Shown piece after piece: positions 1 to 64,000 of a DNA stretch of 64,000 nucleotides. Source of the DNA: a marine actinobacterium MedAcidi-G1. Its GTDB lineage: Bacteria; Actinomycetota; Acidimicrobiia; Acidimicrobiales; MedAcidi-G1. A program made the position numbers and the translations under genes. The stretch is taken from contig JUEM01000003.1 in the NCBI GenBank assembly GCA_000817085.1, forward strand, positions 1 to 64,000. Reading direction: 5' to 3'. The notes beneath the pieces were generated by a model, which ran no database searches, had not been told where the DNA came from, and worked only from the letters and a program-made list of their open reading frames with translations. The number at the start of each line of letters is the position of its first letter. Within the stretch, counting starts at the first letter, position 1.

Positions 1-1
1 A

Positions 2-1261
2 GCAGATGGAAGCTTGTTTGAATTAGGTTCCAAATACTTCACTGACGCCTTTACAGTCACTTACGACGACATAGGCGACGGAGCTTACGCAGAGCCTGAA
101 CCAGTGGCTGAACCTGAACCTGTTGCAGGTTTTGATGGAACCACAATCAAAATAGGAGTCGTAAATGACTTCAGTGGACCTGCAGCTATTATTGGCCTCC
201 CGTTACAGTCGGGTGTTGCAACTTATTATGAGTGGGTTAATGCTCAAGGTGGTATCGCTGGAAAATATCCTGTTGAACTTGTAGACGCTGATAGTACTTA
301 TAATCCCAGCGTTGCTGTTCAGGCATATAACGACATGAAAGATGAAATTGCGCTAATAGGTAATCTTTTTGGAACACCAGTTGTAACTGCACTTCTTGAA
401 TCATTAAATGAAGATGGTTTAATGGCAGTTCCTGCATCACTGGAGTCAGGATGGGTACGTGAATCTAATTTGATGCCATGGGGCGCCCCTTATCAAATCC
501 AAGTAATAAATGGAATTGATTGGTGGTTGAACGAAGGCGGAGGTTCAACAGATCAGGTGTACTGCAGTTTGATCCAAGATGATCCGTATGGCGAAGCCGG
601 TCAGGCCGGACTTGAATGGATCGCTCCAAAGGCAGGAATAACAATTACTGAAGTTGCAAGGTATGTGCCTGGAGACTCTGATTTCAGTGCACAGATCGGA
701 CAACTACAAGGATCAGGATGTGAAGTGGTATGGTTAACGGCGCTTCCTTCAGCAGTTGGAGGAATAGGTGGCGCTGCTGCTGGTGCAGGTTTTGCACCAA
801 CCTGGATAGGCCAATCCCCAGTATGGATTAATGCTTTTGCTGCTTCAGCTTTGGCTCCATATCTCGAAGCAAACCTCATTATTGTAGGTGAGGGAAGCAC
901 CTGGGGAGATACAAGTATGCCTGGTGCAGTCGCAATGATGGAAAGAATGGCGACCTATGCCCCAGATCAGGCACCTGATTATTACTTTGCAGCCGGATAT
1001 GTAATGGGAATGGCAGGTGCAGGAATACTTGAACAAGCTGTTGCCAACGGTGACCTGTCACGTGAAGGAATACTTCAAGCATCAACTGAGGCAAGTATTG
1101 ATTTTGAAGGTTTGTCAGGTGACTATCACTACGGACCGGTTGATGAAAGAAAACCTTCGATATCAAACACGATTTTCCGAGTGAATCCGGAAGTTCCAAA
1201 CGGTGTTGAAGCTGTCGAGGTTGGATACGAGAGCTCATACGCTTCCGATTACGACTTCTAA
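2..1261 (+). CDS. Liv-type ABC transporter substrate-binding protein, 5'-truncated by window edge
   Basis: Periplasmic-binding-protein fold of the branched-chain amino acid (LivK/Peripla_BP_6) type. It would capture a small organic ligand outside the membrane and deliver it to the LivHM permease encoded downstream. The domain begins near base 140 with GTTIKIGVVNDFSGP, typical of the first beta strand, and runs to the stop codon. The reading frame is open to the left edge, so the true start and any signal peptide or lipobox lie outside the window; the TTG at base 14 is not convincing. Just before the domain sits a short proline/glutamate linker (EPEPVAEPEPVA). The about 28 residues before that do not look like a signal sequence, so a longer N-terminal region may exist. 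A strong hairpin follows the stop codon. The family call is firm; the ligand is unknown, since these proteins bind amino acids, amides, aromatic acids and others. Confidence 0.88.
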   Translation, partial: ADGSLFELGSKYFTDAFTVTYDDIGDGAYAEPEPVAEPEPVAGFDGTTIKIGVVNDFSGPAAIIGLPLQSGVATYYEWVNAQGGIAGKYPVELVDADSTYNPSVAVQAYNDMKDEIALIGNLFGTPVVTALLESLNEDGLMAVPASLESGWVRESNLMPWGAPYQIQVINGIDWWLNEGGGSTDQVYCSLIQDDPYGEAGQAGLEWIAPKAGITITEVARYVPGDSDFSAQIGQLQGSGCEVVWLTALPSAVGGIGGAAAGAGFAPTWIGQSPVWINAFAASALAPYLEANLIIVGEGSTWGDTSMPGAVAMMERMATYAPDQAPDYYFAAGYVMGMAGAGILEQAVANGDLSREGILQASTEASIDFEGLSGDYHYGPVDERKPSISNTIFRVNPEVPNGVEAVEVGYESSYASDYDF

Positions 1262-1277
1262 TCGAATTGATAGTGAT

Positions 1278-1317
1278 TTAGGGCCCATGGGTTAAACCCA
1301 TGGGCCCTAAACTTTTT
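1278..1317 (+). terminator. Strong hairpin with T-run after the binding-protein gene
   Basis: A perfect inverted repeat has arms at 1278-1293 and 1295-1310, with GGGCCCATGG at the core of the left arm. It is followed by five T at 1313-1317. This is a textbook rho-independent terminator shape. It lies only about 20 bases before the ATG used for livF, so it probably gives partial termination or protects the binding-protein mRNA, which is usually needed in excess over the transporter. Confidence 0.85.
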
Positions 1318-1336
1318 GTTGGTTAACATAAGTCCA

Positions 1337-2161
1337 ATGGAATCTAGAACTCTAGAAAATAGAGAAGCTTTAATACTTTCGGTTGAGAACCTTGAAGTTG
1401 TCTATAACGAAGTCATACTCGTTCTTCGTGGTATTTCCTTAAACGTTTCAGAAGGGGAAATTGTTGCTCTTTTAGGGGCAAATGGTGCCGGAAAAACGAC
1501 TCTATTGCGATCAATAACTGGTTTACTTGACATTCATAGGGGTCGCATAACTAAAGGCTCTGTTACATTTCTAGGTCAAAAAACAAACAGAGATGATCCT
1601 TCAAAATTAGTCCGTGCAGGTCTATCACAGGTTATGGAAGGTAGAAGAATTTTTGCAGAGTTAACAGTCGAAGAAAATCTTCGCGCTGGGGCATACACAG
1701 TCACCTCACGTCAGAAAATCTCAGAAGCACATGATCGTGTTGTAAGCCTTTTTCCGGTATTGGCTTCGCGATCTGGTTCGACAGCAGGATACCTTTCAGG
1801 CGGAGAGCAACAAATGTTAGCCATTGGCAGAGCACTTATGACTTCACCCAAATTGCTAGTACTTGATGAACCGTCTCTGGGGCTTGCTCCACTACTCGTT
1901 CAACAGATAAGAGACATAATTGAAACAGTAAATAAACAAGGAACAAGTGTTTTGCTAGTGGAACAAAATGCGACAATGGCACTTTCAATTGCCAACAGAG
2001 GATACGTACTTGAAAACGGACGAATTGTACGTGAAGGGTTAAGCGATGAGTTATTGCAGGACGATGATATAAAAGAGTTTTATTTAGGCGTAGGAGAAGC
2101 TGGTCGGCGTTCTTTTAGAGACGTAAAAACATACCGCCGTAGAAAAAGGTGGAGTGCCTAG
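1337..2161 (+). CDS. livF: Branched-chain amino acid-type ABC transporter ATP-binding protein LivF
   Basis: One of two ATPases that power the Liv-type importer at the inner face of the membrane. Visible motifs are Walker A (GANGAGKTT, about residue 48), the signature region (YLSGGEQQ) and Walker B (LLVLDEPSLGLAP), in the order expected of LivF. The frame is open from a TTG at 1316, but that codon lies in the T-run of the terminator; the ATG at 1337 is the better start and gives 274 residues. The C-terminus has a basic extension (KTYRRRKRW) beyond the usual LivF end. The stop codon overlaps the livG start by one base, so the two are probably translationally coupled. Family certain; substrate unknown. 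Confidence 0.9.
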   Translation: MESRTLENREALILSVENLEVVYNEVILVLRGISLNVSEGEIVALLGANGAGKTTLLRSITGLLDIHRGRITKGSVTFLGQKTNRDDPSKLVRAGLSQVMEGRRIFAELTVEENLRAGAYTVTSRQKISEAHDRVVSLFPVLASRSGSTAGYLSGGEQQMLAIGRALMTSPKLLVLDEPSLGLAPLLVQQIRDIIETVNKQGTSVLLVEQNATMALSIANRGYVLENGRIVREGLSDELLQDDDIKEFYLGVGEAGRRSFRDVKTYRRRKRWSA

Positions 2162-2934
2162 TGGACTCTTCGCCGATACTCGATGTAAGTGATGTGACAC
2201 TTCGCTTTGGAGGCGTAACTGCCCTTGAAGAAGCAAGTTTCAGTGTTAAATCAGGGGAGCTTTTTGCAATAATAGGCCCGAATGGGGCTGGTAAAACATC
2301 AATTTTTAATTGTATAAACGGCGTGTATAAACCTCAGAATGGTTCAATTTTACTTGAAGGTGATGAACTGATAGGTGAGCGACCTGTCACTGTAGCTCAA
2401 AAAGGTGTGGGTAGAACTTTTCAAAACCTGGGTTTGTTCATGAATTTGAACTTGATAGACAACCTATTGCTTGGTCGACACCTCCAAATGAAGACAGGAT
2501 TTTTATCGGGTGCTCTTTGGTGGGGTCGAGCCAAAAATGAAGAAATAAAAAATCGTCAAAAGATAGAAACAATTATTGACCTACTTGAACTTCAACCATA
2601 CCGCTATCAACCAGTAGGCTTGCTGCCTTATGGAATCCAAAAGCGTGTTGAATTAGGAAGAGCGCTCTCTATGGAACCACGAATCCTTCTTCTAGACGAG
2701 CCAGTAGCAGGAATGAATCTGGAAGAAACTGAAGATATGGCACGGTATATCCTAGAAATTAACAATGAATTGGAAATTTCCATTTTGCTTGTTGAACATG
2801 ACATGGCGATGGTTATGGATATAGCTGACTGTGTAATGGCGCTTGATTTCGGACAAACAATTGCGATCGGGTCTCCAAAAGAAGTACAAGGTGATGAGCG
2901 CGTAATAGCCGCCTATTTAGGAGAGGCACCATGA
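2161..2934 (+). CDS. livG: Branched-chain amino acid-type ABC transporter ATP-binding protein LivG
   Basis: Second ATPase of the importer. It shows Walker A (GPNGAGKTS), the LivG-typical VGRTFQN segment, a signature-like segment (LPYGIQKRVELGRAL) and Walker B (ILLLDEPVAGMN), followed by the switch histidine in LVEHDM. The GTG at 2161 is preferred over the upstream in-frame GTG at 2149, because a good ribosome site (AGGTGGAG, 2147-2154) lies about 6 bases before 2161 and the length (257 residues) fits LivG. The stop overlaps the next gene, the acyl-CoA ligase, by an ATGA. The signature loop reads LPYG instead of LSGGQ, which is common in LivG proteins. Confidence 0.9.
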   Translation: MDSSPILDVSDVTLRFGGVTALEEASFSVKSGELFAIIGPNGAGKTSIFNCINGVYKPQNGSILLEGDELIGERPVTVAQKGVGRTFQNLGLFMNLNLIDNLLLGRHLQMKTGFLSGALWWGRAKNEEIKNRQKIETIIDLLELQPYRYQPVGLLPYGIQKRVELGRALSMEPRILLLDEPVAGMNLEETEDMARYILEINNELEISILLVEHDMAMVMDIADCVMALDFGQTIAIGSPKEVQGDERVIAAYLGEAP

Positions 2935-4754
2935 AATCTCAAATTCATGACGAAATTGATTTAGCAGAAAATGAACTAATCAACTTGCCAGCCAAACTTC
3001 TTGAACATTCACAGACACGTCCTAACGATGTGGCCATGCGACACAAAAGGCTAGGCATTTGGAAAGAATTTACATGGGAAGAGTATCTAAACAAAGTTGT
3101 ATCTGTTTCTTTAGGGTTTTATGAACTAGGAGTTCGAGAAGGCGACAAAGTTGCAATTCATTCAGAAAACAGACCTGAATGGGTTTTTGCAGATTTAGCT
3201 GCCCAAACGCTTGGGTCCGTGTCAGTTGGAATATATCCAACGAGTCCTGCATCAGAAGTCGAGTATCTTTTGAGCCATTCCGAGGCCAGTGTTCTAGTTG
3301 TTGAAGACGAAGAGCAACTTGATAAAGCATTAGATGCATGGGATCGGTTAGAAAAATTACAGAAAATTGTTGTTATTGATCCACGTGGCGTAAAGGAGCT
3401 TAATGATCCAAGGATCATAACTTTTGAAGATTTACTTGATTTAGGCGATTTGGTTGTAGGGAAAAGTTTTGAGGAAATGACTAAAACGATCACATCTTCT
3501 GAAACTGCAATAATCGTTTACACATCAGGTACAACAGGTCCCCCAAAAGGAGCGATGATAACTCATGAGAATTTGAGATTCGCTGCAATTACGTGGGGTC
3601 TTGTTTATGAATACAGGAAAAATGATGAGGTTTTATCGTATCTTCCCTTATGCCATGTGGCTGAGCGTGTCATCTCCGTTGCTAATGCGGTCTATCACGG
3701 TTATGTGGTGAATTTTGGTGAAGATACCAATTCGTTTACGGAAGATCTTCGTGAAGTGCAACCGACGTTTTTTTTAGGGGTTCCCCGTGTATGGGAAAAA
3801 ATGCTGGCTGCTGTTCAGATTCGATCAAATGATGCAACATGGTTGAAACGATCGTTGTTTAATTTTTGGATAAAGCAAGGCGGACTACTGTTACAAAGAC
3901 GTTTGAAAAACAAAAGTACTTTTATTGATTCGATATGGTTTGGAATTGGCTGGTTGTTTGTTTTTCGGTCACTGAAAAAAAGACTAGGAATGATGAGAGT
4001 TCGTGAAGCCCTATCTGGTGCGGCACCGATAGCTCCCCAAGTGCTTGAATTTTTGATGTCAGTCGGTGTGCCTGTTCGTGAAGGATACGGAATGACTGAA
4101 AACACAGCTGTTGCAACCATTGTTCCGGCGGATGAATTGTATTTAGGTTCTGTTGGGAAAGCACTACCTCTCTCTGAAGTTCGAATAGCTGAAGATGGAG
4201 AAATACTTACTCGCTCAGACGGAACATTTAAAGGTTATTTTAAAAATCTAGAAGCAACTAAGGAAACGATTATCGATGGGTGGTTGCATACGGGAGATGT
4301 AGGTCGTATAGATGAATTTGGGCATCTTTGGATTACAGATCGTAAAAAAGACATAATTATCACAGCAGGTGGAAAGAATCTTTCACCATCTGAAATAGAA
4401 AATCGTATAAAAATTTCTCCCTACGTAAGAGAAGCTATGGTTATCGGAGATAAGCGTAAATATCTAACGGCGCTGATTGGAATCGAAAGTGACACGGTAG
4501 GCGATTGGGCTACACGTAAAGGAATTCCATACACCACTTATGAAGATCTTTCATCAAAAGATGAAGTGAACGAATTAGTTTCCATGATTATAAATGATGC
4601 AAACAAAGATTTTGCTCAGGTGGAAACAGTTAAGTATTTTAAATTAATACCACTAGAACTTGACCACGAAGACGGTCAACTTACAGCTACACAAAAAGTA
4701 AAGAGAGCAGCTATTACCGAACAGTTTGCCGAATTGATCGAGAGTATGTATTAA
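2931..4754 (+). CDS. AMP-forming long-chain acyl-CoA synthetase (FadD/ACSL-like)
   Basis: Adenylate-forming enzyme that activates a carboxylic acid with ATP and CoA. The P-loop-like A3 motif is VYTSGTTGPPKGAMITHEN; later come the A5 motif YGMTENT, the A7 motif GWLHTGDVG, the A8 region DRKKDIIITAGGKN, and a candidate C-terminal catalytic lysine in ATQKVKR. Its length, 607 residues, matches the long-chain (FadD15/ACSL) branch. The start is the ATG at 2931 in an ATGA overlap with livG, with AGGAGAGG upstream. The stop overlaps livH by one base. Its position between the ATPase and permease genes of a Liv transporter suggests that the imported compound is an acid that is CoA-activated on entry. 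That is inference; the motifs do not fix chain length or aromatic preference. Confidence 0.9.
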   Translation: MKSQIHDEIDLAENELINLPAKLLEHSQTRPNDVAMRHKRLGIWKEFTWEEYLNKVVSVSLGFYELGVREGDKVAIHSENRPEWVFADLAAQTLGSVSVGIYPTSPASEVEYLLSHSEASVLVVEDEEQLDKALDAWDRLEKLQKIVVIDPRGVKELNDPRIITFEDLLDLGDLVVGKSFEEMTKTITSSETAIIVYTSGTTGPPKGAMITHENLRFAAITWGLVYEYRKNDEVLSYLPLCHVAERVISVANAVYHGYVVNFGEDTNSFTEDLREVQPTFFLGVPRVWEKMLAAVQIRSNDATWLKRSLFNFWIKQGGLLLQRRLKNKSTFIDSIWFGIGWLFVFRSLKKRLGMMRVREALSGAAPIAPQVLEFLMSVGVPVREGYGMTENTAVATIVPADELYLGSVGKALPLSEVRIAEDGEILTRSDGTFKGYFKNLEATKETIIDGWLHTGDVGRIDEFGHLWITDRKKDIIITAGGKNLSPSEIENRIKISPYVREAMVIGDKRKYLTALIGIESDTVGDWATRKGIPYTTYEDLSSKDEVNELVSMIINDANKDFAQVETVKYFKLIPLELDHEDGQLTATQKVKRAAITEQFAELIESMY

Positions 4755-5815
4755 TGGATCAACTTTTACAGGGCATATTCGATGGAGTAGCTCTAGGGGC
4801 CAGATATTCCTTAATAGTTCTCGGTTTTGTGGTCATCTATCGGGCAACTGGAATAATTAATTTCGCTCAAGGAGGATTTCTTCTGATAGGTGCATTTTTG
4901 ACCTATAACTTCAGCCAAACCTGGGGATGGAATTTTTATCTTTCTTTGCTTCTCTCAATGATCGCCACCGCAATAATTGCAATTCTCATTCAGTTATTAC
5001 TTTTACACCGTTCATTAAAAGAAATATCTGGTGGTGTCTTTTGTTTAATTTCTTGGTCGGTATTTTTCTATAACGGCAACAGTCACTTAACTTCTTTGAT
5101 ACTTGGAATTTTCGTTGGAGCAAGTGTTTATTTCTTAGTCAAAAAATTTGAAAACCGTTTCGGAGTAAGTCAATCAAATGAGTTGCCAATCTTTGGGTCA
5201 ATTATCGTCACCATTGGCATACTTTTTGTAATTAAACAAGTGGTTCCATCCATTTGGGGTTTTGCTGAAAAAAATATGGGAGATCCATGGGGTTTTAAGA
5301 TAGTCAAAGTAGGTGATTTAGTTTTCACACACGCAAAGCTTTGGACAATTGCTTTAACCGCAATTGCACTTTCAGGTTTTTTCTTAGTTAATCGGTTCAC
5401 AAAAATTGGCATAGCAATGAGAGCTGCCCATTTCGATCACGAAGCAGCTTTCGCTCAAGGTATTTCTTTGAAGGTTGTCTTTGCTACCGCTTTTGGAATC
5501 GCTGGTGCAGTGGCTGCTTTAGCCGGAACTGCAACTGGTGTGGGAATAGCACAGTTAACACCCAATATGGATCTAATAGTATTTCTTGCTTTTCCAGCAA
5601 TGATACTGGGAGGTTTTGATTCCCCAGGAGGCGCCGTAATAGGAGGAATCATCGTTGGAATTATTCAAAACCTGACAAAGGTATATCAGCCTGAATGGGA
5701 TTTGGACTGGTTAGGAGTCGGATTCGACAGAGTAATGGTCTTTATCGTGATGCTTATAATTTTAATGATCCGACCGTATGGACTTTTCGGCACTAAAGAA
5801 GTACACAGAGTGTGA
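4754..5815 (+). CDS. livH: Branched-chain amino acid-type ABC transporter permease LivH, enlarged
   Basis: Membrane-spanning permease half with the LivH hallmark near the N-terminus (GARYSLIVLGFVVIYRATG, then NFAQGGF) and the C-terminal AIIGG-like region followed by MIRPYGLFG. At 353 residues it is longer than the usual 290-310. The excess lies about residues 92-146, where an additional hydrophobic stretch (GGVFCLISWSVFFYN... LTSLILGIFVGASVYFLV) precedes the conserved SIIVTIGILF segment. It forms one transcription unit with the ligase (TAATG overlap) and with livM (6-base gap). Function as Liv permease is secure; the effect of the extra segment is unknown. Confidence 0.88.
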   Translation: MDQLLQGIFDGVALGARYSLIVLGFVVIYRATGIINFAQGGFLLIGAFLTYNFSQTWGWNFYLSLLLSMIATAIIAILIQLLLLHRSLKEISGGVFCLISWSVFFYNGNSHLTSLILGIFVGASVYFLVKKFENRFGVSQSNELPIFGSIIVTIGILFVIKQVVPSIWGFAEKNMGDPWGFKIVKVGDLVFTHAKLWTIALTAIALSGFFLVNRFTKIGIAMRAAHFDHEAAFAQGISLKVVFATAFGIAGAVAALAGTATGVGIAQLTPNMDLIVFLAFPAMILGGFDSPGGAVIGGIIVGIIQNLTKVYQPEWDLDWLGVGFDRVMVFIVMLIILMIRPYGLFGTKEVHRV

Positions 5816-5821
5816 GTTTAA

Positions 5822-6961
5822 ATGGCTAATCCTTCAAAAGAACTAAAAGTTCGCTATCAGCAAGACCTAATGATTTGGCGAACCCCTTTATTAAGAGCTG
5901 GTTTATTAACTCTGTTATTTCTTTACGTTTTGAGCCCGATAATTTGGGAGAGTTTTATAGTAACTAAATTTCTTGACGATATAGGTCTAACTATGACAAC
6001 GCTTAATTATGCTGGCGTGTTTGCTGTTGGAGCAATTGGTTTAAATTTGCTGACCGGATACACGGGACAAGTTTCATTAGGTCATTCAGTTTTTGTTGGC
6101 GCCGGAGCATATTTCACTGCATATGCGGGATCAACATGGGAGTTACCTTTTATAGTCTGGTTGCCCGGGTCACTTTTAGTCGGTTTTCTAATTGGTTTTA
6201 TAGTTGGACCTCTAGCGCTAAGACTCCGCGGAAACTATTTGGTGGTTGTGACCTTAGGTTTAGTTTTCTTAGGAGACCACATTTTCAGAAATTGGAAATC
6301 AGTTACTGGTGGAAGTACAGGGGTTTCGGTTACAGGAGCTTCATTAAAAGTTGGCCCTATTGATTTTAGAAACTTTGAAGTTTTTGGTCATGAATTTGAA
6401 AAATCTCAATCATTTTTCTGGCTCATTTGGGGTTTCGTCGGACTTACTGCACTACTTGTTAAAAATATAGTGAGAACAAGACCAGGAAGAGCATTACAGG
6501 CAGTAAGGGATCGTGATATCGCAGCTGAAATAATTGGAGTAGATCTTTTGCATTACAAGACAATGGCATTTGCAATTTCTAGTTCAATCGCTGCTCTTGC
6601 CGGAGCACTTTTCGGGGTGCTGCAGTCATTTATAAGCCCCATAGATTTCGGCTTGTTAGTAGCAATTCAATATATAGCAATAATTATTTTGGGAGGAATG
6701 GGAACTATTCACGGATCGATAATAGGCGCCCTTGTTGTAGGGAGTCTCCCCAGACTCGTTGAAAATATTTCTAGAGATTATGACCTTCCGGGCGTTAGCG
6801 GAGACCAAGGAGGAATTGGAGGCATGCTATCCATCTCTTCTTTAAATCATATTATTTATGGCATGCTTATCGCTGCATTTTTGCTGCTTGAACCTCGAGG
6901 AATCGCAGGAATATGGATACGTATAAAAACTTATTTTAAAACCTGGCCTTTTTCTTACTAA
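5822..6961 (+). CDS. livM: Branched-chain amino acid-type ABC transporter permease LivM
   Basis: Second permease half, 379 residues, hydrophobic throughout. Recognisable LivM segments are LNLLTGYTGQVSLGHSVFVGAGAYF near residue 78 and the cytoplasmic coupling region (RTRPGRALQAVRDRDIAAEIIGVD), followed by ILGGMGTIHGSIIGA. It closes the transporter set livFG-ligase-livHM. The ATG follows the livH stop by 6 bases without a strong ribosome site, suggesting translational coupling. The next gene begins 80 bases later behind its own strong ribosome site. Confidence 0.9.
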   Translation: MANPSKELKVRYQQDLMIWRTPLLRAGLLTLLFLYVLSPIIWESFIVTKFLDDIGLTMTTLNYAGVFAVGAIGLNLLTGYTGQVSLGHSVFVGAGAYFTAYAGSTWELPFIVWLPGSLLVGFLIGFIVGPLALRLRGNYLVVVTLGLVFLGDHIFRNWKSVTGGSTGVSVTGASLKVGPIDFRNFEVFGHEFEKSQSFFWLIWGFVGLTALLVKNIVRTRPGRALQAVRDRDIAAEIIGVDLLHYKTMAFAISSSIAALAGALFGVLQSFISPIDFGLLVAIQYIAIIILGGMGTIHGSIIGALVVGSLPRLVENISRDYDLPGVSGDQGGIGGMLSISSLNHIIYGMLIAAFLLLEPRGIAGIWIRIKTYFKTWPFSY

Positions 6962-7041
6962 CAGAAATTTTCGTATGGTCATTCGAATTCAACGCGTGAG
7001 AGAATTTACATAAACATAGATTTTATTTAGAAGGGAGAGTT

Positions 7042-7833
7042 ATGAGTAGTATTCGATACGGAGCTCGATCACAAGAAGCAATCCGTAACAGAGAGCTCGA
7101 GGCAACAGGTCGAGAGACATGGTCAGATTCTTTAGAAGCCGTTTATGAAACTGATCCTGATGTCATTGCTGCTGTACTGCCACCACCTTTAGAACCAGGA
7201 CCAGAGCCACTAGTAAGGCTAAATATTTCAACAGTAACCATGCCTGGCAATCTGGTATTTGGGGCTGGATGGTTTGGAGTTCAAGCTTGTCATGGGGAAG
7301 TTTTAGGTGAGTACCCATTGTTAATGCCGATGACCACTGAACAAGCAACTGTTGGAGGTCGTGAGACATTTGGAGAACCCAAAAAGATTGCTGAGATTCA
7401 AGCAAAAAGAGAAGGTAATGATATTCACAGCACCATAAAGCGTTTAGGTTTTACAGTCGCAGAGATAAAAGGCAAGATCACAGGCGAAAGAGATCTGATA
7501 TCAAATGAAAGAATCGATTTTTATTTCAAATTATTTCCATCACCTGAAGGACCAACAAAACTTGATGGAGACCCTTTTATAGTCCATTCAAAAAAATCTT
7601 CACGTGAACGAAAAGCAGAAGTTGTAGAAGGTGAAGTTATTTTGGGTAATTCACCATTAGACCCAGTATCAGATTTACCAATAAGAAAGTTGCGTTCTAT
7701 TACTCTTTCTCAGCGTGCAACAGTGGTCAATGCTCGTACTGTAGGGACTGTCCCAGCCGAAAATTTGATACCTTTTGTTCACCAACGTTACGACGATCTT
7801 TCGGTTCTAGGAGTAAAAGATACTGATGACTAA
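7042..7833 (+). CDS. Acetoacetate decarboxylase-family protein
   Basis: A 263-residue protein resembling the acetoacetate decarboxylase (ADC) superfamily. The region GGRETFGEPKKIAEI contains the ExKK-type segment that carries the Schiff-base lysine in true decarboxylases; flanking segments (MPGNLVFGAGWFG; YPLLMPMTTEQATVGGRE) also fit the family. A strong ribosome site (AAGGGAGAG) precedes the ATG at 7042. It is followed after 9 bases by two amidohydrolase genes and then an SDR gene, so it probably acts in the same pathway as the upstream CoA ligase and transporter. ADC-family members include decarboxylases but also hydratases, aldolases and cyclases, so the reaction is open. Confidence 0.8.
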   Translation: MSSIRYGARSQEAIRNRELEATGRETWSDSLEAVYETDPDVIAAVLPPPLEPGPEPLVRLNISTVTMPGNLVFGAGWFGVQACHGEVLGEYPLLMPMTTEQATVGGRETFGEPKKIAEIQAKREGNDIHSTIKRLGFTVAEIKGKITGERDLISNERIDFYFKLFPSPEGPTKLDGDPFIVHSKKSSRERKAEVVEGEVILGNSPLDPVSDLPIRKLRSITLSQRATVVNARTVGTVPAENLIPFVHQRYDDLSVLGVKDTDD

Positions 7834-7842
7834 GGAGGCTAA

Positions 7843-9120
7843 ATGTCCATCGAAGTGAGTACAGGTGAAGATCCATACTTAATTGTTTCTTCTGATACGC
7901 ATGCTGGGCTCCAGTGTGAGAATTATCGTCCCTATCTTGAGTCCTCTCTACATGATGAGTTCGACAAATATGTAGAAGAAAGACATGAACATCGACGAAT
8001 CACTGAAGAAGTTAACGCTGATTTTCTGGAGAAATGGGAAGGGGAAAACAAGGAAGGTCTTAAAGGAGCGTATGACTCCTCAGTTAGAAATGGTGTTATG
8101 GACGCCGACGGCATTTCAGGAGAAATAATTTTTGCTGATGGCGATGCTGTTACAGGACAAGAATCACCACCATTTGGTGCTGGTTTAGCTGCAGGTCAGA
8201 TTACTGATCCAAAACTCGCTTTTGGAGGAGCTAGAGCGCATAACCGTTGGTTAGAAGAATTTTGTGGGGACGATCCTGTTAGACGTGCTGGGATCGCTTT
8301 AGTGCCAATAACCCATGACGTAGATGAAGCTGTAAAAGAAATCGAGTCACTCGCTGAAAAGCCAGGTATTTATGGTGTGATGGTCCCAACTATGTGGCAT
8401 GGTTTTCCTCCTTATGGGTCTGATCATTATGACAAGGTATGGGCAGCGTGCAGTGAAACTGGTCTTGTGGTTCACACTCATTCTGGTGAAGCAGATTTTC
8501 CAAGTTATGGAGAAAATATAGCTATGTATATTAGCGAGGTGCCTTTTTGGACTCATAGAATCCTGTGGCAACTTTTGTTTTCAGGCAAGTTTGATCGTTT
8601 TCCTGGATTGAAATATGCAGTAGTTGAATGTGGTTCATTTTGGATCGGAGATATTTTATGGAAAGCCGACATTAATTTCGGCGGCACGAGCAAAATAAAA
8701 AAAATGGGTTCAAGAATGAAAGGATTAATATCGCGACTTCCTTCAGAATATTTTGGTTCGAATGTTTTCATAGGTGCTTCCACTATGTCGCGAGAGGAAA
8801 TAAGACGTAGACACGTAAATGGAATCGATGCCTTGATGTGGGGCACCGACTATCCACATCCTGAAGGATCCTGGCCAAATACAGTTGAGCGACTTGAGAA
8901 TGATTTCAGAGATGTCTCAATCGAAGATACTCGTCGTTTACTAGGAATGAATGCTGTTGAATGTTACGGACTTGACTTTGAAGGATTAAATGCTGTTGCA
9001 AATCGCGTTGGCCCAACTCCGGCAAAACTCAACCAAGATCCGGAATTAAGAACCTCTGAGAATGCACTACGTGAAGCCCGCTGGTGGCTTGATGAATACG
9101 GTTGTGAATTACAGTACTAA
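7843..9120 (+). CDS. Amidohydrolase family (PF04909-type) metal-dependent hydrolase/decarboxylase 1
   Basis: TIM-barrel enzyme of the amidohydrolase_2 group, which contains ACMSD-like decarboxylases and hydrolases of ring acids. The N-terminal motif is SSDTHAG (D-x-H rather than H-x-H), followed by RAHNRWLEEF, a VHTHSGEADFPSYG mid-section with candidate metal histidines, and the C-terminal MWGTDYPHPEGSWP signature with the conserved Asp. Length is 425 residues. An AAGGAGG ribosome site (7832-7838) overlaps the stop codon of the ADC-like gene. It is a clear paralogue of the next gene, so a tandem duplication with divergence is likely. The substrate cannot be read from sequence. Confidence 0.82.
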   Translation: MSIEVSTGEDPYLIVSSDTHAGLQCENYRPYLESSLHDEFDKYVEERHEHRRITEEVNADFLEKWEGENKEGLKGAYDSSVRNGVMDADGISGEIIFADGDAVTGQESPPFGAGLAAGQITDPKLAFGGARAHNRWLEEFCGDDPVRRAGIALVPITHDVDEAVKEIESLAEKPGIYGVMVPTMWHGFPPYGSDHYDKVWAACSETGLVVHTHSGEADFPSYGENIAMYISEVPFWTHRILWQLLFSGKFDRFPGLKYAVVECGSFWIGDILWKADINFGGTSKIKKMGSRMKGLISRLPSEYFGSNVFIGASTMSREEIRRRHVNGIDALMWGTDYPHPEGSWPNTVERLENDFRDVSIEDTRRLLGMNAVECYGLDFEGLNAVANRVGPTPAKLNQDPELRTSENALREARWWLDEYGCELQY

Positions 9121-9128
9121 GGAATCTA

Positions 9129-10418
9129 ATGGATGAACATCACGTAATAATTTCAGCGGATAGTCACTGTGGTGCAGATCTCCGTCAATATAAAGATTAT
9201 TTGGAGACCAAATTTCATAATGAATTTGATGAGTGGGCAGATGTAATTGAAGCTGATCAAATCAAAATGGATGAACTATATGCAGGCTTAGAAAAATCAC
9301 CGCGAAATGTTGGGATTGGCGGAGATCCCGAACTCGATGCGGATCGCAATTTTTCAAGTTCTCGTCGTCTAAAAGAGCAAGAAGACGATGGTGTCGTAGC
9401 TACGGTACTTTTTCCCAATACCACACCACCTTTTGCACCACCCGCAGCCAGTCCTTTTGAAGCTCCTCCTTATAGTGATGATTTTGAAAAAAGATGGGCT
9501 GGTTTAAGAGCCCATAACCGGTGGTTAGCAGATTTTGTTTCTGAAGCACCCGAAAGACGTGCGGGAGTGGCACAGATTTTTCTTGGAGACGTTGAAGGTT
9601 CAGTAGAAGAAATTAAATGGGCATTCGACCATGGTTTAAGAGGGGGAATTTTGGTTCCTGGAGCTCCTCCTGATTCACCGTTTGAACCCTTATATTCACC
9701 AAGCTATGAACCTATATGGTCCACCGCAGCAGATTTTGAAATGCCTTTGAACCATCATGCTGGAGGAGCAACGCCCGATTTCGGATCTTATTTCCCAGCT
9801 TCACTAGCTGTTTTTATGATTGAAGTTACGTGGTGGAGCCAAAGAGCCCTTTGGCATTTGATGTTTAGTGGAGTTTTTGAACGGCATCCAAATTTACAGT
9901 TCGTTAATACTGAAACTGGTACTGCATGGTTGCCTGACACATTAGAAAAACTTGATTCCTTTTACGAACGAATGAAATATGGAAAATATGGTTCGGAAAC
10001 TATTTTTGGGGGGATGGCGGTTGAACAACTGTCATTAAAACCAAGTGATTATTGGCAAAGGCAGTGTCATATTGGTGCGAGTTTTCTGAGGCCAACCGAG
10101 GCTCATTTATGTAAAGAAATTGGTATCGAGAAAATTATGTGGGGATCAGATTACCCACACACGGAAGGTTCGTATCCATACACGCGTGATCACCTTCGTT
10201 TAACTTTTGCTGATTTTTCGACAGAAGAGGCAACACAGATTTTAACTGAGAACGCTGCTCGCTTGTACAAGTTTGATATTGATGCATTACGGCCATTAGC
10301 TCAAAAAGTTTGCCCGACAAAAGCAGAGGTAGCAACTCCAATAAATTATGCAGAAATAGCTGAAGATGCAAAAGGTTGTCCTGGTATGAATCCTCTTAAT
10401 CAGGTGCAACAAGTATGA
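9129..10418 (+). CDS. Amidohydrolase family (PF04909-type) metal-dependent hydrolase/decarboxylase 2
   Basis: Paralogue of the preceding gene with the same order of motifs: SADSHCG at the N-terminus, LRAHNRWLADF, LNHHAGGATPDFGSY, and MWGSDYPHTEGSYP at the C-terminus. Length is 429 residues. The start is the ATG 8 bases after the first amidohydrolase stop, with AAGGAATC in front. The stop overlaps the ATG of the SDR gene. The two copies could form a heteromer or act on successive intermediates; the sequence alone does not decide. The C-terminal tail (residues about 395-429) differs most between the pair. Confidence 0.82.
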   Translation: MDEHHVIISADSHCGADLRQYKDYLETKFHNEFDEWADVIEADQIKMDELYAGLEKSPRNVGIGGDPELDADRNFSSSRRLKEQEDDGVVATVLFPNTTPPFAPPAASPFEAPPYSDDFEKRWAGLRAHNRWLADFVSEAPERRAGVAQIFLGDVEGSVEEIKWAFDHGLRGGILVPGAPPDSPFEPLYSPSYEPIWSTAADFEMPLNHHAGGATPDFGSYFPASLAVFMIEVTWWSQRALWHLMFSGVFERHPNLQFVNTETGTAWLPDTLEKLDSFYERMKYGKYGSETIFGGMAVEQLSLKPSDYWQRQCHIGASFLRPTEAHLCKEIGIEKIMWGSDYPHTEGSYPYTRDHLRLTFADFSTEEATQILTENAARLYKFDIDALRPLAQKVCPTKAEVATPINYAEIAEDAKGCPGMNPLNQVQQV

Positions 10419-11305
10419 CTTTAAAACCTCTAGAGCTTAAAAATGAAATAGCTGTTGTTACAGGTGGAGCGAACGGAATAGGAAAAGGAATTGTAAAAGC
10501 TCTTCTTGAACAAGAAATGAAAGTGGTTATAGCTGATATCGAACAGTCAGTGCTTGACGCGACAGTGGAGGAGTTTTCAAGTTTTGGTGAAGTGTCTGGT
10601 TTTGTGACTGATGTAAGCGACCCTAGTTCGGTTGAATCGTTAGCGGATCATGTTTTTTCAATTTTTGGTAATTGCACCTTATTGTTTAATAACGCAGGTG
10701 TTGGTTCGGGAGGTGGCGGCAAAGCATGGGAGCATGAACCAAATGATTGGAAATGGTGCTTTAGTGTAAATGTTTTCGGAATGTCGAACGGGGTGATGGC
10801 TTTTGTTCCTCGAATGCTTGAATCAGGTAAACCGGGGCATGTAATTAATACTTCTTCGGGCGATGGTGGTTTCGCTCCAGTTCCGATGGCTTCGATTTAT
10901 GCATCAAGTAAAGCTGCTGTCAGTTGTTTTACTGAAGCTTTGCAGCATCAACTTGTTTTGGAAGACAAAGACATAGGAGCTTCCGTTTTTTACCCTTCAG
11001 GTGGTCTTATGGATACAGGCCTTTTTAATTCGCAGAGAAATCGCCCAGGCGAATTGGAACGAGTTAAAAATCCCGCCAAACGCAAACCAATGACTTTTGA
11101 AGAATTAAAAAATATGCTCGAAAAGTCAGGGCGTGAAATAAAAGTGGCAGATCTTGATGAGCTTGGCCGATTTGTAGTCGAGAGTGTTATCAGACGTCAA
11201 TACATAATTGCTAAAGATCTGGAAGAAACTGTTCAACTACTTCACCGAAGAGCTGACGCAATAGAACGTTTTGAAGTCCCACCTCATCATGAAATGGGAA
11301 TTTGA
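10415..11305 (+). CDS. Short-chain dehydrogenase/reductase (SDR) family oxidoreductase
   Basis: Classical SDR, 296 residues: TGGANGIGKG (TGxxxGIG cofactor motif), NNAGVG, catalytic Ser in NTSSGDGG, and the YASSK active-site motif. The acidic residue at the end of beta-2 (VVIADIE) suggests NAD rather than NADP. It is the last gene of the 7.0-11.3 kb run, sharing an ATGA overlap with the second amidohydrolase, and is followed by a convergent tRNA gene. It probably oxidises or reduces an alcohol/ketone intermediate of the same pathway. Confidence 0.87.
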   Translation: MTLKPLELKNEIAVVTGGANGIGKGIVKALLEQEMKVVIADIEQSVLDATVEEFSSFGEVSGFVTDVSDPSSVESLADHVFSIFGNCTLLFNNAGVGSGGGGKAWEHEPNDWKWCFSVNVFGMSNGVMAFVPRMLESGKPGHVINTSSGDGGFAPVPMASIYASSKAAVSCFTEALQHQLVLEDKDIGASVFYPSGGLMDTGLFNSQRNRPGELERVKNPAKRKPMTFEELKNMLEKSGREIKVADLDELGRFVVESVIRRQYIIAKDLEETVQLLHRRADAIERFEVPPHHEMGI

Positions 11306-11319
11306 TTTCTACTAAAAAT

Positions 11320-11409
11320 TGGCGGAAGGTGTGGGATTTGAACCCACGGTGACCCGGAGGCCACAACGGCTTTCGAGGCCGCCCCATTCGTCCGCTCTGG
11401 CAACCTTCC
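11320..11409 (-). tRNA. tRNA-Ser(CGA), CCA encoded
   Basis: Class II tRNA with a long variable arm. The acceptor stem GGAAGGT pairs with ACCTTCC. The anticodon stem GCGGC/GCCGT encloses the loop CTCGAAA, giving anticodon CGA (serine, UCG). The T-arm reads GTGGGTTCAAATCCCAC. Discriminator G and CCA are encoded (11320-11323). It lies convergent to the SDR gene and upstream of, and co-directional with, no other gene but tadA, whose 3' end it adjoins. Confidence 0.93.
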
Positions 11410-11445
11410 ACTTATGATGGTACTGCGGTTACAGATTCATCAAGT

Positions 11446-11895
11446 TTATTTACGATTAACGGCGAAGAAATCGCTCAAAAGTTCTGAACATTCTGATGAT
11501 CTGACTTCCCCAATAATTTCTACTTGATGATTGAGGCGAGGGTCGACTCCAAAATTGTAGAGAGACCCCAAAGACCCAGCTTCCATATTCGGCGCTCCCC
11601 AAATAACTTTTTTTATACGCGATGCCCAAATTGCACCCGCGCACATAGGACAAGGTTCCAGCGTGACGACTAGAGTAGCTTTTTCAAGTCTCCAACTTTT
11701 CAACAGTTTTGCTGCATCTCGAATAGTTAGAATTTCTGCGTGTGCAGTTGGATCACTTGTCGTTTCTCTTTCGTTATGCCGACTTGCAACAATTTGACCA
11801 TCAATTTCAATAACCGCACCTATAGGCACTTCCCCAGCATTTTTTGCGGATAGTGCTTCTTGAATAGCGAGTCCCATCAATTCATCATTTGTCAT
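11446..11895 (-). CDS. tadA: tRNA-specific adenosine deaminase TadA
   Basis: Converts A34 of tRNA-Arg(ACG) to inosine. The cytidine/deoxycytidylate deaminase zinc site is complete: HAE at residues 52-54 (Glu54 proton shuttle) and PCPMC with Cys82 and Cys85. The 149-residue length and the C-terminal helical end (ECSELLSDFFAVNRK) fit TadA rather than other deaminases. It sits between two tRNA-Ser genes and close to dnaX-recR, a neighbourhood often seen around tadA in Gram-positive bacteria. The ATG at 11895 is the only sensible start. Confidence 0.93.
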   Translation of the reverse strand: MTNDELMGLAIQEALSAKNAGEVPIGAVIEIDGQIVASRHNERETTSDPTAHAEILTIRDAAKLLKSWRLEKATLVVTLEPCPMCAGAIWASRIKKVIWGAPNMEAGSLGSLYNFGVDPRLNHQVEIIGEVRSSECSELLSDFFAVNRK

Positions 11896-12002
11896 ATGCG
11901 CACAATAACTCTTTTACGATTTTGTACCAAAGACTCTTTTAAGAAATTTTTTTTACGAACAAAAAGTCGGCGATAGTCTTTAGTAAGTTCATTTTGAATC
12001 TT

Positions 12003-12092
12003 GGAAGGTTGCGAGAGTGGACGATTCGGTCACCTTGGAAAGGTGATGTGGCCTCCGGGTCACCATGGGTTCGAATCCCATACCTTCCTCCA
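12003..12092 (+). tRNA. tRNA-Ser(GGA), CCA encoded
   Basis: Class II tRNA with acceptor GGAAGGT/ACCTTCC, anticodon stem TCACC/GGTGA, and loop TTGGAAA giving anticodon GGA (serine, UCC/UCU). It has a long variable arm and a T-arm CATGGGTTCGAATCCCAT. CCA is encoded at 12090-12092, and the discriminator reads T instead of the G seen in the neighbouring tRNA-Ser(CGA). It shares the acceptor stem and most of the variable and T arms with that gene, in opposite orientation. Confidence 0.93.
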
Positions 12093-12185
12093 GTTTTAAA
12101 AATAAGTTTAGGTTTATATTATTTTTCGTGTGTATCTTTACCTCGTTTCTTACGCAGACACAGTCTCCTACTAGGCTTCGTTTCG

Positions 12186-13886
12186 ATGGAATTTACATCT
12201 CTGTATCGCCGATATAGGCCTCGTTGTTTTGCGGACATGAAAGGCCAAGGTCACGTAGTTGCTGCTTTGCAAAATGCAATAAGGCAAAATCGTGTTTTCC
12301 ATTCTTATCTATTAAGTGGACCCAGAGGAACAGGTAAAACAACAGCAGCTCGAATTCTTGCAAAAGCACTAAATTGTGAACATATTCAGGACGGCGAGCC
12401 TTGTTGCAAGTGTGATTCATGTTTATCTATTGATAAGGGGACATCTTTTGATTTGCACGAATTAGATGCAGCTTCGAACAACAAGGTGGATGATATTCGT
12501 GATTTGCTGTCAAAGGTGGCTTTGGGGACACCAGGTCGAACCAAGGTTTATCTATTAGACGAGGTTCACATGCTTACTTCTGGAGCAGAAAATGCATTGC
12601 TCAAAACATTAGAAGAACCACCCGATCACGTCGTCTTTGTTATGGCAACAACTGAACCGCATAAAGTCGTAGAAACGATCAGAAGCCGATCGCAACATTT
12701 AGAACTTAACCTGTTACCAACTGAACAGCTCCGAGAGTTGCTTGAAGGAATTTCACAAGATGCAGGTTTGGAAGTTGGTGATGAAGGTCTAAACCAAGCG
12801 ATTCGCGAAGCTAAAGGGTCAGCACGCGATGCGCTTTCAGCACTTGACAAAATAGTTTCTGGCGGGTCGAGTGATCATGGAAGTTCCGTTGATGATTTAT
12901 TAGAGGGAATAGCCACAAGGGACTCTAAAAAAATGCTTAAAGCAATTAATGAAGCGATTGCGACAGGTAAAGAACCAAGATTCATTGGAGAGAATTTATT
13001 GTCTTCTCTAAGAGAAGCTTTTTTATTTTCGATGGGAGTCCCCTTAGAAGGTTTAACTGAAGAGGAAAAAGAGAAAATAAATAATTTTTCTGGAAAAGTT
13101 TCACCCGCTTTGATTACGCGAGCATTAGAGATACTCGGACTCACGCTTGTTGATATGAGGAGATCACCAGACCCGCGTGTGGATCTTGAGGTTTCAATGG
13201 TCAAGATTGCATCTAATCAGCCCTCATCAGATTCTTCTCTTATTGAGCTATTAGAATCGAGAGTGACCCAATTAGAGGCAACAGTTAAAGATTTGCAGTT
13301 AACTAATAGCGCTGGGGACATGAAGGGTGATTCTCAGGTAATTCCTTCTCAGATTGAAGAATCAACAAAAAAAACTTTAGAAGTTAAATCATCACAAAAT
13401 AATTCAGATTCTAAAGAAAATAGAGAAATTAAATCTTCAGAGAGCATTTCAAAAGTTGATGTTGAAAAAAAAGACTTTCCAACTAAACAACAGTTTCTCA
13501 ATTCATGGGGAGAAGAGTTGTTGCCTAAACTTTCAAAGAAAGCAAGAGCTAGATTTTCAGCAGGTAAACCAGTTTCAGTTGATCAAAATGGCGTGACAAT
13601 CGCCCTGCCGAATGAGCCGCATCTTAAACGTTGCAGCGAGTTGGTAGGCGAGGTGGAAGCAGCTATTAAAAATACATTTAGTATTTCAGTACCAGTTTTA
13701 CTTTCAGTCGATGGTTCTTCAATATCTTCTATCCCATCAACAAACCCTGTAAAACCACCAAAACCTATAGATAATGATGAAGATTTAGATCCATCTGATT
13801 TCGTTGAAGCGGATCCTAATTCTGGTTCAGCTGTTGAAAGACTTTCTCAAGCTTTCCCCGGCGCAGAAATAGTTGAAGCAGAATAG
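12186..13886 (+). CDS. dnaX: DNA polymerase III subunit gamma/tau
   Basis: Clamp-loader ATPase. The start is MEFTSLYRRYRPRCFADMKG; the longer open frame to the left runs through the tRNA gene and is ignored. Motifs in order: Walker A GPRGTGKTT, a zinc module (LNCEHIQDGEPCCKCDSC), Walker B LLDEVHML, and sensor 1 ATTEPHKV. The C-terminal part from about residue 350 is a Ser/Lys/Glu-rich linker followed by a small folded segment (QFLNSWGEELLPKLSKKARA), the tau-specific end. Length is 566 residues. recR follows after 22 bases, without ybaB between them. Confidence 0.94.
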   Translation: MEFTSLYRRYRPRCFADMKGQGHVVAALQNAIRQNRVFHSYLLSGPRGTGKTTAARILAKALNCEHIQDGEPCCKCDSCLSIDKGTSFDLHELDAASNNKVDDIRDLLSKVALGTPGRTKVYLLDEVHMLTSGAENALLKTLEEPPDHVVFVMATTEPHKVVETIRSRSQHLELNLLPTEQLRELLEGISQDAGLEVGDEGLNQAIREAKGSARDALSALDKIVSGGSSDHGSSVDDLLEGIATRDSKKMLKAINEAIATGKEPRFIGENLLSSLREAFLFSMGVPLEGLTEEEKEKINNFSGKVSPALITRALEILGLTLVDMRRSPDPRVDLEVSMVKIASNQPSSDSSLIELLESRVTQLEATVKDLQLTNSAGDMKGDSQVIPSQIEESTKKTLEVKSSQNNSDSKENREIKSSESISKVDVEKKDFPTKQQFLNSWGEELLPKLSKKARARFSAGKPVSVDQNGVTIALPNEPHLKRCSELVGEVEAAIKNTFSISVPVLLSVDGSSISSIPSTNPVKPPKPIDNDEDLDPSDFVEADPNSGSAVERLSQAFPGAEIVEAE

Positions 13887-13908
13887 GACTATTCAGAAAT
13901 GATATTTT

Positions 13909-14523
13909 ATGTACATTGATACTGTTGAAGATGTTATTGACGCTTTGGGCCGGTTGCCAGGTATAGGACCTAAGTCAGCTCAAAGAATCACTTTTCATTT
14001 GATGCGACTTCCAGTTGAGGATATAGAACGTTTAACAAGCTCCATTTCATTGATGAAAGAGAAGATTAGATTCTGTGAATCTTGTTTCAATATTTCTGAA
14101 CAGGAACTATGTCCTATCTGTGAAGACAGTCAACGCAATAGTGAAATGCTATGTGTAGTTGAGGAGCCAAAAGATATCATCGCTTTAGAGAAAACTGCTG
14201 AATTCAAAGGTCGCTATCACGTTCTAGGTGGCTCTATAAGCCCTATTGACGGCATAGGGCCTGAACAGTTGAAAGTGGCGGAACTTCTTAGACGAATTGA
14301 ACCTGAAAGAATTGAAGAGGTTATTGTCGCCATGAATCCAAATATTGAAGGTGAGGCGACAGCTATATATTTGGCTCGTTTGCTTGAACCGCTGGGTGTA
14401 AAAGTAACAAAAATAGCTAGTGGATTACCGGTTGGAGGAGATTTGGAATATGCAGACGAATTGACTTTAGGAAGAGCATTTCTAGGTCGACATTTAGTTA
14501 ATGAAGAGTATAGAAATATGTAA
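13909..14523 (+). CDS. recR: Recombination mediator protein RecR
   Basis: RecR of the RecFOR pathway, 204 residues. It has the N-terminal helix-hairpin-helix (ALGRLPGIGPKSAQRITFHL), a four-cysteine zinc finger (CESCFNISEQELCPIC), and a Toprim domain (CVVEEPKDIIALE... MNPNIEGEATAIYL), ending in the Walker-like ASGLPVGGDLEYADE and TLGRAFLGR. The start ATG at 13909 gives the standard N-terminus. The gene is co-transcribed with dnaX and followed by a large inverted repeat. Confidence 0.95.
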   Translation: MYIDTVEDVIDALGRLPGIGPKSAQRITFHLMRLPVEDIERLTSSISLMKEKIRFCESCFNISEQELCPICEDSQRNSEMLCVVEEPKDIIALEKTAEFKGRYHVLGGSISPIDGIGPEQLKVAELLRRIEPERIEEVIVAMNPNIEGEATAIYLARLLEPLGVKVTKIASGLPVGGDLEYADELTLGRAFLGRHLVNEEYRNM

Positions 14524-14526
14524 AAT

Positions 14527-14594
14527 GAACGCCTGCAACTGGGAAGTTAGCCAGCTGCAGGCGTTCTAAAGTTGGGTGGAGGGAGTTTCCCAAC
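14527..14594 (+). terminator. Two adjacent inverted repeats after recR, possible terminator
   Basis: The first hairpin has arms at 14527-14542 and 14551-14566 (GAACGCCTGCA core, one mismatch). The second has arms GTTGGG at 14571-14576 and CCCAAC at 14589-14594. Neither is followed by a clear T-run. They lie immediately after the recR stop and before the epimerase promoter region, so they probably end or process the dnaX-recR message. Confidence 0.6.
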
Positions 14595-14597
14595 ACT

Positions 14598-14643
14598 TTA
14601 CGATTACATTACAAGATTTACAATAATATTACAAATTTGTTAC
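14598..14643 (+). promoter_or_regulatory. TTAC direct-repeat cluster upstream of the epimerase gene
   Basis: Six TTAC tetramers begin at 14598, 14604, 14609, 14618, 14629 and 14640. The last three are spaced by exactly 11 bases with consensus TTACARA. Tandem repeats of 11 bases are the usual target form of OmpR/PhoB-family response regulators. The array ends about 50 bases before the GTG of the epimerase gene. A role as operator is inference. Confidence 0.35.
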
Positions 14644-14693
14644 AGAATGTTTTAAAAGGGTAAACACAAGCGAAAATTTTAACGGAGAAGCAA

Positions 14694-15107
14694 GTGATAT
14701 TAAATCAAATTGACCATGTAGCAATAGCAGTACACGACTTAGAAGCAGCTATTGAATATTACAGGAGAGCTTTTGAAGCCGAGGTATGTCACCGTGAAAA
14801 AGTAGAAAAAGATGCTGTGGAAGAAGCTTTAATTAGAGTTGGGGAATCTTATATACAGCTAACTACTGGTACTAGTCCAGATTCACCAATTTCCATTTTT
14901 TTAGATAAAAGAGGAGAAGGAATTCATCATATTGGTTATCGAGTTGATGACTGTCAAAAGGCTCTAGATAGTCTCGTAACCGCAGGCGGACGGGCAATTG
15001 ATGAAAAACCGAGACCTGGTTCACGGGGTACAACTGTTGCATTTGTTCATCCAAAAGGATCTTTTGGCACCCTTATTGAGTTGGTGCAAGAGAATCTTAA
15101 AGAATAG
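14694..15107 (+). CDS. mce: Methylmalonyl-CoA epimerase (VOC superfamily)
   Basis: Interconverts (S)- and (R)-methylmalonyl-CoA in the propionyl-CoA route. The first VOC half begins IDHVAIAVHDLEAAIEYYR and the second holds IHHIGYRVDD; GSRGTTVAFVHPKGSFGTLIELVQ carries the final metal-ligand Glu. The 137-residue length matches the epimerase. The GTG start at 14694 is preceded by GGAGAAG. The acyl-CoA carboxylase beta gene 1.6 kb downstream may supply its substrate. Glyoxalase I-like alternatives are possible, but the overall pattern is that of the epimerase. Confidence 0.85.
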   Translation: MILNQIDHVAIAVHDLEAAIEYYRRAFEAEVCHREKVEKDAVEEALIRVGESYIQLTTGTSPDSPISIFLDKRGEGIHHIGYRVDDCQKALDSLVTAGGRAIDEKPRPGSRGTTVAFVHPKGSFGTLIELVQENLKE

Positions 15108-15115
15108 AAAAAGTC

Positions 15116-15988
15116 ATGGAAATTCATCTAGTTGATGGCACTTATGAATTGTTTCGACATTATTTTGCGGTTCCCTCTCATAAGACTTCGGAAGGTATCG
15201 AAGTTGCTGCAACGCGGGGTGTGCTAGGAACCTTAGTTCGGTTGCTTGAAGACGGAGCCACCCATATTGGAGTCGCCACTGATCATGTAGTTGAGTCATT
15301 CAGAAATGATTTATTCGATGGCTACAAAACTGGGGAAGGAACTCCTCCGGAAATTATGTCTCAGTTTCCTTTAGTCGAAGCTTTGATTGAAGCAGCGGGA
15401 TTTATTACATTTCCTATGATTGAATTTGAAGCAGATGACGCGCTTGCTTCAGCGGCTTGTATAGCTAAAGAAGATCCATTAGTGAATAAAATCCTAATAT
15501 GTTCCCCTGATAAAGATTTGGCGCAATGTGTTACAGACGATGGGAGGGTTATTCAATTCGATCGTAGGCAGGAAATAATCTATGACTCATCTGGTGTAAA
15601 AGAAAAGTTTGGAGTGGGACCATCTTCCATTCCAGATTTTCTTGCATTAGTTGGAGATACAGCTGATGGAATACCTGGACTGCCGGGTTGGGGCGCAAAA
15701 TCTTCATCTCTTTTGTTAGCCCGCTACGAAAAAATTGAAAAAATCCCTCTGGATCCAAATAAATGGGATATTCCAGTAAGAGGAGCTGCCAAACTTGCAG
15801 AAACACTCTCTCAAAATTTTGAAGAAGCACAATTGTATAAAGAGCTCACAATTCTTAGGGACAACGTGCCCGTGATGTCGAACGTTTCTGAACTCGAGTG
15901 GATCGCTCCTAAAGAACATTTTGCTGAATTATGCGATCGACTAGATTCTTCAAAATTGGCAGAAAGAATCAAAAAACTTTCAAGATAA
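15116..15988 (+). CDS. 5'-3' exonuclease (PolA N-terminal/FEN-like family)
   Basis: Free-standing flap/5'-3' exonuclease, 290 residues. The PIN-like core shows acidic metal ligands in LVDGTYELFR, FEADDALASAA and CSPDKDLAQCV, followed by LVGDTADGIPGLPGWGAKSS, the helix-hairpin-helix that binds duplex DNA. It lacks polymerase domains, so it is a stand-alone relative of the PolA exonuclease domain. It starts 8 bases after the epimerase stop and ends 10 bases from the convergent LOG gene. Confidence 0.88.
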   Translation: MEIHLVDGTYELFRHYFAVPSHKTSEGIEVAATRGVLGTLVRLLEDGATHIGVATDHVVESFRNDLFDGYKTGEGTPPEIMSQFPLVEALIEAAGFITFPMIEFEADDALASAACIAKEDPLVNKILICSPDKDLAQCVTDDGRVIQFDRRQEIIYDSSGVKEKFGVGPSSIPDFLALVGDTADGIPGLPGWGAKSSSLLLARYEKIEKIPLDPNKWDIPVRGAAKLAETLSQNFEEAQLYKELTILRDNVPVMSNVSELEWIAPKEHFAELCDRLDSSKLAERIKKLSR

Positions 15989-15998
15989 AAATCGCTTT

Positions 15999-16577
15999 TT
16001 AGGAGTTTTTGAAATTTGAAATTATTCCTGGAATTGAATCGAAGCGGGAAACAATTGCTCTGTCTTCTGGTTTAATAAATCCGGAAGAAGTTATGTCATC
16101 AAGCAAATCTATAAAACTTAACCAGAAGCCGTTGTTATCTAAAAGCATGACACTCTTATACTTGTCATGAAGTTTTAACTTGGTCCAAGTTGCGGCTTCA
16201 AAAACTTCTTCAAGAGTTCCTAATCCACCTGGTAAAGCGCAAAAAGCGTCGGCTCTTTCATACATAGTTTTTTTTCGTTCATGCATTGATTCAACGATGA
16301 CAAGTTCATCTAGAGAAGTGTGAGCCATTTCTGTTTCTAAAAGATTTTTAGGTACAACACCCATTACCCATCCATTATTTTTTAACACGGCATCTGCAAT
16401 GGTGCCCATAACTCCGAATCCACCACCGCCGTAAACTAAACCAATTTTGTTAAGAGCAAGAGCTTCACCTAGATCTTCGACAAGTTCATGAACTGTTTTG
16501 TCTGTACCCATATAGGCGCCACAAAAAACTCCAAGCCATTTATCAGGATAAATTTTATTATTTTCAGGATTATTCAT
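15999..16577 (-). CDS. LOG family protein (putative nucleoside 5'-monophosphate phosphoribohydrolase)
   Basis: Rossmann-type protein of the TIGR00730/LOG group. It shows the defining motif PGGLGTLEE and the preceding GLVYGGGGFGVMG phosphate loop. Family members cleave the ribose-5-phosphate from AMP or cytokinin nucleotides. Length is 192 residues. It is monocistronic, convergent with the exonuclease gene and divergent from the carboxylase beta gene. A cytokinin-related role should not be assumed in this organism. Confidence 0.87.
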   Translation of the reverse strand: MNNPENNKIYPDKWLGVFCGAYMGTDKTVHELVEDLGEALALNKIGLVYGGGGFGVMGTIADAVLKNNGWVMGVVPKNLLETEMAHTSLDELVIVESMHERKKTMYERADAFCALPGGLGTLEEVFEAATWTKLKLHDKYKSVMLLDNNGFWLSFIDLLDDITSSGFIKPEDRAIVSRFDSIPGIISNFKNS

Positions 16578-16660
16578 ATCTCTACTAATACTTTTATTTG
16601 AATTGTTTAAAGTTGTCGGCTACTTGATGCTATATCCCACATGCCGGTTAACCTTTTTGC

Positions 16661-18217
16661 ATGGTTGATTATTCTATGGCAGATCGTATTGACGATTTAC
16701 GACGACGTAAAGATGAAGCGATAAATGCAGGCCCTGAAAGAGCTGTGGAACGACAGCATGAAAAAGGCAAGCTTTTGGCACGTGAAAGAATTGATTATCT
16801 TCTTGATCCTGGTTCTTTTCACGAACTCGACATGCTTGTACGACATCGGGCGCATGAAAGTGGAATTGAAGAGAGACCTTATACGGACGGGGTTATTACA
16901 GGTTGGGGAACAATTGATGGGCGAAAAGTTTTTCTTTTCGCCCAAGATTTCACTGTTTTTGGCGGAGCCCTTGGAGAAGTTTTCGCTGAAAAGATTCATA
17001 AAGTAATGGATTTATCTCTATCAGTAGGCGCACCATTGATCGGTTTAAATGATGGAGCAGGAGCTCGGATACAAGAAGGTGTAGTCGGTTTAGACGGTTA
17101 CGGTGGAATTTTTTGGCGAAACGTTCAAGCTTCAGGTGTAGTGCCTCAAATTAGTGTGATTTTAGGACCTTGTGCTGGAGGGGCTGTTTACAGTCCCGCA
17201 ATGACGGATTTTATTTTTATGGTCAGAGAAAAATCTCACATGTTTATAACAGGTCCTGATGTTGTCAAAACTGTTACAGGTGAAGAAGTTACTTTAGAAG
17301 AATTAGGCGGTGCTTCAAGTCATTCGACAAAATCAGGAGTGGCAACATTCGTTGGTGAAGATGAAAAACAAGTTCTCGATGAAGTCAAAACTTTGTTGTC
17401 ATATCTACCGTCTAACAATCTTGCAGAACTACCTTCATTCGATACCAGTGACGATAGAGACCGACTTTGCCCTGAGTTGCATAACTTGTTACCAGAGAGT
17501 TCGAATCAGCCTTATGAAATGAGAGAAATAATACAAATAGTAGTAGACGATGGCGAGTTTCTCGAATATCACTCGTCGTGGGCTGAGAATATCGTTTGTG
17601 GATTTTCACGCTTAAACGGCAGAAGTGTTGGAATAGTAGGAAATCAACCGACCAGATTTGCTGGTGTGCTTGATATTCAAGCATCTGAGAAAGCAGCACG
17701 CTTTGTTCGCACTTGTGATGCCTTTAATATTCCACTTATAACGTTTGTTGATGTTCCTGGCTTTTTGCCAGGGGTCGACCAAGAATATGGAGGAATCATT
17801 AGACATGGAGCCAAGCTGCTTTATGCCTATTGTGAAGCTACCGTTCCCCGAATTCAGGTAATAACTCGAAAAGCATATGGTGGCGCCTACGTAGTAATGG
17901 ATTCAAAATCAGTTGGATCAGATCTTTCACTTGCATGGCCAACTGCCGAACTCGCTGTCATGGGGCCGCAGGGAGCAGTTGAAATTATTTATCGTCGTGA
18001 ATTACAAGAAGAAAAAAATCCCGATCTAAAACGAAATGAATTAGTCGAGGAGTATCTTGAACGTTTTGCCAATCCTTACGTTGCTGCAGAAAGAGGATTT
18101 GTAGATGATGTCATAGATCCAGCAGAAACACGTAAGCGATTAATTGATGGATTAGAAATGTTAGCTTCTAAAAGAGCCGAAACCCCAAGACGCAAACATG
18201 GGAATATCCCACTTTAG
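16661..18217 (+). CDS. pccB: Acyl-CoA (propionyl-CoA type) carboxylase beta subunit
   Basis: Carboxyltransferase subunit that moves CO2 from biotin to acyl-CoA. It has crotonase-fold halves with GLNDGAGARIQEGV, an oxyanion-hole segment GPCAGGAVYSPAMTDF, and in the second half DVPGFLPGVDQEYGGIIRHGAKLLYAY and RKAYGGAYVVM. The 518-residue length and the ending (KRAETPRRKHGNIPL) are characteristic of actinobacterial AccD/PccB proteins. Two ATGs (16661 and 16676) are possible starts. A small epsilon-like gene follows after 7 bases. The biotin-carrying alpha subunit is not in this window. Specificity for propionyl-CoA is likely but not proven. Confidence 0.92.
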   Translation: MVDYSMADRIDDLRRRKDEAINAGPERAVERQHEKGKLLARERIDYLLDPGSFHELDMLVRHRAHESGIEERPYTDGVITGWGTIDGRKVFLFAQDFTVFGGALGEVFAEKIHKVMDLSLSVGAPLIGLNDGAGARIQEGVVGLDGYGGIFWRNVQASGVVPQISVILGPCAGGAVYSPAMTDFIFMVREKSHMFITGPDVVKTVTGEEVTLEELGGASSHSTKSGVATFVGEDEKQVLDEVKTLLSYLPSNNLAELPSFDTSDDRDRLCPELHNLLPESSNQPYEMREIIQIVVDDGEFLEYHSSWAENIVCGFSRLNGRSVGIVGNQPTRFAGVLDIQASEKAARFVRTCDAFNIPLITFVDVPGFLPGVDQEYGGIIRHGAKLLYAYCEATVPRIQVITRKAYGGAYVVMDSKSVGSDLSLAWPTAELAVMGPQGAVEIIYRRELQEEKNPDLKRNELVEEYLERFANPYVAAERGFVDDVIDPAETRKRLIDGLEMLASKRAETPRRKHGNIPL

Positions 18218-18224
18218 GAAAAGT

Positions 18225-18431
18225 ATGAAAGTTTTTAATATTGAAGCAGAAGGTGCTTCTAAAGAAGAGTTGGAAGCTATCAAGATCGCCATTCAAGAAA
18301 TAGAGTTTGATATTTTTCGCATTAATAACAATGAGAATCATCTAGATAATGAATCAAAAAAGTGGAAATTTTCTGGCAGATGGTGGTTAGACGGCAATAA
18401 TGCTAATTACCAAAGTGGATCTTGGAAATAG
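18225..18431 (+). CDS. Small acyl-CoA carboxylase epsilon-like subunit
   Basis: A 68-residue protein starting at the ATG at 18225, behind AGGAAAAG and 7 bases after the carboxylase beta stop. The pattern (GASKEELEAIKIAIQEIE near the N-terminus, and a tryptophan-containing end WKFSGRWWLDG... SGSWK) matches actinobacterial acyl-CoA carboxylase epsilon subunits, whose consensus is G-x-P/S-x-EE-x-A-A-L... followed by a C-terminal Trp/Arg patch. These subunits stabilise the alpha-beta complex. An upstream in-frame ATG at 18198 lies inside the beta gene and is less likely. The call rests on context plus weak sequence likeness. Confidence 0.65.
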   Translation: MKVFNIEAEGASKEELEAIKIAIQEIEFDIFRINNNENHLDNESKKWKFSGRWWLDGNNANYQSGSWK

Positions 18432-18454
18432 AAATTTTTTTACTTTATTTCTAT
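18428..18454. terminator. AT-rich hairpin between convergent carboxylase and cyclophilin genes
   Basis: Arms ATAGAAAT (18428-18435) and ATTTCTAT (18447-18454) enclose an 11-base loop rich in T. It spans the stops of both convergent genes and could serve both strands, but the stem is weak. Confidence 0.35.
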
Positions 18455-19231
18455 ACTTACTGACCGGATAAGAAGTTGCCTCTCTGGGCCACCCCCGTAT
18501 GGGGAAGTGTCATCTTTTTTATATAAGTCCATCATTTTTTTCAGAATTGACAATCCCTGTGTGTCAGTTTCACCAAACACTATATAACTACCTTGATTGT
18601 CAAGCAGGCTTACTTCCTCACCTGTAGAAAAGAAAAATTGAGCACCGGAACTATTAAGGCCAGACGAGCGAGCCATGATTAATTGGCCAGGTGAATACGT
18701 AAAAGGTCCTTTTACACCGCCATTACTTAAAGGTAAGAAAAGTCCCCCCTCATCTGAAATGGTATAACCAGGTCCTGGGTCGGACCAATCGTTGGTGTGA
18801 GGTGAACCACCTTGAATTATTCCGATAGATGGATCAAGACGAAAAAGAAGAGTGTTGTCGTAGTAACCATAGTTAGTCAGCACAACGAAATTATTTGTTG
18901 TATTGGGAGTCAGAGAAGTATCTAAAAGGACTCTGATTTCACCTTCTGTTGTATCGAAAACAGCAGTATGTGTTTTTTGTGGTTCTATGCAGCGAGGAGG
19001 ACGTCTCACGAAGTCGATAGTTCGAGGAGAAGATTTGTCATTTTTTGGACAATTTGTAGGAAGTATGTTGCTGGAAAATTCGTTGTCATCATTTTGATTG
19101 GAACCTGAATTTGAGAAAACGAGAGCTACTCCACTTCCTAAGAGAACAAAAACTAAAAGAGCAGCAGTAATTCTTGTTTTGTTAGAGTGTTTTCCTGGAT
19201 TCTCTATTGACCGCTTGGTTTTTTTAACCAT
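18440..19231 (-). CDS. Membrane-anchored cyclophilin-type peptidyl-prolyl cis-trans isomerase
   Basis: A basic N-terminus followed by one membrane helix (about residues 20-42, ITAALLVFVLLGSGVALVF) places a cyclophilin domain outside the cytoplasmic membrane. The domain starts at HTAVFDTTEGEIRVLL and contains NNFVVLTNYGYYDNTLLFR, IIQGGSPH, LIMARSSGLNSSGAQFFF (active-site region) and YIVFGET. Length is 263 residues. An Asn/Ser/Asp-rich linker joins anchor and domain. It is divergent from the aspartokinase gene. It probably assists folding of exported proteins. Confidence 0.9.
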   Translation of the reverse strand: MVKKTKRSIENPGKHSNKTRITAALLVFVLLGSGVALVFSNSGSNQNDDNEFSSNILPTNCPKNDKSSPRTIDFVRRPPRCIEPQKTHTAVFDTTEGEIRVLLDTSLTPNTTNNFVVLTNYGYYDNTLLFRLDPSIGIIQGGSPHTNDWSDPGPGYTISDEGGLFLPLSNGGVKGPFTYSPGQLIMARSSGLNSSGAQFFFSTGEEVSLLDNQGSYIVFGETDTQGLSILKKMMDLYKKDDTSPYGGGPERQLLIRSVSIEIK

Positions 19232-19315
19232 ATATAGATCATATTAATCTAAGTTGTTTTAGCAATATTTAATTTGCGCAAATCTGATGCCTTAGGCCCG
19301 CTAGCGTATGTGTCT

Positions 19316-20533
19316 ATGGGACTACTTGTTCAAAAGTTTGGCGGAACTGCAGTAGGAGATCCTGAACGTATTCGAGCTGTTGCAGACCATGTAGCGCGTA
19401 CTGTTAATAGCGGAAATCAGGTCGTAGTTGTTGTTTCTGCTATGGGTAAAGAAACCGACGAACTATTACGCTTGGCTAAAGATGTGTCCAGTAGAAGACC
19501 GGGGCGTGAGATGGACATGCTTATCACCGCAGGTGAGAGAAAAGCAATGTCTCTGTTATGTATGGCTCTTCATGATGTTGGAGTTGCAGCGGATTCGTTT
19601 ACAGGAAGTCAGGCAGGTTTTTTAACTGATTCGAATCATCAAAATGCCAAAATTATTGAGGTGAAACCTGACCGTATAGAAATAGCTTTATCTGAAAACA
19701 GAGTTCCAGTCGTAGGAGGTTCTCAAGGAGTATCAGTTGATAATAATGTTACTTTTTTAGGAAGAGGAGGTTCCGACACGACTGCGGTAGCTCTAGCACA
19801 CGCCGTAAAAGCTGATGCATGCGAATTGTACACAGATGTAACAGGTGTTTTTACGACTGATCCGCGTTTAGTTCCCACAGCGCGGCTCATGTCGAATGTA
19901 TCTTTTGATGAACTTTTAGAAATGACAGCTACTGGTTGTCCAAAGCCAGCAATGCGTTCTGTTGAATATGCTCGAACTCATGGAGTTAAATTGCATATTC
20001 GTTCAGCGTTTACATGGCAAGAAGGAACATGGGTAGGAGAGGAGAAAGTAGAAATGGAACAAGCAATAGTCTCAGCGGTAACTCACGATACTTCTGAGAC
20101 AAAAATGACAATTTCAGGAGTCCCAGATAAACCTGGTCTAGCAGCAGGTATTTTTCGCGCTCTTTCTGATGTTGATGTGAATGTTGACATGATTGTTCAA
20201 AACACTTCAGAGGATGGTTTTACTGATATATCTTTTACAGTTCCACACGGTGATCTAGAAGTTTCAATGTCAATCGCGGAGAACTTAATTGGAGATATTG
20301 GGGCATCTGGGGTTTCATCAGACACCGAAGTAGCGCGAGTTACTGTCATTGGAGCAGGTATGAGGTCAAATCCCGGTGTTGCGGCTTCTATGTTTGAAAC
20401 TCTTGCTGAAAATGGAATTAATATCCAAATGATCTCAACTTCAGCAATTCGAATTAGTTGTATGGTTGCAGAAAATCAAATTAATGAAGCGGTTCAGGCA
20501 CTCCATGAGACATTCGGATTAGCGGAATCTTGA
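19316..20533 (+). CDS. lysC: Aspartate kinase (aspartokinase)
   Basis: First enzyme of the aspartate pathway (Lys, Thr, Met, DAP). MGLLVQKFGGTAVGD at the N-terminus carries the KFGGT motif; GRGGSDTTAVALAHA, VTGVFTTDPR and the two C-terminal ACT domains (MTISGVPDKPGLAAGIF; VIGAGMRSNPGVAASMF) follow. The ATG at 19316 gives 405 residues and the standard actinobacterial N-terminus; the longer open frame from 19274 adds an unlikely leader. An in-frame ATG at 20054 with a strong ribosome site may start a separate beta chain. asd lies 1.9 kb downstream, separated by two lipoprotein genes. Confidence 0.94.
   Translation: MGLLVQKFGGTAVGDPERIRAVADHVARTVNSGNQVVVVVSAMGKETDELLRLAKDVSSRRPGREMDMLITAGERKAMSLLCMALHDVGVAADSFTGSQAGFLTDSNHQNAKIIEVKPDRIEIALSENRVPVVGGSQGVSVDNNVTFLGRGGSDTTAVALAHAVKADACELYTDVTGVFTTDPRLVPTARLMSNVSFDELLEMTATGCPKPAMRSVEYARTHGVKLHIRSAFTWQEGTWVGEEKVEMEQAIVSAVTHDTSETKMTISGVPDKPGLAAGIFRALSDVDVNVDMIVQNTSEDGFTDISFTVPHGDLEVSMSIAENLIGDIGASGVSSDTEVARVTVIGAGMRSNPGVAASMFETLAENGINIQMISTSAIRISCMVAENQINEAVQALHETFGLAES
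20054..20533 (+). CDS. Candidate internal start: aspartokinase beta subunit (in-frame)
   Basis: Within the aspartokinase gene, ATG at 20054 (residue 247) is preceded by a purine-rich stretch (GGAGAGGAGAAAG, about 20037-20049) that is an excellent ribosome site. The resulting 159-residue product (MEQAIVSAV onward) consists of the two ACT domains. Actinobacterial aspartokinases such as that of Corynebacterium are known to make a beta chain of this kind from an overlapping in-frame start, so an alpha2-beta2 enzyme with feedback control is likely here. Confidence 0.55.
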   Translation: MEQAIVSAVTHDTSETKMTISGVPDKPGLAAGIFRALSDVDVNVDMIVQNTSEDGFTDISFTVPHGDLEVSMSIAENLIGDIGASGVSSDTEVARVTVIGAGMRSNPGVAASMFETLAENGINIQMISTSAIRISCMVAENQINEAVQALHETFGLAES

Positions 20534-20585
20534 ATCTCATTTTTAGTATTTTTTTTATATCAAGAAAAATATTTTTCTGCCAAAG

Positions 20586-21605
20586 ATGATGTTTCGAAAA
20601 GCTATCTTGAGCGTGTTGGTCATGGCTTTAGTAGGTTCTTGCAGTTCACAAGTATCCGTTGACAGAAATAGTAATCTTGAAACAGTTCAAGAAGCTGAAA
20701 GTCAAGGTAGTAAATCAAACGACCTTCTGCCGCAAAGAGATTTCTCTGCAGGTCCTAATATCTATGATCTTTCTGAATCTCAAATGAGTTGTTTAGTAGA
20801 TCAACTACTCAATTTTTTTACTCCGGAACAGGTCAGTTCTATAACTAACGAAGGCCCAAATGTTGAACAAAAAGAGACTGCCCTTTCAGCTTTAGAGATA
20901 TGTAATTTGCTAGTTACGGTTACAAATCTAGGTATTTTAGAAGGCATAAATCGGTCTTTTGGAAGTCCTTCGAATGATACTGATTGTGTTCTTTCAACCA
21001 TTAGAGAAAAAGAGTTAGTTCCAATTTTTGAAATTCTATTTTCTGAAATTGATTCAACTGTAATGTCCAAAAAAATTGAGACAATTTTATTAGAAAGTCG
21101 GATATTGGATTTTTTGGTTACTTGCGTACTCGATGCACAGTTTGGAAATTACCAAAATAAAGATTTCCTATGCAGTGGCTTTTTTGATCGTATAGCAAAA
21201 ATGATGGTTGCGATTATTCGTCAAGGCATTCAAGTCGAAGAAGGTCCAACAGTTAATCCTGATTTATTAATTGAATTGTTTTCGACATCTGATGAGATAT
21301 ATATTTGGCTTTCAAAAAATGTTGATATCGAAATTGCAGGTGATGCAGCAATAGTTCGTGATGCATCTATTTATGTTTCTAAAGTAATGATCGAATCTTT
21401 TAAAGATTTAGGATCTGATGCCAAACCAGAAGAAGTTTTAGAAGCCATGTTTGTTGCTGTTGTTAGATTAGATTCCGAATTGACTGAAGAAAGAAGCTTG
21501 ATTGAGCAATCTCAAGAAAGATTAGAACAGTATTTAATTTCTGTTTGTGGTGATTCAGCGACTTATCTTTTTAGTTTGCTATCTGGAATAGGTCAAAAGA
21601 TTTGA
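20586..21605 (+). CDS. Putative lipoprotein of unknown function (1)
   Basis: A 339-residue predicted lipoprotein. The N-terminus (MMFRKAILSVLVMALVGSC) is a lipoprotein signal with lipobox VGSC, then an acidic Ser/Gln-rich linker. The mature part is helical, with paired cysteines (MSCLVDQ, LEICNLL, DCVLS, VTCVLD, LCSGFF, VCGDS), which would suit disulfides outside the membrane. No known domain was recognised. It lies between the aspartokinase gene and asd and overlaps the next gene, another lipoprotein, by a TTGA. The C-terminal pattern (YLISVCGDSATYLFSLLSG) recalls the second protein's DDSCGPGYPLLATLAG, so the two may be distant paralogues. Confidence 0.75.
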   Translation: MMFRKAILSVLVMALVGSCSSQVSVDRNSNLETVQEAESQGSKSNDLLPQRDFSAGPNIYDLSESQMSCLVDQLLNFFTPEQVSSITNEGPNVEQKETALSALEICNLLVTVTNLGILEGINRSFGSPSNDTDCVLSTIREKELVPIFEILFSEIDSTVMSKKIETILLESRILDFLVTCVLDAQFGNYQNKDFLCSGFFDRIAKMMVAIIRQGIQVEEGPTVNPDLLIELFSTSDEIYIWLSKNVDIEIAGDAAIVRDASIYVSKVMIESFKDLGSDAKPEEVLEAMFVAVVRLDSELTEERSLIEQSQERLEQYLISVCGDSATYLFSLLSGIGQKI

Positions 21606-22339
21606 AATTATTAGTTAAATCAAAAAAACTTATTTCATATATTTTGGTAGTTGCATTGTTAACGGGCTGCGGGGCAACTCTTCGTAGTTCTGAAAAAGTT
21701 CAAAATGAACCATTAGACACTTTGATCAAACTAGAGAATAAAGAAAATCAAATTCTTTCTACAACTGAAGAAAATTCTTCATATACAAGTTTTGCTCCAC
21801 TTCTTACTTACGAACCTTTAACTACTGAAATCCCGGAAGGTTTCTGTCTAGCTCTTGCAAAAAAATCTGCTCAACTAATGATTGAAATTGAAAAAGAGTT
21901 GTTCTCTGCAAATAGAAGTGAAGTAAAAATTTTACAGCAATTAATACTCAGATCTGAAGAATTAATTAGTTGGGTATCTGCACGTGTTCCGTTTGTAATA
22001 GCCAATGAAATCTTCGAACTTGTATCTTTTTATGAAGAATTGGCTGAAATTTTAAAGTCAGTTGATGCTCAAAACACCACTATGATTCGTATACAAGTTT
22101 TAATTTCTTCTTCTCTTCTCTCTCTAGATTCTGTTAGCCTCGATACTTTTCTAAGTGCTTCAAATCAGCTGGGTCGGTATGTCGATGATTCTTGCGGCCC
22201 CGGGTATCCATTACTCGCAACATTAGCCGGTTTAGTTTCTAATCAAAAGATGCAAAATGTAGAACACTCAGAGAATGTTATTAATTCTTTTCTAGATATT
22301 TGGCTTGCCGAAGAAGTAGAAAATATTGATACAAACTGA
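21602..22339 (+). CDS. Putative lipoprotein of unknown function (2)
   Basis: A 245-residue predicted lipoprotein starting at TTG 21602, overlapping the stop of the first lipoprotein gene. The signal MKLLVKSKKLISYILVVALLTGC has a good lipobox (LTGC). A linker to about residue 75 precedes a helical domain with two cysteines (GFCLAL and DSCGPG). No family recognised. Overlap and shared layout indicate a two-gene unit, perhaps subunits of one envelope complex. The relation to the flanking lysine/threonine pathway genes is unclear and may be only positional. Confidence 0.7.
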   Translation: MKLLVKSKKLISYILVVALLTGCGATLRSSEKVQNEPLDTLIKLENKENQILSTTEENSSYTSFAPLLTYEPLTTEIPEGFCLALAKKSAQLMIEIEKELFSANRSEVKILQQLILRSEELISWVSARVPFVIANEIFELVSFYEELAEILKSVDAQNTTMIRIQVLISSSLLSLDSVSLDTFLSASNQLGRYVDDSCGPGYPLLATLAGLVSNQKMQNVEHSENVINSFLDIWLAEEVENIDTN

Positions 22340-22372
22340 TTTTTTAAAAATTTATTAAAAACGTTTAAAAAT

Positions 22373-22394
22373 TTTGAACACCTATTTGAACACC
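22373..22394 (+). repeat. Direct repeat TTTGAACACC upstream of asd
   Basis: TTTGAACACC occurs at 22373-22382 and again at 22385-22394, a 12-base period, 15 bases before the asd start. It could be an operator or a slippage product; no regulator family is indicated. Confidence 0.4.
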
Positions 22395-22399
22395 CGTAG

Positions 22400-23428
<1,029 letters not shown>

Positions 23429-23450
23429 TAAAAGAGAGAAAGGCCCAATT

Positions 23451-24539
23451 ATGAAAGTCGGAATTACACTTCCAGCTCAGTTTCCATTCGGTAGTACAGA
23501 ACAAATGCTTCCGATTTATGAGGAAATGGGAGCTGATTCTTACTGGGCCCCAGATCATTTACTAGGAGTATTTCACCCGGCTTTATGGTCAGAGACACCT
23601 CTCTCAGCATTGGCAGCTGATCCAGATGCTTTTTATGATCCATTTGTTTATGGAGCACGAATTTCAACTATGACTAACAAAACGTATGGAATTTCAGTAA
23701 CTGATTCAACTCGTCGAAGGGCAGCAGATCTGGCTCGCACGGCACTTTCACTTAATGATTTAATACCTGGAGGATTTATTTTAGGAATGGGTTCAGGGGA
23801 AGCTGAAAGCCTTCTTCCTTTTGGGTACCCTTTCGATAAACCCGTAGGTATTTTTGAAGAGTGTCTTATTGAGTTGCGTTCTTTACTTGATGACGGTCAT
23901 ATGCCCGATAATAAGATTGGTCGAATGGGCTTACCTTTAGAAGCTGAAGGAAGGGGTAAACCAGCTGTCTGGATCGCAGGACACGGTCCAAGAATGTTAC
24001 GTTTGACCGGCCAGTACGGTGATGGTTGGATCCCAGCATGGTGGCTGTCACCGAAGGAATACGAAGAAAAGCTTTCAATTATAACTGAGCATGCAAAGTC
24101 ATTCGGAAGACCTGTTCCGGAAGCTTCTTATTTGGCCTTTATTTTGTTTTGTGAATCAATGGACAAGGCTGAAGAGATGTTTGAAAAAGAGCCATTAGGT
24201 AAACTTTTCGGTCTTTTTGCAATGGGTGAGATTTGGGAAGAGCATGGTCTTGAACATCCTTTAGGAAATGATTCAAAAGGTTTTATAGATGTGATCATTC
24301 ATGATTTAAATGCAGATGACTTAAGAGATTTGGCACCAACAATTCCTTTTGAGATGGTAAAAAAAGTAGTTTTTGTAGGAAACTCAAATGAGTTAGGTGA
24401 ACAATTTGAGGGATATGCAAAAGCCGGTTTAGAGCATTTGGTAGTTGGAAATCTGACCGGTGTTGTGGGCGGAATGGATGAGATAATGGCAAGGGGAATG
24501 GAATTACCTCAGCTTATGTCTGTACTTAAAGAACTTTAA
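23451..24539 (+). CDS. LLM-class (luciferase-like) oxidoreductase, probably F420-dependent
   Basis: A 362-residue TIM-barrel of the bacterial luciferase-like superfamily. The segments SYWAPDHLLG, TDSTRRRAADLARTALSLN, FILGMGSGEAESLLPFG and KPAVWIAGHGPRMLRLTGQYGDGWIP are typical of coenzyme F420-using members of Mycobacterium and relatives. FMN use cannot be ruled out. GAGAGAAAGG precedes the ATG. It follows asd by 22 bases but is unlikely to share its function; the substrate is unknown. Confidence 0.82.
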   Translation: MKVGITLPAQFPFGSTEQMLPIYEEMGADSYWAPDHLLGVFHPALWSETPLSALAADPDAFYDPFVYGARISTMTNKTYGISVTDSTRRRAADLARTALSLNDLIPGGFILGMGSGEAESLLPFGYPFDKPVGIFEECLIELRSLLDDGHMPDNKIGRMGLPLEAEGRGKPAVWIAGHGPRMLRLTGQYGDGWIPAWWLSPKEYEEKLSIITEHAKSFGRPVPEASYLAFILFCESMDKAEEMFEKEPLGKLFGLFAMGEIWEEHGLEHPLGNDSKGFIDVIIHDLNADDLRDLAPTIPFEMVKKVVFVGNSNELGEQFEGYAKAGLEHLVVGNLTGVVGGMDEIMARGMELPQLMSVLKEL

Positions 24540-24546
24540 ATTTTAT

Positions 24547-24798
24547 TTAGGGCGGATTTTCTACATAACGTTCCATCGCCGTTTCAAGAGACAAGTCAAG
24601 CTGATTGGCAATACTGGCTAACCAAGCTAAAACGTCAGCTAATTCATGGAGCTGATTTTCTCGTGATCCTTTTCTAACGGCCTGAGCTAGTTCTCCAACT
24701 TCTTCACATAACCATGCAACTGTTGAGGGGAGACCACGGTTTCTATCATCTTCTCCATATAGATTTTCCATCAAATTCTGTAATTGATTTAGGTCCAT
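24547..24798 (-). CDS. MazG-like nucleotide pyrophosphohydrolase
   Basis: Short (83 residues) all-alpha NTP pyrophosphatase of the MazG/iMazG type. The metal-binding pattern is intact: EExxE at residues 32-36 (WLCEEVGELAQAVR) and ExxD at 52-55 (HELADVLAWLASIANQLD). These enzymes hydrolyse NTPs or damaged nucleotides to NMP and pyrophosphate. It is a single gene convergent with the LLM gene. Confidence 0.83.
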   Translation of the reverse strand: MDLNQLQNLMENLYGEDDRNRGLPSTVAWLCEEVGELAQAVRKGSRENQLHELADVLAWLASIANQLDLSLETAMERYVENPP

Positions 24799-24876
24799 TT
24801 AAGAACCGTAATATGAGTAGGTAAAACTTTCAGGTATCCCCGTGTTGAGAGCTTTTTTGGTACACAATCTCATTTA

Positions 24877-25176
24877 ATGATTTCAGACAGCGAAGCTAAT
24901 AATCTTTTACTCGCACTAGATGCACTAGATGAATTGGAACAAGCGGCTCTAAAGATGGTGAGAGCTGAAATTGAATGTGGACCTGTTATAGATGGTCTGA
25001 TGGCCGATCCGTTAACAGAAGGATCTCGTTTAGACCTTCTTTATGAAGTTGATACGTTAGTCACAGACTTATTGACTGCTATGGGAAGACGCAGAACCGT
25101 TGGGGCGTTACTTCAAGAAGCACCGGCAAGTTCTGCTCGTGATGCATTGACCGCGCATTTATCAGAACAAAATTAA
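24877..25176 (+). CDS. Small helical protein of unknown function
   Basis: A 99-residue acidic, leucine- and alanine-rich protein, probably all-alpha, with no domain I recognise. It starts at ATG 24877 without a clear ribosome site and ends 5 bases from a convergent YbaK-like gene. The composition and lack of overlapping competitors suggest a real gene, but this is less certain than the neighbours. Confidence 0.55.
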   Translation: MISDSEANNLLLALDALDELEQAALKMVRAEIECGPVIDGLMADPLTEGSRLDLLYEVDTLVTDLLTAMGRRRTVGALLQEAPASSARDALTAHLSEQN

Positions 25177-25180
25177 ATAA

Positions 25181-25693
25181 TTAAGAAGGTTCAGGTAATT
25201 TTGCTAAATTTTCAATGACTTCTACATTGGTCAGATTTAGAAGAGCATTTGGATTTATTCTTATTTTCTGATTCCGACTTCCACCTCCCACGATTATCGA
25301 AGTTCTTTCCATTACTGCTTTATCTATCCAGATTGGAAGAGTCGTTGGAAGACCAAAAGGCGTCACTCCACCAACTATCATTCCGGTAATATTTTCAGTT
25401 TCTTCACCGCCAGCAAAAGAAGCTTTTTTTGTACCCAGCTTTTTACGGATTACCCCATTCACGTCAAGTTTATGAGTCGCTAATAATAGGCATAAAGTAA
25501 AAATTTTTGGATCAGATTTCCCAACGACCAAAATTGCGTTGGCTGAATCTTGGGGAGAAACTCCATAATTCTCACAAAAGCTAGCTGTATCAGCGAGTTC
25601 AGGATCGCAAGGCATAATTTCATAGTCAACTTTTAGGTGATTCAGTTCAGAGACTACTGCATCACTCGAATCAGATTTTTTATATTCGTTCAT
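25181..25693 (-). CDS. YbaK/EbsC-family aminoacyl-tRNA deacylase-like protein
   Basis: A 170-residue protein with the YbaK/ProX fold. The region NAILVVGKSDPKIFTLCLL, the basic KLDVNGVIRKKLGTKKASFA (position of the catalytic lysine in the family) and the glycine-rich GMIVGGVTPFGLPTTLPIWID are diagnostic. Members remove mischarged amino acids from tRNA (for example Cys- or Ala-tRNA-Pro). The exact tRNA substrate cannot be assigned. Confidence 0.85.
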   Translation of the reverse strand: MNEYKKSDSSDAVVSELNHLKVDYEIMPCDPELADTASFCENYGVSPQDSANAILVVGKSDPKIFTLCLLLATHKLDVNGVIRKKLGTKKASFAGGEETENITGMIVGGVTPFGLPTTLPIWIDKAVMERTSIIVGGGSRNQKIRINPNALLNLTNVEVIENLAKLPEPS

Positions 25694-25719
25694 AGAAACT
25701 CCAAGGTATTACTAAAAAT

Positions 25720-26586
25720 TTACTTATTTGATCTAATCCCATAAAAAACAGAAGCCAAAACTAAAAATCCACCGATAAAAGTAGTAACTTCAGGAACTTC
25801 ATCAAACCACAACCACACCCAAAGAGAAGCAAAAATAGTTTCTACCGGAGTGAACATACTTACTTCTGCAGCTGAAGCATGTCTTGTAGCCGAAACCATG
25901 CACAATCGCGCAATCGGTCCAACAAACAAACCCATTCCCAAGGTACATAAAAGGGCACGTTTATCTAGTGCATCGAATTGAGCTGGAATAAAAGTAAAAA
26001 GCATAATAAAAATGGGTGCAATCAAAACAACGAGAGTTCTAGACATTTCTTTGAAATGTCTCCAAATAACAAGATTGGTGCTAAAAACTAAGATTGCTAG
26101 AAGAGCCATCAGGTCTCCACCCAGACCTCCGGTGGCTAAAGAACCTGAAACAATTATTAGGATTCCAAAGAATGTTCCACTGATAGCTCTCCAGATTCTC
26201 CCAGAAGTTTCTTCACCTATAGTAAATTTGGCGATTAAACCAGCAAAAATTGGAGCACCAGCCACAATAGTTACAACGTTTGCGACTGTAGTTCTGGTTA
26301 CAGCTTGAATGAACGCAGTAGTTCCCACAGCCGCTAAAGCCGCAGAGACAAAGAGTGGCCACCTATAGTTATTGATTTCTGAAGCTATATTCTTACCAAG
26401 TGTTTTCCAGACAATTATGGACATCGAAGGAACAGAAAAAACGCCAACAAAAAAAGCGATAGTCCAACCATCTATTTCAGCAACTCGTGTAAACAAAGAA
26501 TCCGTTGAAACAATAAACATTCCAAAGGCAGACAAAAATAAACCGAAAGGCCTACCTGAATGGGAGAACTGTTTTATTTTTCTCAT
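25720..26586 (-). CDS. DMT-superfamily (EamA) transporter
   Basis: An inner-membrane protein of 288 residues with about ten hydrophobic segments forming two EamA repeats, as in the drug/metabolite exporter family (FGLFLSAFGMFIVSTDSLF... and a C-terminal FTPVETIFASLWVWLWFDEVP, the usual repeat-two signature). It may export amino acids or metabolites. Divergent from the sulfatase gene, with 68 bases between. Confidence 0.85.
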   Translation of the reverse strand: MRKIKQFSHSGRPFGLFLSAFGMFIVSTDSLFTRVAEIDGWTIAFFVGVFSVPSMSIIVWKTLGKNIASEINNYRWPLFVSAALAAVGTTAFIQAVTRTTVANVVTIVAGAPIFAGLIAKFTIGEETSGRIWRAISGTFFGILIIVSGSLATGGLGGDLMALLAILVFSTNLVIWRHFKEMSRTLVVLIAPIFIMLFTFIPAQFDALDKRALLCTLGMGLFVGPIARLCMVSATRHASAAEVSMFTPVETIFASLWVWLWFDEVPEVTTFIGGFLVLASVFYGIRSNK

Positions 26587-26654
26587 CGGGGGACTTTATC
26601 TTGAAGCCCAATCAGGACACATGCTTTTGTATCTGAAAAGATTTACTAATAACA

Positions 26655-28121
26655 ATGAAAAAGCCCAACATACTATTTATAACCATTGATCAGTTAAGAG
26701 CAGATTGTCTGGAAACGCGTTCAGAACGTGTTGTTAAAACACCCCACTTAGATGCATTGGCCACTCAGGGTGTTAGATTTGCGAATCATTTCACTCAGGC
26801 TTCGCCATGTGGTCCTAGTCGCGCAAGTTTATTAACAGGGACATATTTGCATACTCATCAGTCAGTTTTTAACGGGACACCACTCGACAATAAATTTACA
26901 AATATTGCTAGAGAGTTTCGTGCAGCTGACTACGACCCATTGTTGTTCGGATATACAGATACAACCATTGATCCACGAACGATAGATGAAGATGATCCAC
27001 GTCTTTTAACCTACGAAGGGCACTTGCCGGGTTTTAATGTAGCTCTCCCACTTCCAGAAGATCGAGAAGCTTGGTACCAGTGGCTTTCTGAAAAAGGGCA
27101 TGATATTTCCGATAGAAAAAAGTTTCTAAAAGGAACTGAGGAAACTGAAATTCCATTAGGACGAGGAAAAACATGGCCCCCTTCACCGTATAAGACGGAC
27201 GAAACCGAGACCGCATTTGTTGTTGGTGAAGTTATTGATCGGTTGGAAAATTTGCATGAACCGTGGTTCTTGCACGTATCAATATTAAGACCACATCCGC
27301 CTTTCGTTGTACCTTCTCCTTACAACGATTTATATGATCCTGCCGACATGGATGAGCCCATTTCTCCTAGCGGGAGTGACCATTCATTTATCGATTCACT
27401 TTCGAACATTGATTTTTTTAAAGCCCCCTCGGAGCGTATTGACAGGCTTCAGTTGAAAGCAACTTATTATGGAATGGTCACTGAAGTAGATGATCAAATA
27501 GGTAGATTGGTTGAGTTTTTGGATCAAAAAGGACTGGGTGAAGACACGATTATTTTGGTTACCTCAGATCATGGCGAAATGTTGGGAGATCATGGTTTAG
27601 TTTCCAAGTTTGGTTTTCATGATCAAGCTTTTCATATCCCGATGATTATTAGATATCCAGCTTTAGATGGTCCCAAGGGTTTAGTAATTGAAGAATTCAC
27701 AGAGAACGTTGATGTGATGCCTACTCTATTAGATCTAGCAGATATAACTATTCCTAAACAGTGTGAAGGTAATTCAGTCAGGACCTTTTTGGAGGGTGGA
27801 AAGCCTAATGAATGGCGAAAAACTGTGCATTGGGAATTTGACTTCAGAGTATTTGCTGAGAGAATTGGGCTTCCTTTAAATGAGTGTCGGTTAGTAGTTC
27901 ACCGTGATAAACGTGGCAAACTTGTTCATTTTTTTGGTATGGAAGACATCTTTTTTGATTTAGAAACCGATGAGCATGAACAAAATCCATTATTTGAACA
28001 TTCTTTGATGAAGGGTTTTTCTTCGGACTTGAATAGTTGGTTACCTAAAATTTCTGAAAGTCCTCTAGTCAATCTCTTAGCTACCGCTGAAGGAATGATC
28101 ACTCTCAAAAATCCCAATTGA
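26655..28121 (+). CDS. Sulfatase family hydrolase (Cys-type)
   Basis: Type I sulfatase-like enzyme, 488 residues. Metal ligands begin at Asp12 (FITIDQLRADC); the formylglycine motif is CGPSR with Cys52, so activation by a formylglycine-generating enzyme (not in this window) is expected. TSDHGEMLGDHGLVSKFGFHDQAF supplies the second metal-binding set. No signal peptide is seen, so it probably acts in the cytoplasm. Phosphonate monoester hydrolase activity, close in sequence, is an alternative. A terminator follows. Confidence 0.87.
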   Translation: MKKPNILFITIDQLRADCLETRSERVVKTPHLDALATQGVRFANHFTQASPCGPSRASLLTGTYLHTHQSVFNGTPLDNKFTNIAREFRAADYDPLLFGYTDTTIDPRTIDEDDPRLLTYEGHLPGFNVALPLPEDREAWYQWLSEKGHDISDRKKFLKGTEETEIPLGRGKTWPPSPYKTDETETAFVVGEVIDRLENLHEPWFLHVSILRPHPPFVVPSPYNDLYDPADMDEPISPSGSDHSFIDSLSNIDFFKAPSERIDRLQLKATYYGMVTEVDDQIGRLVEFLDQKGLGEDTIILVTSDHGEMLGDHGLVSKFGFHDQAFHIPMIIRYPALDGPKGLVIEEFTENVDVMPTLLDLADITIPKQCEGNSVRTFLEGGKPNEWRKTVHWEFDFRVFAERIGLPLNECRLVVHRDKRGKLVHFFGMEDIFFDLETDEHEQNPLFEHSLMKGFSSDLNSWLPKISESPLVNLLATAEGMITLKNPN

Positions 28122-28140
28122 TTTTTTTGGGAACTTTTTT
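28112..28140 (+). terminator. Terminator after sulfatase gene
   Basis: Arms TCCCAA (28112-28117) and TTGGGA (28127-28132) are followed by AC and six T (28135-28140). The hairpin includes the stop codon of the sulfatase gene. Confidence 0.6.
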
Positions 28141-28213
28141 GTTCATGAGAGTGGTCCTAGGATTGGTTAGTGCCAAGTAATTTGAGGTTAAAATTTTAAG
28201 GGGGAGAAGGCCA

Positions 28214-28255
28214 ATGGTTTTTATTTTTCTGGATTTAAGTAATTGTCGGATTTAA
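28214..28255 (+). CDS. Possible leader mini-ORF before the dehalogenase-family gene
   Basis: A strong ribosome site (AAGGGGGAGAAGG, about 28199-28211) stands before ATG 28214, which opens a 13-codon frame (MVFIFLDLSNCRI) whose stop overlaps the TTG start of the next gene in another frame. It may be a translation-coupling leader, or the sign of a frameshift in the larger gene's N-terminus. There is no evidence that the peptide itself matters. Confidence 0.3.
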   Translation: MVFIFLDLSNCRI

Positions 28256-29424
28256 TAAAGGGCCCTTCTTGGGAAGTACTAGAAAATTTTGAGAGGTTCA
28301 ATCAAGTAAACGACGTTTTCAATCGCGCTTTTTGGGACTCCGAAATTGCTACCGATGGTGCGCGTGAATTTTTTAGATCGCATCGTGAACCACTTAAAAA
28401 ATGGCGTAATGCATCTGGATTTGAACAGAGAGATTACGCCATAAGGAATGCCGCCTGGCATGTTGCGGATGTATTTGCTGAGATGCGAGATGCAGATGAT
28501 TTAAGAGACGGATTTCTTTCACCATTAAGCCAACTAAGACCAGGTCCAGAAGAATCTTTTGATTTAGGAAGTCCGGAGGAAGCTTCTAAAACTATTAAAC
28601 AAGTGTCAAAACTTTTTGGTGCTGATTTAGTTGGTATTTGTGAATTTGATGAACGGTGGGTTTACACCCAACGGTATGCGCGAAGTTCCAGCGAAGGAAA
28701 ACCTGAAGGTCTTCCGGTCGGTCTTCCAGAAAATCTTCAAGGAGTCATAGTGATTGGTCAAGCAATGGATCATGACCTTGTTGACACAGTCCCCTCAGCA
28801 CTTTCAGGTGCAGCTGTAGGTCTTGGTTATTCAAAAGATGCGCTAGTACTTTTAGCAACAGCTCAATGGCTTTTAAACCTTGGTTATTTAGCGGTACCAA
28901 GTTTAAATGACACCGCCTTAGCGATTCCCTTAGCCATTCAAGCTGGACTTGGTGAATATGGAAGACACGGAATGGTAATAACGCGTGAATTTGGACCAAG
29001 AGTTAGGTTCGGTAAAATTTTCACAAATGCCCCAATGGCATTTGATAACCAAATTGAGTTTGGAGTTACAAAATTTTGCGAAAAGTGCAGAAAGTGCACA
29101 GATGCATGTCCACCAAAAGCAATACCTGATGGCGAACCTTCGCCAGTAAAACTAAATCTATCTTCAATTTCAGGCGTAAAAAAATGGTCAGTTGATGGAG
29201 AGAAATGTTTCTCTTATTGGGCCAAAATAGTAAGTGACTGCATGATCTGTATGCGTGTTTGTCCCTATAACAAAGACTTCACAAAGTTTCGACACAAAAT
29301 AGGTTTGCGCTTAGCTTCAACAAAATTAAGAAACATAATGTTAATGCTTAACGATTTCTTGGATTATGGAGAGCGACTAAAACCAAAACTATGGTGGAAT
29401 GGTGAAAGTCGCAGAAGGATCTGA
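28243..29424 (+). CDS. Reductive dehalogenase (RdhA)-family iron-sulfur protein
   Basis: A 393-residue protein with a cobalamin-binding nitroreductase-like core and two C-terminal [4Fe-4S] motifs. The core segment AGLGEYGRHGMVITREFGPRV is typical of RdhA and its relative QueG. The first cluster is CEKCRKCTDACPP; the second uses C, then CMICMRVCPYNK. It lacks the Tat signal and membrane-anchor partner of respiratory dehalogenases, so it is probably a cytoplasmic, catabolic or uncharacterised member. Epoxyqueuosine reductase QueG is shorter and differs in the N-terminal half. The start is TTG at 28243, but the strong ribosome site upstream belongs to a mini-ORF in another frame, so the true N-terminus is uncertain. 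Confidence 0.75.
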   Translation: MSDLIKGPSWEVLENFERFNQVNDVFNRAFWDSEIATDGAREFFRSHREPLKKWRNASGFEQRDYAIRNAAWHVADVFAEMRDADDLRDGFLSPLSQLRPGPEESFDLGSPEEASKTIKQVSKLFGADLVGICEFDERWVYTQRYARSSSEGKPEGLPVGLPENLQGVIVIGQAMDHDLVDTVPSALSGAAVGLGYSKDALVLLATAQWLLNLGYLAVPSLNDTALAIPLAIQAGLGEYGRHGMVITREFGPRVRFGKIFTNAPMAFDNQIEFGVTKFCEKCRKCTDACPPKAIPDGEPSPVKLNLSSISGVKKWSVDGEKCFSYWAKIVSDCMICMRVCPYNKDFTKFRHKIGLRLASTKLRNIMLMLNDFLDYGERLKPKLWWNGESRRRI

Positions 29425-29427
29425 TTC

Positions 29428-29649
29428 TTAAGAGTCGCTAGAACCTTTAGCATCAATAATCTCTATTTCCTTATTAAGTCTTTTTATGGTTTCGCTAGCT
29501 GTTGTTTTAAAAACAAAAGGAAATATAGCGTGAATAATTGCAGCAGCTGATGCTGCCGCCATTGAACAAGAAATTTTTAATGCTCTAAGCGCGTGTTCCG
29601 ACCACGATTCCCCGACTGTCGATGGATGGTCTGAAAAAATATTGATAAT
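29428..29649 (-). CDS. Small DUF6356-like protein without a canonical start codon
   Basis: A minus-strand frame of 73 codons ending at TAA 29428. The translation includes FSDHPSTVGESWSEHALRA and, after a small-residue membrane-like stretch, HAIFPFVFKTTASETIKRL, which resembles DUF6356 proteins (consensus DHP-x-SVGE-x-Y-x-EH... H-x-FPFLF-x-TGS). No ATG, GTG or TTG lies between the preceding in-frame stop and the conserved DHP. ATT at 29649, with AGG about 8 bases upstream, is the best possible initiator. Either a rare AUU start is used or the start codon has been lost. The family likeness is from memory of the pattern, not from a search. Confidence 0.5.
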   Translation of the reverse strand: MINIFSDHPSTVGESWSEHALRALKISCSMAAASAAAIIHAIFPFVFKTTASETIKRLNKEIEIIDAKGSSDS

Positions 29650-29697
29650 GAAGAATACCTAAAATTGGCTATTCAATAAGAATCCGCCAGAATCGAG

Positions 29698-30885
29698 TTA
29701 AATGGACAATGCTTGTTCTAGGTCCTCAACAAGATCTTCGATCGACTCTATCCCGACTGAAATACGTATTAGATCCTCTGGTACTTCGAGTGCAGAACCT
29801 GCAACTGATGCGTGTGTCATTATTCCAGGGTGTTCGATCAAAGATTCAACCGCCCCAAGAGATTCAGCCAACGTGAAGACTTTCGTAGAAGCAGAAACTT
29901 TTTCTGCCATTGCAAGACCACCAGAGACTGTAAAGGAAACCATTCCGCCAAAATTCGTCATCTGATTTTTTGCAATCTCATGTCCTTTGTTGCTTTCAAG
30001 TCCTGGGTAGAAAACTTGCTTTACCTTCGGATGTTCACTCAACAGACTTACGATTGCTTTGGCATTTTCGCAGTGACGATCCATACGAACAGCTAGCGTT
30101 TTAATCCCTCTTAACACTAGATAGCAGTCGAATGGGCTTGGGACAGCTCCAACCGCATTTTGTATAAAGGAAAGATGTTCTACAAGTTTTTCGTCATTTG
30201 TCGCCACAAACCCGCCTACTACGTCGCTGTGACCTCCCAAATATTTTGTAGCTGAATGAACAACAGCATCAGCGCCTAAAGAAATAGGTTTTTGTAAATA
30301 GGGAGTAGCAAAAGTGTTATCGACTATGAGTAACCCACCAAGTTCATGAGTGATATTAGAGATTTTTTGAATGTCTACAACATTAAGAAGTGGGTTCGTA
30401 GGAGTTTCAAGCCAAACTATTTTTGTTTCGCTAGTCCAAGCTTCTTTAATTGAATTTGGGTCGCTGAGGTCTATTGCTTCGTTAGAGATTTTATTTCGAC
30501 CATATATTTTGTCTATTAATCTAAAAGACCCCCCATAGGCATCGTTTCCCAAGATAATTTTGTCGCCCGGTTGCAAAAAGCGCAGCAAAGAATCTTCTGC
30601 CGCCATTCCGCTAGAAAACGCAAAGCCATGTTGTGCGCATTCAAGACTTGCTAGACATGTTTCATATGCGTGTCTAGTCGGATTACCTGTCCTTGCATAC
30701 TCATATCCGAATTTTGGCTGTCCAACGGCGTCTTGTGCGAATGTGGTTGATAAAGCAATGGGTGTTACAACTCCACCTGTACGTGAATCATGTGGTTGTC
30801 CAGCCCTAATGGCTCGTGTCTCAAAGCCAAAGTCTTCATGGTCTTCAAAACCTGACATCAGCGGGTCGCCACCGTGTGTTTCCAT
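29698..30885 (-). CDS. metB: Cystathionine gamma-synthase/gamma-lyase (Cys/Met metabolism PLP enzyme)
   Basis: PLP-dependent transsulfuration enzyme. After the N-terminal FETRAIRAGQPHDSRTGGVVTPIALSTTF come YEYARTGNPTRHAYE, FSSGMAAE, and SATKYLGGHSDVVGG with the PLP lysine. About 395 residues. Start: ATG 30885, preferred over the TTG at 30888, with GGTGA in front; an internal ATG at 30858 is an alternative. It follows the cystathionine beta-synthase gene by 22 bases on the same strand, which favours a gamma-lyase role in homocysteine-to-cysteine conversion. Synthase and lyase activities cannot be separated by sequence here. Confidence 0.9.
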   Translation of the reverse strand: METHGGDPLMSGFEDHEDFGFETRAIRAGQPHDSRTGGVVTPIALSTTFAQDAVGQPKFGYEYARTGNPTRHAYETCLASLECAQHGFAFSSGMAAEDSLLRFLQPGDKIILGNDAYGGSFRLIDKIYGRNKISNEAIDLSDPNSIKEAWTSETKIVWLETPTNPLLNVVDIQKISNITHELGGLLIVDNTFATPYLQKPISLGADAVVHSATKYLGGHSDVVGGFVATNDEKLVEHLSFIQNAVGAVPSPFDCYLVLRGIKTLAVRMDRHCENAKAIVSLLSEHPKVKQVFYPGLESNKGHEIAKNQMTNFGGMVSFTVSGGLAMAEKVSASTKVFTLAESLGAVESLIEHPGIMTHASVAGSALEVPEDLIRISVGIESIEDLVEDLEQALSI

Positions 30886-30907
30886 CAATTCACCAACTAA
30901 TCAATCT

Positions 30908-32299
30908 TTAAAGGTTTTCCGATTCTGACATAAAATCTTCAATTTCAGATTTTGTGAGAACAGTAATTGGTTTACCTTTATCTAACACCAAAAAAGTTTC
31001 TGATTTATTAAATAGTTTAACAACGTTGGAAATATTTTCTCCTACACCAACAAGTTCAAGTGGCGGCTGTAAAAAATCATTTACAGTTTGACCGTTACCA
31101 TTTTTTAAGTTGTTGATTAATATTTCTTTTGAAACGGACCCTATTACTTCAGCTGCAGAAATGGGCATTTCACCGACTGCTACCGGTAAATGATAAATCC
31201 CATTTTTTTCCATGGTCTTTAAAGCTGAAGAAGTTGTTTGTTCAGGGTTTAGGTACACCAGATCGACAGTCTCAGAATTTCTTGATTTAACCATATCGTT
31301 AACAGATTTTTGGAGTGGCGGATCGCCATTGTCATTTGAGAATCCCATTTTTGTCATCCAAATAGGATTGAAAATTTTACTCAAATAGCCTCTTCCCGAA
31401 TCAGGAAGAAGCACCACTACGAGATCATCTTTGGTGAGATTTTCCGCAACCTTTAATGCTCCTGCTACAGCGGTACCGCAGGAGCCGCCAATTAAGAGAC
31501 CCTCTTCTTCAGTGACTCGTTTTGTCATGGAAAATGAATCTGCATCGCTAATAGGAATAGTTAGGTCTACAACGTTCTGATCATATGTAGTTGGCCAGAA
31601 ATCTTCGCCCACACCTTCGACTAGATACGGCCGCCCTGATCCTCCTGAAAAAACTGAATTTTCAGGGTCAGCTACAACTATTTGAATATCTTTATTTTTT
31701 TCTTTCAGAAATTTTCCCACACCACTAATGGTTCCACCTGTTCCAGCACCAGCAACAAAATGTGTTATTTGTCCATTAGTTTGTTTCCATATTTCAGGGC
31801 CGGTTGTTTCGTAGTGTGCTTTAGGGTTATTCGGGTTGTGGTATTGGTTTGGTTGGAAGGAATTTGGAGTTTCTTTCACTAAACGCTCAGCCGTCGAATA
31901 ATAAGATTGGGGGTCATCAGGTTCAACAGCCCCTGGACATACAACCACCTCAGATCCGTAAGCTCTTAATAAAGAGACTTTTTCTTCGCTTACTTTGTCG
32001 GTCATTACGAAGATACATTTATAGCCGCGTTGAGCCGCAACAATTGCTAAACCTACTCCCGTATTACCTGAGGTTGGTTCAATAATGGTTCCCCCTGGTT
32101 TCAAAAGTCCGTCTTTTTCGGCTGCATCTATCATTGATATTGCCGCACGGTCTTTTATACTTCCGCCAGGGTTAGTAGTTTCTATTTTCGCGATTATTGG
32201 GCAGGGCAAATTCGATGCAATTTTTTTTAATTGCACCATGGGTGTTTCACCAATCAAATCAAGTACTGATTCTGCTACATCTAGGTCTGAAAGTTCCAT
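30908..32299 (-). CDS. cbs: Cystathionine beta-synthase with C-terminal CBS domains
   Basis: Condenses serine (or O-acetylserine) with homocysteine. The fold-type II PLP core carries Lys49 in PGGSIKDRAA, the PTSGNTGVGLA substrate loop, and GTGGTISGVG for phosphate binding. The insert GGSGRPYLVEGVGEDFWPTT is CBS-like rather than a cysteine synthase feature. Residues about 340-463 form two CBS domains. Length is 463 residues, as in actinobacterial Cbs. It is transcribed with metB as a transsulfuration operon. Confidence 0.92.
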   Translation of the reverse strand: MELSDLDVAESVLDLIGETPMVQLKKIASNLPCPIIAKIETTNPGGSIKDRAAISMIDAAEKDGLLKPGGTIIEPTSGNTGVGLAIVAAQRGYKCIFVMTDKVSEEKVSLLRAYGSEVVVCPGAVEPDDPQSYYSTAERLVKETPNSFQPNQYHNPNNPKAHYETTGPEIWKQTNGQITHFVAGAGTGGTISGVGKFLKEKNKDIQIVVADPENSVFSGGSGRPYLVEGVGEDFWPTTYDQNVVDLTIPISDADSFSMTKRVTEEEGLLIGGSCGTAVAGALKVAENLTKDDLVVVLLPDSGRGYLSKIFNPIWMTKMGFSNDNGDPPLQKSVNDMVKSRNSETVDLVYLNPEQTTSSALKTMEKNGIYHLPVAVGEMPISAAEVIGSVSKEILINNLKNGNGQTVNDFLQPPLELVGVGENISNVVKLFNKSETFLVLDKGKPITVLTKSEIEDFMSESENL

Positions 32300-32400
32300 T
32301 TACTTTTCACGGATTTCTTGAATAGTTAAAGTCTTCCTCTTAAGTTTGCCGACTTAAAACTGTCTTTACTTACAAAATTAGATTCTTTTAAAATACTTAA

Positions 32401-33897
32401 TTAACGCGAAGCGTAAGTTTTTTGATTTTGTTTACGGTTTTGATGATTTTTATTGTTCTGGTTTTTATTTGAAGAACGATTAGGTCCTTTAGAGTTTTTC
32501 GACTGATTATTCTTTTTTGAACTAGAAGTGTGGCTTTTATTTTTTGGTCTGTTGCTTTGATTATTCGAGTCGCTCGGACGGTGCTTGTTGTTACGAGCTT
32601 TGTTGTTGCTTTTATGTTTGTTGCCACCTCGGTGTTTGTTACTACTGTTACTACTTTTACGCTTGTTGCTTCCCTGTTTCTTTTGACCACTATTTCTCTT
32701 ATGAGAAGAGTTTTTAGTTTCACTTTTTTCTTTGTAAGGAGCTTGAAATTTCTTCCCCGAGGTGTTTACAGGAGAAAGAGTTTTCAAGATTTCGATATCG
32801 GGTTCCGTTATTGGTTGATCAATATCGATTCTTTGTTGGAGTCGACGAGCTTTTTTCTTTTGATCGGGAGCTACAAATGAAAGGACAACTCCACTTTGAC
32901 CTGCTCGGGCAGTTCTTCCCGATCTATGTATATACGCCTTGTGATCTTCCGGAGGGTCATAGTGAATTACGGACGCAACACCGTCGACATGTATTCCTCT
33001 TGCAGCGACGTCAGTAGCTATAAGTGCTTGGACACGTCCATTAGTGAAATCTGCTAGTGCTCTAGATCTTTGATTTTGACTTTTACCACCGTGGATTGTT
33101 ACGCCATGAATTCCAAGTTTGTTAAGTCGGTTGGCAAGACGATCTGATCCGTGCCGTGTTCTGCAAAAAATAATTGTAGGCCATACTGCATTTATAGCTT
33201 CTGCGGTTGTCTCTGTTTTATTTGTGTTCGTCACTTTCCAAAAGAGATGGTGAGCAGATTTAATGTCGGGTGTTTCTTCACCTATTTCGTGACGAACTGG
33301 GTTTGTTTGGTATTCACGGGTGAGTTTTGCTACATCTTTATCTAGGGTTGCTGAAAAAAGAAAAGTTTGCCTTTTAGGGTTTGTTTGATCTAGTAAACGT
33401 TTGACTGAAGGCATGAAACCCATATCAGCCATGCGGTCTGCTTCATCTAAAACTACATGGTTCACATTGGAGAGGTTCACGAAACCCTGTTCAATTAGGT
33501 CTTCAAGTCTCCCGGGACAGGCGACAAGAATATCTACTCCTTGTTTTAACGACCTAATTTGATTTCCGTAGCCCACTCCACCATAGACAACTCCAATCTT
33601 TGTCTTTCCGGCAAGTGTTCGAAGTTCAGAAAATATTTGTTCGGCTAGCTCTCTAGTTGGGGCGAGAATCAGTGACCCGGGATGGTTTGGTTCTCCGCGT
33701 TTGCTGTTTGCGATTAGAGGGATTCCAAAGGCAATAGTTTTTCCAGATCCTGTTGGAGCGCGTCCACAGATATCACGGCCTTCAAGCCCATCAGCTAGTG
33801 TCAGCTTCTGAATTTCGAAGGGCTTTAAGATCCCTTTACTTTCTAATGACCTGCATATATTTTCGGGCACGCCGAGATCGGCGAATGTATTTGACAT
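32401..33897 (-). CDS. DEAD-box ATP-dependent RNA helicase with basic low-complexity tail
   Basis: RNA helicase, 498 residues. The motif order is complete: FEIQKLTL (Q motif), APTGSGKT (I), PTRELAEQ (Ia), VLDEADRMADMGF (II, DEAD), SAT (III), ATDVAARGIHVDG (V) and HRSGRTARAG (VI). From about residue 390 the protein becomes an Asn/Lys/Ser-rich tail of roughly 105 residues, presumably for RNA binding, typical of RhlE/CsdA-like enzymes. The 219 bases upstream hold no gene, but carry a hairpin that may lie in the 5' leader. Confidence 0.93.
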   Translation of the reverse strand: MSNTFADLGVPENICRSLESKGILKPFEIQKLTLADGLEGRDICGRAPTGSGKTIAFGIPLIANSKRGEPNHPGSLILAPTRELAEQIFSELRTLAGKTKIGVVYGGVGYGNQIRSLKQGVDILVACPGRLEDLIEQGFVNLSNVNHVVLDEADRMADMGFMPSVKRLLDQTNPKRQTFLFSATLDKDVAKLTREYQTNPVRHEIGEETPDIKSAHHLFWKVTNTNKTETTAEAINAVWPTIIFCRTRHGSDRLANRLNKLGIHGVTIHGGKSQNQRSRALADFTNGRVQALIATDVAARGIHVDGVASVIHYDPPEDHKAYIHRSGRTARAGQSGVVLSFVAPDQKKKARRLQQRIDIDQPITEPDIEILKTLSPVNTSGKKFQAPYKEKSETKNSSHKRNSGQKKQGSNKRKSSNSSNKHRGGNKHKSNNKARNNKHRPSDSNNQSNRPKNKSHTSSSKKNNQSKNSKGPNRSSNKNQNNKNHQNRKQNQKTYASR

Positions 33898-34116
33898 GTT
33901 TTCCTTTACCCGCGCGTGCAGGTTGTTCTTGGGCGCTGTATGACGCTTTCTTAAAAATTGAATGGTTCACGGTGAGGAAGTGGTGTGAACCTAAACCCGC
34001 CATAAACCCACCGGCAAAATTTGCCAGAGTCTTTAATGATAACGTCAAGAATTAAAGGTTCCTCGCCATCAGTTGACACCTAGTTCGAATCTTATTTAAA
34101 TTTGTCAAGGGTAAGT
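33898..34116. other. Gene-free leader region with a hairpin upstream of the helicase gene
   Basis: An interval of 219 bases between the helicase start and the hypothetical gene further upstream. On the minus strand it would be the helicase promoter and 5' leader. A 7-bp inverted repeat (GGTTCAC at 33964-33970 with GTGAACC at 33985-33991) encloses a 14-base loop. Cold-inducible helicases often have structured leaders, but no specific element is recognised. A TTG-started frame (33836-34048) exists but is not convincing. Confidence 0.4.
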
Positions 34117-34626
34117 TTAGATTTCGTCGAACCAATCGCTAATGTCACTACATAAAATAACTTTGTTTTTTTGACAGTTATCGCAAGTCAAGCAGATTGT
34201 TTTACTATTGTGGCTTTTTCTTACAGGTTTTATTTCGTGTCCCAAGTGATTTTCTATTTTCTCGAATTCTTTATTTTTGTAAGATTTTTTTACGTGAGAA
34301 CTGACAATATCGGAACATGTCACACACCAAAGAAACAAAATATCTTTTTCGATATTTCCTTGTTCATCTTCCCCGTGTTCGACTATTAATTTATGGTTTT
34401 CGTGTTGGGCCCAGTAATCAGGTCCGGCTTTTATACGCTTTCCGCCTTTTTCTAAATGAATTAAGTATCTTTTAAGCCAGTAAATTTTTTCTTCAAGTTT
34501 AAGTTCAAGTTTTTTAGATTCGGTACGATCGAATTCCACATTTTCTTGTTCTACATAAATCAGAAACTCTTGGTACATTTTTTGTAGTTTTTCAGAAAGT
34601 TTTATTTCCTCAGTATCTAAATCCAT
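34117..34626 (-). CDS. Hypothetical protein with two CxxC pairs
   Basis: A 169-residue, highly charged protein. The N-terminal half is predicted helical or coiled-coil (Glu/Lys/Leu-rich); the C-terminal half has WCVTCSD and CLTCDNC, which together could bind zinc or an iron-sulfur cluster. No known family recognised. It is the first gene of its unit on the minus strand, 48 bases after the sulfatase-DJ-1 gene end. The lysine/glutamate-rich composition is unlike the neighbours. Confidence 0.65.
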   Translation of the reverse strand: MDLDTEEIKLSEKLQKMYQEFLIYVEQENVEFDRTESKKLELKLEEKIYWLKRYLIHLEKGGKRIKAGPDYWAQHENHKLIVEHGEDEQGNIEKDILFLWCVTCSDIVSSHVKKSYKNKEFEKIENHLGHEIKPVRKSHNSKTICLTCDNCQKNKVILCSDISDWFDEI

Positions 34627-34674
34627 ATATCTAGATTAACTTTTTATCTTTTGTCAAACGAGTTGATTAAATGT

Positions 34675-37251
34675 TTAGTTTTTTGAGAGCAACTTCATTA
34701 TTTCTCTTGCAACCATCGGAGCAGCATTCTGATTTTGACCAGTAACAAGATTTTCGTCTACTTCCCAATGATTTGCAAAGGGATCACGAAAACGGTGAGA
34801 GCATTTGAAATCTGCACCTAGTTTTCTTAACTCAGTTTCAGGATGATGCGGAGTTGCATCAATTCCCAATTCCAAAACTTGTTTATCGGTTACGCCGGTT
34901 ATACGCCTTCCCTCAACTAGAGGACGACCCTGCAAGTTGGAAGCACGTAAGAAACCAAGTGGCCCATGACACACACCACTAAGGATCGTTCCTTTTGCAT
35001 TGGCTTCTGTAACCTTTTGTCCAACTATGTCGGAAAACCCTAAATCAAAACTTGCTCCCCAACCGCCAGCAAAATAAATAACGTCATAAATTTCAACGTC
35101 TATGTCAGACATTGAAATAGATTTTCGAACCTTTTCTTTTAACAAGTCATCAACTAGAAAACGATCATCGTGGTGTGATCGAGTAACGGCTCTCAGAGAC
35201 ATTGGATCGATTGCAATTTCTCCACCTAATGGACTTGCCAGATCGACTTCAATACCTGCATCAGTAAATAGATAGTAAGGAACAGTCATTTCAGAAGAAA
35301 ACACACCAGTAGGTTTTGCAACATCAAGCCATGAATGATTAGTGCAAACAATCAAAGCTCGAAAGTCATTTAATTCATCTTCAAAAGGATGTAAGTCTTC
35401 GGGATGAAGACCAATTTTTTGCAAAAAATTTCGTAAAAATCTTGCAGGAGGCGGCGGCTTTTTCACTGGTATTTGCTCTTTTGGTGGTTTTCGACGCGCA
35501 TATGGCCACGGGTTGTTTCTTTCAGGTACCTGATTTGCAGATTCTTCTTTTAGACAATTCTTTAAGAAATTGAAAACTTCTCCAAGAGCAGGATTTTTTG
35601 ATTCGTTTTCTAACTCAATTGGATCAGAATCAAGGTTATATAACTCCCACTGGTCGGGAATGGTTGAGTTTCTGTGTCTTATAGCTGGCGGAGAACTAGA
35701 CGTTAGTTGACGAACACCAGGATGAGACCAAGTTGAAGGATCATCAAAAGCCCTTACCAATTTCCAAAGGTTTCCTTTACCCCCTTGAGCATCAGTATCA
35801 CTAACTCTTTTTACAATGCCTTCGAAATTAGATGCGACATCAGCAGGAACACGAATCTTCATTGGTGCAGGTGGGTTGTTGGCACGGCCTAGATGACGGG
35901 CAAGAGCAGATGCGAGATTATCGCCCTCAAGCATGTTGTCCCTTGTCATCATGTAGACACTTCTTTCTAAAAAGTGAGTTTTATTTTGATTTTCAATTAG
36001 AGGAGAAAGGTCACAGCCCGGAAGAGGGTGCACCTCTGTAAATGAATCTGAGAGTTTTAAAGACAATTCTTTTTCCTCAAGACCTGCCATACCTAAAGCA
36101 GTCGGTATCAAGTCGACATGTGAGGTCGGTATATCTAAAATAGTCCTAGGTTGGCTGGGATTACGGCCTGTTCTAACAATCTGAAAAGGTACTCTTGTAG
36201 CTTCGTCGTATAAGGTAAACCATTTTTGATGAAGACCACCGTGAGCCCCTAGTAAATCTCCATGGTCAGATGTACGAAAAAGAATTGTCTCATTCAATGT
36301 ATTTCCTGAAACAGTTTTACGAACACTATCAATTGGCCCATCGACTTCAAGATGGAGTCTGTAGTAGAGATCGCGGTAAGCCTGCTCATTGCGTTCATAG
36401 ATTTTTTTGACTCGATTGTGGGGCCCGTATCCCGAAAAATAAGCGTTTTTATAGGCGATTTGTGCTGCCGGTTTGGAACTTAAATCTTCATGTCGTGTTG
36501 GCGGCTCCGGCACTTTAGGAGGGTCAAGATCACTTTTTTTAATTGGATTGTTTTCTTGCCTTCGCCATCCAGGGAAAAGAACTATGTCATGCGGATTTAC
36601 AAAACTTGCGACAAGAAGAAACGGGCGAAGCGCTTCCGCATCACCTGATTCTCTTCGCAAATAACGATCTTTTAACCACTTAACAATACGTTCAGCGATT
36701 AAGTTGTCACGAATGAAGCCAGAATTGGCAAGTCCGGCTCCGTGAGGTTCTGGACCTACCCAACCTGAAAAGCCAAATTCTTCCAAAGGATTAGCTTCTA
36801 AATAAGCTTTAACATTTTCTTCAATCACTTCACCATTTTCAGTATTTGTAGGGATAGGTAATCCACTATCAGGGTTTATCAGGTCGGCATGAGTAATATG
36901 CCATTTTCCGTCGTAATGGGTGTCATAGCCAGCTGCTTTGAACCAGTGCCCTATAGTTGGAACTTCTCCAGGTCGCAGCCAACGCATACGAGAATCTGAA
37001 GCATCTTTACCCAATCCATCTGTTTGTGTTACTCCATGGAGATCTGGGAAATGTCCGGTGAAAAGTGTTGGACGGCTAGGCACACAAGCGAGTGAACCTG
37101 TGTAATGCCGTTCGAAAGAAACCCCGTTTTGTTGAAACCAATGTCTTGCGGGCAGGGCTTCTTCACGCCATGCTTTGAGGTCATCGCCTTCATAAGGTGG
37201 CGCATTTCGCTCTTCATCAGTCATGATGATTACAACATCAGGATGGCGCAT
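34675..37251 (-). CDS. Fusion protein: sulfatase + DJ-1/PfpI-like domain
   Basis: An 858-residue single frame. Residues 1 to about 590 are a sulfatase: N-terminal VVIIMTDEERNAP, formylglycine motif CVPSRPTLFTG with Cys56, and FRTSDHGDLLGAHGGLHQKW. Residues about 630-858 are a DJ-1/PfpI (Hsp31/ThiJ-type) domain: FRALIVCTNHSW start, AGGWGASFDL, and the nucleophile elbow SGVCHGPLGFL with Cys761-His762. A proline/arginine-rich linker (about 590-625) joins them. The start ATG overlaps the SRPBCC gene end by 14 bases. Both active sites look intact. No signal peptide is visible. The biological role is unknown; the domain call is firm but the fusion is unusual. Confidence 0.85.
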   Translation of the reverse strand: MRHPDVVIIMTDEERNAPPYEGDDLKAWREEALPARHWFQQNGVSFERHYTGSLACVPSRPTLFTGHFPDLHGVTQTDGLGKDASDSRMRWLRPGEVPTIGHWFKAAGYDTHYDGKWHITHADLINPDSGLPIPTNTENGEVIEENVKAYLEANPLEEFGFSGWVGPEPHGAGLANSGFIRDNLIAERIVKWLKDRYLRRESGDAEALRPFLLVASFVNPHDIVLFPGWRRQENNPIKKSDLDPPKVPEPPTRHEDLSSKPAAQIAYKNAYFSGYGPHNRVKKIYERNEQAYRDLYYRLHLEVDGPIDSVRKTVSGNTLNETILFRTSDHGDLLGAHGGLHQKWFTLYDEATRVPFQIVRTGRNPSQPRTILDIPTSHVDLIPTALGMAGLEEKELSLKLSDSFTEVHPLPGCDLSPLIENQNKTHFLERSVYMMTRDNMLEGDNLASALARHLGRANNPPAPMKIRVPADVASNFEGIVKRVSDTDAQGGKGNLWKLVRAFDDPSTWSHPGVRQLTSSSPPAIRHRNSTIPDQWELYNLDSDPIELENESKNPALGEVFNFLKNCLKEESANQVPERNNPWPYARRKPPKEQIPVKKPPPPARFLRNFLQKIGLHPEDLHPFEDELNDFRALIVCTNHSWLDVAKPTGVFSSEMTVPYYLFTDAGIEVDLASPLGGEIAIDPMSLRAVTRSHHDDRFLVDDLLKEKVRKSISMSDIDVEIYDVIYFAGGWGASFDLGFSDIVGQKVTEANAKGTILSGVCHGPLGFLRASNLQGRPLVEGRRITGVTDKQVLELGIDATPHHPETELRKLGADFKCSHRFRDPFANHWEVDENLVTGQNQNAAPMVAREIMKLLSKN

Positions 37252-37705
37252 ATTTTTTCTTGTTGTCTGTAAGAGTTCGCTCTACCTGATTTTTAAGTCC
37301 AGTCAACATCTTTTTGTTCAGTCGTGAAAAAAATCTACTTAATATTTGAGCGGCGAGTTCAGCTGGGGGTCGAATTGGCACAATATGTACAGTTAGCTCT
37401 ACTCGTGTCTTCGCTCCTTCATCAAATAATTCCCAACTATTAGTTACTTTTTTAAAAACTGGAGGGAGCCCTTCAATTCGATATGCCAGTTGCGCAGGTT
37501 CTTCCCAGCGTGTAATTGTTTCTAAAACAACATTTGATCCTTGTTGAATGCGTCTGGTCGTTCCTACTCCCATCTCTTGTTCTGAGTAGAAGCACGAATG
37601 GTCGACGTTTTCAGCCCAGTTAAAAATCTGATCAAATTTCGAAAGAACACCCCAAATTTCTTCTATGGGGGCTGAAATAATTAGTGAGTTAGATTTTGTT
37701 GCCAT
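37238..37705 (-). CDS. SRPBCC (START-like/polyketide cyclase) family protein
   Basis: A 155-residue helix-grip protein. The N-terminus IISAPIEEIWGVLSKFDQIFNW and the following WEEPAQLAYRIEGLPPVFKKVTNSWEL pattern fit the SRPBCC superfamily, which binds hydrophobic ligands in a central cavity. Its 3' end overlaps the sulfatase-DJ-1 fusion gene by 14 bases, so the two are likely translated together, and the ligand may be the substrate or product of the fusion enzyme. The ligand is not predictable. Confidence 0.8.
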   Translation of the reverse strand: MATKSNSLIISAPIEEIWGVLSKFDQIFNWAENVDHSCFYSEQEMGVGTTRRIQQGSNVVLETITRWEEPAQLAYRIEGLPPVFKKVTNSWELFDEGAKTRVELTVHIVPIRPPAELAAQILSRFFSRLNKKMLTGLKNQVERTLTDNKKKYAPS

Positions 37706-37742
37706 ATTTATTTATAGCTTAATCACTATTTTAAATCAGTTG

Positions 37743-37816
37743 TCGGGTAGGCGGGATTTGAACCCACGACCTCCTCGTCCCGAACGAGGCGCGCTACCAA
37801 GCTGCGCCACTACCCG
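37743..37816 (-). tRNA. tRNA-Pro(CGG)
   Basis: Acceptor stem CGGGTAG/CTACCCG with discriminator A, the C1-G72 pair typical of bacterial tRNA-Pro. The anticodon stem CCTCG/CGAGG encloses the loop TTCGGGA, giving CGG (proline, CCG). The T-arm contains GTTCAAATC. CCA is not encoded, in contrast to the two serine tRNAs. Confidence 0.93.
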
Positions 37817-37820
37817 AAAG

Positions 37821-38195
37821 TTAGCTATTTATAAGCTCATCGACTTGTTGGCTAAGCGAAAGTGGATCTATTGGTTTAATAATCCAGCAATCTGCTTCAG
37901 AGCGTTTACCTAAGAACTCATCGGCTTGTCTGTCAAGAAGCATCAATATTTTTTGATTTGGGATTCGACCGGCTCTTTGTTCAAGGCGCAAATCTAAAGA
38001 AGTTGCCATTCCTCCCATATTCCCTATTTGTAGATCTAGAATCACTAAGGCAGGAGTAGTTTCAATGAGAGTTTCCAGAACTTTAGCTCCTTCTGCAACT
38101 CTGATAATTTGATGATTTTTACTTAGAGAAGCACTTATTTCTTGAAAAATATGATCTTCGGTGGTTGCAAGTAAAACATTCATTTTTTCGGGCAT
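37821..38195 (-). CDS. Stand-alone receiver-domain (response regulator-like) protein
   Basis: A 124-residue CheY-like protein without output domain. Asp54 in VILDLQIGNMGG fits the phosphorylation site, Lys107 (CWIIKPIDP) the conserved lysine, and Glu13-Asp14 the acidic pair. The switch Ser/Thr expected after beta-4 appears to be replaced by LLDRQ. It is divergently arranged to the STAS protein gene; tRNA-Pro follows it. It might be a phospho-relay component or a degenerate receiver. Confidence 0.78.
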   Translation of the reverse strand: MPEKMNVLLATTEDHIFQEISASLSKNHQIIRVAEGAKVLETLIETTPALVILDLQIGNMGGMATSLDLRLEQRAGRIPNQKILMLLDRQADEFLGKRSEADCWIIKPIDPLSLSQQVDELINS

Positions 38196-38303
38196 AATGC
38201 GATCGTAGCGTAGGAATTACAGACTCAATGTTTACTTTTGTGTTGAGTTTTGTAATCTTCTATTTACGAACTTTATAAAGAAAGTTTTAAATAAGGTAGA
38301 AAC

Positions 38304-38651
38304 ATGCTTGAGATAACTGTTGAAAGAAATGAAAATTATGTGTTATGTAGACCGACCGGAGAACTTGATGCATATACCGTTGCTCAGTTTCGGGAAGCGC
38401 TAATGGAACTAACTGAGGAAAAATTTGTGTTGGTTGACTTATCTGATGTTCCCTTCATGGATTCAGCTGGTCTAGGAGCTTTAATTGGAGGTATACGAAG
38501 AGCAAGAGACAATGATGGGGATGTTTCAGTTGCGTGTAATCGACCTGCGTTGGTCAGACTTCTTCATACGACCGGTTTTGACAGAATAGTTCCTGTCCGT
38601 GAAACAGTAGAGGAAGCAGTTTTAGCTCTAAATGATCCTGAAGCAATTTAA
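38304..38651 (+). CDS. STAS-domain anti-sigma factor antagonist
   Basis: A 115-residue SpoIIAA/RsbV-like protein. The phosphorylatable serine is Ser54 in FMDSAGLGALIGG; the N-terminal RPTGELDAYT and the C-terminal TTGFDRIVPV fit the family. It would bind an anti-sigma kinase in its dephosphorylated form. No anti-sigma factor is in this window. The ATG follows AAGGTAG. It is divergent from the receiver gene, with 108 bases between, and precedes the NfeD-like gene by 29 bases. Confidence 0.9.
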   Translation: MLEITVERNENYVLCRPTGELDAYTVAQFREALMELTEEKFVLVDLSDVPFMDSAGLGALIGGIRRARDNDGDVSVACNRPALVRLLHTTGFDRIVPVRETVEEAVLALNDPEAI

Positions 38652-38680
38652 TTACGCCTATTTACCGCGTTAATCCAAAG

Positions 38681-39976
38681 ATGACAAATATAAAAAATTC
38701 AAAAAAATTCTCTTATAGTGCAGTTTTTCTAATTTCTATAGTCTTTGTATTTAGTTTATTTTCTCCTAACGCTTTAGCAGAATCGATATCTACTCCAACA
38801 GAAGATGTAAAAAGTGTTGTCGTAGTAGAAGCATCAGGTTTGATGGACCCCGTGATGGTGAGAATGATGCAAAGGACGCTTGAGGAAGTCGATACGACTA
38901 AAACTATTGCGTTGGTATTTCAAATTAATATTTCTGGAAGTGTTGTTGAAGAAGAGAAAATTGTTGCATTAGGCAAAGCAATTAGTTCTTCACCTATTCC
39001 AATTTCATTTTGGATTGGTCCGTCTGGATCACGAGCAAAAGGTCCAATAACGGAGTTAGCGCTAATCAGTGGCGACATAGGAATTTCTCCTGGATCAAAA
39101 ATTGGAAAAATTGGTCAAAGTATTCTTTCTAGTAATAGTTCTGAAGCGCATAAGAATTTTGATCTGAATGAAAAAACCTTTAATTATGAAGAAGCCGTAG
39201 AAAAAGGAATTGCCAGAAGTTCACCAGTTTTATTAGAACACCTCGTCGGGCTGGAAGGTTTCGAAGTTATTTCAGACGTTGATTCAGGGGAAATCAAGCC
39301 ATTGACTCAGACTCGATTTGAAGAAATGGATCCCCCTGATCAGTTTTTCCATAGCGTAGGTAGTCCTGCTATAACTTATTTACTTTTTTTGGCTGGTATG
39401 GGACTTCTTGTTTTTGAACTCTATACAGCTGGAGTTGGTATAGCTGGAGTGCTCGGTGCTTTATGTCTTTTGTTGGGTTTTTACGGACTAGCTGTTCTAC
39501 CTTCTAATCCATGGGGCATAGCATTATTGATTTTTTCAATGTTTAGCTTTGCTGTAGATATCCAAACTGGGGTACCGAGATTTTGGAGTGGTGTAGCAAC
39601 TATAAGTTTGGTGGTTGGATCCCTTTTATTGTTTGATGGACTTTCTCTTTCATGGTTGACTTTGCTATTCGGCATTTTGTTGACTGTGAGTTGCATGTCT
39701 GCAGGAATGCCGGCAATGATTCGCACACGTTTTGCCACACCCACTATCGGTCGCGAGTGGATTGTTGGTGAACTTGGTATGGCCCTTGAAGAAATAAACC
39801 CTAATGGGACTGTCGAAGTTAAAGGGGCAATTTGGAAAGCTCAAACAAATCGAGCGACTCCTATAAAAGTTAATGACGAAATTAGAGTTGCAGCTGTAGA
39901 TGGATTTTGGCTAGACGTAGAACCTTTAGAGGGAGCGGCTCGTGATTACAGGGAACGTAAGGGAAGCAAAGATTAA
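38681..39976 (+). CDS. NfeD-like membrane protein with degenerate ClpP/SppA-type domain
   Basis: A 431-residue membrane protein. It has an N-terminal signal/anchor (VFLISIVFVFSLFSPNALA), an SppA/ClpP-like domain (about residues 45-210), four to five membrane helices (about 228-350), and a C-terminal NfeD OB-fold (IVGELGMALEEINPNGTVEVKGAIWKA). In active members a Ser lies in a G-x-x-AxSAG loop; here the aligned loop reads GPSGSRAKGPITEL, so the nucleophile seems absent. Members influence membrane fluidity and protein quality control together with flotillins. It starts 29 bases after the STAS gene. Confidence 0.82.
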   Translation: MTNIKNSKKFSYSAVFLISIVFVFSLFSPNALAESISTPTEDVKSVVVVEASGLMDPVMVRMMQRTLEEVDTTKTIALVFQINISGSVVEEEKIVALGKAISSSPIPISFWIGPSGSRAKGPITELALISGDIGISPGSKIGKIGQSILSSNSSEAHKNFDLNEKTFNYEEAVEKGIARSSPVLLEHLVGLEGFEVISDVDSGEIKPLTQTRFEEMDPPDQFFHSVGSPAITYLLFLAGMGLLVFELYTAGVGIAGVLGALCLLLGFYGLAVLPSNPWGIALLIFSMFSFAVDIQTGVPRFWSGVATISLVVGSLLLFDGLSLSWLTLLFGILLTVSCMSAGMPAMIRTRFATPTIGREWIVGELGMALEEINPNGTVEVKGAIWKAQTNRATPIKVNDEIRVAAVDGFWLDVEPLEGAARDYRERKGSKD

Positions 39977-40008
39977 AATTTATACCTGTAGTAAATTGTC
40001 TTTTAAGC

Positions 40009-41727
40009 TTAAAATTTTGGGAGACGCGGTCCAGCAATCCGCACACTATCTCGTCTACGCGTAATACCGTTTTCGTCGAGATGATTCAACAGGGGCATTG
40101 CATGTTTTCTGGTATTACCAGCAGCTTCTCTAAATTCTGAAACTGTGAAACCTTCAGGTTTAATTGATAGAAGTTTAGCGGCAAGTAAAGAAGCGGCTTT
40201 AATTGCGTCAGAGGAAAAAAAGACCCCGCTTTTTTCAATAATAATTCCTTTACGAACTAGTTCTCTAAGCTCAGAACGGTCCACTCCAACAGGATCGGGT
40301 GGTGCTAAAAGCGAATCCTGCAATTCTTTGATAAAAGGATGATTAGAAGTTTGATTTTTATGTATAGAAAGTTTTAATCTTCCACTATCTACAACCATGT
40401 CTTTCAATAGTGAAATAGTGGCTTTTTCATGTTCGTTTAACGAAGACAATTCGATTCCCGTGGGTCCAGCAGATTTGACTTTTTCTCTGACCGTTTCAAT
40501 TGTCAGCTGAAGAATTACTGGGTCGACAATCCAATTATCTATATCCGGTTCAATATTTTTACCTGTGAGTAGTTTTAAGTCTTCTGTATTAATCCATCCT
40601 CTTTCTTTGATGATCCGCTCTATTGAGCGGTCAGGCTTGGCTTTGGAAGCTTTTTCTTGAGGGTCTACATCAAGAACTTCCCCTCCTCCGATAGTTTCGT
40701 CACGTCCACTTTCTCGCAAAATAAATCGGTCACCAGGTAATAAAGGAAGTGGTTCTGGTAGGAATATTCTTATTGGTTCTTTCCCTCCAGGCAATATTGA
40801 GTTGGGGCCAAGAACCCTTAACTTAACTGGATATTCACCTGACCCGAAATAAGCTATGAAAGCACCCCTACGTGACACATTGTGATCAATCTCTTCTAAT
40901 ACTTGTAGAGAAGCATCTAACATTTTTGTTAAATGCCACTGTCCTGATTTGATAAGGACATTCCCTCGAGAAATATCTACATGTGAAACTCCAGCGATGT
41001 TTAAAGCACAACGACTACCGGGTGAAATCTCATTTTGCTCAAGATGATGAGCCTGGATTCCTCTAACTCGAACCTTTTCTTTCAAAGGCCAAACTTCTAG
41101 ATCGTCGTCAATTTTTAAACTTCCCCCTGTTAAAGTTCCAGTCACAACTGTTCCGGTTCCCTTTATTGAGAAAGAGCGGTCTATCCAAAGTCGTGGTCGA
41201 TGAACATTGTCTGGATCGGGTGAATCTTTTAAAAGTTCTGAAATTTCTTTCAACAATACGTCTATCCCAGTGCCATCTATTGAGTTTGTTTTAACTAGTG
41301 GAGCATTTTCCAGAAAGGTTCCTTTAACTTTTTCTTCAATTTCTAATAACGTGACTTCGATAAGGTCACTTTCCGCTTGATCGACTTTTGTTACAACAAT
41401 TACTCCATTTATAAATCCAAGCAATTCCAGGATTCTGAGATGTTCTTCAGATTGAGGTTTCCAACCTTCTGTTGCCGCAACTACAAATAGGCATGTTTGA
41501 ACACTTCCCACACCGGCCAGCATATTTTTCAGAAAACGAACATGACCTGGTACATCTACAATTGATAAAACAGATCCTGATGGCAAAGTTGTCGAAGCAA
41601 AACCTAAATCAATGGTTAAACCACGTGTTTGTTCTTCAATGAATCGATCGGGATCTGATCCGGTTAAAGATTTAACTAGAGTTGATTTTCCATGATCAAC
41701 ATGCCCTGCTGTAGCTACTATGTGCAT
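40009..41727 (-). CDS. selB: Selenocysteine-specific elongation factor SelB
   Basis: GTPase that brings Sec-tRNA(Sec) to UGA codons with a SECIS element. G-motifs: GHVDHGKST (G1), DVPGHVRF (G3) and TKVD (G4). SelB-type beta-barrel domains follow (WIDRSFSIKGTGTVVTGTLTGG), then C-terminal winged-helix repeats (about residues 350-572). Length is 572 residues. It lies 18 bases downstream of selA on the same strand. The presence of both implies that the genome encodes selenoproteins, although tRNA-Sec and selD are not in the window. Confidence 0.93.
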   Translation of the reverse strand: MHIVATAGHVDHGKSTLVKSLTGSDPDRFIEEQTRGLTIDLGFASTTLPSGSVLSIVDVPGHVRFLKNMLAGVGSVQTCLFVVAATEGWKPQSEEHLRILELLGFINGVIVVTKVDQAESDLIEVTLLEIEEKVKGTFLENAPLVKTNSIDGTGIDVLLKEISELLKDSPDPDNVHRPRLWIDRSFSIKGTGTVVTGTLTGGSLKIDDDLEVWPLKEKVRVRGIQAHHLEQNEISPGSRCALNIAGVSHVDISRGNVLIKSGQWHLTKMLDASLQVLEEIDHNVSRRGAFIAYFGSGEYPVKLRVLGPNSILPGGKEPIRIFLPEPLPLLPGDRFILRESGRDETIGGGEVLDVDPQEKASKAKPDRSIERIIKERGWINTEDLKLLTGKNIEPDIDNWIVDPVILQLTIETVREKVKSAGPTGIELSSLNEHEKATISLLKDMVVDSGRLKLSIHKNQTSNHPFIKELQDSLLAPPDPVGVDRSELRELVRKGIIIEKSGVFFSSDAIKAASLLAAKLLSIKPEGFTVSEFREAAGNTRKHAMPLLNHLDENGITRRRDSVRIAGPRLPKF

Positions 41728-41745
41728 AATTAAAATAGAAAATTT

Positions 41746-43035
41746 CTAATGAATTTTTTTGATCGCATCATCGATAAAAACGTCGTCGTTTGGGTGGACT
41801 GTCATTAAATCTATGAAGGTTTGATCATTATCCACTCGGCAGATAATGGGTGGTTTTTGTTGTCGGAAAAACTCAACATGGTTACCTGTGAGCTTTAAAC
41901 CTGCTGAAGGTATTTCAACTCCTGGCAAGGTCCCACCACCCGTAGTCGCAGTAGTTTCAGTTGCAAATTCGCTACTTATTTTATTTGCTCTTATTTTTAG
42001 TTCATCCAGGGAAGCGGTAGCCATTTCCCAAAAAGGGATTAAAGAAGCCCTACGTTCTAGATAAGAGATGGTGACATCCTGAAGTGCTGACATCGTAAGG
42101 CTTCCAGGTCGAACAGCTCTAGCCAGAGGATGTTTCGCACAAAGTTCTACCAGTTCTGCTTTGCCAGCAATTATGCCTGCTTGAGGGCCTCCGAATAGTT
42201 TATCTCCGGAAAATGTGACGATTTCTGCGCCTGATTCTAGACTTTGCCTTGCGGCCGGTTCACCAATAAGCCATTTCGGAGGACCATTTTCCAACCAAGG
42301 GCATGCAGAATCTATTAAACCCGACCCAATGTCGGCAACAAGAGGAACTCCTAAGTCGGTCATTTCAGAAATTTCAGTTGTTTCTGTGAAACCTACGATT
42401 CGATAATTCGACTGATGGACTTTTAAAACTAAAGAGATATCATTTTTTTTGATTGCTTTTTCGAAATCTTTACGGCGTGTTCGGTTTGTCGTACCCACTT
42501 CAACCAAGTGAGCACCTGATTGTTCGATAATTTCAGGTATTCTAAAGCCTCCGCCGATCTCGACCAGTTCACTTCTTGAAACTGCAACACCGCGTTCTTC
42601 AGCAAGGGCTGCAATTACCAAAAGAACTGCTGAAGCACAGTTATTTACAACCAATGCTGACTCAGCTCCACAAGCACGGGCGATTAGTTTTGAAGACCTG
42701 TCTTGTCTTGAGCCACGTTCTCCTGTTTCTAAATCCAACTCAAGGTTAGAGAACCTGAAATGTTGATTCTGCCTTTCACTTTTTATTGGAGCGCGACCCA
42801 TATTTGTGTGTAAAAGTACTCCAGTTGCATTAATCACGTCAGTTAATAGTGTTCGAGAAATAATTTCGCCAATTTTTCGAGCTTCTTCTAAAACATCATT
42901 TACGTTTGAGTTTTTCACTGCTTCACGAGCTGCATCTACTAGCAGTGGGTGAGGTAGATCCAAATCTGAGATAGCACGTGCTATTTGATCTATTGAAGGG
43001 GGTCTATTTAAAGGTGTTGAAAGTTTTTTTGACAT
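41746..43035 (-). CDS. selA: L-seryl-tRNA(Sec) selenium transferase SelA
   Basis: PLP enzyme that converts Ser-tRNA(Sec) to Sec-tRNA(Sec) using selenophosphate. Diagnostic segments are INATGVLLHTNMGRAP, LELDLETGERGSR, VVNNCASAVLLV, and the PLP lysine in FSGDKLFGGPQAGII (near residue 280). Length is 429 residues, slightly shorter than the Escherichia coli enzyme (463). It starts with ATG at 43035, divergent from the FxsA gene, and leads a two-gene operon with selB. Confidence 0.93.
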   Translation of the reverse strand: MSKKLSTPLNRPPSIDQIARAISDLDLPHPLLVDAAREAVKNSNVNDVLEEARKIGEIISRTLLTDVINATGVLLHTNMGRAPIKSERQNQHFRFSNLELDLETGERGSRQDRSSKLIARACGAESALVVNNCASAVLLVIAALAEERGVAVSRSELVEIGGGFRIPEIIEQSGAHLVEVGTTNRTRRKDFEKAIKKNDISLVLKVHQSNYRIVGFTETTEISEMTDLGVPLVADIGSGLIDSACPWLENGPPKWLIGEPAARQSLESGAEIVTFSGDKLFGGPQAGIIAGKAELVELCAKHPLARAVRPGSLTMSALQDVTISYLERRASLIPFWEMATASLDELKIRANKISSEFATETTATTGGGTLPGVEIPSAGLKLTGNHVEFFRQQKPPIICRVDNDQTFIDLMTVHPNDDVFIDDAIKKIH

Positions 43036-43099
43036 TTTATTTATTTTGAAAGAAAGCTATTTTTCTAATTCTAAGGTTACGAAGACGTAGCATAAATTT

Positions 43100-43576
43100 A
43101 TGTTGTTATTACTATTTGCAGCTTTTTTGATAGTGCCTGCTATTGAGTTATATCTAATCATTGAAGTTTCTCATCAAGTTGGCTTTGGAAACACTTTAAT
43201 TGCTCTTGTATTTATCAGCGTTATCGGTGCGTGGATGGTCAAGCGAGAGGGAATACAAATAATCAGAAAAACTCAAATTGAATTAGCAAACGGCCAAATT
43301 CCCGGTAAACAAATAGTTGAAGGTTTACTTATCCTTTTAGCTGGTGTTTTGATGCTCACTCCAGGATTTGCAACTGATGCAATTGGTCTACTTTTACTTT
43401 TTCCTTTAACGCGGATCATGTTGCGTTCTTTTTTGTCTCGTCGATTCGTTAAGAAATTAAAGACAGGCCAAGCTTTTTTATGGGGATCTAAAAATAATGC
43501 CGGCCAACAAGTTGTAGATGTTGAATGGGATGTATCAGATTTAAATGATCGGAATGAAAAAGAACTAGAAGAGTAA
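43100..43576 (+). CDS. fxsA: FxsA family membrane protein
   Basis: A 158-residue membrane protein with about three to four helices (LLLLFAAFLIVPAIELYLII; TLIALVFISVIGAWMV; LLILLAGVLMLTPGFATDAIGLLLLFP) and the FxsA-type MVKREG and LTPGFATDAIG motifs. FxsA was linked to phage F exclusion in Escherichia coli; its normal role is unclear. It ends 54 bases before the P450-UbiB fusion gene on the same strand. Confidence 0.87.
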   Translation: MLLLLFAAFLIVPAIELYLIIEVSHQVGFGNTLIALVFISVIGAWMVKREGIQIIRKTQIELANGQIPGKQIVEGLLILLAGVLMLTPGFATDAIGLLLLFPLTRIMLRSFLSRRFVKKLKTGQAFLWGSKNNAGQQVVDVEWDVSDLNDRNEKELEE

Positions 43577-43630
43577 TTTCTTTAGCAATCTTTTATCCGT
43601 GTCGGATGTCATATTGTTTCAATTCTTACA

Positions 43631-46615
43631 GTGATCCATACTTTATTAGACTTAGTGACTAAGCAGAAAATTTTTGGCATGACGAAATCAAACTTTGGTA
43701 CCCATTCAGACTTAAATAATGCTGTATCGATTACAGATCCCGGATCAGTACCTTATGTGGATTTAAGACCAGAGAACTTCAGCCAAATTATCTCTTCTAG
43801 TAAGCAGCTATCTGAAGGTTCTGATTGGATAGTGCAAACACCAGCAGGCCTTTTTGTCCATGGATATAAACAGGTCCGCTCGATACTTCGCGATCAAAGG
43901 TGGATATCGGTACTTTCGGGAATTTCCATGCTGGATTCTCTCGATTCAACAGCATCGGATTTAAATGTTTTGTTCGAGCGAGCTAGGCGTTCAATTACGG
44001 ATATTGAAATTCCAGCTAATTTCAACATTAGACCAAATGTATTATCAGTTGAAGGAGATGATCATAAGCGACTCAGAAAGTTAGTTAATTCTTCATTCAC
44101 TTCTAAAAGTGCAGACCGCTTGCGTCCTTTTATGAGAGATCATGCAAGTGAACTGATGAATTCTTTAGTTAGAAATTCAACAAGTGAAATTGTTCAAGAA
44201 TTTTGTCGGCCATATCCAATTCCAATTATTTGTAGGTTATTGGGATCAGACGATAAAGACTGGGAGTTGTTTGATTATTGGGCTGAAGTCATTTTCTCTG
44301 CCTTAGACGCCGACACTGATTCCGTAATAAGTCGACTTGATGAAATATCAGCAGCACAGAAAGATCTTGATAATTATATAAAAAGTCTTATTCATGATCG
44401 TTCAATTGAGCCCAAAGATGATTTGATTTCAGAACTCATTCAGAATCAGGTCGACGGCGACGCACTTAGCTCTGATGAATTAATAGCAATGGTAGAAGCT
44501 CTTTTATTGGCGGGTACGGACACAACGCGAAATCAACTTGGAGCAACAATTGCAGTACTGGCGGATCACCCTGAGCAGTATTCAATTTTAAGAGAAAGAA
44601 GGGAGTTAATCCCTGCCGCAATTGAAGAGTCGCTCAGATACATAGGGGCAGTTCGAACTACTGCCCGTTTAGCAGTTGAAGACATAGATTTTGAAGGAAA
44701 ATTTTTCCCTGCTGGTAGCACAGTCTTGCTAGGACTTCATGCTGCAAGTCTTGGTGAAACCGAAGATGATGATGGTTATGTTTTCAATCTTCTACGTGAA
44801 CGGGAATGTCCACATATGGCATTTGGTAGTGGGGCTCACCATTGTCTTGGCGCATTTTTGGCACGTGCAGAATTACAAGAAGCATTAAGTGTTTTTGTTG
44901 ACAGAGTTCCTTCTATTGATTTGGTAAGTCCGGTCGAGTGGAAACCATTATCTATGGGAATTTGGGGACCGAGTCGTCTCGAAATTACATTTAAAGGTTC
45001 TTCTGGTAATAAGATTTACAAAGCCGGAACAAATCGAGAAAGTGAATCAGTTTTTGTTGCGGGTCGAGTGTCGGATATAAAAGAGGATCTACTGATTCAG
45101 GAGTCTTCAAAAAAGCGTTCTGAAATCCAAAAATCTATACCGCACTTGATTCAGCGTCCGAAATTTCCACCGATTAAGAGGTTGTTGACAACCGTTTTCA
45201 ATTTCAGTAAAGCAATAATACTTTGGAAATTAATTGACTCACGTAAAGAAGATAAAACAAAAAAGACTTTTTTATACAGAAGAATAAGGCAAGCTGCTGA
45301 ACGGTTAGGTCCTACCTATGTCAAACTTGCACAATTAATTTCCGCAGCGGAAGGAATATTTCCAGAACCTCTAATAGCTGAGTGTAAAAAGTGTCGTGAT
45401 GAAGTGCGGCCAGAATCTTGGGTCACTGTCAGAAAAACTATAGAGAACGAATTAGGACCAATAGACAAAATTTTTAGTTTTATTAATCCTATTCCCATAG
45501 CAGCAGCATCAATAGCCCAAGTGCATTCTGCAAAACTCCTTGATGGTTCTTCTGTGGTTATTAAGGTTCAAAGGAAAAAAATTCAAGATCAAGTTAAAAG
45601 TGATCTAAAAGTAATGGCATGGTTAGCTCCGAAATTTGTCGGTCGTATACCGATTGCAGCATTAACAAATCCTCCAGCTTTAGTTGAATTGTTTGCGGAA
45701 ACAATTTGTGAAGAATTAGATTTTCAGCTTGAAGTATCAAATCTTTTTGAAATTGAAAGAGCCTTGAAATCAAATCCTAAAAACACTTGGGAATTGCCCA
45801 TTCCAAATTTAGATTATGTCACTTCAAAAATTATTGTGATGAGCAGAGTTCAGGGTTTTTCTCTTGGTGATGCAAATGAAATGGAAATGAACGCAGACCG
45901 AGTTTCTGCTGTTTTTCGTCAAATGGTTGATGGTTTGCTAGAGGGAGCTGTAATTCATGGGATTTTTCATGGTGATTTTCATGCTGGCAATGTATTTTTA
46001 GACAGAGATGGTCAAATCGGTTTAGTAGATTTTGGAATTACCGGGAGATTAAATGGTGATCGTCGAATTGCGTTTTTACGTTATGTAGTGGGTTTAATGA
46101 CTGGTGATGTTGAAGCACAGATTATGGGGTTGAGAGATCTTGGAGCTTTCCCATCTGATACTGACGTCCAAACCCTAATTAAAGATTTTCAATTAGAACG
46201 TGACGACTTTGATCCTCTTGAAATGAGCGAAGAAGAATTTGTAGAAGAGATTCAAGTAATCGTGAGAGATCTTTTGGCACATGGCGCAAGAATTCCTAAA
46301 GAATTGATGCTTTTTGTAAAGAACTTTGCTTACCTTTCATCAGTAATTCAAAATTTAAGTCCTGAAATGGATTTGTTGGCAGAGTTTGAAAAAATCTCAT
46401 CAGGTTTTTTTACCAGAAATGGGCTTCGTGTCGCCACTGAAGTTGGTTTTTCAGTTACGAGTGATGACATTTCAGACCAGTCATTTAGAAGGGCAGCAGG
46501 ACTGCGCGATAGCGAGAAGACTCTTACTTGGGATGCTTTACAAAAACGTAGAAATGAAGCCATTCAGCGAATACCCGTTAAATCAGTGGTCGATGAATTA
46601 CAAGGAAAAATTTAA
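43631..46615 (+). CDS. Cytochrome P450-UbiB/ABC1 atypical kinase fusion
   Basis: A 994-residue single frame. Residues about 30-460 are a cytochrome P450: I-helix AGTDTTR (294-300), ExxR (Glu333-Arg336) and heme loop AFGSGAHHCLG with Cys405. Residues about 545-880 are an ABC1/UbiB/ADCK kinase-like domain: KLAQ (Lys565-Gln568, where UbiB has KxGQ), AAASIAQVH, IKVQR (Lys645), HGDFHAGN (Asp782, Asn787) and DFG (Asp800). The linker (about 460-545) is basic; the tail (880-994) is helical. Start GTG 43631 or ATG 43679; neither has a strong ribosome site. Photolyase follows after 5 bases. It may oxidise a lipid or isoprenoid quinone-like molecule under control of the kinase domain; that is inference. 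Both domain calls are strong. Confidence 0.88.
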   Translation: MIHTLLDLVTKQKIFGMTKSNFGTHSDLNNAVSITDPGSVPYVDLRPENFSQIISSSKQLSEGSDWIVQTPAGLFVHGYKQVRSILRDQRWISVLSGISMLDSLDSTASDLNVLFERARRSITDIEIPANFNIRPNVLSVEGDDHKRLRKLVNSSFTSKSADRLRPFMRDHASELMNSLVRNSTSEIVQEFCRPYPIPIICRLLGSDDKDWELFDYWAEVIFSALDADTDSVISRLDEISAAQKDLDNYIKSLIHDRSIEPKDDLISELIQNQVDGDALSSDELIAMVEALLLAGTDTTRNQLGATIAVLADHPEQYSILRERRELIPAAIEESLRYIGAVRTTARLAVEDIDFEGKFFPAGSTVLLGLHAASLGETEDDDGYVFNLLRERECPHMAFGSGAHHCLGAFLARAELQEALSVFVDRVPSIDLVSPVEWKPLSMGIWGPSRLEITFKGSSGNKIYKAGTNRESESVFVAGRVSDIKEDLLIQESSKKRSEIQKSIPHLIQRPKFPPIKRLLTTVFNFSKAIILWKLIDSRKEDKTKKTFLYRRIRQAAERLGPTYVKLAQLISAAEGIFPEPLIAECKKCRDEVRPESWVTVRKTIENELGPIDKIFSFINPIPIAAASIAQVHSAKLLDGSSVVIKVQRKKIQDQVKSDLKVMAWLAPKFVGRIPIAALTNPPALVELFAETICEELDFQLEVSNLFEIERALKSNPKNTWELPIPNLDYVTSKIIVMSRVQGFSLGDANEMEMNADRVSAVFRQMVDGLLEGAVIHGIFHGDFHAGNVFLDRDGQIGLVDFGITGRLNGDRRIAFLRYVVGLMTGDVEAQIMGLRDLGAFPSDTDVQTLIKDFQLERDDFDPLEMSEEEFVEEIQVIVRDLLAHGARIPKELMLFVKNFAYLSSVIQNLSPEMDLLAEFEKISSGFFTRNGLRVATEVGFSVTSDDISDQSFRRAAGLRDSEKTLTWDALQKRRNEAIQRIPVKSVVDELQGKI

Positions 46616-46620
46616 CTCAC

Positions 46621-47970
46621 ATGGATTCTCCAAACATAATAGTTTTTACAAGAGATCTAAGAGTTAGAGATAATCCCGCACTCGATGCAGCTGTTTCGAT
46701 GCCCGGCCCCACAGTTGCACTTTTTGTTTTTGATGAACTCATTACAGATAAAAAATCCCCCAGTCCTAACCGTTTTCAATTTCTTATTGATTCTTTACGT
46801 GATCTGGATGCCTCATTAAAAAAAATTGGCTCACAGTTGATAATACGTCAAGGAAAATGGGTAGATGAGATAACAAAAGTAGCTCTGGAAACCCAATCAA
46901 AACAGATCCATGTTTCTAATGATTTCAGTCTTTTGGCGAAAACTCGTTTAGAAGCATTGATTGAGAGAGGTGAATCAACAGGGTTTAAAATCAGCGTTCA
47001 TCCAGGTGTTTCTCTCGTAGAGCCGGGTCATTTAACGCCAGCTGATGGGAGAGAATACAAAGTTTTTACACCGTACTATCGCCGTTGGCTAGAGACCTCT
47101 TGGCGAGAACCCGTGAAAACACCAAAATTTATCCAAAGCATTGATACAGATGGCGACCATATAGAAATTCTTGAAAAGTACGATCAAAAAAATCTTTCAC
47201 CTTTTTTGTTAAAAGGAGGGGAAACAGAAGGGATTTCGCGTTTAAACGATTGGATGACCAAAGAAATATCAGATTATGAAAAAGGTCGAGATGATATAGA
47301 GGGTGATAGAACATCACGTTTATCCCCCTATCTCCATTTTGGGTGTCTATCTCCACTAGAGGTAGCGTTGCAAGCTTTGGAATTTGGTGGCGATGCTTTT
47401 GTTAGACAATTATGTTGGCGTGATTTTTATCTACAAATTTTGCATCATCGTCCAGACTCTTCAAGAAGCGATTACCGTGACCGAAAATATGATTGGAATA
47501 AAAATCCGGAAGCCTTCAGACTCTGGAAAGAAGGTAAAACCGGGTTTCCAATAGTCGATGCAGGAATGCGCCAATTACTAGCTGAAGGCTTTATGCACAA
47601 CAGAGTAAGAATGATCGTCGCCTCTTTTCTGACAAAAGACCTGCATCTAGATTGGAGGATTGGGGCGGAGCATTTCATGAACTATTTGATTGATGGAGAC
47701 GTTGCTTCAAACCAACTGAATTGGCAATGGGTTGCTGGAACTGGAACCGATAGCAACCCTCACCGAATTTTCAATCCTGTTCGTCAAAGTGAAAGATTTG
47801 ATGCTGATGGAAAATATATTCATAAGTGGGTTCCAGAATTAAAAGATATTTTAGGTAATGATGTCCATAATCCTGATAGAAAATCGCGATTAGAAGCTAG
47901 TTACCCAGAAGCAATGTTGGACCACCATGAAGCAATTGCGATATACAAATCTAAGTATTCTGGTAAATAG
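46621..47970 (+). CDS. phrB: Deoxyribodipyrimidine photolyase (cryptochrome/photolyase family)
   Basis: Light-dependent DNA repair flavoenzyme, 449 residues. It has an N-terminal Rossmann antenna domain (IIVFTRDLRVRDNPAL) and a C-terminal FAD domain with TSRLSPYLHFGCLSP, RQLCWRDFYLQILHHRP, and the substrate-site region NWQWVAGTGTDSNPHRIFNP. This is a class I CPD photolyase pattern. It starts 5 bases after the P450-UbiB fusion gene, with no clear ribosome site, so translation may depend on the upstream gene. A PPOX-family gene follows after 21 bases. Confidence 0.94.
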   Translation: MDSPNIIVFTRDLRVRDNPALDAAVSMPGPTVALFVFDELITDKKSPSPNRFQFLIDSLRDLDASLKKIGSQLIIRQGKWVDEITKVALETQSKQIHVSNDFSLLAKTRLEALIERGESTGFKISVHPGVSLVEPGHLTPADGREYKVFTPYYRRWLETSWREPVKTPKFIQSIDTDGDHIEILEKYDQKNLSPFLLKGGETEGISRLNDWMTKEISDYEKGRDDIEGDRTSRLSPYLHFGCLSPLEVALQALEFGGDAFVRQLCWRDFYLQILHHRPDSSRSDYRDRKYDWNKNPEAFRLWKEGKTGFPIVDAGMRQLLAEGFMHNRVRMIVASFLTKDLHLDWRIGAEHFMNYLIDGDVASNQLNWQWVAGTGTDSNPHRIFNPVRQSERFDADGKYIHKWVPELKDILGNDVHNPDRKSRLEASYPEAMLDHHEAIAIYKSKYSGK

Positions 47971-47991
47971 TAGATTTAGAAAGGTTAACTT

Positions 47992-48402
47992 ATGGCAGTT
48001 TTATCACCGCAAGAAACAACTGCAGCTCTGAACGAATTTGTTAGTGAAAAACATCTAGGAATTTTAACTCTGGTCAGGAAAGACGGAAGACCACATTCGA
48101 CCCCTGTTGGTTTCATGTGGGACGATGAAAATAAGGTTGTAAAAATAATCACATGGTCTGGAAGCTTAAAAACCCGTCTGCTTAAGGAAGAAACTCTTGT
48201 TGGAACAATTTCGCAAGTAGATGGCGGTCGGTGGGTAACTTTTGAAGGTATCTGTTCATCTACTGGCGATTCTGAAATTTGTTCTGACGCTGTGAAACGT
48301 TACTCTTTGCGCTATTCGGAACCAAAAGATCGTGGCGATGAACGAAGGACCATAACCATGACCGTTGACCGGATACTTTCTAGTGCTGGTTTAGCTCCTT
48401 AG
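47992..48402 (+). CDS. PPOX-class flavin/F420-binding split-barrel protein
   Basis: A 136-residue split beta-barrel of the pyridoxamine-phosphate-oxidase-like (PPOX) group. The segment LGILTLVRKDGRPHSTPVGFMWDD is the typical start, with WSGSLKTRLLKEETLVGTISQVDGGRWVTFEG in the middle. In actinobacteria many such proteins bind F420 and reduce enoates. An AAAGG ribosome site precedes the ATG. The substrate is unknown; the neighbours suggest a function connected with flavin enzymes and light repair. Confidence 0.8.
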   Translation: MAVLSPQETTAALNEFVSEKHLGILTLVRKDGRPHSTPVGFMWDDENKVVKIITWSGSLKTRLLKEETLVGTISQVDGGRWVTFEGICSSTGDSEICSDAVKRYSLRYSEPKDRGDERRTITMTVDRILSSAGLAP

Positions 48403-48406
48403 AAGT

Positions 48407-49639
48407 TTAATCTTCCAAACAAATTGTGGCAGCTCTTCTGCCTGATACTAGAGCGCCTTGAATCGATGGCGTATCTCTATGATCGCCACAAATATAAATT
48501 CCTTCACTAATTTTTATATTTTTCCTGAAAGGGTCGCCGGGCTTTAAATCAGGTTGTGCGTGTTCAATCGAATATGTTTTTATATGTTCCCAACTGTCAA
48601 CACTGTCACCAAACCATTTTTTCATTTGTATTAGTACATCTTCTATGGATTCGGGTTTTATTATTTCTGGGATGGCTGCCGCAATCAGAGCTTTACCACT
48701 TTTTGAGTAGGAAGGCGCAATGTTAGTCATAATTGCAACGTTTAGTGCGGGACCATTTTTTTCACCATTAAGAAGAATGGCTTTTGAAGAACTAGGTGCT
48801 TGGGGAGCAGAAAAATAAACGCAAGAGACAGACCGAGAAAGTGGGCTCTTCTGACCAAGTAATTTAGCTGTTGCAGGTCCTTCGGTAGCAATTATCAAGT
48901 TTGAAGGCAAAAAGGATTCACCCGATTCGAGTATTACTTTTTTACCTTCTACTTTTTCAACATTGCAATTTAAACGAACGCTGTTTTCATTTACTTGTTT
49001 AAAAAGCTGTTCACTAATTGCGCCCATTCCACGAGCTGGAACGGCAGCTTCACCAATAAATAACATTTTGAGGATCCAAAAACACAGTCTGGTGGAACCA
49101 CTCAGCGAAGGATCAAGTTGAATTCCTCCAATTAATGGTTTAAAAAAGCTATTAATCGCTTTAGGTGTAAAACCTAAATCCTCAAAAGTTTCTAAAATCT
49201 TTTTATCGTCTTTTTGTTTTAGAGGAATTTTTTTTCTACCGATTAGTGAATTTCTTAATTTTAAAAGTTTTATTTTGTCTTGTATCCCAATCGTTTTGGT
49301 TAAGGCTGTAGACACGATCGAAGAAATATTTCTAAATGGATCACCAACCTTAGAAAAACGATCATTAGAGAAAATAGTTGCGCCTGATTCAAATGGCTTA
49401 AGTTCCAACAAGGAAAGATCCAAATGTTCCGGTAATTCTGGATATGCAGTCAAAAGAACTTGGAAACCACGATCGAGTAGAAAATCTTTATATTGATCAG
49501 TTCTGACTCTACCGCCCACCCCATCAGATTTTTCTAACAGTAAAACCTCTTTACCTGATTGCGATAAAATCTTTGCTGCCGTTAAACCAGCTATACCTGC
49601 CCCAACTATTACAACTTCTGGAGAGGAAAGATCTGGCAA
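48407..49639 (-). CDS. FAD-dependent oxidoreductase (amine oxidase/phytoene desaturase-like)
   Basis: A 410-residue flavoprotein. The N-terminal dinucleotide-binding motif is [17 protein letters not shown], with the second beta strand ending [16 protein letters not shown], as in protoporphyrinogen oxidase, monoamine oxidase and carotenoid desaturase relatives. [21 protein letters not shown] near the end forms the FAD-binding C-terminal motif. It ends 4 bases from the convergent PPOX gene and is 8 bases from the DUF1295 gene on its own strand. The substrate is unknown; a lipid or isoprenoid desaturase role is plausible. Confidence 0.85.
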
Positions 49640-49647
49640 ATTATTTC

Positions 49648-50535
49648 CTATGAACTGAAAGAAGAAGGTCTTCTTGGTGGTTTCAGAATTAGGACAGGTG
49701 TTGATTCTTTATAAGTTTGAAACTCAACGTCATCACCCCAGCGTTTCTTCGCCGCAGAGTTAAGCATTGGTATGCCACTTATTTTTGTTAGAAGAACAAA
49801 GACAAAAATTGGCGAAATTAAACTCACATACTGCCAGCCTGATAATGCAGGGAGTGCTACAAGTGATACGCCAATCCATAAAATAATTTCGCCAAAGTAG
49901 TTTGGATGTTGAGACCAAGCCCACAAACCGGTGTTAATGAAAGAATTTTGATTTTTGCTATCTAGTTTAAATCTTCGTTTCTGTTCATCAGAAATTATCT
50001 CAATTACGAAGCCTATTAACCAAATAATTACGCCTATTGTTCCAACCCAACCGAAACCTTTTTTAGAACTTGAAGTAATTGCTGACAACGCAGCCGACGT
50101 CGTAAGAACAACCCAAAGACCTTGAATTGTCCAAGTCATCAAAAACCAAGTGAAATTATATTTCATCAAATCAAATCGAGCATCATGACCCACTGCTTGA
50201 ACACGGGCAAATAAGAAAGCACCCAAACGTAAACCCCAAAAGCAAACCATTAATCCCAGCAATACAGATCTTGTATCGATTTCAGGTACTGCAATAAGTG
50301 CGACGACTGTGATTGTTAAATAAGTAGCAGAACCTACAAGGTCGAAAAATCTTTCAGAATGAAAAAACCAAGAAGGTATGAAACAAAGCCATTGGATCAA
50401 AAAAGCAAGAATGCTGCAAAGAGCAAAAAGTTTTATTCCAGAAGCATCTACTCCGTTATCACTACAAGAAACGACCACAAAAAAAGCGACACAAAGCGAA
50501 GCAACAATAGCGATTGATGAATGTTTCGTTGTCAT
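49648..50535 (-). CDS. DUF1295 (steroid 5-alpha-reductase-like) membrane protein
   Basis: A 295-residue integral membrane protein with about seven helices. The C-terminal region ([27 protein letters not shown]) is the ICMT/steroid-reductase-like signature of the DUF1295 family, with the NADPH-binding HPNYFGE core. It sits between the FAD oxidoreductase and the DUF2867 NAD-epimerase gene, which it abuts with no gap. The combination is characteristic of photolyase-associated lipid genes. The reduced substrate is unknown. Confidence 0.87.
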
Positions 50536-52008
50536 TTAACTAGGTCCATGTTCCGCTGTGTGAATAATTTTTGAAAGCATTCTGTTAAAAATTAGTGAAT
50601 GTGGGATTAATAAGGCAAACCAATAAAGTCTTCCAATTACTCCTCTTGGAACAAAATGTGCACGTTGACTAACTAAGCAACCATTGCCATTATCTGACAC
50701 ACTCCATTCAAGCCACGCGTGGCCAGGTAGAAGCATTTCGGCCCGTAAAAGTAATGAGTCAGAATCAACTTTTACCACAGTAAAAAAGTCTACTGGATCA
50801 CCAACACGTAGTTCGGAAGGGTGCCGTCTTCCTCTTCTTAGACCAACTCCACCGGCTAGTTTGTCAATAAACCCACGAACAGCCCATAACCAATCGAAGG
50901 CAAACCAACCGGTGTCACCACCAATAGTTTTAATTGTTGACATGACTTTTTTGCCTGTAACTAACGATTTCTGTTCTCTAGAGTCAATTAAAACACGACC
51001 CCCAGACCACTCTGGGTCACTAAGTTCAGGCAACTCCGCTATTTGGCTTTTCACAGAATTTGACCATCGGGTAGGAATCTGGAGATTTTGCACTCTAGTT
51101 AATGCTCTACCAATTGAATTATGCAAATTTTCAGCATCATGATTAAGCACAGCAGAGATTGGGTTGTTACTTACTACGACATCAGAAGTGAGAGAATCTA
51201 TAAGAGAACGGGCAAGACGAATAGGTAGCGGACTGGTCAGATTTACCCAATGAGATGATAGTCGAGGAGTTAATACGGGCACTGGAATAATTATTCGTTT
51301 TTTTAAGCCAGCAACTTGGGCATAGGTATGCATCATTTCTCTGTAAGTTAAAATATCTGGCCCGCCGACATCAATAATTTTCCCTAGCGTTTTATCATTA
51401 TCTAATACAGACACTAAATAGAACAAAATGTCGCTTATTGCTACAGGTTGACAACGTGTCTGGGTAACCCATTTGGGCACCACCATTATTGGAAGTACTT
51501 CAACTAATGACCGGAGCATCTCGAAAGAAGCACTCCCAGAGCCAATAATTATCGCTGCTCGAAGTTCGGTGACAGGGGTTGAACCATTTGACAAAATTTT
51601 TCCAACTTTGTGCCGGCTAGTTAAATGTGGAGAATGATTTTTTTCATCTTCCCCAAGACCACCTAAATAAACAATTTGTTTAATTTTGTTTATATCCGCA
51701 GCTTTAGAAAAAATTTCAGCCATTGATGATTCTAAATCTTCAAAGTTAGAAGAAGCTGCCATTGAGTGGACCAGGTAATATGCTTTTTCCACACCATTAA
51801 GTGCTTCAATTACCTGGTCCTTAAGGCTTAAATCAGCTTTATAAACTTCAACTTTTGATCGCCAGGATCTGTCGTCTAATGCTTCAGAGTTCCTAACAAT
51901 GCAGCGAACGTTGTATCCGGCTTCTAGAAGTTGAGGTACTAGACGACCACCGACGTACCCGGTCGCACCAGTAACCGCAATTATTCCAGTTTTATTTGCA
52001 TTTTTCAT
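50536..52008 (-). CDS. NAD(P)-binding protein with C-terminal DUF2867 domain
   Basis: A 490-residue two-domain protein. The N-terminal extended-SDR/NmrA-like domain (AVTGATGYVGGRLVPQLLEAG) carries YLVHSMA and VYLGGLGEDEKN. From about residue 350 a DUF2867 domain begins (GWFAFDWLWAVRGFIDKLAGG, RRGRRHPSELRVGDPVDFF), ending in PRGVIGRLYWFALLIPHSLIF. It is the first gene of the minus-strand set with DUF1295 and the FAD oxidoreductase. The domain order is standard for this family of unknown function. Confidence 0.87.
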   Translation of the reverse strand: MKNANKTGIIAVTGATGYVGGRLVPQLLEAGYNVRCIVRNSEALDDRSWRSKVEVYKADLSLKDQVIEALNGVEKAYYLVHSMAASSNFEDLESSMAEIFSKAADINKIKQIVYLGGLGEDEKNHSPHLTSRHKVGKILSNGSTPVTELRAAIIIGSGSASFEMLRSLVEVLPIMVVPKWVTQTRCQPVAISDILFYLVSVLDNDKTLGKIIDVGGPDILTYREMMHTYAQVAGLKKRIIIPVPVLTPRLSSHWVNLTSPLPIRLARSLIDSLTSDVVVSNNPISAVLNHDAENLHNSIGRALTRVQNLQIPTRWSNSVKSQIAELPELSDPEWSGGRVLIDSREQKSLVTGKKVMSTIKTIGGDTGWFAFDWLWAVRGFIDKLAGGVGLRRGRRHPSELRVGDPVDFFTVVKVDSDSLLLRAEMLLPGHAWLEWSVSDNGNGCLVSQRAHFVPRGVIGRLYWFALLIPHSLIFNRMLSKIIHTAEHGPS

Positions 52009-52075
52009 AAACGTCTTAACTTTTCAATCATTAAAAATGTTATTTGGTAAGTCAAAATTTTTGGGAGTCTAGGGC

Positions 52076-53296
52076 TTAAGTCACAGAGAAATTTTTAGGT
52101 ATTTTTCTTTGAGTCGATTCAGCAAAAAAGATTAAGAAAAATGAAATTGTTGAATACAACAAATATCCAAGTGCCAAAGGTGTGACGGAGTATTTTATTT
52201 GTGTTGAAAAAATTGCTGCTAATAAACCAGCTCCTCCGAGAGAAACCGCGCCCGCTACCCCTGAAGCGGTTCCGGCTAAATCTCCCATGGGTTCTAAAGC
52301 TAGGGACAAACCTATAGGAGTTAAAAGGCTTAAGAAAATGTTTGAAGAACCGACCAATAAAAGCCAAATCCAAAAGTTGGGTGAGCCGTTACTAGTTATT
52401 GCAAGAAGTAGAGAAGTTGTATTTATTAAGACAGAAAACCCAACACTAAAAATTGCGACACGTTTAGCTCCAAACATTGAAATAAAACGGTTACTCGCAA
52501 AAAATGCTATCGCCATAGGGATTCCAAGAATGCTAAAAATTACTGCAAATTGATTTGCTTTACCGTAAACAAGATCAAAAACTGGTTGCGAACTGCTTAG
52601 CCAAATAACGAAAGCTCCTTGTCCAAAGGTGACAGCTAGGACATAACCAATAGTAATTCGAGTAGAAAAAATCTTTTTAAAGGATTTAGTTGTTATTTCC
52701 CAATTTAGAGCCCTCCTTTTGTTCGTGGGTAAAGTTTCGCCAAACCAGAGACTCCACAAAATACCGACACCCCCCAAAATAATTCCCAAAGAATAGACAA
52801 CTCTCCAATTTGTGAAAGTTAAGAAACCTTCTGAGATCAAGGGTGTGATTATCGGCCCCAAAAGAAAGACGGCCATAATTTTTGACATAACTTTCGCCAT
52901 CTCGTTACCGGAATATAAGTCACGAGCAATAGTGGTTCTCATGCTTGCTGGAACACTTGAACCTAGTCCCCAGAAGAATCTAAAAATAAGGATTGTTAAT
53001 AGATTTTGAGAGAGTAGAGAACCAAGAGCCCCGATCATGTAAATAGCAAGACCGAATTTTAAAGAAGCAATTCTCCCGAAACGGTCAGTAAAAGGACCAC
53101 AAATAATTTGACCGATAGAAACGCCAATAATATAAATCGTAATTATCAACGAAATCTGGTTAGACCCTTCTAACAGCCCTATGTCGGGTCTGATCTCATC
53201 AAAAGCTGGAAGAGATGAATCAATTCCAAAAGCAGCTAGACCATTTAAGAAAGCAAGGAAAAAGACTACGTTTGTCTGAGATTTCTTCAACGGCAC
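52076..53296 (-). CDS. MFS transporter, Bcr/CflA multidrug-type
   Basis: A 406-residue protein with about twelve membrane helices. The N-terminal region (FLAFLNGLAAFGIDSSLPAF) and motif A-like GPFTDRFGRIASLKFG fit the Bcr/CflA branch of drug/H+ antiporters. RFFWGLGSSVPASMRTTIARDL is also typical. It probably exports small toxic or signalling molecules. Divergent from the operon on the other strand, 73 bases away. Confidence 0.87.
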   Translation of the reverse strand: MPLKKSQTNVVFFLAFLNGLAAFGIDSSLPAFDEIRPDIGLLEGSNQISLIITIYIIGVSIGQIICGPFTDRFGRIASLKFGLAIYMIGALGSLLSQNLLTILIFRFFWGLGSSVPASMRTTIARDLYSGNEMAKVMSKIMAVFLLGPIITPLISEGFLTFTNWRVVYSLGIILGGVGILWSLWFGETLPTNKRRALNWEITTKSFKKIFSTRITIGYVLAVTFGQGAFVIWLSSSQPVFDLVYGKANQFAVIFSILGIPMAIAFFASNRFISMFGAKRVAIFSVGFSVLINTTSLLLAITSNGSPNFWIWLLLVGSSNIFLSLLTPIGLSLALEPMGDLAGTASGVAGAVSLGGAGLLAAIFSTQIKYSVTPLALGYLLYSTISFFLIFFAESTQRKIPKNFSVT

Positions 53297-53369
53297 TTAG
53301 GTATTCTGCCTTGCAATCAGAAATAAGCCCGATCAATAGAGAAACTATTTTTTCAACTACGGTTCGAAT

Positions 53370-54173
53370 ATGAATCAGGTAAGTACAGCGAACCCAAGAT
53401 ATGCCACTTTGAATACACAGTATGCATATGAGATGTTTTCAATGCCTGCTGAAGAAGATGGTCCAATATGGATGGTAAATCTTATGAAATATCGTCCAAT
53501 TGCTGATTATGTAGATGGTCGAGAGTCGAAAATAAGTGGTCGGGAAGCTGATGATCTTTACGCTCCTATAGATGTGCTGACTGATATAGGAGCAGAAATT
53601 GTTTTTGTCGGGGATGTAGAAACACAACTTCTTGGAGACAATCCAAAATGGGATCGAATAGCTGTGGTGAAATATCCGACAAGACGATCATTTTTAGAAA
53701 TGTCATCTAGAAAAGATTTTCAAGAAAAACACGCCCATAAAGAGGCAGGTATGCAGGCGACAATTGTTATGGGTTGTACGCCCATGAACATGCCGGTTTA
53801 CTCAAAAAAAGATTGGGCAGAAATAGCAAGTCCTCCCAGTGAAAGTGATGGTGTAATAACAGTCATTCATGTTTTGCAGTTAAATGAACAAATTGAGAAA
53901 ATGAATAATTACTCTTTAATAGCAGGAGATCGAGCCATCCCAAATGGCGTGCGTGTAGATGGCTGGTTTCAAGTAGAAAACACTATTTTGGGAGATGATA
54001 GAAAATGGGATCAGGTTCGTTTCAATACTTTCCCCAGTCGTAGGGCATTCCAGGAAGTTTTAAATGACCCTGCTCGCATGGAAGCTCAGAAAAAATATAG
54101 AGAATCAGCTATAAGCGACACTTATACAATGATCGTGACACCTTCAATAAATAAAGTTTTTGACTCAATATAA
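53370..54173 (+). CDS. Two-repeat DUF1330/dimeric alpha-beta barrel-like protein
   Basis: A 267-residue protein that seems to be built of two similar halves. Each has a hydrophobic beta strand, a WDRIAVVKYPTRRSFLEM or WDQVRFNTFPSRRAFQEV segment and then an R/K-rich helix ending near residues 125 and 250. This pattern resembles DUF1330 and other dimeric alpha/beta-barrel (ferredoxin-like) proteins. The function of such proteins ranges from monooxygenase to lyase. It starts at ATG 53370 with no obvious ribosome site and precedes the D-threonine-aldolase-like gene by 3 bases, so it is in the same operon. Confidence 0.6.
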   Translation: MNQVSTANPRYATLNTQYAYEMFSMPAEEDGPIWMVNLMKYRPIADYVDGRESKISGREADDLYAPIDVLTDIGAEIVFVGDVETQLLGDNPKWDRIAVVKYPTRRSFLEMSSRKDFQEKHAHKEAGMQATIVMGCTPMNMPVYSKKDWAEIASPPSESDGVITVIHVLQLNEQIEKMNNYSLIAGDRAIPNGVRVDGWFQVENTILGDDRKWDQVRFNTFPSRRAFQEVLNDPARMEAQKKYRESAISDTYTMIVTPSINKVFDSI

Positions 54174-54176
54174 ACA

Positions 54177-55193
54177 ATGAAAACAAGTGATCTTACAACT
54201 CCTGCGCTAATCGCGGATTCAAAAATTTTAGAAACAAATATCGCCACTATGGCATCAAAGAGGCCTGGGCGGGAACTTCGTCCACATGTAAAAGCTTTCA
54301 AATCAACAGCAATGGCAAAAAAACTAGTTGATGCCGGACACGAGACTTTTTGTTGCGCAACAATTCGCGAATTAGAAGGAATGGTAAAGGCCGGTTTTGG
54401 AAGTGATCTTCTTTTAGCGAATGAGACACTTGATGCCAAGCGAATCGGAGAGTTACTGGTAGAAGGGAATTGTCGAATAACAGTTGCAGTGGATTCATTA
54501 GAAACAATTGATGCTGCTGTATTCGCAGGTGTGAAAGAAGTTTTAATAGATGTCAATGTTGGACTTCAGAGATGTGGATGCAGCCCAGATGAAGCCGGTT
54601 TTCTTTCAGAAAAGGCAAAAGCATCGGGACTAAAAGTAAGAGGCGTAATGGGATATGAAGGGCATTTGATGCATGACCCTAATGTGCGTCGACGCACAGA
54701 AAAAACTCAAGAATCAATGGAACTTTTGATTCTCGCTCACGAAGCAGTAGGAGGCGATGTGATTTCTGGAGGGGGAACAGGAACATGGGAATGCAACCAA
54801 GCTGTGACAGAGCTTCAAGCTGGTAGCTATGTCCTGATGGATGGTGATTATTCTAAACTCGACCTTCCTTTTAAAGAAGGATTACTTTTATTAACCACAG
54901 TTATATCTACAAGTAAGTCTGGGTATGCGGTTTTAGATGGTGGATTGAAGGCATTATCAGTCGATAGTGGAAATCCAAAATTATTAGGTGAAGGTGAAGT
55001 CATATTTTGTTCCGATGAACACACGACCATAACAAATGGTTCTTGGACAGTCGGGCAAAGAGTCGGTTTGAGACCATCACATATTGATCCGACGATTGCA
55101 AAGCACGAATTCATTTACCTTGTAGAAGAAATTGAAGAAAGCCTAGATGCAGAATTGTTGGAAACATTGAAAATCGATTTGCGAGGATGGTAA
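54177..55193 (+). CDS. D-threonine aldolase/D-serine dehydratase-like PLP enzyme (alanine racemase fold)
   Basis: A 338-residue fold-type III PLP enzyme. Its start LTTPALIADSKILETNIATM and the RPHVKAFKS motif with Lys39 as the PLP lysine are typical. DVNVGLQRCGC follows, and the C-terminal CSDEHTTI metal site is like that of D-threonine aldolase and D-serine dehydratase. It starts 3 bases after the upstream gene. The next gene begins at its stop. Products would be glycine plus an aldehyde, or pyruvate plus ammonia, depending on substrate; which one cannot be determined from sequence. Confidence 0.82.
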   Translation: MKTSDLTTPALIADSKILETNIATMASKRPGRELRPHVKAFKSTAMAKKLVDAGHETFCCATIRELEGMVKAGFGSDLLLANETLDAKRIGELLVEGNCRITVAVDSLETIDAAVFAGVKEVLIDVNVGLQRCGCSPDEAGFLSEKAKASGLKVRGVMGYEGHLMHDPNVRRRTEKTQESMELLILAHEAVGGDVISGGGTGTWECNQAVTELQAGSYVLMDGDYSKLDLPFKEGLLLLTTVISTSKSGYAVLDGGLKALSVDSGNPKLLGEGEVIFCSDEHTTITNGSWTVGQRVGLRPSHIDPTIAKHEFIYLVEEIEESLDAELLETLKIDLRGW

Positions 55194-55195
55194 AA

Positions 55196-56539
55196 GTGGC
55201 GAAGACCCATTCATCAAAAACATGGAGTAATTGGGCTGGTAATCAGACGAGTCATCCGTTGAGTATCGAAAAACCCAAAAATGAAGAAGACGTTGTATCC
55301 ATAGTTAGAGAGGCCAAAAAACGAGGCTTAAAAGTCAAAGTTGTTGGGTCAGGACATTCATTTACTGGAATAGCAGTTGCAGATGAAGTTCTAGTTTCTC
55401 TTGATGATATGGCTGATATCCGGGACGTAGATTTTGAAAATTTTACAGTGCGTGTCGGTTCAGGAATAAAACTTTTTGATCTAAATCCAATATTGCAAAG
55501 ATCTGGACTAGCTATGCCAAATTTAGGCGACATAGTTTATCAATCAATTTCGGGAGCTATTTCTACTTCAACTCATGGAACCGGTCTGCAATTTAAGACT
55601 ATTGCAGATGCAGTCTGCGGAATGAGAATTGTTAACGGTGAGGGAAAAGTCATCGAATGTGACAAAGAAAAAAATACGGAGGTATTTCATTCGGCAAGAG
55701 TGGGATTGGGGGCTTTAGGGATAATCACCGAAGTCACGATCCAATGCGTAGAGGCATTTAATCTGCATGCGATAGAAGAAATTCTACCAATAGGAGAAGT
55801 AACAAATAATTTTGACCGCTGGTCAAAGTCTGCTGATCACATTGAATTTTTTTGGATGCCCAATACGGACAAGGCTCTATTGAAGAGAAATACCAGAACT
55901 CTAGAAGCACCTCCACGGCCAAGAAATAAAAGACACTCTTTTAAAAGGCGTTGGAATCGATTTAAGAATGAAGAGATAAAACAAAATGTTCTTTTTGGTG
56001 CTATGAATCATTTGGGCAAGATCGTCCCTCCGTTAGTTCCAAAACTTAATTCGATAGTTGCTGGAGAAAGTGGGAGAGCAGAGTATATAACAACTAGCTA
56101 TGAAGTTTTCGCTAGTCCCCGTAGGGTCCGATTTTATGAAATGGAATATGCAGTCCCCATTAATTCAGGGATAGAGGCATTTAGAAGAGTGGTTGAATTG
56201 ATAGGCGATTTAGACCATTACATAAGTTTCCCAGTTGAGTATCGAGTACTTGGAAAAGATGAAATACCAATGTCTACTGCGAGTGAAAGAGACTCTGCAT
56301 TCATAGCCGTACACGTATTTAGAAACACACCATTTGAAAAATATTTTCAGGGTGTAGAAGAAATAATGGCAGATTACGAGGGTCGTCCCCATTGGGGGAA
56401 ACTTCACTTTCAAGATCATGAAACTCTTTCAAATATTTATCCTCAATGGGAAGCATTTCAAAATACACGTAGGTTAATGGACCCTTCTGGGATTTTCACA
56501 AATCCTTATTTGGATAAGGTTCTTGGTCCTTTGACCTAG
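55196..56539 (+). CDS. D-arabinono-1,4-lactone oxidase-type FAD oxidase
   Basis: Sugar-lactone/alditol oxidase of the VAO family. The FAD-binding region includes VVGSGHSFTGIAV, whose histidine in GHSF is the covalent FAD site in relatives, then GDIVYQSISGAISTSTHGTG. The C-terminal ALO domain ends HWGKLHFQ, with the HWGK signature, and MDPSGIFTNPYLD. About 447 residues from GTG 55196, which has GAGG 9 bases upstream; an ATG at 55187 overlaps the previous stop but lacks spacing for a ribosome site. The tight coupling with the PLP enzyme suggests a joint pathway. Confidence 0.87.
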   Translation: MAKTHSSKTWSNWAGNQTSHPLSIEKPKNEEDVVSIVREAKKRGLKVKVVGSGHSFTGIAVADEVLVSLDDMADIRDVDFENFTVRVGSGIKLFDLNPILQRSGLAMPNLGDIVYQSISGAISTSTHGTGLQFKTIADAVCGMRIVNGEGKVIECDKEKNTEVFHSARVGLGALGIITEVTIQCVEAFNLHAIEEILPIGEVTNNFDRWSKSADHIEFFWMPNTDKALLKRNTRTLEAPPRPRNKRHSFKRRWNRFKNEEIKQNVLFGAMNHLGKIVPPLVPKLNSIVAGESGRAEYITTSYEVFASPRRVRFYEMEYAVPINSGIEAFRRVVELIGDLDHYISFPVEYRVLGKDEIPMSTASERDSAFIAVHVFRNTPFEKYFQGVEEIMADYEGRPHWGKLHFQDHETLSNIYPQWEAFQNTRRLMDPSGIFTNPYLDKVLGPLT

Positions 56540-56561
56540 AAGATGCCAGTAGTCTGTTCCC

Positions 56562-56729
56562 ATGGAGGATTCAGCGCATAACGAAAAACATAATCCATCT
56601 GATCAAGAAGACTTGGAATTAGACAAACTTGAAAACGATCTAGCTCTTATAGAGACTGCGATGGAAAAGATCGACCAAGGAGATCTTAAAGCGTATGAAA
56701 CGATAGAAGCTGAGATTATTGAAACGTAG
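56562..56729 (+). CDS. Small acidic protein resembling the DksA/TraR helical hairpin
   Basis: A 55-residue frame starting at ATG 56562. The sequence is highly acidic and helical; ELDKLENDLALIETAMEKID matches the pattern of the coiled-coil hairpin before the zinc finger in DksA/TraR-like proteins (L-x-x-V-x-x-A-L-x-R-I/L-D-x-G). The zinc finger itself is absent. It lies 22 bases after the oxidase gene and 22 bases before the convergent phosphatase gene. Call as a gene is moderate; the family likeness is weak. Confidence 0.5.
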   Translation: MEDSAHNEKHNPSDQEDLELDKLENDLALIETAMEKIDQGDLKAYETIEAEIIET

Positions 56730-56751
56730 CACTTTCACTTCGGATATTTAA

Positions 56752-57339
56752 TTATAAAAGATCAGGCGTTGACTCTTCGGTTACCAATGAAACCCTTTTA
56801 CCCATTATCAGGTCACCATCAACAAACTCAACCCAACGGCCACCAAGATTTGGAACCTTAGTAGAAGGTTGATCGTGAAGATTTTCTAACGCATGGACTA
56901 TCCCAGCATGTGAAATAATCAGAGTATTATCTAAAGGCTTCGAATTTTCAGAGATTTTCTTTAAAACCTCAAAAACTCTAAATAAAAGATCTGGATTGGA
57001 TTCATATCCGTCTGGTCGGTTTCCCGAATCTAAAAATCCTGGCCAACCATTTTCGATTTCAACACGTGTAAGACCCTGCCAAGGGCCGGCATCGCGTTCC
57101 ATTAGGCCGATTTCAGTCACTACTGGTCCCACCCCCATTAACTCTGAAATTATGGAAGCAGTATTTTTTGCTCTCTGAAGAGGTGATGACACAATTGAAT
57201 CAAATAAACCGAGTTTTTGGCTGGCTTTCTTAGCTTGGTTCTCTCCTAGATTGGTTAAAGGAGGGTCAGCCTGCCCTTGCCACCGTCCAAGAGCATTCCA
57301 TTCTGATTGACCATGACGAACAATTAACAACTTTGGCAT
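56752..57339 (-). CDS. Histidine phosphatase family protein (phosphoglycerate mutase-like)
   Basis: A 195-residue phosphatase/mutase fold. The active-site loop is LLIVRHGQSEWNALGRWQG with the catalytic His in RHG, followed by LTNLGENQAKKASQ and a second His in ISHAG. The length and ending fit the CobC/PhoE-like phosphatases rather than glycolytic mutases. It is the only gene on its strand here and points away from the MoaD-mshA operon. In Mycobacterium a phosphoglycerate mutase-family gene also lies close to mshA. Confidence 0.88.
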   Translation of the reverse strand: MPKLLIVRHGQSEWNALGRWQGQADPPLTNLGENQAKKASQKLGLFDSIVSSPLQRAKNTASIISELMGVGPVVTEIGLMERDAGPWQGLTRVEIENGWPGFLDSGNRPDGYESNPDLLFRVFEVLKKISENSKPLDNTLIISHAGIVHALENLHDQPSTKVPNLGGRWVEFVDGDLIMGKRVSLVTEESTPDLL

Positions 57340-57403
57340 AATTTGACGGTATCTATTTCAGGTTCTATTCGGACTCAGCTAATACTTTCCGTAGACTACT
57401 TCT

Positions 57404-57640
57404 ATGGCAACTCTTCGTCTTTTTGCATCAGTAAAACAAATGGCTGGAACAGGATCAGTCGTTTTGTCAGGGGCAACAGTGGCTGATGTAATAGAAGAGG
57501 CATCTGAACGATTTGGATCTGAGTTCAGCGATATTGCAAATAATTGTCGAATTTGGTTAAACGGAAACCCAACTGAAATTGATAATCCCGTAAGTGATGA
57601 CGATGAGATAGCGCTACTACCACCTGTTTCGGGAGGGTGA
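57404..57640 (+). CDS. MoaD/ThiS-family ubiquitin-like sulfur carrier
   Basis: A 78-residue beta-grasp protein. ATLRLFASVKQMAGTGSVVL at the start and EIALLPPVSGG at the C-terminus with the terminal Gly-Gly needed for thiocarboxylate formation are typical of MoaD. It overlaps or abuts the mshA-like gene. No other molybdopterin genes are nearby, so a function with a different sulfur-transfer partner is possible. Confidence 0.87.
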   Translation: MATLRLFASVKQMAGTGSVVLSGATVADVIEEASERFGSEFSDIANNCRIWLNGNPTEIDNPVSDDDEIALLPPVSGG

Positions 57641-57642
57641 CA

Positions 57643-58860
57643 GTGCGCAAGTTAGCTGTACTCTCAATGCACACTTCTCCACTAGCTCAACCGGGTATTG
57701 GTGATGGTGGAGGAATGAATGTTTACGTTCGTGAAGTTTCTTCAGCTCTTGAGCAAGCGGGCATAAGTTCAACAGTTTTCACAAGACGAGTGGATGGAGA
57801 GACACCGAAAATAATGACATTTGGTAACGGGCTGAAAGTCGTTCAAATCGATGCGGGAGATTTTTCCTTGCGTAAAGAAGAATTATTTTCGGTAGTTGGA
57901 GATTTCGCGAATGGGGTAGAAGACTTTTTAGTCAAGGAAGATCGACACGATGCTTTATTAGCAAATTATTGGCTTTCTGGTTCAGCAGCTCATCAATTAA
58001 AACACAGCCTCAATATGCCTTTATTAACCTCGTTCCACACACTTGCACTGGTTAAAGCTGCTTCGGGTGATAAAAGTTGTGGATACGAAGAACGTATAAA
58101 TATGGAGAGTGAGGTAATAGGTTGTTCGGATGTAATTTTGTCAAATAGTTCTTTTGAAAGAGATCAATTAGTCAGTTATTACGGTGCTGAACCTTCTCGC
58201 ATTGAAATCGTTCCCCCGGGGGTAGACCGTTCGATTTTTAAACCTGGATCTAAAAAAGAAGCTCGCCAGCTTCTTAATTTGGGTGGACAAACAACACTTC
58301 TTTTCGTTGGGCGTATTCAACCTTTGAAAGGAGTCGATTTAACAATTTCGACATTGTCAGAACTGGAAGATAAAGAAGCTCGTCTTATTTTGATTGGCAG
58401 TTCTAGTGGTCCAGAAGGTCCGAGTGAAGAAAGACGTATTAGAAAAATGGTAGAAGAATTAGGTTTAACAAACAGGGTTTTATTTGTTGAACCCCAGCCA
58501 CATGAAAAATTAGTTAATTGGTATCGAGCTGCCGATGTTTTATTGATGCCAAGCCGTTCTGAGTCATTTGGGCTTGTAGCCCTAGAAGCTGCTGCTTGTG
58601 GTTTGCCAGTTGTAGCTTCTGCGGTCGGTGGGCTGCAGAAAATTGTTGAAGATAGTTCATCAGGGTATTTGATCAATGATCGCGATCCTTGGTCTTATGC
58701 AGCTCATGTTTCAAAAATTATTAATGATTCTAAAAAAGCTGAAGAAATGTCTACGAAAGCAGTTGAAAGGTCTAAATCATTCACTTGGTCGGTTACTGCT
58801 GCGCGACTTCGACGAATTTGTTCAGATTTGCAATCCCGATCTTTGGTTGATTGTGCATAG
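57643..58860 (+). CDS. mshA: Glycosyltransferase family 4, MshA-like (D-inositol-3-phosphate glycosyltransferase)
   Basis: GT-B enzyme, first step of mycothiol synthesis if the assignment holds. The N-terminus reads LAVLSMHTSPLAQPGIGDGGG and MNVYVREV, an MshA hallmark; VGRIQPLKGVDL and the EX7E region SRSESFGLVALEAAACG follow. About 405 residues. The GTG at 57643 has GGGAGGG about 6 bases before it, better spaced than the GTG at 57637. The neighbouring YbjN gene is also next to mshA in mycobacteria. mshB, mshC and mshD are not in this window, so use of mycothiol is inferred. Confidence 0.87.
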   Translation: MRKLAVLSMHTSPLAQPGIGDGGGMNVYVREVSSALEQAGISSTVFTRRVDGETPKIMTFGNGLKVVQIDAGDFSLRKEELFSVVGDFANGVEDFLVKEDRHDALLANYWLSGSAAHQLKHSLNMPLLTSFHTLALVKAASGDKSCGYEERINMESEVIGCSDVILSNSSFERDQLVSYYGAEPSRIEIVPPGVDRSIFKPGSKKEARQLLNLGGQTTLLFVGRIQPLKGVDLTISTLSELEDKEARLILIGSSSGPEGPSEERRIRKMVEELGLTNRVLFVEPQPHEKLVNWYRAADVLLMPSRSESFGLVALEAAACGLPVVASAVGGLQKIVEDSSSGYLINDRDPWSYAAHVSKIINDSKKAEEMSTKAVERSKSFTWSVTAARLRRICSDLQSRSLVDCA

Positions 58861-59359
58861 TGCTGAAGGTGAAGTCTCTCGACTATTAACAGAAGCTGAA
58901 CTTGAGTCTCTGGAAAGAGAAATCGAAAGATGGCTCGATTTATCTTTAAAAGAAAATCCTTTGCTGGCTAGTTTCGAGAGGGACTCCGACGAACCGGTTG
59001 GTGAATCACGATGGTTTATAAGAGTTCTAGGGGAGGAAAAAGATACATTTACTCTGCGGTTTATGCTCAGACAAAGAATGTTGCATTATGAAACCTATGT
59101 GATGCCTGCTCCTGAAGACAATAAAGAGTCGTTTTTGGAAAGTCTTCTAGTCAGGAATAGAAAAATTGTCGGTGCCACATTTTGTTTAGGGGAAGAAGAG
59201 GCTGTTTTCTTAATTGGGGCTATTCCAGCGAGTACGGTAGGGCCAAATGAGCTTGATCGTATTCTTGGAACTTTATGGATGGCAGTAGAACAAAATTTCA
59301 GATCTCTTCTTAAAATTGGTTTTGCTTCAAAATTTGTTGGATCGAAAAAAGAAAATTAG
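58853..59359 (+). CDS. YbjN domain-containing protein
   Basis: A roughly 168-residue cytoplasmic protein. SRWFIRVLGEEKDTFTLRFM and the later RMLHYETYVMPAPEDNKESF and GATFCLGEEEAVFLIGAIP segments match the actinobacterial YbjN family, which has a fold like type III secretion chaperones. The frame is open from 58676, but this part lies inside the mshA gene in another frame; the GTG at 58853 overlapping the mshA stop by 8 bases is the natural start. Same gene order as mshA and its neighbour in Mycobacterium. Function unknown; YbjN in Escherichia coli influences stress and motility. Confidence 0.85.
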   Translation: MHSAEGEVSRLLTEAELESLEREIERWLDLSLKENPLLASFERDSDEPVGESRWFIRVLGEEKDTFTLRFMLRQRMLHYETYVMPAPEDNKESFLESLLVRNRKIVGATFCLGEEEAVFLIGAIPASTVGPNELDRILGTLWMAVEQNFRSLLKIGFASKFVGSKKEN

Positions 59360-60567
59360 TGAAATCTGATTCCAACGTTAAACGACTTCCATCAAAAGTT
59401 TTGGTGTTTTCTGTTACCACTGTGGGACTTTTGCATAATTCTATTTTTGTTAGTTCAACTCCCGAAATTTTAAGATCTCTCGGCGAGTCAGAAAATCTGG
59501 CGGGACTTTTAATCGCAGCCGGTTCTGTTCCGGGGATAGTAGTGGCGCCTTTAATAGGTTTTCTAGCAGACCGATTTGGTCGAAAAAAAGTATTAGTTCC
59601 TTGTCTTGTGGTTTATGGAATTTTTGGCCTTTTAGTAGGTTTAAGCCCTTCATTATTCTGGTTTTTACTTATAAGAATTTTCCAGGGCTTAGGTAGTGCA
59701 GGATTAATAAATCTAGTTGTAGTAATAATTAGCGATAATTGGGCGAGCTTGGATAGGGCCCGTTTAATAGGGCAAAACGCTGCAGCTATAACAATCTCGG
59801 TAGCTATTTATCCTGTGGTTGGGGGAGTAATAACTGATTTAATAGGTTGGCGTTGGGTTTTTTTGGCTTTTCTTGCTCCTTTAGTGGTTGCTTTTTTTGT
59901 TTCAAAAAATCTGCAAGACCATCAACCGCGCTCAGATGTATCGGTTAGAGAGCAAATCTCTGGTGCATTTTCAGAGATTGTCAAACCGGCCATAGCTACG
60001 AATCTTGTAATCGTAATTATTCTGTTTATGGCAATTTTTGGATTATTTCAGTCTTTATTGCCAGTCCATCTTGAGCGTGAGTTCGGGCTGCTTCCCACTG
60101 GAAGAGGTTTAGTCGCTTCGGCTCCAGCCGTTGTCGCTGCTTTATCAGCTCTAGCAGTTGCAAGAGTCAGGAAGCGAGTGCAAGGCGGAGTAATCATCTA
60201 TGCGTCTCTACTAATTTGGGGTATTTCTTTTCTTATGATGGGGTTTGGATCGTTACCTATTCTTGTATTAGCAACAATGATTTATGGATTGTCAGAAGGT
60301 CTGATGATCCCAACTCTCCAAGATCTGATAGCAGAAAATGCTCCCGAGCAACTTCGCGGCGCATTGTTAGCAATGTGGACAGGAGCTGCTCGTTTGGGAC
60401 AAACGGTTGGTCCTGTAACGATTTCTCTTGCGTTAATGGGATTTTCCACTTCTTGGGTACTTGTTTCGGCAGGTGTAGCAATGGTAGCTATTTCGGTTTT
60501 AGCTAGTTTTACTCGGACACTTATTGTTTCTTCAGAAGCCAATCAAACTGGTAGATTCAACGGATGA
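59359..60567 (+). CDS. MFS transporter
   Basis: A 402-residue transporter with twelve predicted helices. The motif A is GFLADRFGRKKVLVPCLVVY. The GTG at 59359 overlaps the YbjN stop by one base; the stop overlaps proC by an ATGA. It probably belongs to the drug-efflux or sugar-efflux branch (DHA1-like), but the substrate is unknown. Confidence 0.88.
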   Translation: MKSDSNVKRLPSKVLVFSVTTVGLLHNSIFVSSTPEILRSLGESENLAGLLIAAGSVPGIVVAPLIGFLADRFGRKKVLVPCLVVYGIFGLLVGLSPSLFWFLLIRIFQGLGSAGLINLVVVIISDNWASLDRARLIGQNAAAITISVAIYPVVGGVITDLIGWRWVFLAFLAPLVVAFFVSKNLQDHQPRSDVSVREQISGAFSEIVKPAIATNLVIVIILFMAIFGLFQSLLPVHLEREFGLLPTGRGLVASAPAVVAALSALAVARVRKRVQGGVIIYASLLIWGISFLMMGFGSLPILVLATMIYGLSEGLMIPTLQDLIAENAPEQLRGALLAMWTGAARLGQTVGPVTISLALMGFSTSWVLVSAGVAMVAISVLASFTRTLIVSSEANQTGRFNG

Positions 60568-61358
60568 GTTTTCGATTACAAATAATCGGTGGCGGCAACA
60601 TGGGCGAAGCTTTATTACGCGGACTTCTTAACAACAATTGGGCATCAAAAGATGAACTACATGTTGTAGAACCAGTATCTGAACGCAGAGATTATTTAGC
60701 TGCCACAATTTCTGGTGTTTCTATTTCAGAAGAACCATTGTCAGAGCTGGATTCTTTGATTGCTGTGAAACCAGACAAAGTCCCAGAGGTATTAGGGGTT
60801 TTATCAAAATTAAATCCAGACAGAGTTCTTTCTATAGCAGCGGGAGTGAGAGTTTCTTCCATGGAAAAAATTCTGGGTGAAAATGTAAGAGTTCTAAGGG
60901 CTATGCCCAATACGCCTGCCTTAATAGGGAAGGGTTCATCAGGTGTAGCTGCCGGTTCAACTGCTACTGATGAAGATCTGATATGGGCTGTTGAAATACT
61001 TTCAGCCGTTGGTTTAGCAATGGTTGTTGAAGAAAGCCAGCTTGATGCAGTTACAGGTGTTTCAGGTTCTGGTCCGGCCTACTTATTTTTTTTAGCTGAA
61101 GCACTTATTGACGCGGGGTGTGAAGTTGGATTATCAAAAGATGAGTCACAATCTCTTGTCGAACAAACCCTTTTAGGTGCAGCAGCGCTTTTATATGAAT
61201 CTGATGACCCTGCTGAAGTCTTAAGACAAAAAGTTACTTCTAAGGGGGGCACCACTGCAGCCGCCATAGAAGTTTTCGAAAACGCTAGTTTTCGTGACAT
61301 TATCAGGGCAGCAGTTTTTGCCGCTACTGAACGTTCTTTGCAGCTTGGTGATGAATGA
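60564..61358 (+). CDS. proC: Pyrroline-5-carboxylate reductase
   Basis: Final step of proline biosynthesis with NAD(P)H. N-terminal Rossmann motif IIGGGNMGEALLRGLL, AVKPDKVPEVL, RAMPNTPALIGKG, and the C-terminal VTGVSGSGPAYLFFLAEALIDAG with KVTSKGGTTAAAIEVFE. Length is 264 residues. It overlaps both flanking genes by four bases, so the mshA-ybjN-MFS-proC-SAM hydrolase set is one operon. Confidence 0.94.
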   Translation: MSFRLQIIGGGNMGEALLRGLLNNNWASKDELHVVEPVSERRDYLAATISGVSISEEPLSELDSLIAVKPDKVPEVLGVLSKLNPDRVLSIAAGVRVSSMEKILGENVRVLRAMPNTPALIGKGSSGVAAGSTATDEDLIWAVEILSAVGLAMVVEESQLDAVTGVSGSGPAYLFFLAEALIDAGCEVGLSKDESQSLVEQTLLGAAALLYESDDPAEVLRQKVTSKGGTTAAAIEVFENASFRDIIRAAVFAATERSLQLGDE

Positions 61359-62245
61359 ACAGAGGTAAAAAATATGAAACGATTTCATTTTTGTCAGATT
61401 TTGGAACAACTGACGAGTTCGTAGGGGTAGTTCATTCTGTAATAAATTCTATTGCTCCTTTTGCAAAGGTAATAGACGTTACTCATGGGATTCCACATTA
61501 TGACATTCGTTCAGGTGGATTAGCTCTTGCTCGCAGTGCTCAATATCTGTCACCGGGTGTTGTTTTGGCAGTCATTGATCCAGGTGTGGGAACACAACGA
61601 CGGGCAGTTGCAGTGGAAGTTGGTGGTGGAGAATCAGTCTTAGTAGGTCCTGACAATGGTTTACTTGCGCCGACAGTTGCTTTGGTAGGGGGTGCAGATC
61701 GAGCGGTTTCACTCACAGAAACTAATTATCAGCTACCGGCCCCGGGAGCTATGAATGCTGGTCGTGATATTTTTGGTCCAGCGGCAGCACACATTGCTTC
61801 GGGAGTAGACCTGTCAGAATTAGGGGATTCGGTTGAGGTTTCAAGCCTGGTGCCTGGCCTTATGCCAGTAAGCTCCAGAGAGAGTGATGGACTTCACGCG
61901 GAAGTTTTATGGGTAGATCAGTATGGAAACGCCCAGGTTAATTTAGACCCCGCGGAACTTGAAATAAAAGAAAATGAAGTTAATCATTTTGAAATTAAAA
62001 CCTCAGGACTAACCAGAATAGCTAAAAAGGTAAAAACTTTCGAAGAATTGGGCGCGGGGGAACTTGGGTTAATAATTGATGAATATGGTTTAGTGGCGAT
62101 TGTAATAGCCAGAGGTTCAGCGGCAGAAGAGATGAAAATAAACACCGGGAATCAAGTGATTATTTCTTTTGCTGAAAATTCTTCTACGCAGCCCGTGCCA
62201 GTGGTTTTAAAACAATTAGACGAAAAAAATGAAGGTGATCTGTAG
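61355..62245 (+). CDS. S-adenosyl-L-methionine hydroxide adenosyltransferase (DUF62 family)
   Basis: A 296-residue enzyme that hydrolyses SAM to adenosine and methionine. SFLSDFGTTDEFVGVVHSVI opens the family domain; VIDPGVGTQRRAVAVEV, GPDNGLLAP and NAGRDIFGPAAAHIA follow; the C-terminal domain contains VLWVDQYGNAQVNL. These features distinguish it from fluorinases and chlorinases only partly, but the lack of known halogenase insertions favours the hydrolase. A 28-codon gene begins at its stop codon. Confidence 0.9.
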   Translation: MNRGKKYETISFLSDFGTTDEFVGVVHSVINSIAPFAKVIDVTHGIPHYDIRSGGLALARSAQYLSPGVVLAVIDPGVGTQRRAVAVEVGGGESVLVGPDNGLLAPTVALVGGADRAVSLTETNYQLPAPGAMNAGRDIFGPAAAHIASGVDLSELGDSVEVSSLVPGLMPVSSRESDGLHAEVLWVDQYGNAQVNLDPAELEIKENEVNHFEIKTSGLTRIAKKVKTFEELGAGELGLIIDEYGLVAIVIARGSAAEEMKINTGNQVIISFAENSSTQPVPVVLKQLDEKNEGDL

Positions 62246-62331
62246 TGCGTTTCGGTACAACTTTTGTAATGTCTCTTCTTTTATTAGCTATCTTAGGAGC
62301 AGCATTAATTCAGTTCGTCTTTCTTATTGAC
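62245..62331 (+). CDS. Predicted 28-residue single-membrane-span peptide
   Basis: GTG at 62245 overlaps the stop of the SAM hydrolase gene by one base and opens 28 codons ending with TGA at 62331. The product (MRFGTTFVMSLLLLAILGAA then LIQFVFLID) is a short basic N-terminus followed by one membrane helix. The stop-start overlap and membrane-like composition argue for a real small gene. No family is known to me. Confidence 0.5.
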
Positions 62332-62406
62332 TGAATAAAAATTTTCTTAACAATTTTCCATTTAACGTTATTTGCTTTATGAATCACGTTGCTATCTAAT
62401 TAGTGT

Positions 62407-63042
62407 GTGTCAAATTTAAATTTGCCTGAAGCTGCACTTTCTAGACTGACCGTTTACCAGCGGGCACTAGTTGAATTAAGCGATTCTGGTATAAAGACAG
62501 TGTCTTCCAGAGAACTAGCTGAAATTAGTGGAAGTAATGAATCAAAAGTCAGAAAAGATCTTTCATATTTAGGCTCACATGGAACACGTGGGGTGGGATA
62601 CGAAACTGAACGCCTGATTAAAGAAATAGGTGTTGTTTTGGGTGGCAGCCAACCAAAACCAGCAGTATTAGTTGGGATTGGCAATCTAGGAAGAGCTTTA
62701 AGCCATTACGAAGGTTTTCAAGTTAGCGGATTTCCAATTGTGGGGCTTGTGGATGTAGATCAAGACGTTGTGGGGAAAACTATTAATGGACTGAAAGTTA
62801 GAAATTTAGACGAACTAGAAGAACTTGTTGCCCAAACATCTGCGGTATTGGGAATTGTAACTACACCTGCAATTGCAGCTCAGGAAGTTGTTGATTGTTT
62901 AGTGGAAGCGGGAATTAGGTCCATTCTAAATTTTGCACCTGTAGTCGTAGATGTTATTGATGAGGTTGAAGTAAGAAGAGTTGATTTAGCAACTGAGTTC
63001 CAAATTCTGGGCTACTACGACCATCTTAGAAAATTTGATTGA
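62407..63042 (+). CDS. rex: Redox-sensing transcriptional repressor Rex
   Basis: A 211-residue NADH-sensing repressor. The N-terminal winged helix (ALSRLTVYQRALVELSDSG, SGSNESKVRKDLSYLGSHGT RGVGY region) binds operators of respiratory genes; the C-terminal Rossmann domain has LVGIGNLGRALSHY and VDVDQDVVGKTI. Start GTG at 62407. A perfect 14-base palindrome (CAAATTTAAATTTG) lies immediately after the start codon. hemA follows after 134 bases, as in the rex-hemA order of Streptomyces. Confidence 0.93.
   Translation: MSNLNLPEAALSRLTVYQRALVELSDSGIKTVSSRELAEISGSNESKVRKDLSYLGSHGTRGVGYETERLIKEIGVVLGGSQPKPAVLVGIGNLGRALSHYEGFQVSGFPIVGLVDVDQDVVGKTINGLKVRNLDELEELVAQTSAVLGIVTTPAIAAQEVVDCLVEAGIRSILNFAPVVVDVIDEVEVRRVDLATEFQILGYYDHLRKFD
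62411..62424. promoter_or_regulatory. Perfect palindrome at the start of rex
   Basis: CAAATTTAAATTTG is its own reverse complement and spans codons 2-6 of rex. It might be an autoregulatory site, but it does not match the known Rex operator (TTGTGAA-n-TTCACAA), and AT-rich palindromes of this size can arise by chance. Confidence 0.25.
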
Positions 63043-63175
63043 TTAAATAACGGTGACCAAATACCATAAAATATTCATCACAAAAGGTTGGCAATAGACT
63101 CAAAATTAAGGAAAAATCAGTTGGTAAGTTTATTTTGATGATTACTTACTTAAACCCAGCCTAGGAGATTTATTT

Positions 63176-64000
63176 GTGTCGGTAATAGTCGTTGGTCTTA
63201 ACCATCGAACTGTTCCTCTTGATCTTTTCGAGAAGATGACGGTTCCGGAAGCAAAATTACCAAAGGCTTTGGCTGATCTTTCGTCGCGTGAAAATATTAG
63301 TGAATCAGTAATTCTTTCAACGTGTAACCGCATCGAAATTTATGCTTACGCCGAAAAATTCCATGGTGCTTACCAAGACATACGAAACTTTCTTTCTGAA
63401 ATTTCACATGTTGCCCCCGAAGATTTTTCTGATCATCTGATTGGACTATTTGGTTCTGACGCTATTGAACACTTGTTTAAAGTCTCTTCTGGTATTGATT
63501 CAGCTGTCATAGGAGAACACGAAATATTGGGTCAGGTTCGCTCAGCTTGGGAATTAGCAGTTGAGGAGCAGGTAGTTGGAACGGTATTAAATTCACTTTT
63601 TAGACACTCACTTGAAGTTGGTAAAAGGGCAAGAAGTGAAACTTCTATTTCGCGAAACATAACCTCTGTTTCTCAAGCAGCAGTTGCTATGGCTGACAAA
63701 CAACTAGATGGATTAATAGGTAAACGTGTTTTAGTCGTCGGCGCTGGAGAAATGGGCGAAGGAATGGCCAAGTCCTTGCATGCAGGGGGAATAACCGAGT
63801 TGCGGATAGCCAATAGAACTTGGGATCGTGCATTGGAAACCGCAGAAAGATTAAATGGTAAACCTGTGAGGCTTGATGAACTGCCGCAAAACTTAACAGA
63901 GGTTGACTTATTACTAACTTCCACCGGTGCAACCGCTGCGATCCTTGAGTATGGAGATCTTGATGAAGCGGCACGCCAAAGAAAAGGAAGAGAACTATTA
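63176..64000 (+). CDS. hemA: Glutamyl-tRNA reductase, truncated by window end
   Basis: First committed step of the C5 route to tetrapyrroles. SVIVVGLNHRTVPLDLFEKM begins the catalytic domain; Cys50 in STCNRIEIY is the nucleophile; VIGEHEILGQVRSAWE and SISRNITSVSQAAV follow; VLVVGAGEMGEGMAKSL begins the NADPH domain. The GTG at 63176 has CTAGGAG about 8 bases upstream. The frame is open to the right edge (275 codons), so the C-terminal dimerisation domain is outside the window. Located after rex, as in Streptomyces. Confidence 0.94.
   Translation, partial: MSVIVVGLNHRTVPLDLFEKMTVPEAKLPKALADLSSRENISESVILSTCNRIEIYAYAEKFHGAYQDIRNFLSEISHVAPEDFSDHLIGLFGSDAIEHLFKVSSGIDSAVIGEHEILGQVRSAWELAVEEQVVGTVLNSLFRHSLEVGKRARSETSISRNITSVSQAAVAMADKQLDGLIGKRVLVVGAGEMGEGMAKSLHAGGITELRIANRTWDRALETAERLNGKPVRLDELPQNLTEVDLLLTSTGATAAILEYGDLDEAARQRKGRELL

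Follow-up and report, generated by a model that had tools for sequence, protein, structure and literature searches.

A putative light-stress oxygenase: a cytochrome P450–ABC1 fusion gene in uncultured, mostly marine actinobacteria

How ABC1/UbiB proteins use ATP is a long-standing question, and one made harder to approach by substrates that are buried in the membrane and partners that are loosely held. Within the 64,000 nucleotides of actinobacterial DNA analyzed here (the window), one gene appears to join an ABC1-type domain to a cytochrome P450. An ABC1 domain fixed to a measurable oxygenase would allow the effects of ATP-site mutations to be read directly as substrate turnover. The locus raises two questions: whether the two halves truly form one protein and, if so, what that protein might do. 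The architecture is apparently undescribed; the author of an earlier note on this DNA knew of no characterized system with it, and we found no description of a P450–ABC1 fusion in the open-licence literature.

The fused gene and its two halves

Reading both strands bore out the open frame reported in the earlier note: 994 codons and a stop run without interruption on the forward strand (Table 1), and the opposite strand, read in register, contains many stops. The GTG that opens the frame is doubtful as its start. Because homologues (in the comparison with L010 and L011) align from the ATG at 43679 onward, and because L010, a relative with 78% identity, carries stop codons upstream in the matched stretch, this ATG is probably the true start and the GTG a wrong one.

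Table 1. Features of the fusion gene and its downstream neighbors, in window positions
Feature	Position	Strand	Details
P450–ABC1 fusion gene	43631..46615	+	994 codons from GTG; probable start ATG 43679, giving 978 aa
Cytochrome P450 domain	43721..44995	+	Residues ~31-455; Pfam p450, PDB match 4z5p, Foldseek P450s
I-helix AGTDTTR (oxygen activation)	44510..44530	+	Residues 294-300; AGTDTT in all fusion homologues shown
Heme-binding loop FGSGAHHCLG with Cys405	44822..44851	+	Cys in all fusion homologues shown
Variable junction, coding and in frame	44996..45115	+	Residues ~456-495; least conserved, 14-26% identity bins in alignment
ABC1 (UbiB-like atypical kinase/ATPase) domain with N-terminal extension	45116..46576	+	Residues ~496-982; Pfam, separate homologues, MABP-1
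A-rich loop AAASIAQVH	45500..45526	+	Residues 624-632
ATP-site Lys645	45563..45565	+	From alignment
Catalytic-loop HGDFHAGN	45968..45991	+	Residues 780-787; in all fusions reaching that point
Metal-binding DFG	46028..46036	+	Residues 800-802; DYG in most members of one fusion sub-clade
DNA photolyase	46621..47970	+	Pfam FAD_binding_7 and DNA_photolyase; 5 nt past fusion stop
PNPOx-fold flavin/F420-type protein	47992..48402	+	21 nt past photolyase
FAD-dependent amine-oxidase-family oxidoreductase	48407..49639	-	Neighborhood reading
DUF1295 (steroid 5-alpha-reductase-like membrane protein)	49648..50535	-	Neighborhood reading
NmrA/SDR-DUF2867 protein	50536..52008	-	Neighborhood reading

Both domains had been described as complete, and both gave Pfam matches well over the cut-off. 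In the P450 half, PF00067 is matched at residues 135-422 (4.5e-24; 85.5 bits against a cut-off of 22.8), and the heme cysteine loop, the ExxR region (here EESLR) and the acid-alcohol pair of the I-helix are all present and conserved across homologues, as expected of a member of the P450 family. The best sequence match in the PDB is 4z5p. A Foldseek search with the AlphaFold model likewise assigned the half to the P450 fold, returning AurH, BioI, OleP and CYP109 among other P450s with TM-scores of ~0.8-0.9 by target length; the nearest structures include the polyketide and macrolide P450s AurH, OleP, MycG and EryF. Overall, the P450 half resembles soluble bacterial P450s whose substrates are fatty acyl, macrolide and steroid compounds.

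In the ABC1 half, PF03109 is matched at residues 588-828 (4e-50; 170.7 bits against a cut-off of 22.9), and the A-rich loop, the ATP-site lysine, HGDxHxGN and D(F/Y)G are conserved among homologues. Lys645 is likely the counterpart of K157 in the ATP site of MABP-1 (PMC6208485). The P450 and ABC1 motifs listed in the earlier note all fall at the residues it gave, but the segment where KxGQ would be expected has the letters KLAQ; this KxAQ form occupies the position in all fusions shown and also in some separate ABC1 proteins. The proposed UbiB/ABC1 identity accordingly divides: the ABC1-type assignment stands, whereas a strict UbiB assignment does not, given the KxAQ segment, a score of 253.2 bits for the UbiB equivalog TIGR01982 (cut-off 487.55) and the lack of any C-terminal transmembrane helix (over the last 120 residues, 19-residue hydropathy peaks at 1.02). 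COQ8/ADCK3 and Escherichia coli UbiB share the ABC1 kinase-like fold and motifs but differ from the fusion in having membrane helices and KxGQ.

The nearest solved relatives, MABP-1/Rv3197 (PDB 5yjz, E=4.7e-19) and MSMEG_1954 (7cy2), belong, as the ABC1 half appears to, to a family of soluble actinobacterial ABC1 ATPases; they differ in having no P450, and the fusion reaches only 65.5 bits against the cut-off of 800 for the NCBIfam MABP-1 family (NF050082). ABC1-type ATPases bind hydrophobic compounds or act on them. MABP-1 binds erythromycin and hydrolyzes ATP, an activity that its ligand does not stimulate (PMC6208485). COQ8B, together with ATP, raises CoQ output about five-fold, and its phosphorylation of COQ3 has been reported (PMC7615680). 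The latter report, together with the intact kinase-like motifs, could be taken to mean that the ABC1 half acts as a protein kinase, with the P450 or a partner as the target that it controls by phosphorylation. We hold this to be improbable, as the features usual in kinases give way here to the A-rich nucleotide loop and the KxAQ segment that typify ABC1 proteins, and the activity reported for MABP-1 is that of an ATPase.

Since metagenome assemblies make up the bulk of the genomes here, an assembly or gene-calling artefact that fuses two genes had to be weighed. The frame across the junction was confirmed in independent assemblies, as other public records carry the joined gene; metagenome bins are among them, as is AG-414-N20, whose name style suggests a single-cell genome and in which the frame reads through to residue 596. 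The earlier note would have been undone by a stop or frameshift between the domains, yet the only copy that looks split, in G188, is interrupted by a stretch of N in its scaffold. Purifying selection on both domains is strong, with pairwise dN/dS of ~0.04-0.06 in most, and the best-resolved, comparisons and of 0.09-0.14 in comparisons involving a cut-short ABC1; selection also acts across the linker (0.14-0.24). With the fusion carried by three families besides, we reject an artefact, which is refuted in practice and has essentially no chance of being correct. The AlphaFold model of the 978-aa protein (pTM 0.82, mean pLDDT 83.5) further suggests, from a two-domain pTM of this size, that the P450 and ABC1 domains adopt a defined mutual arrangement.

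Distribution and origin of the fusion

In the window's own family (f1; genera g1, g2 and g4), 14 of the 48 genomes gave the fusion gene in a full-length search; an even sample of the order then added 12 genomes of family f27 and 14 of family f59. The total of 40 genomes, in nine genera and three families of Acidimicrobiales, includes a few copies cut by contig ends or, in G188, by the N-run. The carriers are uncultured, mostly marine actinobacteria. The earlier note would also have been refuted had every relative kept P450 and ABC1 as independent genes, which is thus not the case in the order. Outside it, no P450–ABC1 fusion passed the threshold among 395 genomes sampled from the class or 396 from the phylum, and a search of 72,556 plasmids yielded none that spans 80% of the query; at these thresholds distant fusions could escape. 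One genome of genus g32 (G331) has two fusion copies, on C27 and C6, at different positions in the tree.

In each domain tree, the fusions form one fully supported group with the separate genes outside, and the P450 and ABC1 trees broadly match, with the same main clades. Because each domain is monophyletic and the trees agree in this way, the fusion probably arose once. We regard a single origin as likely but short of proof, since these are quick trees with long branches flagged between groups. Sequences from genus g2 of f1 nest within an f59 clade in both trees, indicating that the joined gene passed between families as a unit, and no case of the halves apart turned up within the fusion clade.

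The fusion occupies the place of a separate ABC1 gene. Elsewhere in the order, ABC1 is a gene of its own (AarF/UbiB-type; e.g., L022 and L027) whose product is ~45% identical to the ABC1 half and collinear with it over residues 496-980, sharing the N-terminal extension, the absence of a clear C-terminal transmembrane helix and, in some members, KxAQ. Unlike the fusion, it stands alone: neither a P450 nor a light-associated gene adjoined it at any of 12 loci. No separate ABC1 was detected at E <= 1e-48 in 24 fusion genomes, nor a second ABC1 in the window's own genome even at E <= 0.001, so that in the fusion genomes searched the ABC1 half appears to be the only recognizable copy. A separate, unfused P450 of the order (e.g., L083 and L085), 40-46% identical to that of the fusion, adjoins it in the tree and co-occurs with the fusion in f59, where all nine genomes searched keep it (43-46% identical). 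The simplest account is that a duplicate of this separate P450 was joined ahead of the lineage's single ABC1.

Being the sole recognizable copy, and collinear with a widespread separate gene, the ABC1 half might carry out the cell's general ABC1 job on its own, with fusion serving only the co-expression or co-localization of an unrelated P450. Several observations make this unlikely. The halves were always found joined within the fusion clade and move jointly between families, and their domain arrangement is predicted with confidence (pTM 0.82). Relatives in genera g3 and g6 have no ABC1 match at E <= 1e-48, which suggests that the ABC1 function is dispensable. Moreover, unrelated ABC1–P450 gene pairs occur elsewhere.

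Three such pairs were found: on the Mycobacterium marinum plasmid pMMRN (L115:7584-10239), where the ABC1 and P450 genes overlap by 14 nt behind a TetR-type regulator, and in two relatives within the order (G049:C50 and G039:C42). As in the fusion, ABC1 and P450 are adjacent on one strand; unlike it, they remain two genes, ABC1 comes first, and the P450s are just 29-33% identical to that of the fusion. From this low identity, ABC1 and P450 genes probably came together more than once. P450 pairs occurred at 2 of 17 paralogous ABC1 loci, a biased rate because the pairs had been spotted before the loci were fetched. A 1,100-aa ABC1 frame in G041 (L097) was considered as a second fusion and set aside, as it has no second Pfam domain. 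Another ABC1 fusion does occur in a P450 pair: L117:1194-3473 (+) encodes ABC1 and DUF3159 in a single 759-aa frame that overlaps a downstream P450 frame (3331-4698).

A light-stress neighborhood

The gene immediately downstream of the fusion is a photolyase by Pfam, as the earlier note had read it, and with 5 nt between them the two are probably co-transcribed. That note had also asked whether other fusions share photolyase and FAD-oxidoreductase neighbors; these proved common to related loci, and in the f59 genera g108, g142 and g175 the gene immediately upstream of the fusion encodes a homologue of the window's FAD oxidoreductase. We defined a light set consisting of photolyase, FAD oxidoreductase, DUF1295, SDR/DUF2867 and a CarH/LitR-like regulator, the last seen in five genera. 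At least one of these genes adjoins 8 of 20 fusion loci, spread over 6 of the 9 genera, compared with 0 of 20 separate-gene loci. Light neighbors were absent in g2, g32, g64 and one of the two g4 neighborhoods read; in g32 and g64, other SDR-type genes lie downstream of the fusion. In g32 (L069-L072), judging by eye, a 133-aa cyclic-nucleotide-binding-like protein is encoded upstream of the fusion, next to genes that resemble methylmalonyl-CoA mutase. In the window itself, positions 40009-43035 (-) hold two adjacent genes resembling, by a look at their sequences, the selenocysteine factors SelB and SelA.

The regulator directly follows the fusion in g108, g142 and g175, succeeded by SDR/DUF2867 and/or DUF1295, and also follows it in g157 (L075) and g4 (L065, and G020 by positions). 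In two genera (L073 and L075), the fusion and regulator frames overlap by 4 nt, which suggests that they share one transcript. The domain composition is that of CarH/LitR proteins (B12-binding_2 and B12-binding, preceded by HTH_17 rather than the MerR profile), and the sequence matches CarH structures in the PDB. Trp117, Glu127-His128 and His165 are invariant in five sequences, in agreement with the W-x9-EH motif and with the axial histidine; we take these residues to be cobalamin contacts. No CarH/LitR-like regulator was detectable in the window's own genome, which is 84% complete.

A similar region is known around LitR of Pseudomonas mendocina, comprising photolyase, SDR, FAD oxidoreductase and the lipid enzyme UfaM (PMC9758184). 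The likeness extends to the B12-domain regulator and places the gene set among known light-response sets, of which the fusion would be a new member. The fusion loci differ in the HTH_17 N-terminus of the regulator, in the fusion itself and in having no UfaM that we could see. Judged by gene content, the fusion appears to belong to a light-stress neighborhood, and its context is new.

Proposed function and competing readings

We propose that the fusion is a light-stress oxygenase with a built-in substrate-handling ABC1 module, a reading to which we assign a probability of roughly 0.4. The lipid- or quinone-modifying oxygenase with ATP-driven presentation put forward in the earlier note holds up as the most economical interpretation, although its substrate and mechanism are what we infer. 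Against it stand the genera without light neighbors, the missing CarH/LitR-like regulator in the window's own genome and the ligand-insensitive ATPase of MABP-1. The ABC1 half would bind ATP, and its cycle would draw a very hydrophobic substrate from the membrane and deliver it to the covalently attached P450 for hydroxylation. Uptake and presentation in this ATP-dependent form are proposed because the half resembles MABP-1 and COQ8B and shows no membrane helix; extraction from the membrane is suggested by analogy, given that a C-terminal transmembrane segment is absent. The hydroxylated product may then be oxidized by one of the short-chain dehydrogenases encoded nearby. No redox partner for the P450 was identified in the fusion neighborhood; a P450 of this soluble bacterial type would draw its electrons from a ferredoxin and reductase encoded elsewhere.

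The candidate substrate would be either an isoprenoid quinone, for example menaquinone, or a different lipid of the membrane. The quinone of actinobacteria is menaquinone rather than ubiquinone. CYP128A1 of Mycobacterium tuberculosis, a P450 linked to menaquinone-9 (PMC7404182), makes menaquinone a candidate by offering a bacterial precedent; CYP128A1 is not fused and is likened here by its described role, not by sequence. The purpose would be remodeling of membrane lipids or quinones during photo-oxidative stress, with expression switched on by light in lineages that have the B12 regulator. The light-gene neighborhood also hints that the photo-oxidative response of these uncultured, mostly marine actinobacteria has a branch that modifies lipids or quinones. 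More tentatively, the fusion could represent a new enzyme class that links an ABC1/UbiB-type ATPase covalently with a monooxygenase, so that isoprenoid quinone or membrane lipid is extracted with ATP and passed straight to the P450 under the control of light. A coupled enzyme of this kind, if real, would allow the role of ABC1 proteins, which is in dispute, to be assayed directly.

The likeness to MABP-1 also admits a role in detoxification or antibiotic handling, with the ABC1 half binding a macrolide-like or other foreign hydrophobic compound and the P450 oxidizing it. The nearest solved ABC1 relative is, after all, a soluble erythromycin-binding ATPase (PMC6208485), and AurH, OleP, MycG and EryF are among the nearest P450 structures. 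This role nevertheless strikes us as distinctly unlikely: the MABP-1 family score lies far below its cut-off, the neighbors are genes of light stress rather than of transport or resistance, and a stress or housekeeping role in lipid metabolism better fits the only recognizable ABC1 of small genomes.

A light-induced carotenoid or retinal oxygenase would account for the CarH/LitR-like regulator and photolyase neighbors, and 8 of the 19 fusion genomes searched carry microbial rhodopsin, in one case in two pieces, compared with 0 of 6 same-family genomes that lack the fusion, a small sample of incomplete genomes. Phytoene synthase, however, is missing from 24 of the 25 genomes searched, the window's own included, which indicates that most make no carotenoid. 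An endogenous carotenoid substrate is therefore unlikely, and a carotenoid or retinal oxygenase of any kind seems very improbable, though imported retinal or carotenoid may serve as substrate. Several genomes encode a microbial rhodopsin without phytoene synthase (e.g., G000:C43:15329-15964), so their retinal may be imported.
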